Source: a virus. From it: a DNA stretch of 25,104 nt. Both the position numbers and the translations under genes were made by a program. Location: the IMG/VR virus record IMGVR_UViG_3300017749_000123, positions 1 through 25,104 of that record. The stretch is one strand, 5' to 3'. Shown piece by piece: positions 1 through 25,104 of the stretch. How positions within the stretch are numbered: the stretch's first letter is position 1; each line of letters starts with the position of its first letter. Below the pieces are notes generated by a model, which made no database searches, was not told the origin of the DNA, and saw nothing but the letters and a program-made list of their open reading frames with translations.

Positions 1-2
1 GA

Positions 3-170
3 GTAATACAGAGCATAGGACGAGGTATAAGAAAGGCTGAGGACAAGGACAGTGTACAAATATGGGATATTACCAGTTCTTGTAAATTTGCAAAAAGACA
101 CCTAACACAAAGAAAAAAGTTTTACAAAGAGGCCAATTATCCGTATAATATAGAAAAGATAGATATATGA
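3..170 (+). CDS. uvsW: UvsW-like DNA/RNA helicase, C-terminal end (partial)
   Basis: An open frame enters from the left edge and stops at 168-170. It encodes about 55 residues beginning VIQSIGRGIRKAEDKD. The SIGRGIRK stretch matches helicase motif VI (the Q..GR..R arginine finger) of superfamily 2 helicases. The tail after it, with an aspartate-rich IWDITSSC segment, is like the C terminus of T4 UvsW, which unwinds branched DNA during recombination-dependent replication. The stop overlaps the next start as ATGA, so the two genes are probably translationally coupled. The catalytic N-terminal part lies outside the window. The family call is from recognition of motif VI plus the T4-type neighbours. 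Confidence 0.75.
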   Translation, partial: VIQSIGRGIRKAEDKDSVQIWDITSSCKFAKRHLTQRKKFYKEANYPYNIEKIDI

Positions 171-670
171 AAATTTTACAATTAGAAAATCAAACTTATA
201 CATTAGAAAAAATACCGGAATACGTAGACGATCAATTAAGATTTGCTGTATTAGATAATTCAAATCCTGCAGAGCCTGACTACTTTTTTATACCGCTTAT
301 ATTTTTAGAAAGTTTTAATGCTCCAGCGGCTGTGTTAGAAATAGGTAAACACAAAATTAAGATGCCGTTGGATTGGAAGATGGTAGTAGGTGAAGCAGAG
401 CAAGGCGAACTACACGTATTGCCCATCACAAGTTTAAATGACAGAGGTTTTGAAGCATTTACATTTAATCCTTTAACAAGTGCTAAACCAGACTTTTACC
501 CAATAGATATTGTAGATATCTATCAAGAAGTAAAATGGTACTTTCCAAAAATTAAATCAGGACAAATACTTTGTGTTCCTTTAGAAACTAAGAAAAATCC
601 CATATGTGCCTATTTTGTTAAAGACATTTCAAGACAATGTGAACAAATAGATTACAGCGAAGTATGGTAA
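167..670 (+). CDS. Conserved phage protein of unknown function
   Basis: This 167-residue protein starts in the ATGA overlap with the helicase gene and ends in an overlap with the next gene, so it sits inside a tightly packed replication operon. No signal peptide, membrane segment or catalytic motif is visible. It is acidic, with many aromatic and proline residues (for example YFFIPLIF near residue 40 and WYFPKIKSG near residue 125). Placement between uvsW and gp62 suggests a replication or recombination accessory role, but that is only inference from context. I do not recognise a named family. Confidence 0.8.
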   Translation: MKILQLENQTYTLEKIPEYVDDQLRFAVLDNSNPAEPDYFFIPLIFLESFNAPAAVLEIGKHKIKMPLDWKMVVGEAEQGELHVLPITSLNDRGFEAFTFNPLTSAKPDFYPIDIVDIYQEVKWYFPKIKSGQILCVPLETKKNPICAYFVKDISRQCEQIDYSEVW

Positions 671-924
671 AACCCAAAGGACAATCAGTTACAATACCAG
701 CGCCGGTGTTAATGATCCCGGATGGAAATGACAAACTAGTGCCTGTGTGGATGGATAAAGGTGACTGGATACAAAATTTGATTAAACAATTACATTACTC
801 AAAATGGCCTTATAAAAATATAAAGTATGGAGAAGGGCAACTTACCATTAGATTTATGGACAAGGATCATGCTATAATGTTTTGTTTAAGTTATGAAGGG
901 AAAAAATATGAAACCCAAACGTAA
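664..924 (+). CDS. Small phage protein of unknown function
   Basis: The gene encodes 86 residues and starts inside the end of the preceding gene (overlap of 7 bases). Its end overlaps the start of the clamp-loader gene. The protein has a proline/valine-rich N terminus (IPAPVLMIPDG) and a C-terminal half with a LTIRFMDKDHAIMF segment. No motif or export signal is visible. The nested overlaps on both sides support a real gene. The function is unknown. Confidence 0.7.
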   Translation: MVKPKGQSVTIPAPVLMIPDGNDKLVPVWMDKGDWIQNLIKQLHYSKWPYKNIKYGEGQLTIRFMDKDHAIMFCLSYEGKKYETQT

Positions 925-1354
925 GTTTTTTGAATTAAGAAATGGATTAAAGGCCGTTGATTTTAGAAATAAAGATTATTATGATCGTATCGATGATCAC
1001 GAAAAGTCTTTGTACTCGCCTTATATGTTGATGAGATACGTATCTAGTGTATCATCAAAAGATCAATTTTATGTAGAACATTATGTAGAGATGACTAACG
1101 AATGTGTTAATAAACACTTGTTTACTTTATCTAGTAAACATAAAAAACTATGCTGGATATTAACTGCTATGTGCGGAGCATTAAAACAAGAATTTCATCC
1201 ATGGATAAAACCAATGAAACGAGTACCTAATAAATCATTAAAGCAACTACAACAAATATATCCTAACTGGAAAGAATCAGATTTAGAAACATTAGACAAA
1301 ATTATTACTGACCGAGAGTTAGAGGAATTGTTAGATGCCCACGGAATCAATTAA
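908..1354 (+). CDS. 62: Sliding-clamp loader small subunit (gp62-like)
   Basis: This is a protein of about 148 residues resembling the short gp62 of marine T4-like phages. gp62 forms a 4:1 complex with gp44 and loads the gp45 sliding clamp onto primer-template DNA. Recognisable stretches are the N-terminal LKAVDFRNKDYYDRI, the YMLMRYVSSV segment, a MTNECVNKH segment, and WILTAMCGALKQEFHPWIK. T4 gp62 is somewhat longer (187 aa), but marine relatives are shorter. I chose the ATG at 908 because AAGGGA at 895-900 sits at ribosome-binding distance before it. An in-frame ATG at 893 would place that sequence inside the gene. It overlaps the next gene by 20 bases. Confidence 0.7.
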   Translation: MKPKRKFFELRNGLKAVDFRNKDYYDRIDDHEKSLYSPYMLMRYVSSVSSKDQFYVEHYVEMTNECVNKHLFTLSSKHKKLCWILTAMCGALKQEFHPWIKPMKRVPNKSLKQLQQIYPNWKESDLETLDKIITDRELEELLDAHGIN

Positions 1355-2027
1355 ATTCACTTGCACATATTGTGGCAAGGCGTTTTCACGTGAAAGAACA
1401 TTACACGTTCATATGTGTGAACCTAAAAGACGACATTTACAAAAACATGAAAAATGGGTTCAAAATGCTTTCATAGTATTCCAAAGATTTTATGAAGTAA
1501 ATCAAAAAAATGCAAAAACTAGGACCTATGATGACTTTTGCTCATCTCCTTACTATAATGCATTTGTAAAGTTTGGCAGATTTATGATGCATATAAATCC
1601 ATTGTATCCAGACAAATACATAGACTACATTGTGTTATCTAGAATAAAACTTGATCATTGGTCACGTGAAGATTTATACGAAACATATCTTGTTGAAACA
1701 CTGAAAGTTGAACCTGTTGAAGCGGCACTACAAAGATCAATTACTACAATGATGGATTGGGCAGATACACAAAACGTACAATGGTCTGATTACTTTAGAC
1801 TTGTAAACACAAACAGAGCAGTACAAAACATACAGTCGGGCAAACTATCACCGTGGCTAGTACTAGGTTGCTCTGCAGGCAAAAAAATGTTACAATCGTT
1901 TACAGACGAACAATTACAAATGACACAGAAATTTATTAACCCAGAATATTGGTCAAGCAAGTTTAAAAGTTATCCGGCAGATTTATTGTTTGTCCAAGAA
2001 ACAGCCAAAGGAGCAAGAATTGAGTAA
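1335..2027 (+). CDS. Zinc-finger protein, conserved in T4-like marine phages
   Basis: The protein has 230 residues. Residues 9-27 form a C2H2/C2HC-type finger: CTYC, then GKAFSRERTLHVH, then a cysteine two residues on. This would bind zinc and probably nucleic acid or a protein partner. The rest is helical and rich in tyrosine and tryptophan with no enzyme motif that I recognise. An AGAGGA ribosome-binding site lies before the ATG, and the gene overlaps gp62. Its place in the replication operon suggests a DNA-associated role. I do not know a characterised homologue. Confidence 0.75.
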   Translation: MPTESIKFTCTYCGKAFSRERTLHVHMCEPKRRHLQKHEKWVQNAFIVFQRFYEVNQKNAKTRTYDDFCSSPYYNAFVKFGRFMMHINPLYPDKYIDYIVLSRIKLDHWSREDLYETYLVETLKVEPVEAALQRSITTMMDWADTQNVQWSDYFRLVNTNRAVQNIQSGKLSPWLVLGCSAGKKMLQSFTDEQLQMTQKFINPEYWSSKFKSYPADLLFVQETAKGARIE

Positions 2028-2253
2028 GGTTAAAGTTGAAATAGCAGAAGAATTAGATTTTGATATAGGAGATTGCTGTATTATTATTAAACCAGATGGC
2101 TCTATTGGAAAATTAATATTGCCTGAAGTAAACAGTGATACTGTGCAATCTAAAGGTTACAAAAAAATGCTTGAGGTAGTAGACTTACTGAAACCTGGTA
2201 GCGGAAAAGCAATTGACGAATATGAACATAAACAAAAAAGGAATTTACACTAA
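2020..2253 (+). CDS. Small acidic phage protein, TTG start
   Basis: The most likely start is TTG at 2020, preceded by AAGGAG at 2008-2013 with 6 bases between. An upstream in-frame TTG at 1990 lacks such a site. The product is about 77 residues beginning LSKVKVEIAEELDF, with an acidic N-terminal half containing GDCCIIIKPDGSIGKLILP. This looks like a small beta-rich fold. The gene overlaps the end of the zinc-finger gene by 8 bases and abuts the start of the DnaE-like gene, so it is part of the same operon. The function is unknown. Confidence 0.7.
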   Translation: MSKVKVEIAEELDFDIGDCCIIIKPDGSIGKLILPEVNSDTVQSKGYKKMLEVVDLLKPGSGKAIDEYEHKQKRNLH

Positions 2254-2867
2254 TGCCTGACGTAGATATTGATTTTTACGATAGACAAGGAGTACTTGAT
2301 TTATTCAAGCATACCCCGGCAACTATTGTTAAAAACGACACACACGAAAGACACAAAACTGGAATATATTTCCATGACATTCCTGTTAATCCAAACACAA
2401 AAGGTTCAAGTATAGATTATAAAAAAGCAGAAGGCAGAGGCTATTTTAAAATTGACGTGTTAAATGTTAATATCTATAAAGATATAAAATCTGAAAGAGA
2501 ACTTGTTGAGTTAATGATTGAAGAACCCGATTGGGATATATTAAAGAACGTAACTGTTGTTGATAATTTATTTCATTTGAATGGACATTTTAATATTGTA
2601 AACAAATTAGAACCTAAAAATGTAGAACAACTTGCGGCTGTATTAGCAATTATACGTCCAGCCAAAAGACATTTGATGCACAAATACTGGAAAGATATTT
2701 TAAACGAAGTATGGACCAAACCTGCTGACGGATCATACTTTTTTAAAAAATCCCATGCTATTGCATATGCTCATGCTATTGTAGTACAGATGAATCTAAT
2801 GCGTAGGAATAAATATAGTTTTGATGCACAATCAGAAAAAGAAAAAAACAATCCGCAAAAAACTTAA
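2253..2867 (+). CDS. Miniature DnaE-like DNA polymerase palm protein
   Basis: This 204-residue protein carries, in the right order, the landmarks of the catalytic core of bacterial DNA polymerase III alpha. PDVDIDF at residues 2-8 matches the PDxDxDF motif with its two catalytic aspartates (D5, D7). HKTGIYF at 34-40 matches the HAAGVV motif. YFKIDVL at 64-70 matches the strand carrying the third catalytic aspartate (D68). KKSHAIAYAH near residues 165-174 matches the NKSHAxAY motif. Full DnaE is over 1,100 residues, so the PHP, fingers, beta-binding and OB parts are missing. Whether it polymerises DNA is unknown. An AAGGAA site precedes the ATG. The family link is from motif recognition. Confidence 0.7.
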   Translation: MPDVDIDFYDRQGVLDLFKHTPATIVKNDTHERHKTGIYFHDIPVNPNTKGSSIDYKKAEGRGYFKIDVLNVNIYKDIKSERELVELMIEEPDWDILKNVTVVDNLFHLNGHFNIVNKLEPKNVEQLAAVLAIIRPAKRHLMHKYWKDILNEVWTKPADGSYFFKKSHAIAYAHAIVVQMNLMRRNKYSFDAQSEKEKNNPQKT

Positions 2868-2982
2868 CAAAAAAACTTCTTCTAAAAAATCAGATCCGTA
2901 TGGCTATAACCCGGATAGTCCTTTAACACAGCACTATCTTACGACAGGTGCTATACTTCCTGAAAAGAAGAAGACTAGGTAG
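2824..2982 (+). CDS. Small basic phage protein
   Basis: A 52-codon frame starts inside the end of the DnaE-like gene and runs past it to a TAG at 2980-2982. The N-terminal half is lysine-rich (KKKKTIRKKLNKKTSS) and the C-terminal half is SDPYGYNPDSPLTQHYLTTG followed by a lysine tail. This mixed composition is unlike random out-of-frame sequence and fits a small nucleic-acid-binding protein. It ends 8 bases into the converging gene on the minus strand. No function can be assigned. Confidence 0.55.
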   Translation: MHNQKKKKTIRKKLNKKTSSKKSDPYGYNPDSPLTQHYLTTGAILPEKKKTR

Positions 2983-3349
2983 GTTTACGCATTAACTGAA
3001 TAGTTCTTCGCTTTATTCGTTTCTTCGCAATATCGGCCAAACGTACTGTTGGTCCGTGTACTATCTTAACATCTTTACCACTTAATGTAGTCAATGTATA
3101 TTTGAAATGCTTAAAGTCTTTCTTAAGAAATATATTAATTGGTAATTTTCTGTTAGACTCCCACCACCAAGTTTCCCCTAGAGTTAAGAATAATTCTCTT
3201 TCTCTCGCTGTTGCTACCTTATCGTAGTCATACACACTTATAACATTGGTGTCTTGGTTCTGTACAATACCTATATACTCAAAATCACTCTTTCGTACTA
3301 GAGTTAAGAATGGGTATTTCTTTCCTAATTTTTCAAATATCTCGTTCAT
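2975..3349 (-). CDS. Conserved phage protein of unknown function
   Basis: This 124-residue protein on the minus strand begins MNEIFEKLGKKYPFLTLVR. It contains a tryptophan-rich GETWWWESNRKLPINIFL segment in the middle and a basic C terminus (KKRIKRRTIQLMRK). It looks like a soluble small protein that may bind nucleic acid through its basic tail. It is divergent from the structural gene at 3383, with only 33 bases between the two starts, and convergent with the replication operon. I do not recognise a named family. Confidence 0.7.
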   Translation of the reverse strand: MNEIFEKLGKKYPFLTLVRKSDFEYIGIVQNQDTNVISVYDYDKVATARERELFLTLGETWWWESNRKLPINIFLKKDFKHFKYTLTTLSGKDVKIVHGPTVRLADIAKKRIKRRTIQLMRKPT

Positions 3350-3370
3350 TCACTTTCCAATAAATACTGT

Positions 3371-3376
3371 TAAATA
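3371..3376 (+). promoter_or_regulatory. T4-late-like TAAATA promoter motif
   Basis: TAAATA ends 6 bases before the ATG at 3383. A second AATAAATA copy lies just upstream at 3359-3366. The position would put the transcript start at or next to the start codon, as for several other genes here. Confidence 0.4.
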
Positions 3377-3382
3377 TGTACT

Positions 3383-4165
3383 ATGCAAACAGTCTCAAGG
3401 TATTTAATAACCAATTTGGTAACTGCCACAATAAGTGGCTATAACGGAAGGAACGCAAAAGTGTACGATCGTAGGTTAAAAGTATTTAAAGGAGTATCTA
3501 ATCCTATTACTTTTACATTTAAAAACGAAGATCAAAAAGCACAATTTATTACTTCCAAAACCTACGAATTTAATTTAATTGATTCGGAAAGTAACAAGTC
3601 TGTACTGACTAGAAACTTAACAATTTTAGATGATGGTAGTACAATAGCAACCAAAGGACAAGCATCAGTAACAATCTCTGATGGTGATTTAATTTCATTA
3701 GATGCTAAATTTTACAATTATTCAATTAGAGAAGTTAAGTCAGATAATTCAAGAGAAGTAACTTACAGCGACACAGGATATAATTCTGCTGGAACCATTG
3801 AAATATTAAGTGGTGCATACCCAGAATTTGTAGCAAGTATTGAACCTGTGTTTGTTGATATGTCTGGCGCAACATCAAGAAAAACTTCAGGAAATGTTTT
3901 TGCAAGACCTGGACAAAATAATAATTCTGCACTTCATACTGTTGCGGCATATTGGTCAGGATACACTGGCAACTTTAAAATACAAGGCACACTATCAGCA
4001 TCTCCAGATGCAACAGATTGGTATACTATACAAAATGTAGACTATTCCAATCAAACTGGTATTACCTACTACAACTTCACTGGCGTTTGGGAAAACGTTA
4101 GATTCACACACGATAGAACATCTGGTAATAACGGCTCACTTGACAAATTGTTATATAGACTGTAA
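3383..4165 (+). CDS. Probable virion structural (tail/fibre-type) protein
   Basis: The protein has 260 residues with almost no cysteine. It is rich in Ser, Thr, Asn and Tyr and dominated by beta-strand patterns, which is typical of phage tail or baseplate appendage proteins. Residues 1-100 (SNPITFTFKNEDQKAQF, EFNLIDSESNKSVLTRNLTIL) resemble the N-terminal attachment domain seen in BppU-like baseplate proteins. The C-terminal part (YWSGYTGNFKIQGTLSASPDATDWYTIQ) looks like a carbohydrate-binding or discoidin-like beta sandwich. A TAAATA late-type motif precedes it, which fits a virion gene. It stands alone between replication genes. The structural role is inferred from composition. Confidence 0.6.
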   Translation: MQTVSRYLITNLVTATISGYNGRNAKVYDRRLKVFKGVSNPITFTFKNEDQKAQFITSKTYEFNLIDSESNKSVLTRNLTILDDGSTIATKGQASVTISDGDLISLDAKFYNYSIREVKSDNSREVTYSDTGYNSAGTIEILSGAYPEFVASIEPVFVDMSGATSRKTSGNVFARPGQNNNSALHTVAAYWSGYTGNFKIQGTLSASPDATDWYTIQNVDYSNQTGITYYNFTGVWENVRFTHDRTSGNNGSLDKLLYRL

Positions 4166-4175
4166 AATATAGTTT

Positions 4176-5195
4176 ATGAACCTGATCCAGTCGACTATTC
4201 TGACATCCTTACCTGCGGGTAAGAAAAAAACTCCATCTGGATGGATTGCCTTTAATGGACCGTGTTGTGTACACAACGGAGAAAGTCAAGATAGAAAAAA
4301 ACGTGGCGGCATAATGAATAGTCCTGACGGAACTGTATCATATCATTGTTTCAACTGTGGATTTAAAACTTCTTATATCCCTGGTAGAAAAATTTCAGTA
4401 AAAACTAAAAAATGGATGTCGTGGCTAGGCATTGACGATAACACAATTAAAAAACTTGTCATAGAAGCGATGCGTTTGGAAGAAAGCGATAATGTAATTG
4501 AGAAGAAAAAGTTTGTTTCGTTTGTTAAAAAAACATTGCCAAAGAATGCACACAACCTTGCAGTATGGTTAGAAAAATATTTAAAGAAAGATTTAACAGA
4601 CAAACAACACAATTATATTGATTCATTATTAAACTATCTAAAAGCAAGAGGTATCGGTCCCGAATGGTACGACTTTATGTACTCTCCAGACATGACTTTT
4701 GATTTTAATAGAAGATTAATAATACCGTTCTACTGGAAAGGCGATGTAGTAGGATACACTGGAAGATTGTTTGACAACTCTGACAAAGTAAAATATTATA
4801 CAGAAGTACAACCAGGTTATGTGTTTAATTTAGATGCACAAGACTGGAGCAGGAAATTTGTTATTGTGACAGAAGGACCATTCGATGCTATATCCGTTTC
4901 TGGTGTGAGCATACTAGGATCAGAGATAAATGATACACAAAGAGAGTTGATAGATGCCCTAGGTCGTAAGGTAATTGTAGTACCTGATAGAGATGCACCG
5001 GGAGAAAAATTAATTAACCAAGCAATGGATTTTCGTTGGAGTGTTGCATTTCCGGAATGGGAAGAAGGAGTTGACGATGTTGCCGATGCTGTGTTAAAAT
5101 ATGGAAGATTGTTTACAATGCAATCAATATTAAAATCAACAGAGTCTAATAGACTTAAAATAGATTTAAAGAGAAAGATGTATGGCAGATTATAA
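4176..5195 (+). CDS. 61: DNA primase (gp61-like)
   Basis: This 339-residue primase makes RNA primers for lagging-strand synthesis in complex with the gp41 helicase. Residues 30-61 form the zinc-binding domain: C31 and H33 (CCVH), then C58 and C61 (HCFNC). The TOPRIM catalytic domain follows. VIVTEGPFDAISV carries the metal-binding glutamate and VIVVPDRDAPG carries the DxD aspartates. The length matches T4 gp61 (342 aa). The 3' end overlaps the helicase start by 14 bases, so the two subunits are probably made in coupled amounts. No clear Shine-Dalgarno lies before the ATG. The sequence upstream is AT-rich. Confidence 0.9.
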   Translation: MNLIQSTILTSLPAGKKKTPSGWIAFNGPCCVHNGESQDRKKRGGIMNSPDGTVSYHCFNCGFKTSYIPGRKISVKTKKWMSWLGIDDNTIKKLVIEAMRLEESDNVIEKKKFVSFVKKTLPKNAHNLAVWLEKYLKKDLTDKQHNYIDSLLNYLKARGIGPEWYDFMYSPDMTFDFNRRLIIPFYWKGDVVGYTGRLFDNSDKVKYYTEVQPGYVFNLDAQDWSRKFVIVTEGPFDAISVSGVSILGSEINDTQRELIDALGRKVIVVPDRDAPGEKLINQAMDFRWSVAFPEWEEGVDDVADAVLKYGRLFTMQSILKSTESNRLKIDLKRKMYGRL

Positions 5196-6645
5196 AGAAC
5201 AATATTCGCAGGCTAAGAATTATTCGTTTGATGTTCAGAAATTGTATTTAGAAATGTTTTTAGCAGATGCTGAATCTTTTGCTAGAGCAAGTAATATATT
5301 TTTACCACAACATTTTGAAAGAAAATTACAACCTGTTGCAAAGTTTATTAAAGACTATGTTGAAGAATACAAAGTGATGCCTGAAGTTGATCAGGTTAAT
5401 GCTAGTCAAGATATTAAACTAAAAGGGGCAAAAGATCTAGACCCATCTCATTTCAACTGGTTGTTAGATGAGTTTGAAACATTTTCCAGACACAAGGCAC
5501 TTGAAAGTGCAATACTATCATCTGCAGACTTATTAGAAAAAGGAGATTATGCTCCTGTAGAAGACATGGTCAAAGAAGCAGTGAATGTAGGACTAACACG
5601 TGATCTAGGTACAGACTACTTTGAAGATCCAAAAGGTAGACTAGAACTTTTAAAAAGTTCAAATGGACAAGTCAGCACAGGGTGGACAAATCTCGATAAG
5701 AAACTGTTCGGTGGATTTAACCGAGGAGAACTAAACATTTTTGCAGGTGGATCAGGCGCAGGTAAAAGTTTATTCTTACAGAATCTTGCAGTTAATTGGG
5801 CACTCGCTGGCTTGAACACAGTTTACATATCTTTTGAATTATCTGAAACACTTGCGGCAATGAGAATAGATGCAATGACAACTAACATTCCAACAAAGAA
5901 TGTAATGAAGTCCATGGACGATGTTGAAATGAAAGTTAAGATGCTAAAGAAAAAATCTGGTAACTTACAATTAAAATACTTGCCAAGTGGTAGTACAATA
6001 CTAGATATAAAAACTTATATCAAAGAATTAGAATTAAAATCGAAAAAGAAAGTTGATTGTATACTAATTGATTATCTTGATCTAATGATGCCTAAGAGTA
6101 AAAGAATATCACCAGCAGACTTGTTTATTAAAGACAAGTATGTGTCAGAAGAATTAAGAAATTTTGCAGTTGAATCACAAATGCTACTTGCAACAGCGTC
6201 ACAATTGAACAGAGCAAGTGTTGAAGAAATAGAATTTGATCATTCTCATATCTCAGGTGGCTTATCTAAAATACAGACAGCAGATAATGTAATAGGTATA
6301 TTCACAAGTAGAGCCATGAGAGAACGTGGCAGATATCAAATACAGTTCATGAAAACTAGATCTAGTTCTGGTGTAGGACAAAAAGTTGATTTAGAATTTG
6401 ACATAGATACGTTAAGAATCAGAAGTTTAGATGAGGAAGAACAAAGCAGTTATGTTACAAAACAAACTGGACAAGTGTTTGATCAACTTAAACAAAAGTC
6501 CAAAGTAACACCTGCAACTCCAAAAGATGCTAGGACAGATATAGATCCTAGACAAGGCCAAGACGCTGGCAAAGTAAAAGCAGAAGTTCAAGGTACAAAA
6601 CTAAGACAACTGCTTAACGAACTCCATTCAGACGAAGAGCAATAA
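5182..6645 (+). CDS. 41: Replicative DNA helicase (gp41-like, DnaB family)
   Basis: This 487-residue hexameric 5'-3' helicase drives the replication fork and activates the primase. The N-terminal half (to about residue 160) is the helical domain that meets the primase. The RecA-like motor follows, with Walker A GGSGAGKS at 189-196, Walker B CILIDYLDLM near 288, and the DnaB-type ATASQLNR segment further on. The last 60 residues are a polar, charged tail. The length is close to T4 gp41 (475 aa). The start overlaps the primase gene. The next gene begins 207 bases downstream, so the replication operon probably ends here. Confidence 0.92.
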   Translation: MADYKEQYSQAKNYSFDVQKLYLEMFLADAESFARASNIFLPQHFERKLQPVAKFIKDYVEEYKVMPEVDQVNASQDIKLKGAKDLDPSHFNWLLDEFETFSRHKALESAILSSADLLEKGDYAPVEDMVKEAVNVGLTRDLGTDYFEDPKGRLELLKSSNGQVSTGWTNLDKKLFGGFNRGELNIFAGGSGAGKSLFLQNLAVNWALAGLNTVYISFELSETLAAMRIDAMTTNIPTKNVMKSMDDVEMKVKMLKKKSGNLQLKYLPSGSTILDIKTYIKELELKSKKKVDCILIDYLDLMMPKSKRISPADLFIKDKYVSEELRNFAVESQMLLATASQLNRASVEEIEFDHSHISGGLSKIQTADNVIGIFTSRAMRERGRYQIQFMKTRSSSGVGQKVDLEFDIDTLRIRSLDEEEQSSYVTKQTGQVFDQLKQKSKVTPATPKDARTDIDPRQGQDAGKVKAEVQGTKLRQLLNELHSDEEQ

Positions 6646-6798
6646 GCCGTAGGCGTACCGCGTTTTTTTTAGTATACTAGTTGCGTAAATTTTTAGAAAG
6701 CGAAAGCGTCTTTTTGCGTAAAATGGTTTATGAATTTGACGGTATGCGAGTGTTATAGCGGCAATAGAATACCTAGCAACATAGTTTAAATACATTCC

Positions 6799-6829
6799 GG
6801 CGCGGAGATTAACACAGACAATTCGCGCC
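6799..6829. repeat. GC-rich inverted repeat upstream of the radical SAM gene
   Basis: GGCGCG at 6799-6804 and CGCGCC at 6824-6829 are perfect inverted copies separated by 19 bases, in an otherwise AT-rich 207-base gap. It is 12 bases before the TAAATA motif of the next gene. It could be a hairpin ending the upstream transcript or a protein-binding site. There is no T-run after it, so a simple terminator is unlikely. Confidence 0.35.
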
Positions 6830-6840
6830 ATTCCTTAACT

Positions 6841-6846
6841 TAAATA
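6841..6846 (+). promoter_or_regulatory. T4-late-like TAAATA promoter motif
   Basis: TAAATA lies 6 bases before the ATG at 6853. The following TATAAA makes the exact hexamer uncertain. No ribosome-binding site fits between motif and start. Confidence 0.4.
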
Positions 6847-6852
6847 TATAAA

Positions 6853-7827
6853 ATGAGTAACAATTATAACGAACAGCCTCCAAAAATTACACGCATACAA
6901 TGGTTATTTGCAAACGTCTGTAACTATGATTGTTCTTATTGTCCAAAAATTTTACACTCTAGTCGAGTGAAGTTTCCTGATGAGAAGATACTAACTGATG
7001 CTATACAGTACACAGTTTCATCTTTGAGAATGCTTGATAGAGAACCTGCGTTTGAATTTGTAGGCGGAGAACCCACACTCAATCCTGGATTGTTGGCCAT
7101 GTGTCAACGAATGGGCAATCAACAACTCAAAAACAAATTGACCACTAACGGATCTGCAGATATAAAATGGTATGAAGAACACTATCATTATTTTTCTACA
7201 ATTGAAATCAGTTATCATATCGGGTGGGCAGACCAACAGCACATCGAAGAATTAGTTGACTTCTTGGTGGCCCAGGAAGACTACGACGGCAATAAAAAAG
7301 TACAAGTGAGAATAATGATTCATTGTACCAACGAAGATGATAAATGGGCAAATGCTATCAGTGTGTATCAACAATTCAAAGCAAAAGGGTATCCTGTGGA
7401 ACTTAAACTTTTGTATTCAAACTTTACTAAAGGATTTCAATATCTTCCTTATAAAACATATCAACTGGATTATTATTTCAAAGAGCGAGGAGAAGAATGG
7501 GATCCGGAACAGACAATGTACTTGGGAAATTTAAAATACGACGGAGTTTCGAGAGCCAGACACGACATAACAAAAGAAGATGTAGACAAAATAAACAAAG
7601 ACAAACCAATAAAACAAAACTGGAACTTCCAGGGTTATAGATGTAACGCAGGCAAAGATCAGTTCGTGATTGATCAAAAAGGCAAAGTTTGGAGAGGTTG
7701 GTGTGGAGAAGACAAAAGTTTAGGAAATGTTTTATACAGGAATGTTTCTTGGCAGAACGATGCGTGGAAATGCACAAAACCTGTGTGCCGGAATGGCTTT
7801 GACCAACTGGCGACCAAGTTTAAATAG
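6853..7827 (+). CDS. Radical SAM enzyme
   Basis: The protein has 324 residues. The radical SAM signature is C23-x3-C27-x2-C30 (CNYDCSYC), which binds the [4Fe-4S] cluster that cleaves S-adenosylmethionine. The GGEP motif at 71-74 contacts SAM. A C-terminal cysteine group (GYRCN, GWCGED, KCTKPVC) after about residue 260 could hold an auxiliary cluster as in SPASM/twitch enzymes, so the substrate may be a peptide. The next gene encodes a ferredoxin-NADP reductase, a plausible source of the electrons needed to reduce the cluster. The substrate is unknown. A queuosine QueE role is not supported, because no other precursor-forming gene is nearby. Confidence 0.85.
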   Translation: MSNNYNEQPPKITRIQWLFANVCNYDCSYCPKILHSSRVKFPDEKILTDAIQYTVSSLRMLDREPAFEFVGGEPTLNPGLLAMCQRMGNQQLKNKLTTNGSADIKWYEEHYHYFSTIEISYHIGWADQQHIEELVDFLVAQEDYDGNKKVQVRIMIHCTNEDDKWANAISVYQQFKAKGYPVELKLLYSNFTKGFQYLPYKTYQLDYYFKERGEEWDPEQTMYLGNLKYDGVSRARHDITKEDVDKINKDKPIKQNWNFQGYRCNAGKDQFVIDQKGKVWRGWCGEDKSLGNVLYRNVSWQNDAWKCTKPVCRNGFDQLATKFK

Positions 7828-7856
7828 TTGACACTAACCAAACAATAAATTATAAT
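7828..7856 (+). promoter_or_regulatory. Consensus sigma70-type promoter for the FNR gene
   Basis: TTGACA (7828-7833) and TATAAT (7851-7856) are both perfect consensus with a 17-base spacer. The predicted +1, seven bases after the -10 box, is exactly the A of the ATG at 7863, which predicts a leaderless mRNA. Confidence 0.75.
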
Positions 7857-7862
7857 GAAGAC

Positions 7863-8591
7863 ATGGCAAAAGAAACAGTAACAGAAGTAATTCACTTAAC
7901 AGACAATTTATTTTCATTCAAGACTACCAGAGATCCTGGATTTAGGTTTGAAGCAGGACAGTTCACAATGATTGGCCTTGACGGGACACCTAAACGTGCA
8001 TACTCCATGGTGAGTGGACCTTACGATGAATACTTGGAGTTTTTATCTATTGTAGTCGAAGACGGACCATTGACATCAGAACTGGTCAAAATTAAAGTTG
8101 GCGATACAGTCAACGTTGGAAAAAAAGCAGTAGGTACATTGATAACCGATTCATTAACAAAGGGAAAAAATCTTTGGTTGATTGGAACTGGAACCGGTAT
8201 TGCGCCTTTTGTTAGCATCTGCCGTGATCCAAAAACATATGTTAAGTTTGAAAACGTGATTGTGTGTCATACTGTGAGAACAAAAAAAGAACTTGCATAC
8301 TACGATTACTTCTTTAATCTGACAATGAAAAACATGATACAATATTTTCCAACAGTCACTAGAGATACCGAATGGGTCAACCAAGGCAGGATCACCAACC
8401 TGATCAAAGATCAAAGTGTTTTCCAAAATTTAGAATTACCTGTGTGGACACATCAGAACGATGCTGTCATGCTGTGTGGTTCCACAGAATTTAATAAGGA
8501 GATGATGGAATACCTAGACCAAGGTGGATGGACAGTGGGCACACTCGGAGAGCCTGCTACCTACGTTTACGAAAAGGCATTTGTAGGATAG
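7863..8591 (+). CDS. fpr: Ferredoxin/flavodoxin-NADP(+) reductase
   Basis: This 242-residue FAD enzyme moves electrons between NADPH and ferredoxin or flavodoxin. The FAD-binding motif RAYSMVS is at 45-51 and the NADP-binding GTGTGIAPF at 108-116. AVMLCGSTEFNKEMMEYL near 205 is the usual nicotinamide-side segment. The protein ends YVYEKAFVG, like the C-terminal extension of bacterial Fpr proteins. The length is near the family norm (about 250). It lies between two radical-SAM-type genes, which suggests that it reduces their clusters through a small carrier not seen in this window. It has its own strong promoter. A reductase of this type is uncommon in phages as far as I know. Confidence 0.88.
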   Translation: MAKETVTEVIHLTDNLFSFKTTRDPGFRFEAGQFTMIGLDGTPKRAYSMVSGPYDEYLEFLSIVVEDGPLTSELVKIKVGDTVNVGKKAVGTLITDSLTKGKNLWLIGTGTGIAPFVSICRDPKTYVKFENVIVCHTVRTKKELAYYDYFFNLTMKNMIQYFPTVTRDTEWVNQGRITNLIKDQSVFQNLELPVWTHQNDAVMLCGSTEFNKEMMEYLDQGGWTVGTLGEPATYVYEKAFVG

Positions 8592-8593
8592 AT

Positions 8594-8599
8594 TAAATA
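8594..8599 (+). promoter_or_regulatory. T4-late-like TAAATA promoter motif
   Basis: TAAATA ends 9 bases before the ATG at 8609 and lies directly after the FNR stop codon. No Shine-Dalgarno is present between them. Confidence 0.35.
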
Positions 8600-8608
8600 T
8601 TGACATTA

Positions 8609-9565
8609 ATGTCAGAAACCAACAGATACAATCCGCAAAAATTTAGAGGAGATGCTTCCAAGACTTATTGTGCGGCTTTTTACAAGCACACAAACATTCG
8701 TTATGACGGAAATGCATATGCTTGTTGCCGTGGAACTCAGCCTGTCACAAAAGTAGAAGGTGAGTCATCTTCGTTGCTTCATACAAACGAGTATCAAAAT
8801 TTAAGAAATAAAACAGAACGAGGAGTCAAGTTAAACGGTTGTTCAAAATGCTATCTAGAAGAAGAACATGGTAAATTTAGTATGCGTCAGCAATTCAATA
8901 AAGAGTTAGGTACTGACAAAGAAGTTAAACTTGAATGGTTAGAAATAGGTTCGATATGGTCAGAAGTAGGAACCCAGGCAGTGAAGTCTGTTATAAAGAT
9001 ACCCGAAACTGTTAGGAGGATTAGATTCATGGAAAGAGAACCTTTCATGACAGGTACTCACAGAAAAATACTGCAAACAATGAAAGATCCAAATCTCAGA
9101 GAGACATCTATTGAGTATGCAACTAATGGTCAATTTATGCTTACTCCGGATGACCATGCACTGCTGTCTAGAGCCAAGCACGTGGTAATTGATGTAAGTG
9201 TTGATGCATTTGGAGGATTGAACTCTATTGTGAGAGAGGGTGTCGATTGGGAAAAAATAGATATGTTCGTTGACGATATCATGGAGAACACAAATTACAA
9301 AATTGGCATATACACTACCTTACACAACAAAGGATGGAAGAATCTTGATAAACTTGCAAAATGGGTGCGTACTAAGATGAAGGCTGATAATATGCGTTGT
9401 TTTTACTGGCAAATAAATCCCTTAACATACCCGGAGCATCTGTGCATATCACACCTGTCTAGTGATGAGAAAGAGCAGTTAATCAAGTGGATCGAGGAAT
9501 ACGATACTATGTTCATTAAGAGTTCGAAGCATTACATTAAAAGTATACTTAATATTGGTAAATAA
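8609..9565 (+). CDS. Twitch-type radical SAM-like protein lacking the CX3CX2C motif
   Basis: This 318-residue protein starts at ATG 8609; a TTG at 8600 is less likely. Its N-terminal 95 residues have C21, C39-C40, C78 and C81 (YAYACC-like, GCSKC), the same layout as the twitch-type auxiliary region of the radical SAM protein at 22041-23330. In that family a strand follows that leads into CxxxCxxC. Here the matching stretch is LEWLEIGSIWSEV (residues 109-120), with no cysteine. The rest keeps a barrel-like pattern (SIEYATNGQFML, VVIDVSVDAFGG). It therefore looks like a relative that has lost the SAM cluster, perhaps a scaffold or substrate-binding partner of the neighbouring enzyme. The role is inferred. 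Confidence 0.65.
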   Translation: MSETNRYNPQKFRGDASKTYCAAFYKHTNIRYDGNAYACCRGTQPVTKVEGESSSLLHTNEYQNLRNKTERGVKLNGCSKCYLEEEHGKFSMRQQFNKELGTDKEVKLEWLEIGSIWSEVGTQAVKSVIKIPETVRRIRFMEREPFMTGTHRKILQTMKDPNLRETSIEYATNGQFMLTPDDHALLSRAKHVVIDVSVDAFGGLNSIVREGVDWEKIDMFVDDIMENTNYKIGIYTTLHNKGWKNLDKLAKWVRTKMKADNMRCFYWQINPLTYPEHLCISHLSSDEKEQLIKWIEEYDTMFIKSSKHYIKSILNIGK

Positions 9566-9592
9566 ACGTAATACAACTACTAAAGGGTAGTT
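9559..9592 (+). promoter_or_regulatory. TAAATA motif and leader hairpin before the 9610 gene
   Basis: TAAATA at 9559-9564 would start a transcript near 9570. AACTAC (9575-9580) and GTAGTT (9587-9592) form a perfect 6-bp stem with a 6-base loop. AAGGAG then follows at the start codon's ribosome-binding distance. The hairpin sits just before the ribosome-binding site, where it could affect initiation or RNA stability. Confidence 0.4.
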
Positions 9593-9609
9593 AATAAGGA
9601 GAAATTAAT

Positions 9610-10083
9610 ATGTTAGTAATTTTAAAATGTACAGCGCCAGCAGAGGCGAGCAGAGAGTGGCCTTCAGCAGTTGCATTTGTAAGAGGTACACAGGACGCAA
9701 CTGTAACTACAAATTACAAAAACGCAATAGCACACACACCAAAAGCATTCAGATCTATTAGATGGATGAAAGCCGACAACAAAACTATGATTCATATCAT
9801 AATTGGAAAACAAGCATGGTGGAACAGTGAGTGGACAAATTATTTCGAACCAACTATCGCGGCAGGTAAACTTGCAGTAGAGAAAATGGTAGAAGAGCAA
9901 ATTGCATTACCAACTACTAATGCCGGAGACATCGATTGGAACAACGTTGCAACTTCAACAGCAGGTGCAGAGATGGAAAAATTGATCGAAGGACTTGGTG
10001 CTGATTGGAAAGACTCTGATAACGAAGGTGCGTTTGACTGGACACAATTTGAAGAGTGGCCATCTAATTTTCCAACTGCATAA
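9610..10083 (+). CDS. Phage protein of unknown function
   Basis: The protein has 157 residues with a strong AAGGAG ribosome-binding site before the ATG. The N-terminal 75 residues (MLVILKCTAPAEASREW, IRWMKADNKTMIHIIIGK) look like an alpha/beta fold. The C-terminal half is acidic and tryptophan-rich (GADWKDSDNEGAFDWTQFEEW). No catalytic motif, signal peptide or membrane segment is visible. The strong translation signals and structured leader suggest that it is made in quantity. I do not recognise a family. Confidence 0.75.
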   Translation: MLVILKCTAPAEASREWPSAVAFVRGTQDATVTTNYKNAIAHTPKAFRSIRWMKADNKTMIHIIIGKQAWWNSEWTNYFEPTIAAGKLAVEKMVEEQIALPTTNAGDIDWNNVATSTAGAEMEKLIEGLGADWKDSDNEGAFDWTQFEEWPSNFPTA

Positions 10084-10114
10084 TTTTTAAAACTAATATT
10101 CATAGGTATGGGTC

Positions 10115-10309
10115 ATGGGAATACATCACACATACAAATCTCAACGGGGCGAGAGAGCAGAACGTAAACAAGCGAAGCAAGATGCTTTGCAAAGGAAGTC
10201 TAATGCTCGAAAGGCTCGTAAAAAATCAGAGGAACAAAAGGACACTATTGTCGTTCCGGAAAATCAAATTATAACATTAGATTTTCTAACCAATCCAGAG
10301 AATAAGTAA
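10115..10309 (+). CDS. Small basic helical protein
   Basis: This 64-residue protein has a highly charged central helix (RGERAERKQAKQDALQRKSNA) and a C terminus with a short hydrophobic stretch (QIITLDFL). Such proteins often bind nucleic acid. It lies 31 bases after the previous gene and 4 bases before the cysteine-rich ORF. No ribosome-binding site of note is seen. The function is unknown. Confidence 0.6.
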   Translation: MGIHHTYKSQRGERAERKQAKQDALQRKSNARKARKKSEEQKDTIVVPENQIITLDFLTNPENK

Positions 10310-10313
10310 CAGT

Positions 10314-10394
10314 ATGAAAACAAAAGATTGTAAAGAATGTGGTTGCACTTGTCCTTGTGACGAAAGTTGTAACTGTCCAGACTGTTGTAACTAA
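10314..10394 (+). CDS. Cysteine-rich 26-residue peptide, metallothionein-like
   Basis: The frame MKTKDCKECGCTCPCDESCNCPDCCN has nine cysteines in 26 residues, arranged as CxxC, CxC and CC pairs. Such spacing is typical of metal-thiolate binding in metallothioneins and small zinc or copper peptides. It begins 4 bases after the preceding stop and its TAA overlaps the stop of the converging minus-strand gene, so it fills the gap exactly. The alternative is chance, but nine cysteines in an AT-rich frame would be unusual. The metal-binding role is inferred from composition only. Confidence 0.55.
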   Translation: MKTKDCKECGCTCPCDESCNCPDCCN

Positions 10395-10684
10395 ACCGGA
10401 TACTTTTTAAGTAACTGATTCCTAATAAACAATTCTATAAATTTTATTGGATCTGTACCTGAGAGTACTGTCTTGTATTTCATTATTGCAATCGTTAAGT
10501 GTTTTGTTTCTCCGTAAAATTCTAATGTTGCTCTTGAACGCATATGTCTAACTGCTAGAGCATTATTTTCAAATAGATAATTTATAAAAGGTGATTCTTT
10601 AATCAAAAGTCTCTTGCCTAATTCTGCCGGCAGATTTTCGTTGTGTTTTTTAAGTTGCAGAGTAAAGAATTTTTTCATCGACAT
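10391..10684 (-). CDS. Phage protein of unknown function
   Basis: This protein has about 97 residues on the minus strand. I place the start at ATG 10684 (MSMKKFF) or 10678. A longer frame would run into the tRNA-Ala gene, whose 3' end is at 10690. The sequence is basic and mixed helix/strand (NLPAELGKRLLIKESPFINYLF, LTIAIMKYKTVLSG), with no known motif. It directly follows four tRNA genes on the same strand and may be read from the same transcript. Its stop overlaps the cysteine-rich ORF. Confidence 0.6.
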   Translation of the reverse strand: MSMKKFFTLQLKKHNENLPAELGKRLLIKESPFINYLFENNALAVRHMRSRATLEFYGETKHLTIAIMKYKTVLSGTDPIKFIELFIRNQLLKKYPV

Positions 10685-10689
10685 AATAA

Positions 10690-10765
10690 TGGTGGAGCGA
10701 GAGGGAATCGAACCCACGACCTCCTGAATGCAAATCAGGCGTTCTCCCGACTGAACTACCGCCCC
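10690..10765 (-). tRNA. tRNA-Ala (anticodon UGC)
   Basis: The gene is 76 bases with an encoded CCA. The acceptor stem GGGGCGG pairs with TCGCTCC (two G-U pairs). The anticodon loop TTTGCAT lies in a CCTGA/TCAGG stem. The T-loop is TTCGATT, with one T-T mismatch in its stem. It is the last of four tRNAs in a minus-strand cluster. Confidence 0.93.
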
Positions 10766-10788
10766 GTGTATGTATATATTGTGTTGAC

Positions 10789-10863
10789 TGGTAGTCCCTA
10801 GGAGAATCGAACTCCTCTTTGCGAGATGAAAACCCGCTGTCCTAACCGATAGACGAAGGGACC
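10789..10863 (-). tRNA. tRNA-Glu (anticodon UUC)
   Basis: The gene is 75 bases with an encoded CCA. The acceptor GGTCCCT pairs with AGGGACT. The anticodon loop is TTTTCAT. The T-arm AGGAG-TTCGATT-CTCCT is perfect. Confidence 0.93.
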
Positions 10864-10870
10864 ATTATAA

Positions 10871-10960
10871 TGGCGGAAGAGGTGAGATTCGAACTCACGA
10901 ATGAATTGCTCCATTGCCGGTTTTCAAGACCGGTGCATTCAACCGCTCTGCCACTCTTCC
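10871..10960 (-). tRNA. tRNA-Ser (anticodon UGA)
   Basis: The gene is 90 bases with an encoded CCA and the long variable arm of class II tRNAs. The acceptor GGAAGAG pairs with CTCTTCC. The anticodon loop CTTGAAA lies between CCGGT and ACCGG. The T-loop is TTCGAAT. Confidence 0.93.
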
Positions 10961-10971
10961 AAGTTGTTCTT

Positions 10972-11006
10972 TACCAAAAATACCAAAAACACCAAATATA
11001 CCAATG
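10972..11006. repeat. Short tandem repeat, 9-base unit
   Basis: Four near-identical units lie between tRNA-Ser and tRNA-Thr: TACCAAAAA, TACCAAAAA, CACCAAATA and TACCAATG. The first two are exact copies. No coding or promoter role is seen. Confidence 0.6.
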
Positions 11007-11025
11007 TGTGTTGTTTAGTGAAATG

Positions 11026-11101
11026 TGGTGCCCCTGGAAGGACTTGAACCTCCAACCTACTGATTACAAATCAGTTGCTCTACCAGTTGAGCCACAGGGG
11101 C
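11026..11101 (-). tRNA. tRNA-Thr (anticodon UGU)
   Basis: The gene is 76 bases with an encoded CCA. The acceptor GCCCCTG pairs with CAGGGGC. The anticodon loop TTTGTAA lies in an ACTGA/TCAGT stem. The T-loop is TTCAAGT. It is first in the minus-strand tRNA cluster. Upstream on the same strand, a TAGACA-like box (11137-11142) and TATAGT/TATAAC sequences (11111-11121) are a possible promoter. Confidence 0.93.
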
Positions 11102-11215
11102 AATATGTTTGTTATACTATACTATAAACCTGCGTTTGTCTACCCTTTAAACGTGCATACAGCAACGTACAGCGGTGGTAACAACGGGTCTGGAGTAGTT
11201 GTATACTAGTCATTA

Positions 11216-11246
11216 TATATGCATATAAAGGTGCGTAAAACACGCA
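11216..11246. promoter_or_regulatory. Palindrome and hairpin upstream of a sigma70-type promoter
   Basis: TATATGCATATA (11216-11227) is a perfect 12-base palindrome. TGCGT (11232-11236) and ACGCA (11242-11246) form a 5-bp stem. Both lie within 45 bases upstream of the -35 box at 11258, a usual place for activator or repressor sites. The role is inferred. Confidence 0.35.
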
Positions 11247-11257
11247 TATCTGGTATG

Positions 11258-11285
11258 TTGACAATGCATAAATATTTTGTATAAT
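11258..11285 (+). promoter_or_regulatory. Consensus sigma70-type promoter
   Basis: TTGACA (11258-11263) and TATAAT (11280-11285) are perfect consensus with a 16-base spacer. The predicted +1 is 11292, the A of the next ATG, so the mRNA should be leaderless. Confidence 0.75.
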
Positions 11286-11291
11286 AGCATT

Positions 11292-11477
11292 ATGAGAGAT
11301 ACAAAACTTTTACAAACATATCACGATAAACAAGTTCGTGAAAATAAAGAGAAGCAACTGCAAAGACATCTTCGTAAAGAAGTTGACACGGGTGCAGGTG
11401 GTACTCAAAAGTATGTAATCAAAAGCGGAGCCAATAAAGGTAAAATTGCAGAAGGTTTTTCTAAGGATAAGTCTTAG
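11292..11477 (+). CDS. Small basic protein of unknown function
   Basis: The protein has 61 residues starting at ATG 11292. A TTG at 11277 would overlap the promoter -10 box and is rejected. The N-terminal half is a charged helix (LLQTYHDKQVRENKEKQLQR). The C-terminal half is glycine/lysine-rich (GAGGTQKYVIKSGANKGK). It is read from a consensus early-type promoter with possible operator sites, so it may be made soon after infection. Position and basicity make a host-directed or DNA-binding role possible, but nothing shows it. Confidence 0.65.
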   Translation: MRDTKLLQTYHDKQVRENKEKQLQRHLRKEVDTGAGGTQKYVIKSGANKGKIAEGFSKDKS

Positions 11478-11485
11478 CAATATTG

Positions 11486-11713
11486 ATGGATAATTTTTTA
11501 AATTCAAAAAAATTTATTTTACTTTTGGCTTTTTTGCTTTTGTGTGCAGGACTATTTGGTTGTGCAAAACCAACGGCGAAAGTTGACGAACAAAAACTTG
11601 GTGCCATTGGCAATATGCTTGGATGTATGTTCAATCCTTCACTTTGTGAAAAAGGCAAAGTTCCTAAAGACGATGAAGAGGAATGGAACGAAATAACAAA
11701 AGAAACTAATTAA
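11486..11713 (+). CDS. Small lipoprotein
   Basis: The protein has 75 residues from ATG 11486. After a charged start (MDNFLNSKK), a hydrophobic segment runs to the lipobox LFGC with C26 as the lipid-bearing cysteine. The mature part is acidic (DDEEEWNEITKE) with two further cysteines. It is predicted to be anchored to a membrane facing the periplasm. A spanin (Rz1-like) role is possible, but no Rz-like partner is adjacent. It lies 8 bases after the upstream gene and converges with the gene ending at 11710. Confidence 0.65.
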   Translation: MDNFLNSKKFILLLAFLLLCAGLFGCAKPTAKVDEQKLGAIGNMLGCMFNPSLCEKGKVPKDDEEEWNEITKETN

Positions 11714-12024
11714 ATTTCTAGGCGATCAGGTTTAAAGTCTAACCCTTCTAACTCTTTGGGTTTACCTAATGGATATGACGGTTCTATGGTAAACTCCTCG
11801 CCGGTCTCATCGTTCTTACAACCTGCAAGTAACCAATCCCACTCAAAATCACCTTTGTTAACAAAATCCCAAAGTACATCATAGGTGCCGTTGTTTCTTG
11901 TTTGTAGTAGTAATTCTGCTTTGCATTCTTCCATGGTGTCAAACGACTGACCCATTCTAAATGTTTGCTGTGTTGCTATTGGATCTTGTGTGATGAGATA
12001 AGCAAGTATTAAAATTTTATACAT
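11710..12024 (-). CDS. Small exported protein of the FxTMxEC type
   Basis: The protein has 104 residues from ATG 12024. The N terminus MYKILILAYLIT is a short hydrophobic export signal. The mature part contains SFDTMEECKAELLLQ and a later LLAGCKN, so two cysteines could form a disulfide. The gene at 14006-14305 shares this pattern (FETMAECEMYL ... YEC). It is the last gene of a three-gene minus-strand operon with two lipoproteins, and the start is one base after the preceding stop. Periplasmic location is inferred. The function is unknown. Confidence 0.65.
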   Translation of the reverse strand: MYKILILAYLITQDPIATQQTFRMGQSFDTMEECKAELLLQTRNNGTYDVLWDFVNKGDFEWDWLLAGCKNDETGEEFTIEPSYPLGKPKELEGLDFKPDRLEI

Positions 12025-12025
12025 T

Positions 12026-12241
12026 TTATTTTTTTGTTTTGTGCATATCAAACAAATGTTGACTTGGAGTTTTACCTGTTGCTTCATGAACTCCAAAATC
12101 TATTGCACTGGATATAGCACTTCGTTGATAGTTGCCTGTCGCGGCTCCTGTAATTGAACTAGTTCCTATACTGCCAATCAAAGGTAGAGAACAACCTTGT
12201 AAAAAAATTACCGCAACTAATGTTGTAATTGCTTTATACAT
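12026..12241 (-). CDS. Small lipoprotein with glycine/serine-rich mature part
   Basis: The protein has 71 residues. The hydrophobic signal ends in lipobox FLQGC with C17 modified. The mature segment (IGSIGTSSITGAATGNYQ) resembles glycine-zipper regions of small phage and bacterial envelope proteins, followed by a polar tail. It starts 3 bases after the previous gene of the operon. It is predicted to be a membrane-anchored periplasmic lipoprotein. The role is unknown. Confidence 0.7.
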   Translation of the reverse strand: MYKAITTLVAVIFLQGCSLPLIGSIGTSSITGAATGNYQRSAISSAIDFGVHEATGKTPSQHLFDMHKTKK

Positions 12242-12244
12242 AAA

Positions 12245-12439
12245 TTATTTTTTTGGTATAAACTTACAATCTTCTTGTGTTGCTTTTATACCTTCTTGTT
12301 TTGAGTAAACCCAAACGTGTGACCAAATTACTTGATCATCAGTTAACTTACATTTTTTTCCAAATGAAAGTCTGGGGTCTTTAATAGGTGTACAACCTAC
12401 AAAAAGCATTAAAGTTATTAAACTTAATATTAATTTCAT
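12245..12439 (-). CDS. Small lipoprotein, first gene of an envelope operon
   Basis: The protein has 64 residues from ATG 12439. A 77-residue frame starting further upstream would include the promoter motif and is rejected. The signal MKLILSLITLMLFVGC ends in a clear lipobox with C16. The mature part has two more cysteines (KKCKLTDD, EDCKFIPKK), likely a disulfide. It is expressed from an AATAAATA motif 5 bases upstream, with no ribosome-binding site, and leads the operon of three exported proteins. Confidence 0.7.
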   Translation of the reverse strand: MKLILSLITLMLFVGCTPIKDPRLSFGKKCKLTDDQVIWSHVWVYSKQEGIKATQEDCKFIPKK

Positions 12440-12444
12440 ATACG

Positions 12445-12450
12445 TATTTA
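12445..12450 (-). promoter_or_regulatory. T4-late-like AATAAATA promoter motif
   Basis: On the minus strand TAAATA ends 5 bases before the ATG at 12439. With T4 late promoter geometry (TATAAATA from -13 to -6) the +1 is the A of the ATG. Confidence 0.5.
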
Positions 12451-12495
12451 TTATACACACACATTTAAATTCTGTCAAGGGGTCTAAAAATCAGG

Positions 12496-12501
12496 TAAAT
12501 A
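12496..12501 (+). promoter_or_regulatory. T4-late-like TAAATA promoter motif
   Basis: TAAATA lies 9 bases before the ATG at 12511. There is no Shine-Dalgarno between them. Confidence 0.35.
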
Positions 12502-12510
12502 CAGTCGTAT

Positions 12511-13083
12511 ATGGAATATTTTGAATTACCACAGTTAAAGGTTAATAGCGAAGAACACATTGATGCTATTGATAAACTAGAGCAGTACTTTAGACCAGTA
12601 TCTCTAAAACCTGAAGGACATCAGGTTGTATATGAGGGTGTATCTGAAGATGCTAATCCAGATGACTGGACGTACTATCAAGATTTGGATCATGACGCAA
12701 ACTTTGATTCAAACCCTTTGGTAGAAAAAATATGCCAAGACGCTTGTAAAATTTTAAACTTGCCTCGAAGCAAAGTTGTTAGAAGGCAGTACACTAAAAT
12801 GAAACCAGGCTGGTCACTTAATATACATCGTGATGTTGCTAGACAAGTTGCACTACTTGTAGAGTTTGTTGATGCAAAGGGAGATATCACGTGGTATAAT
12901 GATAAACGTGAACCAACTAAAACTTTAGTTTATGGTCCACCGGTTGTTGTTAACACCAGGCAGTTGCATAGTGCAAGGGCAAACGATATCAAAAGATTTG
13001 GATTCCAAATTGATTTTGATTATAACATGAACATCGACGAAGTGTACAATGCGTACAAAACTTCGGAGTGGTTCTTAAATTAG
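12511..13083 (+). CDS. 2-oxoglutarate/Fe(II) oxygenase-like protein
   Basis: This 190-residue protein has the metal-binding facial triad of the cupin-fold oxygenases: H106-x-D108 in the segment SLNIHRDVARQVALL, and a distal H153 in VVVNTRQLHSARAND. R162 (KRFGFQID) about nine residues later is well placed to bind 2-oxoglutarate. The layout is closest to aspartyl/asparaginyl or prolyl hydroxylase types. The target could be a protein, a nucleobase or a small molecule. It heads a plus-strand unit followed by three small proteins that have their own ribosome-binding sites. Substrate unknown. Confidence 0.7.
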   Translation: MEYFELPQLKVNSEEHIDAIDKLEQYFRPVSLKPEGHQVVYEGVSEDANPDDWTYYQDLDHDANFDSNPLVEKICQDACKILNLPRSKVVRRQYTKMKPGWSLNIHRDVARQVALLVEFVDAKGDITWYNDKREPTKTLVYGPPVVVNTRQLHSARANDIKRFGFQIDFDYNMNIDEVYNAYKTSEWFLN

Positions 13084-13092
13084 GAGAAAAAT

Positions 13093-13254
13093 ATGAACTG
13101 GTTAAAAGACAGAGCAAAAGAAAGAACTTCAATAGACGGAGCAACATTGATTGTTGTTTGCGGAATTGCATTATTTTTCACTCCACTAATAAAGATCGCG
13201 GCTTGGGCCGGATTGATTTATGGTGCGTGGACAATATGGAAAAAAGAAGACTAA
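13093..13254 (+). CDS. Small membrane protein
   Basis: A 53-codon frame has an AGGAG site at 13082-13086 and ATG at 13093. It starts with a charged amphipathic stretch (MNWLKDRAKERTSIDG). Two hydrophobic segments follow, TLIVVCGIALFF and LIKIAAWAGLIYGAWTIW, ending KKED. It probably spans the membrane as one hairpin or a single long helix. It follows the oxygenase gene closely. Small membrane proteins of this form are seen in marine T4-like phages. No function is known to me. Confidence 0.7.
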   Translation: MNWLKDRAKERTSIDGATLIVVCGIALFFTPLIKIAAWAGLIYGAWTIWKKED

Positions 13255-13289
13255 TAAATTAACCCTAGATTAATAAAGGAGAAACTTTT

Positions 13290-13544
13290 ATGTGGAAGTG
13301 GTTAGAAAAAATTGTTGGTACATACGAGAAGCCTCTTGTATTAACTAACGAAGTTAAACCTAAACGTGCTAGAGGTAAAAAGGGTAGATACAAAGCAGAC
13401 GACAAATCTACTAAAGATATTAACGAAGCATGGGTAGGAGGCAAGGCTCCAAAAAAGAAAAGAGCAGTTAAGAAGAAGCCTAGCAAAAAAAAAAGAAAAA
13501 TAAAAAAAGATCCGTATAACGAACCGTGGAACGGTATCGTATAG
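13290..13544 (+). CDS. Lysine-rich basic protein
   Basis: The protein has 84 residues with an AAGGAG site before the ATG. It begins MWKWLEKIVGTYEKPLVL. Two highly basic stretches follow (KPKRARGKKGRYK and a long run of Lys/Arg from about residue 56), and it ends DPYNEPWNGIV. The charge suggests binding to DNA, RNA or the inner face of the membrane. Low-complexity lysine runs make homology hard to judge. It sits in the same plus-strand unit as the oxygenase. Confidence 0.65.
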   Translation: MWKWLEKIVGTYEKPLVLTNEVKPKRARGKKGRYKADDKSTKDINEAWVGGKAPKKKRAVKKKPSKKKRKIKKDPYNEPWNGIV

Positions 13545-13555
13545 TAGGAATAACA

Positions 13556-13717
13556 ATGAGATTGATTTTGTTGTTCCTACTTGGATTGACACTTGTAGGT
13601 TGTGCTACTGTTAATCAAACATACACTCTTCCTACTGCATACACCTATCCCGAAGAACGCAACGTACTTGTTGCTTGGCCTATTGAACCCGTGGATACAC
13701 AGAACCTCGGCCAATAA
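13556..13717 (+). CDS. Small lipoprotein
   Basis: The protein has 53 residues from ATG 13556, with AGGAA upstream and 11 bases after the previous stop. The signal MRLILLFLLGLTLVGC has a textbook lipobox with C16. The mature part is short and polar with several prolines (TLPTAYTYPEERNVL). It is predicted to be a membrane-anchored periplasmic lipoprotein of the size of Rz1-type outer spanins. No inner spanin is adjacent, so that role is only a possibility. Confidence 0.65.
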   Translation: MRLILLFLLGLTLVGCATVNQTYTLPTAYTYPEERNVLVAWPIEPVDTQNLGQ

Positions 13718-13756
13718 GATACTTTAATAATTTTGTAAATTTTTTGTTAAGATCTA

Positions 13757-13951
13757 CTAATCAAAGTCTGATCTAACAATGTGTTTTCTCAATGCTCTAA
13801 CAAGTTCTTCCAACTTATCAATTATACCAATTAAACTTTTATCAGTAATATATGATTGACGTTCACGTAACTTATCGTATTCTCTCAAAGGTATCGTTAC
13901 CGTACTGCTTTCGTTTTCGTAAGTTGCATCTTCTGATCTATCATCTGTCAT
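13757..13951 (-). CDS. Small charged protein of unknown function
   Basis: The protein has 64 residues from ATG 13951; a TTG at 13966 is possible but less likely. An acidic N terminus (TDDRSEDATYENESS) is followed by VTIPLREYDKLRERQ and a helical C-terminal half (IGIIDKLEELVRALRKHIVR). It has the look of a small regulator or antitoxin-like helix, but no fold is certain and no toxin gene is nearby. A TATACT sequence directly abuts the ATG and could be a -10 box. Confidence 0.55.
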   Translation of the reverse strand: MTDDRSEDATYENESSTVTIPLREYDKLRERQSYITDKSLIGIIDKLEELVRALRKHIVRSDFD

Positions 13952-14005
13952 AGTATAACTTAACAAGAAAATTGTTATAAGTCAAGTAATTAATGCGTTA
14001 TTTTA

Positions 14006-14305
14006 TTAAGGTTTAATTTTTATTTCTAAAATAGCAGGATCTTGATCTAATGTACCGTTGGGTGTGTTCCACTCGAGTTCATCGTCTTTACGACATTCAT
14101 ATCCTTCTATTGTGATAGCAACGTGCATATTTCCATATTTGTATTTTAAATATTGTTTTAATGATCCTTCTAACATAATTTTGTTGTTAGGATTTTGTAG
14201 ATACATTTCGCACTCTGCCATTGTTTCAAACGGTACTGCTGTGAAATTTGTTGTGTCTTTGGCTCCACCTGGAAGCATTAACATCGCTACAATTAAAAAA
14301 TACAT
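14006..14305 (-). CDS. Small exported protein of the FxTMxEC type
   Basis: The protein has 99 residues. The N terminus MYFLIVAMLMLPGGA is a short export signal. The mature part has PFETMAECEMYLQN and later EGYECRKDDE, with two cysteines placed as in the protein at 11710-12024. The two are probably distant paralogues acting in the periplasm, where a disulfide could form. A GTAAATA motif lies 8 bases before the start. It sits just downstream of clpP on the same strand. The function is unknown. Confidence 0.65.
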   Translation of the reverse strand: MYFLIVAMLMLPGGAKDTTNFTAVPFETMAECEMYLQNPNNKIMLEGSLKQYLKYKYGNMHVAITIEGYECRKDDELEWNTPNGTLDQDPAILEIKIKP

Positions 14306-14313
14306 GATAATCT

Positions 14314-14319
14314 TATTTA
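14314..14319 (-). promoter_or_regulatory. T4-late-like GTAAATA promoter motif
   Basis: On the minus strand TAAATA ends 8 bases before the ATG at 14305, within the short gap after clpP. Confidence 0.35.
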
Positions 14320-14335
14320 CGATAAAAGTCTAAAT

Positions 14336-14944
14336 TTAGGCTTTATTATCTTCTTCTCTGCTATGCACAATTTTGTCTGCTAATCCGTAAGCAATAGATT
14401 CTTCGGAAGTCATGAACTTGTCTCGTTCCATGTCTGCTTTAAGTTTGTCTAATGTTTGTCCTGTGTGCTTCTCGTAAATTTTTGTAAGTTCATCTTTCCA
14501 TCTTAATAATTCTTTTGCTTGGATTTCAACATCTGTTGCTTGTCCTCTTGCACCACCTAACGGTTGGTGTATCATGTGTCTTGAGTGAGGTAACATCATA
14601 CGTTTACCTTTAGTTCCTGCTGAAGCCAACAACGATCCCATAGAACAGGCTTGTCCAATTACAATAGTTTGTATATCAGATTTAACATATTGCATGGTGT
14701 CGTATATGGCCATACCAGCAGTAACTAATCCGCCAGGGGAGTTTATGTATAAAACTATATCTTTGCCAGGTGCTTGTGATTCTAAGAATAACAACTGAGC
14801 ACATAACACAGAAGCGGTATGTTCACCAATTGGTCCTTCTAACATAATAATTCTGTCTTTAAGTAAACGAGAAAAGATGTCATAACTTCTTTCGCCTTTG
14901 CTTGTTTGCTCTATTACAATTGGTACTAGTGAACTCATACTCAT
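14336..14944 (-). CDS. clpP: ATP-dependent Clp protease proteolytic subunit
   Basis: This 202-residue serine peptidase would form the barrel of a Clp protease. The catalytic triad is complete: S101 in [15 protein letters not shown]126 in HMIHQPLGG, and D175 in ERDKFM. The N terminus lacks a long propeptide. ATG 14944 or the second ATG at 14938 can start it, and the promoter geometry favours 14938. No ClpX or ClpA is in the window, so the phage subunit may work with host unfoldases or act on phage virion proteins. It is flanked by an exported protein and the odd tRNA-like gene. Confidence 0.93.
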
Positions 14945-14973
14945 ATAATAATACATTTCCTTTCGAATGTCAA
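14945..14973 (-). promoter_or_regulatory. Sigma70-type promoter of clpP
   Basis: On the minus strand TTGACA (14973-14968) and TATTAT (14950-14945) are 17 bases apart. The -10 box touches the first ATG. The predicted +1 is 14938, the second in-frame ATG, which again gives a leaderless mRNA. Confidence 0.6.
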
Positions 14974-15033
14974 CCTTGTTTACTTTTTGCAGGTGGGTGG
15001 TGTATTGGCACCACCCTTCCAATATTAACCTGC

Positions 15034-15123
15034 TGGTACGGTTTACAGGATTTGAACCTGTATAAAAATAGATGAACTATTGCGTCTAACCCTCATGAGT
15101 CTCCCCACTTCCGCCAAAACCGC
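15034..15123 (-). tRNA. tRNA-like gene with non-canonical middle (Leu-like, anticodon unresolved)
   Basis: The 90 bases have a full acceptor stem (GCGGTTT with AAACCGT), an encoded CCA and a perfect T-arm (ACAGG-TTCAAAT-CCTGT). The start of the D-arm, TGGCGGAAGTGG, and a later GGTTAGACGC both match tRNA-Leu D-arm halves but are separated by about 13 extra bases. The following AATAG-TTCAT-CTATT makes a stem with only a 5-base loop. I cannot fit a 5-bp stem with a 7-base anticodon loop. It may be a degenerate or inserted tRNA, or a tRNA-like element. Confidence 0.55.
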
Positions 15124-15162
15124 AATTATTATTATAGATGAATTGTATTAACTTTGCAAGAG

Positions 15163-15561
15163 TTATAGTTCGTTTATTCCTTCGTTCATTCCTTGCTCTA
15201 ACCCTGTTATTAGACCTGTTAAAATTGCAATACCAAATAATATTGCTAGTATGATAATAGGACTTGCTAACCAAAGATACCAATAGTGTCTGAGTATTCC
15301 TCTGCCTAGTTCTAAACGTTTCTTTCTGTTATCCATAAACCAATGCACAACAAATTTAATAACTCGTTTAAGATTTTTAGAAATAAACTTTTTGAACAAC
15401 CAACGTAATACTCTCATAACAATTAATATTGGAGAACTTAAAACGTCAAATACTATTAAGAATACGTCAACACTCAAGTCGACAATGTTATCGGCAGTTG
15501 CGGCTTTACGAAATCTCTGTCGCAGTGTAGGTTTGGTAGATATTATATCTCTGTCTGCCAT
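15163..15561 (-). CDS. Membrane protein coupled to the HtrA-type protease
   Basis: The protein has 132 residues. A basic N terminus (TLRQRFRKAATADN) is followed by a hydrophobic segment (LSVDVFLIVFDVLSSPILIVM), a strongly basic middle (WLFKKFISKNLKRVIKF) and a second hydrophobic segment near the C terminus (WLASPIIILAILFGIAILTGLI). It is probably a two-span inner-membrane protein with a cytoplasmic basic loop. Its ATG overlaps the stop of the protease gene by one base (TAATG), so the two are translated together and may act together. No family recognised. Confidence 0.7.
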   Translation of the reverse strand: MADRDIISTKPTLRQRFRKAATADNIVDLSVDVFLIVFDVLSSPILIVMRVLRWLFKKFISKNLKRVIKFVVHWFMDNRKKRLELGRGILRHYWYLWLASPIIILAILFGIAILTGLITGLEQGMNEGINEL

Positions 15562-16670
15562 TAGTTCTGCTCAGGATCTTTACCAAACACTCTTACCTGT
15601 GTTGGTTCTGCTTTGCCAAGTACAACGTTATACGTTTTATACTTGCCGTTTCTATAAATTTTTATACTAATAGTATCACCGGGCATCTTCTTCCAGAGTA
15701 TTCTAATAACTTGATTAGTAACTTGTACTTTTTCGCCATCAATAGAAACTATTATGTCACCTTGTTTTATACCATATTGCTCTGCCGCTCCACCTTCTGA
15801 TAAACCTTTTACTTCTAAATAATGTTCTTTGCCTGAATCTCTTAATTCATAAAACAGATCTTGATCTTCTATTATTCCCATTAGGATACCTATAGATGGT
15901 TTTATATGTTTGCCAAATTCAAGTATATGGTTTGCTACTCTTTCAACTAATGCAGTTGGAACCGAATACCCATATCCTACATAATACTTTGTCGGCGATA
16001 TGATTAATGTGTTTACTCCAATTACATCACCTTGCTCATTCAATAAAGGACCTCCGGAGTTACCCGAATTGATAACTGCATCTGTTTGCAGATAACTTAC
16101 CCAACTTGATTGTTGATTTGGTCTTGTATCGTATCCTATAATACCTGTTGTCAGTGACCACATTTGTCCTGTGCCATGTCCTAACGCAAATACTGTGTCA
16201 CCTATTAATGGATCTTCTGTTGCAAACTTTAATATACCGTGATCAATAGTTGGTGTTGCCGGAAGTTTTAACACGGCAATATCAGACTCAACATCAAAGC
16301 CTACAACTATTACACCATTAATTTCATAAGGATGTCCCCATGCATAAATTTTAATTGATGTTGCGTTTTGAACTACATGATAATTTGTAACAATATGTCT
16401 TTCATCTATAAAGAATCCTGTACCCATAGCAACCTTTGGTGGGAACAACGGAATTACTTCCGGTTCCGGTGGATCTATATGTAACGGAGGGGGCAGTGAC
16501 TCATTACTGTTTGGGCCATTAGGAAACTTTAAAAACGATGTTTGCTCTGTGCTAATCAGTACTACTGATTCAAATGCGTTTTCCCACTTCCATTCTCGAG
16601 TATCTTCTTGAGCAATAGCAGGAAAAGAAATAGAGATTATTAATATTGCAACAAAAAGTAGTCTTTTCAT
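15561..16670 (-). CDS. Secreted HtrA/DegP-type serine protease with PDZ domain
   Basis: The protein has 369 residues. MKRLLFVAILIISISFPAIAQ is a signal peptide with cleavage near AIAQ, so the protein acts in the periplasm. The trypsin-like domain has a full triad: H98 in NYHVV, D130 in ESDIAVLKL, and S205 in NSGNSGGPL. A proline-rich insert lies at about 48-80 before the domain. The C-terminal PDZ domain (GLSEGGAAEQYGIKQGDIIVSIDG) would select substrates. The start at 16670 was chosen for the signal peptide and an AATAAATA motif 5 bases upstream. A longer frame lacks support. It may process envelope or phage proteins, or relieve folding stress late in infection. Confidence 0.9.
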   Translation of the reverse strand: MKRLLFVAILIISISFPAIAQEDTREWKWENAFESVVLISTEQTSFLKFPNGPNSNESLPPPLHIDPPEPEVIPLFPPKVAMGTGFFIDERHIVTNYHVVQNATSIKIYAWGHPYEINGVIVVGFDVESDIAVLKLPATPTIDHGILKFATEDPLIGDTVFALGHGTGQMWSLTTGIIGYDTRPNQQSSWVSYLQTDAVINSGNSGGPLLNEQGDVIGVNTLIISPTKYYVGYGYSVPTALVERVANHILEFGKHIKPSIGILMGIIEDQDLFYELRDSGKEHYLEVKGLSEGGAAEQYGIKQGDIIVSIDGEKVQVTNQVIRILWKKMPGDTISIKIYRNGKYKTYNVVLGKAEPTQVRVFGKDPEQN

Positions 16671-16675
16671 GCAAA

Positions 16676-16681
16676 TATTTA
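16676..16681 (-). promoter_or_regulatory. T4-late-like AATAAATA promoter motif
   Basis: On the minus strand TAAATA ends 5 bases before the protease ATG at 16670, placing the T4-type +1 on the start codon. No ribosome-binding site is present. Confidence 0.5.
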
Positions 16682-16689
16682 TTGTAAAA

Positions 16690-17460
16690 TTACAGTATTT
16701 TTTTGTCGTGTATGAATTGTAGCAGGAGGTCTGCCCATTGGTGATGTCCCTTTTGGGAAGGATGAGCGTCATTAAAAGATTTTCTCAAACCTTGTTGAGC
16801 ACAATACTCGAAGTGTGACTGAACATAATCGGTATTGGGTACTGTTACCGTTTCGTTTTTTGTCTTCATTTCGTTGTAAATTTTAATGTTTTCTTTAACG
16901 TGTTCCGATGTTTCAAAGTTATAGAAACGATCTGTGTCAACGGCACCTTTTAAATTTTTTAAATCTCCGTCGTCGTGCAGTTCATTTGATAATGCCCAGT
17001 ACATCAAATAAGGAATGTTATGTAATTTAAAAAAGTCTTGTAGTGTTAAAATATTTGTGTACAGTCTAACTGTTGCCGCCATTTCGATATCAATATCTTT
17101 GTCACGTGCTATCCATTCGTTTTCCCAAAGTCTCCACGTACCCCACTGATAAGAAAACTTACCTATCTCGTTTGTTCTTTTAACACCTTTCATTCTATCG
17201 TAATCTGTTTTGCCATGGATGTAATCCCACCGTTGTCCAGATGACCAACCGATAGTAACAAAAGTATCTTTGAATCTGTCTGGATTATTATAGAACCAAT
17301 GCATAGTAGTAGTAACCATTCTGTCGTTACCCCTGCCGCCTTTGGCTAATGTTATAGTTGGCAGATTTAAATGTTCACCTAACTTCTGATGACAATTCAT
17401 AAATGCTTTGCTAGTACTAAAACTGCAACCGTTACTTAAATGATTTATAATGTTTTTCAC
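16690..17460 (-). CDS. SGNH-hydrolase-like phage protein, GTG start
   Basis: The protein has 256 residues. Block I is NGCSFS (nucleophile S13). GGRGNDRM at about 41-48 resembles the GxND block. DAHPSQKGHHQWADLL near residue 230 supplies the Asp-x-x-His pair. These blocks match SGNH/GDSL esterases, which remove acyl groups from sugars or lipids, although the Ser context differs from GDSL. No signal peptide is seen, so it works in the cytoplasm or on the virion. Proteins of this type occur in marine phages near glycan genes. A TAAATA motif 5 bases before the GTG marks the start. Confidence 0.7.
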   Translation of the reverse strand: MKNIINHLSNGCSFSTSKAFMNCHQKLGEHLNLPTITLAKGGRGNDRMVTTTMHWFYNNPDRFKDTFVTIGWSSGQRWDYIHGKTDYDRMKGVKRTNEIGKFSYQWGTWRLWENEWIARDKDIDIEMAATVRLYTNILTLQDFFKLHNIPYLMYWALSNELHDDGDLKNLKGAVDTDRFYNFETSEHVKENIKIYNEMKTKNETVTVPNTDYVQSHFEYCAQQGLRKSFNDAHPSQKGHHQWADLLLQFIHDKKIL

Positions 17461-17465
17461 ACTGA

Positions 17466-17471
17466 TATTTA
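17466..17471 (-). promoter_or_regulatory. T4-late-like TAAATA promoter motif
   Basis: On the minus strand TAAATA ends 5 bases before the GTG at 17460. The alignment with +1 supports the GTG as the true start. Confidence 0.5.
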
Positions 17472-17472
17472 A

Positions 17473-17673
17473 TCAGTTGTAGTCGCCATCGAGTTCACAT
17501 TGAGCACGTATCTTGTGCTGGTGTAAATGCATTGTTTCGGCAAAAGCATTCTGTCTCACAATGCAAGTTTCTGCATCTGGATAATGTTTTCTGAACCACC
17601 CATCCATGTCTAACTGTTCTGCTGTGTACCATTCACCCGCAACGAAAAAATATACGATAAGTGCCCAGTTCAT
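17473..17673 (-). CDS. Small exported or membrane-linked protein
   Basis: The protein has 66 residues. A short hydrophobic N terminus (MNWALIVYFFVAG) is followed by a polar part with HYPDAETCIVRQNAFAET and RAQCELDGDY. The two cysteines, one after a DAETC turn and one near the end, echo the pattern of the exported proteins at 11710, 14006 and 17674. The ATG follows the stop of the upstream gene directly. It is probably periplasmic with one disulfide. The function is unknown. Confidence 0.6.
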   Translation of the reverse strand: MNWALIVYFFVAGEWYTAEQLDMDGWFRKHYPDAETCIVRQNAFAETMHLHQHKIRAQCELDGDYN

Positions 17674-17880
17674 TTACATTTCCTCGTGTATTGGAACACA
17701 CTTGACTTCTAGTTTTTCCACATGAATCTGATTCATTACCATTGCTGTTGCGATATCTTCGTATTTGATTTTTGCTGTTTCTTCGCATATTACTAGTGTT
17801 TCATACATTGTTTTTTCGGTCTCTTCCATGAAGATACATCCTTGTCCTATTAAGCACACTAGAGCAACTATTTTGAACAT
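17674..17880 (-). CDS. Small exported protein, two-cysteine type
   Basis: The protein has 68 residues. MFKIVALVCLIGQGC is a hydrophobic N terminus with a cysteine at 15 that could be a weak lipobox. The mature part has MYETLVICEETAKIKYE and a late VKCVPIH, the same Tx3C ... C layout as its neighbours. It is the first gene of a two-gene unit starting from a TAAATA motif 5 bases upstream, next to tRNA-Arg. Periplasmic location is likely. The function is unknown. Confidence 0.6.
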   Translation of the reverse strand: MFKIVALVCLIGQGCIFMEETEKTMYETLVICEETAKIKYEDIATAMVMNQIHVEKLEVKCVPIHEEM

Positions 17881-17885
17881 ACTAA

Positions 17886-17891
17886 TATTTA
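17886..17891 (-). promoter_or_regulatory. T4-late-like TAAATA promoter motif
   Basis: On the minus strand TAAATA ends 5 bases before the ATG at 17880, so the +1 is predicted on the start codon. Confidence 0.5.
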
Positions 17892-17932
17892 AAACTGTGT
17901 ATTCGTTAGTTAAGTGTACATAGAAGTTGTAG

Positions 17933-18009
17933 TGGCGACTTCGGTAGGACTCGAACCTACAACCTACAGATTAGAAGTCTGTTGTTCTATCCAGTTGAAC
18001 TACGAAGCC
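17933..18009 (-). tRNA. tRNA-Arg (anticodon UCU)
   Basis: The gene is 77 bases with an encoded CCA. The acceptor GGCTTCG pairs with CGAAGTC (one G-U). The anticodon loop CTTCTAA lies in an ACAGA/TCTGT stem. The T-loop is TTCGAGT. It reads AGA, a codon used very often in the AT-rich genes here. Confidence 0.93.
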
Positions 18010-18098
18010 ATTGTGACAGTGTGTGGATTGTTTAAGATTGGTTCTCTTTGTTGTTTGCGACTATAACCATATTACTACAGGCAGGAAAGTCTGTCAAT

Positions 18099-18104
18099 TA
18101 AATA
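18099..18104 (+). promoter_or_regulatory. T4-late-like TAAATA promoter motif of the cupin/PP-loop operon
   Basis: TAAATA ends 5 bases before the ATG at 18110. This fixes the start of the cupin gene and the operon. Confidence 0.5.
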
Positions 18105-18109
18105 TTGGT

Positions 18110-18433
18110 ATGAAACTGTCAGGAAATTGGAAAACAGACGGCAAGACAACTGTTAGCGAATCAAACTATTCAGTTGTTGACAACGAAACACTGAAAACAA
18201 TGACTCTGTCAGGAATGACAATCCAACCCAACAGCGACTCATTCAGACACGGACACAAAGGACATGAAGAAATTTATATGTTCGTGCGAGGCACAGGATC
18301 AATGCAACTCAACAATGATTCCAAGTTTGGGGTTGCACCAGGAGACATTGTGTTGATACCGGACGGTACTACACACGAAGTCTGGAACACCGGAGGAGAA
18401 GAATTATATTTCTTAATGATATATGGAAATTGA
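18110..18433 (+). CDS. Small cupin-domain protein
   Basis: The protein has 107 residues from ATG 18110; a frame beginning at 18023 overlaps the promoter motif. Cupin motif 1 is HGHKGHEEIYMFVRG (metal ligands among H47, H49, H52 and E54). Motif 2 is PGDIVLIPDGTTHEVWN (H89). The single-domain size fits metal-binding isomerases, dioxygenases or sugar-binding cupins. It overlaps the first PP-loop gene by 11 bases and so probably works with it, for example acting on the product of the ATP-dependent step. The exact reaction cannot be read from sequence. Confidence 0.82.
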   Translation: MKLSGNWKTDGKTTVSESNYSVVDNETLKTMTLSGMTIQPNSDSFRHGHKGHEEIYMFVRGTGSMQLNNDSKFGVAPGDIVLIPDGTTHEVWNTGGEELYFLMIYGN

Positions 18434-19280
18434 CACAGATCACGGAACACTAGAAGCAACCATACCCGATAATCAAAAAGGTGTGGGTGTTGCAATCAGT
18501 GGCGGAATGGATTCCGCTACACTGCTCTATATGTTATGCAGACAGATCAGAGACAGACAACTTGACATTCCTGTATACTGTTACATAGTTGCATATGATT
18601 ACGACAGGGGTTCATTGTACAACGGTGGACTTGTTATCAAACATATGCGTAAAGAGTTTCCGGACGTGAAAATTCATGCACAGATGTTTGTTACAGCAGA
18701 AGCAATAGGTAGCATGAAGGCACAGTTCGCAGGTGCCATGTTTCACGAAACGTTGCGTAAAAATAAATGGACGGGGACAGAATTTAGATTATGGTTTGGA
18801 TTGACTTCCAATCCACAGGATGATTCTTTTAAGTTTGAAACTCCTAAAGAATGGTATGTCACGCCCGATGATGCAAGACAACCTGGCAACATTGACTTAA
18901 AAGCAAAACCCAGATACGGTATAGGTGCTTGTCATCCGTTTGTGCTTGTGGACAAAAGAGTTATTGTTCAAGCAGTATGGAAGATGGACCTGTGGTACTG
19001 CTTTGATACAATCACAAACTCTTGCACTAACATTAAAGAGTATGACTGTGGCAGTTGTTGGTGGTGTCAAGAAAGAGCATGGGCAACAAAAATTTCAGTG
19101 CCAGAGGAGGATCAGCCTAGAAGTGGCGTACAAAAATTAATTCATTACAGCACACAAATACCTATCAGTAAGTTGTGGAGAGATGGTGTTGTGTGGACCA
19201 AGGAAGGCTACGAGGCCAGAATAAAATTCGAAGAAGAGAATCCTCAGTTTTTTAAAACGTTTGAACAACGAGTATCTTAA
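18423..19280 (+). CDS. QueC-like PP-loop ATP pyrophosphatase, copy 1
   Basis: The protein has 285 residues. The PP-loop SGGMDS at 26-31 binds ATP for adenylation of a carboxylate or amide. The C-terminal NSCTNIKEYDCGSCWWCQER supplies four cysteines in the zinc-site pattern of QueC (7-cyano-7-deazaguanine synthase). A short N-terminal strand segment (TDHGTLEATIP) precedes the PP-loop in both tandem copies. QueC itself is about 230 residues and works with QueD and QueE, which are not here. The substrate may therefore differ. It lies between a cupin and its paralogue in one operon. Confidence 0.8.
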   Translation: MEIDTDHGTLEATIPDNQKGVGVAISGGMDSATLLYMLCRQIRDRQLDIPVYCYIVAYDYDRGSLYNGGLVIKHMRKEFPDVKIHAQMFVTAEAIGSMKAQFAGAMFHETLRKNKWTGTEFRLWFGLTSNPQDDSFKFETPKEWYVTPDDARQPGNIDLKAKPRYGIGACHPFVLVDKRVIVQAVWKMDLWYCFDTITNSCTNIKEYDCGSCWWCQERAWATKISVPEEDQPRSGVQKLIHYSTQIPISKLWRDGVVWTKEGYEARIKFEEENPQFFKTFEQRVS

Positions 19281-20381
19281 ATGATACTGACGACCAAACA
19301 CGGAACAATTGAAGCAACAATTAGTCCTGTCACGAAGGCTGTCATGGTTGCGGTCAGTGGTGGAATGGATTCTGCCGTTCTACTCTATATGCTTTGCAAA
19401 CAGATACGTGATAACAATTTAGGAATACCTGTGTACACCGGCACGGCCTCCTACAACAGTGACAGGGTTGCCACCTTTCATGCTTCGATGGTAGTGAAGC
19501 ATATGAGAAAGGAGTTCCCGGATATAACTATCCACCCGATGTACTGGACAGGGGAAGGCAACGTTGGCGAGATCAAACCACTGTTGGTTGAAACTATGTA
19601 CAGCGATATAAGATTAAAAAATGGTTGGACAAAACATCAGTTCAAGTTGTGGTGGGGTGTTACCGGAAATCCAAGTGACGATAGTTTCAAGTTTGTGGAA
19701 CCGGAGGGACACTACGTAGTTCCCCGAGAACCAAACCATTCACCTGCAAAGGTTAGGTACGGCTTGGGTTTCGCAAATCCATTTGCGAGGATAGACAAGA
19801 GACTGATTGTTGCCGCACAGATAGAATACGGATTGTTTGAATGTTACACTAGCATAACAAACAGTTGCACGTCTTTAACTGAATACCAGTGCAACAAGTG
19901 TTGGTGGTGCCAGGAACGTGACTGGGCGATAGAACAGGTTGTTCCAAAAGAACTTGTGGCTCCAAAGGATACTGCGCCAATGAGTCATTACGACAAATTA
20001 GGAATTGATAAAAAATGGAAAGCGGGTGTTAGATGGAACAAGGAAGCATACCTGGAACGACTCAAAATGGAAGAGGAGCATTTGTCTGCAAGTGATAAAC
20101 TTGTATGGGCAAAGCGATTTCTGGAGGGGATGGCTAAGGATTGCGGCACACTAGACACCAGCAAATTTAAACTAGGTGTGCGTTATATGGAATATTCCAT
20201 TAAAGAGGACAGGTATTATATAAGTGCCGGCAAGGGCGAAGAAAGAATAGGACCATTACCGACCATAAGGGACTGCTGGCCAATGTTTGATGATGTCGAG
20301 ATAGTTGATTGTGCTAACGAAATACAATTGATGCTGGAAACTGGTGTTAACCCTGGGGAGACGTTACCGCCTCCCGCATGA
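19281..20381 (+). CDS. QueC-like PP-loop ATP pyrophosphatase, copy 2 with C-terminal extension
   Basis: This 366-residue paralogue of the preceding protein starts directly after its stop. The layout is the same: HGTIEATIS, SGGMDS at 26-31, a VKHMRKEFPD segment shared word for word, and a four-cysteine site (NSCTSLTEYQCNKCWWCQER). It adds about 80 residues after the shared end (from about residue 275) with a YYISAGKGEERIGPLP segment that looks like a small beta domain. The base composition is more GC-rich than copy 1, suggesting different history or older divergence. The pair may form a heterodimer or act on successive substrates. Confidence 0.8.
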   Translation: MILTTKHGTIEATISPVTKAVMVAVSGGMDSAVLLYMLCKQIRDNNLGIPVYTGTASYNSDRVATFHASMVVKHMRKEFPDITIHPMYWTGEGNVGEIKPLLVETMYSDIRLKNGWTKHQFKLWWGVTGNPSDDSFKFVEPEGHYVVPREPNHSPAKVRYGLGFANPFARIDKRLIVAAQIEYGLFECYTSITNSCTSLTEYQCNKCWWCQERDWAIEQVVPKELVAPKDTAPMSHYDKLGIDKKWKAGVRWNKEAYLERLKMEEEHLSASDKLVWAKRFLEGMAKDCGTLDTSKFKLGVRYMEYSIKEDRYYISAGKGEERIGPLPTIRDCWPMFDDVEIVDCANEIQLMLETGVNPGETLPPPA

Positions 20382-20392
20382 TTAATTAATCA
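20379..20392. repeat. 14-base palindrome between convergent genes
   Basis: TGATTAATTAATCA is a perfect palindrome beginning at the stop codon of the second PP-loop gene and lying 4 bases before the end of the porin gene. Its position between convergent genes suggests transcript-end processing, but the stem is AT-only and lacks a loop, so a strong terminator is unlikely. Confidence 0.35.
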
Positions 20393-20396
20393 ATAT

Positions 20397-21326
20397 TTAG
20401 AAACTAAATTTGAATCCAACAGACATACCGGAGGTATCTGTTGCGTTTGAATTGTCGGCCATTTCATATGCGCCGTACATTTCAAGTTTTTCTGTGATTG
20501 ATCTTTTTACACCCACTGTCGTATAGCCGTTGCCATCTTCCACTTTTGCATAACCCAACTGAACTGTTGTGTCATCCATAGTGTGTTGTGCAACGATTTC
20601 GTTTGCGTTCACGTCTGTGGTTGTGTCTTTGGTTGTGTAGTTGTACCCAACCGAAGTGTCATCACTCAATGCAACTGTTACGCCTGCACCCATGTAAGTG
20701 ATGTCGTTGACTTTATCATCAGAATATGCCACACCAACATCTATGCTTTCGCTGATAGATACTGTTGCCGCTGATTCATATACGTCAACACCCGACTTAC
20801 CGGTCGAACCGTCAACTTTGATTTGATTATCAAGTGTCAGTGCGCCAATTGAGTTCGAGTATGTTACTGTGTGTGAATCTCTGCTAAAAAGTTTTTGAGC
20901 CGCTTTTCCACCATACTCAGGAAAAATGTCTGTCTTAGATGTTACAGCATTTTTGAATACAGAGTTTTGTCTACCCGCTGATAGAGTTCCTGCGTCTCCC
21001 ATGTCTACACCTGCGTATGCAAGTTTAGAATCAAAAGGGTTAGAGCCTGTGTCGTCGGTGTCTACATCAACTTCTATTGTTGCAAATCCTGTTACGCCTT
21101 CTGCCAACTCTTCTGAGAAGTTAACACCAATGGAAGAACCGTTGTTCTCTGCCTTTGATGTTGCGTTGCCGTTGCTGTCTTCGTTGTTAGATATCATGTA
21201 GTTCAATGAACCGTAGACATCCATCTCCGCCGCTTCGGCAGGAGCAGGTTTAAACACCCACCCTAGTATTCCCAATGCGACGATAATCGCCACACCCAGG
21301 CTTACTTTTTTCTTGGTTATTTTCAT
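20397..21326 (-). CDS. Outer-membrane porin-like protein
   Basis: The protein has 309 residues. A basic start and hydrophobic stretch (KKKVSLGVAIIVALGILGWVF) lead to an AEA-type cleavage site near residue 33. The mature protein begins MDVYGSLNYMI, like Gram-negative general porins. Alternating strands with aromatic girdles follow, a GDAGTLSAGRQNSVFKNAV segment typical of porin loop/strand 3, and the last residue is phenylalanine (GFKFSF), the sorting signal for outer-membrane assembly. It is made with a leader carrying a large hairpin and an AAGGAG site. A phage porin could change permeability or block other phages. That role is inferred. Confidence 0.8.
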   Translation of the reverse strand: MKITKKKVSLGVAIIVALGILGWVFKPAPAEAAEMDVYGSLNYMISNNEDSNGNATSKAENNGSSIGVNFSEELAEGVTGFATIEVDVDTDDTGSNPFDSKLAYAGVDMGDAGTLSAGRQNSVFKNAVTSKTDIFPEYGGKAAQKLFSRDSHTVTYSNSIGALTLDNQIKVDGSTGKSGVDVYESAATVSISESIDVGVAYSDDKVNDITYMGAGVTVALSDDTSVGYNYTTKDTTTDVNANEIVAQHTMDDTTVQLGYAKVEDGNGYTTVGVKRSITEKLEMYGAYEMADNSNATDTSGMSVGFKFSF

Positions 21327-21361
21327 TCGTTGTATCTCCTTGTCGATATATTAATGAATAT

Positions 21362-21383
21362 GTGATCACCGGCCGATGATCAC
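21362..21383 (-). promoter_or_regulatory. 22-base hairpin in the porin leader
   Basis: GTGATCAC-CGGCCG-ATGATCAC is a palindrome with one C/A exception that becomes a G-U pair in the minus-strand RNA. It lies about 35 bases before the porin start, between the TAAATA motif and the ribosome-binding site. It may protect the mRNA 5' region or bind a regulator. Confidence 0.5.
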
Positions 21384-21399
21384 TCTGGATTGTACGACA

Positions 21400-21407
21400 T
21401 ATTTATC
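21400..21407 (-). promoter_or_regulatory. T4-late-like GATAAATA promoter motif of the porin
   Basis: On the minus strand GATAAATA (21407-21400) predicts a transcript start near 21394, giving a leader of about 68 bases. This is unlike the leaderless units elsewhere in the window. Confidence 0.4.
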
Positions 21408-21467
21408 GTAAAATGCAACCTAAAAATGTATGTTCTGGTAATCTAAATTTGCTGTTGCTGGTTTGTA

Positions 21468-21575
21468 CTACTTCTTGTTCAACCAATCAGAGAACTGCTG
21501 TCCAATGGCCCACAGCATGACACCGTTGAATATGACTGCCAACAGGATCAATGTCAGGAGTATGTGATCGATCAT
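21468..21575 (-). CDS. 35-residue single-span membrane protein
   Basis: The frame starts at ATG 21575 in an ATGA overlap with the stop of the upstream membrane protein and ends with TAG at 21468-21470. The sequence is MIDHILLTLILLAVIFNGV followed by MLWAIGQQFSDWLNKK: one transmembrane helix and a basic amphipathic tail. The coupling implies joint function with the upstream protein. Size and form fit holin accessory or small regulatory membrane proteins, but nothing proves it. Confidence 0.65.
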   Translation of the reverse strand: MIDHILLTLILLAVIFNGVMLWAIGQQFSDWLNKK

Positions 21576-21814
21576 TTCTTGCTGGATCTGGATGCCCACC
21601 ATTTGTCCAGTACGAAATACCATACACTGTTTGCCAGTGGTTCAACAATGGCATCTGTCATTGCGATACCAAACGAGACATCTGCTATCAGCATCAGACA
21701 GGTGATCGCGATCACAAAGTGACCGATGGTGTAGATGATGGTTCTGAGTATTGAACCCTTGCTTGCCTTGATGACTCCTATGAATGAGTCTGTGAATTCA
21801 CTTATTATTGCCAT
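21572..21814 (-). CDS. Small membrane protein, DUF2061-like
   Basis: The protein has 80 residues. KASKGSILRTIIYTIGHFVIAITCLMLIADVSFGIAM followed by an acidic residue (DAIVEPLANSVWYFVLDKWWAS) resembles the DUF2061 pattern of two helices with a conserved second half ending in an aromatic/basic tail. It is predicted to be a two-span inner-membrane protein. An AAGGAAAAG ribosome-binding site precedes the ATG, and a sigma70-type promoter lies further up. It is coupled to a 35-residue membrane protein by ATGA. The biochemical role of the family is not known to me. Confidence 0.65.
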   Translation of the reverse strand: MAIISEFTDSFIGVIKASKGSILRTIIYTIGHFVIAITCLMLIADVSFGIAMTDAIVEPLANSVWYFVLDKWWASRSSKK

Positions 21815-21832
21815 GACTTATCTTTTCCTTTT

Positions 21833-21861
21833 ACTTTAGCACGAGTGTTTGACTATGTCAA
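21833..21861 (-). promoter_or_regulatory. Sigma70-type promoter of the membrane-protein pair
   Basis: On the minus strand TTGACA (21861-21856) and TAAAGT (21838-21833) are 17 bases apart. The -10 box is weak (4 of 6). The predicted transcript has a short leader with a ribosome-binding site. Confidence 0.45.
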
Positions 21862-21865
21862 CAGT

Positions 21866-22015
21866 TTAATCGTAACAGTTGTATCTGCGTACCAGTATCC
21901 TGCCCACTCGTTCCCACATTAGTCGCACCCGGACCTGTTCCGCAGTGCGTGGCTCCCTCAATGCTCTTTTGTTGAGAGAATGCTTCAGTATCCTTAACTG
22001 ATGTAATTTAATCAT
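21866..22015 (-). CDS. Small basic protein
   Basis: A 49-residue frame on the minus strand begins MIKLHQLRILKHSLNKR and continues with REPRTAEQVRVRLMWERVG before RILVRRYNCYD. It is arginine-rich and helical, with no membrane segment, and would fit a nucleic-acid-binding peptide. It fills the gap between the radical SAM gene and the membrane-protein pair on the same strand. No clear ribosome-binding site is seen. Moderate confidence because of size. Confidence 0.5.
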   Translation of the reverse strand: MIKLHQLRILKHSLNKRALREPRTAEQVRVRLMWERVGRILVRRYNCYD

Positions 22016-22040
22016 AAAAGAACACACAAATATATATTTG

Positions 22041-23330
22041 TTAAAACAAAAAAGAAAACATTTCTGGATTTACTGTTTTGAGTGTGTTGCCGCGAATTTT
22101 TTCAACTGCTGTTGTGAGTTTTTGGAAATGCTTACGATATTTGGGGTCTTGTGTTTCTGGGAACAGTGCTGGATTCAATTGTTTGCTATAAAAGTCACTC
22201 CATTGTGCGTGAGGCACTTGAGCAAATCTATTATATATTGTTTCTGCTTGTCTTTTATTAAGCAAGTTACTAAATGCTTGATCGCCTGTCACTTGATCCG
22301 GCCAGTTGGTCGCTGGATCTAATCCTACGTCTTGCATCCACTCATACCATTCATGCCATTTGTTTACTGTGAACACACTGACAGCAGACTGAACTTCTAA
22401 TTGTATTCCGTTGTCTTCTTTGGCCAACTGTACCCATTTCTTAGCATTGTTGGTATATTCATTCCATTTGGTTCCATATCGTACGTATTCTGCTAATGCT
22501 CCTGTGCTCTCACCAGATATACGCAAGTACACGTTCTTCATACGAGTAAACGATTGTATAATACTGTCTTTTGGAAACAATGAGTTGTTGGTGTTGATAT
22601 ACAATGATACTTTGGATAGATCACAACGATCTGCCAGTCTTGTAAGGAACTCATCAAATATACGAATCATGAACGGCTCACCACCTTTTATATAAAGCAT
22701 ACGCAGTTCTGATAGATCGGACAATAGTATTTGCTCCATTATATGATACTCGTTGTCGTGTGTATGATATTCTGAGACTTTGTTCTGTGCAAAGTATTCT
22801 GGCTGATCAGGAAACTCTATGTTCTGTAACTGTTTAGAAGTCTTATTCCATTCTGATGATGAATAAGCATTACAGTACACACATTGGAAATTGCAAAAGT
22901 TAGAGAACATCACATCGAGATGTACTATCTTACCCGGTGCATGACGTTCTGGTACTCGTTGATGTGCTCTGCCACGCAACGATGAGAATACTGTTTCACC
23001 TACTTTGGATGCATCTATATTAACATAGCCATATGTTTTTTCACGAACACGACATTTAGTACATGGGCCTTTAGCAAGTTTAGGATATGTAAAAGTTGAA
23101 TCTGTATTAACGTCTTCGAGGTAACTGTTTAGTGCATAGTTGTTGTGTCGTTCACGTGATCCATTCTTAAGTTTAGTAACATCAAAGTAACAACATGGTG
23201 TAACTGCAAATGTATCTTTATCAATTGCCGATGATATACATACGCCATTGGTTATGAACGCACATTCTTTATTGTTTAATAAGTGCTTATGTGGATTCTG
23301 GTCTCTGAACTTCTTGCTTATTGTTGGCAT
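22041..23330 (-). CDS. Twitch-domain radical SAM enzyme
   Basis: The protein has 429 residues. The N-terminal region holds C23, C31, C46-C47, C90 and C93, which resembles the twitch-type auxiliary cluster site placed before the catalytic domain. The radical SAM motif is C146-x3-C150-x2-C153 (CNFQCVYC). The SAM-binding GGEP lies in MLYIKGGEPFMIRIF. The barrel continues with LYINTNNSLFPK and LRISGESTG. The C-terminal 100 residues are helical with tryptophans. Such proteins are recurrent in marine phages, and their substrate is unknown. The gene at 8609-9565 is a relative lacking the catalytic cysteines. A TAAATA motif lies 6 bases upstream. Confidence 0.88.
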   Translation of the reverse strand: MPTISKKFRDQNPHKHLLNNKECAFITNGVCISSAIDKDTFAVTPCCYFDVTKLKNGSRERHNNYALNSYLEDVNTDSTFTYPKLAKGPCTKCRVREKTYGYVNIDASKVGETVFSSLRGRAHQRVPERHAPGKIVHLDVMFSNFCNFQCVYCNAYSSSEWNKTSKQLQNIEFPDQPEYFAQNKVSEYHTHDNEYHIMEQILLSDLSELRMLYIKGGEPFMIRIFDEFLTRLADRCDLSKVSLYINTNNSLFPKDSIIQSFTRMKNVYLRISGESTGALAEYVRYGTKWNEYTNNAKKWVQLAKEDNGIQLEVQSAVSVFTVNKWHEWYEWMQDVGLDPATNWPDQVTGDQAFSNLLNKRQAETIYNRFAQVPHAQWSDFYSKQLNPALFPETQDPKYRKHFQKLTTAVEKIRGNTLKTVNPEMFSFLF

Positions 23331-23484
23331 TTTGTTTATTTACTGTGAATCCTGCTCCCATTACATCTCTTAGGTTATTACGAAAGCCACGACCGTTGTT
23401 ATGATCCATTAATGCTATAATGCAACATATAGGAAATGCAGTTATATAAAAGATGGGTATAATGGTCCAATGAATGATCTTCAC
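23287..23484 (-). CDS. Small membrane protein, GTG start
   Basis: The protein has 65 residues. MKIIHWTIIPIFYITAFPICCIIALMD contains one hydrophobic span with two adjacent cysteines, followed by a polar glycine/asparagine-rich tail. It starts at GTG 23484 in a GTGA overlap with the upstream small ORF and ends 44 bases inside the radical SAM gene. The overlaps support a coupled pair of small membrane proteins. No function can be assigned. Confidence 0.5.
   Translation of the reverse strand: MKIIHWTIIPIFYITAFPICCIIALMDHNNGRGFRNNLRDVMGAGFTVNKQNANNKQEVQRPEST
23337..23342 (-). promoter_or_regulatory. T4-late-like TAAATA promoter motif
   Basis: On the minus strand TAAATA ends 6 bases before the radical SAM ATG at 23330, inside the end of the upstream small ORF. 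Confidence 0.4.
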
Positions 23485-23564
23485 GCAAATGTACCGTGTA
23501 TATGCCCTAGCATCAGTGCAATTAGAACGGCAACAACATACAGTCCTATGAGTATCTTCACCAT
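23481..23564 (-). CDS. 27-residue single-span membrane peptide
   Basis: The peptide starts MVKILIGLYVVAVLIALML and ends GHIHGTFA. It is almost entirely one transmembrane helix with a histidine-containing tail. Its TGA overlaps the GTG of the next small membrane protein (GTGA). TATACAT directly before the ATG may be a -10 box. A longer frame upstream to 23672 has no support. Confidence 0.45.
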   Translation of the reverse strand: MVKILIGLYVVAVLIALMLGHIHGTFA

Positions 23565-23693
23565 ATGTATATGCCGGTGTACACTGCTGTTATCACGACG
23601 ATCAACCAAAATACTAGAGTCTGATAGTGCATACAAGTACTTATGGGGTATCGAAGGTGTATACAGCACCATTTTTTCTGCTGTGCAAATTTT

Positions 23694-23846
23694 TTAGATC
23701 TGAGAAACACCCACCCGGTACTGCTTTTGAGTTATGGGCAGAACACCCACCACAGGATAGCGTTGTTCCAGTGCATCACGCAGTATATCTGCTGACTGTG
23801 AGTCTAACTCCACATAGTGTTCCACGTCTAGATCCCGATGATCCAT
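23694..23846 (-). CDS. Small acidic protein of unknown function
   Basis: A 50-codon frame follows the lipoprotein gene with 20 bases between. It begins MDHRDLDVEHYVELDSQSAD and continues with ILRDALEQRYPVVGVLP before ITQKQYRVGVSQI. The amphipathic helix and short strands look like a folded small domain. It is probably in the same transcript as the lipoprotein. No family recognised. Confidence 0.5.
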   Translation of the reverse strand: MDHRDLDVEHYVELDSQSADILRDALEQRYPVVGVLPITQKQYRVGVSQI

Positions 23847-23866
23847 TACGACTACTCTGTAGTACA

Positions 23867-24151
23867 CTACTCAGATGGATATGGCTTACGTATCATTCTC
23901 AGTGCTTCTTCCATTAATTCTTCGCATTTCTCCCAGTTGCCTTGTACTTTCTGCTCTATGGCAAGATCACGTGTTTCTTTTGACTTGTTGTACAGTGGTG
24001 CATCCGAACGTTTACCATTAACGATCATGTTCTGATAGTGTACTGCATCGTCATTACAAGTGCCGTTGTCCTTGGAGTGTCCTGCTTCTGCTGTAGAAGA
24101 ACAAGCCACTGTGAGTGCTAATAATGATACTAATAGTGCTATTGTTTTCAT
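23867..24151 (-). CDS. Lipoprotein
   Basis: The protein has 94 residues. MKTIALLVSLLALTVAC is a lipoprotein signal with the lipid cysteine at 17. The mature part is polar, with two further cysteines (NGTCNDD, WEKCEEL) and a helical C-terminal half (RDLAIEQKVQGNWEKCEELMEE) that resembles a single TPR-like helical hairpin. It has the only exact TATAAATA late promoter match of the window, 8 bases before the start. It is probably anchored in the envelope late in infection. Confidence 0.75.
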   Translation of the reverse strand: MKTIALLVSLLALTVACSSTAEAGHSKDNGTCNDDAVHYQNMIVNGKRSDAPLYNKSKETRDLAIEQKVQGNWEKCEELMEEALRMIRKPYPSE

Positions 24152-24159
24152 AATGTGTG

Positions 24160-24167
24160 TATTTATA
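24160..24167 (-). promoter_or_regulatory. Exact T4-type late promoter TATAAATA
   Basis: On the minus strand TATAAATA (24167-24160) is the complete T4 late consensus, 8 bases before the lipoprotein ATG at 24151. It supports reading the shorter TAAATA motifs elsewhere as late promoters. Confidence 0.6.
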
Positions 24168-24470
24168 GAATCTGGTATAGCAGGGTATTTGAGTGCTGTG
24201 CATTTTTTTTATATAGGGGGTATTTTATCATCCACCAGGTCCTTTTGCAACCATGGGGTTGCCAAATCCAAAAAAACATTTTGCCAAAAAAACACTATGC
24301 GACCGGGGTTGGAAATTTTCTTTTTGATATCACCATGCGACCACCTTTGAAACCATTACCAAAAGGTTCTCTAGGTGTGCCACTCAGAAAGACAGGCCAC
24401 TGTGCTGTTATACATAGTGACCTGTTCTCTTTCCGGCAAGGGAGGTCGCCGAAACTCTTAATGCTGTTGA
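24168..24470. other. Non-coding stretch between AAA+ gene and lipoprotein
   Basis: About 300 bases without a credible gene on either strand. A plus-strand frame runs through it but continues as antisense of the ATPase gene. It has several A- and T-runs, a repeated TTTTTTTGG (minus strand) near 24265-24295, a repeated GTCGCAT element (minus strand, near 24300 and 24335), and a small hairpin at 24247-24262 (GCAACC-ATGG-GGTTGC). Confidence 0.5.
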
Positions 24471-25103
24471 CTACGTGGCCTTCGCCTGTGCTGTTACTAG
24501 TACCACGTTGCCGTTCTTCATGCAGGTCTGTCCTGCCAACTCCTTGTACCTATCGGGTGCCATCTTCCATAAGTCTGCTATCTTCAATACCATCCTCAAT
24601 GATATCTCTCTGAGATTGGCCTTGTTGTCGAATATGAACTGCACCAGATCGTCCTGTATCTCCTGTGCCATGTTGTACTTGTCCAGCATACCCGCACCAC
24701 ATATCTGCTTGATCCTCAGCATACGATCTCGCATACTGTCAATGGTTAGATCCAGGTAATGACATCTGGATTGTAATGCCTCGAGGTGATCTCGTAGTTT
24801 CTTAGACTTGACATTGTCGAACTTCACATTGGTAATGAACACAACTCCGCCATTGAACTCAAAACTGTTGGGCACACCTTCGTTCCGTAGTGCGGAAGAC
24901 TCTGTGTTCCAGTGTAGGGTTCTCTTACGACCTGTGTCCAGTGCGGCCTTCAATAGGTTCAGTGCAAGGTCATCGTACAGTATGGCATCACAGTCATCAA
25001 AGCATATGACATGGCCTGCATCCGCGTGTTCGTACAACTTCTTATAGAGTCCAACGGGCGACATGGCACCCTTGACAACCTCGAACTTGCGTCTGGATCC
25101 AGC
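24471..25103 (-). CDS. AAA+ ATPase, C-terminal part (partial)
   Basis: An open frame of 210 residues enters from the right edge (AGSRRKFEVVKGAMSPVGLY). The Walker B motif is GHVICFDDCDAIL, followed by sensor-1-like GGVVFITN and a sensor-2 region in the helical lid (DSMRDRMLRIKQICG). KAALDTGRKRTLHWNTES between Walker B and sensor 1 probably packs against the next subunit. The Walker A motif lies outside the window. Similar AAA+ proteins occur in large marine phages without a known role. The base composition is clearly richer in G and C than that of the left half of the window. Confidence 0.8.
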   Translation of the reverse strand, partial: AGSRRKFEVVKGAMSPVGLYKKLYEHADAGHVICFDDCDAILYDDLALNLLKAALDTGRKRTLHWNTESSALRNEGVPNSFEFNGGVVFITNVKFDNVKSKKLRDHLEALQSRCHYLDLTIDSMRDRMLRIKQICGAGMLDKYNMAQEIQDDLVQFIFDNKANLREISLRMVLKIADLWKMAPDRYKELAGQTCMKNGNVVLVTAQAKAT

Positions 25104-25104
25104 A

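Follow-up and report, generated by a model that had tools for sequence, protein, structure and literature searches.

The window analysed here is the whole of a virus record, a linear genome fragment of 25,104 bases, and encodes two PP-loop proteins, A and B, which are remote QueC homologues that have lost the motifs for recognising 7-carboxy-7-deazaguanine (CDG). Their family lies in a conserved radical-SAM (rSAM) neighbourhood, with PP-loop/rSAM fusions in some loci, and the pairing of gene A with a cupin gene is kept in a sibling phage. A and B may represent a phage-borne, non-deazaguanine QueC-superfamily clade in which ATP is spent on activating a carboxylate so that an amide-type bond can form, and which operates alongside twitch-domain rSAM enzymes, a reading we hold with about as much confidence as doubt. 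From its UvsW-type, primase and helicase genes, the window phage, a marine one, appears to be T4-like.

The cupin gene (18110–18433), gene A (18423–19280) and gene B (19281–20381) form a compact set, all on the plus strand. A first-pass annotation, made from the sequence alone, had described three overlapping or abutting open reading frames, and this arrangement was confirmed: the cupin and A genes overlap by 11 nt (18423–18433), and the TAA stop codon of A (19278–19280) directly abuts the ATG of B at 19281. The set is not attributable to chance, because the reading frames are long, A and B can be aligned across 279 codons, and the order of cupin and A is kept in the sibling (locus L087). A promoter and terminator scan of the cupin-A-B operon gave no signal above chance. 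The cupin is a single-domain protein of 107 residues (Cupin_2, Pfam PF07883, 7e-14) with both metal-binding motifs complete, H-x-H-x3-E-x6-G and G-x5-P-x-G-x2-H-x3-N; the three histidines and one glutamate of a metal-dependent cupin are present in both the window and the sibling protein. Proteins A (285 residues) and B (366 residues) are paralogues with 47–48% identity, and their length difference of 81 residues, given as 80 in the first-pass annotation, is a C-terminal surplus of B.

Both PP-loop proteins contain SGGMDS, a C-terminal four-cysteine site of the QueC type and a shared N-terminal (D/K)HGT(L/I)EATI segment, as had been noted before. The cysteine site reads C-x7-C-x2-C-x2-C, one residue shorter than the C(x)8CxxCxxC published for QueC, and the N-terminal segment is predicted to form a two-strand hairpin (residues 2–4 and 9–11 in A, 2–5 and 8–11 in B). 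The Pfam QueC model PF06508 gave 25.2 bits for A and 28.5 bits for B, above its gathering score of 22, with the match coming chiefly from the C-terminal cysteine region; with the QueC equivalog model TIGR00364 the scores were 22.6 and 24.5 bits, more than 120 bits short of its cut-off of 150.3. By PF06508 score and by the presence of SGGxDS and the C-terminal four-cysteine site, A and B thus belong to the QueC superfamily in the broad sense. When a profile of 72 family members was aligned by hhalign with canonical QueC from metagenome-assembled genomes (MAGs), probabilities of 97.6–98.9% were obtained over about 190–205 columns (E 3.5e-12 at 97.6%). This full-length profile alignment, which takes in the N-terminal SGGxDS PP-loop, a conserved PF....K region and the C-terminal four-cysteine site, argues that the A/B family consists of true, remote QueC homologues.

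Residues invariant or nearly invariant in the family (A numbering) are SGGxDS, P131, R152, P172, K178, T198, S200-C201, C209, C212, C215, E217, R218 and W220, and every family-invariant residue is kept in both A and B. SGGxDS was found in 80 of 81 members and CxxCxxC in 79 of 81, the cysteine count being biased by the search: members were retrieved by a pattern around CxxC(W/F)(W/F)C, so that conservation there is partly ascertainment, whereas SGGxDS lies outside the pattern. An rSAM protein picked up by iterative search (L003 8604–9956) is excluded from the PP-loop member set.

Mutagenesis has shown that YxQxHxxE, VPxRN and YPDC are needed for preQ0 formation (PMC13329287). None of the three motifs occurs in any of the 81 family members, A and B included; among five canonical QueC controls, YxQxHxxE and YPDC were each found in two and VPxRN in four. 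Unlike canonical QueC, the family also lacks the SCY tyrosine and has G(V/L)TxNP, the invariant arginine (R152 in A) and CxxCWWCxER in place of the canonical features, and it has no linked QueD, FolE or TGT. These three families gave no match in nine records (the window, the 44 kb sibling contig, both of them fragments, and seven further records) in searches in which the controls matched, and a canonical QueE did not turn up either, the only candidates being rSAM proteins that resemble QueE weakly. The loss of the CDG-recognition motifs across the whole family supports the view, on sequence grounds, that A and B do not run the known 7-deazaguanine pathway as such and would act on a substrate other than CDG, as has been argued for QatC (PMC13279940). 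The first-pass annotation had reached the same rejection from the absence of QueD, QueE, QueF and folE, which holds, within a 25 kb linear fragment, for QueD, FolE and TGT by family and for canonical QueE.

Ordinary synthesis of preQ0 or ADG to serve phage DNA or tRNA, the other pathway genes lying beyond the fragment, could still account for the PF06508 scores, for QueD in the records of 7 of 28 relatives and for the lead of phage 7-cyano-7-deazaguanine synthases, as annotated, when the model of A was compared with predicted viral proteins. We nevertheless consider this very improbable, given the motif losses and the TIGR00364 scores and because QueD, where present, is unlinked to the PP-loop gene.

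Alignment searches returned at least 114 relatives from IMG/VR, of which 80 were kept, and 4 from 84,980 species genomes, so the family is mainly viral. A tblastn search of named phages with A, B and the L003 PP-loop protein gave no match, and no close relatives of B, or of the rSAM protein encoded at 22041–23330 in the window, were found among the viral contigs searched. Four MAG contigs (L083–L086; Chloroflexi, Bdellovibrionia and Pacearchaeota) carry family members beside rSAM genes, and TIGR00364 is matched at another place in each of the four genomes.

Grouping at 90% identity left 57 independent loci, the window included. A gene with the rSAM cluster motif lies within 3 kb of the PP-loop gene in 51 of these and is missing from that interval in 6. 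The gene immediately following the PP-loop gene downstream, on the same strand, encodes an rSAM protein in 36 of 56 loci, where 18.1 would be expected from shuffling the other genes within each locus; none of 1000 permutations reached the observed count. Recurrent orders are PP > rSAM(~430) > rSAM(~300) and, with overlapping genes, rSAM-PP-rSAM-PP-rSAM-SDR-rSAM, and PP-loop/rSAM fusions of 743–762 residues were found in L003 and in L004/L005/L006. The partner is most often of the twitch-domain type described by NCBI NF033640 (N_Twi_rSAM), whose curated cut-off of 170 bits is exceeded by partners in L022 (328.6 bits) and L055 (188.5 bits). It is thus an rSAM enzyme, and not a cupin, that the PP-loop family keeps as its genomic partner, a link to the PP-loop genes that the first-pass annotation had not made, and the neighbourhood together with the fusions argues for a shared pathway. 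Two PP-loop copies per locus recur in lineages separated in the tree (e.g. L082, L029, L047–L075, L003/L004 and L007/L008), and such paired copies may work together.

NF033640 has no function assigned in NCBIfam, and its association with PP-loop genes was found in the present analysis. Cassettes of rSAM genes have been described in the host-recognition island of pelagimyophages, with no function given in the passages concerned (PMC7029224), and as many as 12 rSAM genes have been reported from a single T4-like genome (PMC5332604). These marine T4-like phages resemble the window in kind of genome and in having an rSAM-rich island, but the passages describing their cassettes mention neither a QueC-like PP-loop partner nor a function (PMC7029224; PMC5332604).

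The window contains rSAM genes of both partner types, none of which adjoins A or B. The gene at 22041–23330 (minus strand) encodes a 429-residue twitch-domain rSAM enzyme of the type that flanks or is fused to the PP-loop family in relatives; at 160.4 bits (E 7e-47) it falls slightly below the NF033640 cut-off and is thus a relative just under the threshold. It lies 1.66 kb from B, and the partner rSAMs that sit directly next to PP-loop genes do not have it as their closest match. The second type is represented at 6853–7827 (plus strand) by a 324-residue rSAM enzyme. Of 23 third genes of the PP > rSAM(~430) > rSAM(~300) cassette, 19 had this enzyme as their best match in the window, and a 72% identical orthologue of it is present in the sibling. 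At 8600–9565 (plus strand) lies a gene for a degenerate twitch-rSAM-like protein without CxxxCxxC, a pseudo-radical-SAM protein that scores 131.8 bits with NF033640, again under the cut-off, and has a 47% identical sibling orthologue. Between these two genes, at 7863–8591 (plus strand), is encoded an FAD/NAD(P) ferredoxin-reductase-like protein (PF00175, 2.5e-8) with no match in the sibling contig, which could possibly supply electrons to the rSAM enzymes. The gene at 12511–13083 was considered as a member of a hydroxylase-like neighbour cluster of the relatives (c4) and set aside, as it gave no profile match.

The first-pass annotation had taken the cupin and the two PP-loop proteins as one functional set and had proposed a search for the triple in other phages. 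The triple is not conserved: only the window has it among 85 loci. No relative of the cupin was found among the open reading frames of the 84 other loci (phmmer E<0.1), and one further case of a cupin beside a PP-loop gene was found, in the sibling L087, which has a single PP-loop gene. With its absence from the 84 other loci and presence in one sibling only, the cupin was rejected as a general component of the conserved system. The earlier interpretation is therefore partly supported: it rightly set the known pathway aside, but it was too early to take the cupin and two PP-loop genes as a unit.

The sibling contig (G029, 44 kb, comprising L087 and L105–L107) carries genes for a ClpP, a trypsin-like protease, an SGNH-like protein, the cupin and the PP-loop protein in the same order as the window. 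Its cupin is 79% identical to that of the window and the 11-nt overlap is repeated, so the combination of a cupin with one PP-loop gene is conserved over the two phages. The sibling PP-loop protein shares 51% identity with A and 50% with B; the tree places it with A (support 83/62), and a grouping of A with B was not rejected (p-AU 0.26). The second PP-loop copy was either gained in the window line or lost in that of the sibling. Nonsynonymous divergence from the sibling (dN) was 0.48 for the PP-loop gene and 0.14 for the cupin, a difference of more than 3-fold, with synonymous sites saturated.

Other genes in the two phages were also recorded. In the window, the ClpP-type protease is encoded at 14336–15022 and a DegP-like trypsin/PDZ protease at 15561–16772, both on the minus strand and both kept in the sibling. 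The SGNH/GDSL-like gene at 16690–17460 (minus strand; DUF6071, 1e-5) is 70% identical in the sibling and, by profile, weakly matched the SGNH-like genes that lie close to PP-loop genes in other phages. At 20397–21326 (minus strand) is a Gram-negative porin-like gene (Porin_4, 1e-21) with relatives of 63–74% identity in nine other viral contigs, in which the helicase is also present where covered. Between its helicase and rSAM genes, the sibling contig encodes a class II aaRS-like protein (L106:9721–10611), a PurF-like glutamine amidotransferase (L106:8312–9643) and a 653-residue rSAM protein (L106:1322–3283), all three absent from the window. For two further sibling genes, one of 402 residues (G029 22100–23308) considered as an amidinotransferase and one of 291 residues considered as an aminotransferase, Pfam and NCBIfam gave no support for these assignments.

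In the mechanism we propose, A and B would be two diverged copies from one clade that combines a PP-loop ATP pyrophosphatase core with a four-cysteine site, presumably binding Zn, and that no longer recognises CDG. The conserved PP-loop and the established chemistry of QueC-type enzymes point to a reaction in which a carboxylate or amide oxygen is first adenylated and a nitrogen nucleophile then attacks. Each copy would accordingly use ATP to adenylate a carboxylate on some other substrate, with release of PPi, and the acyl-adenylate would pass to an amine or ammonia to give an amide-type bond; a putative amide-type modification, as guessed in the first-pass annotation, is a reasonable expectation. 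Twitch-domain rSAM enzymes would provide this substrate or alter it further; possible candidates for it are a peptide or protein, a sugar acid, a cofactor or tRNA. The genes of such a pathway would be split in this phage among the cupin-A-B set at 18.1–20.4 kb, the twitch rSAM gene at 22.0–23.3 kb and the rSAM gene at 6.9–7.8 kb, with the cupin as a lineage-specific accessory. We infer that both copies are active, that the chemistry is of the acyl-adenylate/amide kind and that a joint pathway operates in this phage; against the last of these, the rSAM gene at 22041–23330 is on the strand opposite to A and B, and no rSAM gene is adjacent to them.

Members of the QueC superfamily have been repurposed away from preQ0 synthesis before, in Cap9 of type IV CBASS and, as proposed, in QatC of qatABCD, the latter having lost the CDG motifs as the A/B family has (PMC13279940, PMC13329287). 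Protein conjugation of this sort, in which a small carboxylate would be joined to an amine such as the N-terminus of a virion, host or counter-defence protein, is rather unlikely in our judgement. In sequence-profile comparison with the PDB the family matched Cap9 best (9nto, E 5e-5), although over two short stretches, and T-x-S-C-E occurs in 60 of 81 members, Cap9 having CE where QueC has CY, yet A and B themselves carry T-x-S-C-T. The resemblance of N_Twi rSAMs to peptide-modifying SPASM/twitch enzymes would suit a protein substrate. Unlike Cap9 and QatC, however, A and B are phage-encoded, have rSAM neighbours and differ in other conserved residues; no QatB- or CD-NTase-like partner is among the window's Pfam families listed (QatB has no Pfam model), and PADLOC returned a weak match to its generic QueC model only. 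Nor do we think it likely that the enzymes amidate a sugar acid as part of a phage island for changing the host surface, a role like that of WbpG-type amidotransferases in surface-glycan or sugar-nucleotide modification. The location of rSAM cassettes in the host-recognition island, as far as the relevant passages on pelagimyophages describe it (PMC7029224), would fit, as would DegT-like aminotransferase, SDR and carbamoyltransferase-like genes in some relatives' loci, assigned partly by eye; such genes occur in few loci only, however, no glycosyltransferase adjoins A or B in the window, and the WbpG-type cysteine motif, CxxC(x)6CxC, is different (PMC13329287).

Predicted structures bear on a further alternative. 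The AlphaFold2 model of A had a pLDDT of 82.5 and a pTM of 0.81; that of B had a good core and a C-terminal part, from about residue 230 onward, with pLDDT of about 34–48. Searches of the PDB with these models gave asparagine synthetase, TilS and NcsA as best matches at low TM-scores and did not single out QueC, a result with which thiolation or other PP-loop chemistry would be compatible. Such non-amide chemistry on tRNA or a cofactor, of the NcsA/TtuA/LarE/TilS kind, nevertheless seems distinctly improbable: NcsA and TilS are among the top matches of both models, at fold level only, and phage tRNA genes are present in the window, but the cysteine pattern is that of QueC, whereas LarE has a three-cysteine Fe-S site, QueC is the most frequent sequence-profile match (38 of 72 members), and no sulfur carrier or desulfurase was found.

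ATP-dependent amide-type chemistry alongside twitch rSAM enzymes may also be placed in a wider frame. We suggest, tentatively and with more doubt than conviction, that a QueC-fold ATPase and a twitch rSAM enzyme could form a widespread phage system in which both act on one shared substrate, possibly a peptide or protein. In such a system paired PP-loop paralogues would have different acceptors or substrates, and the cupin would have been added to it in the window's lineage.

A 2026 survey of PF06508 contains no cluster of the A/B kind among those characterised (PMC13329287). Since the QueC fold has recently been shown to carry out protein conjugation in bacterial immunity, a further QueC clade without the deazaguanine motifs, found in aquatic phages and linked to rSAM genes, is a specific lead towards new chemistry. 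The rSAM cassettes of marine T4-like phages, which have been without a function, thereby gain a recurrent partner with an ATP-dependent step that can be assayed.
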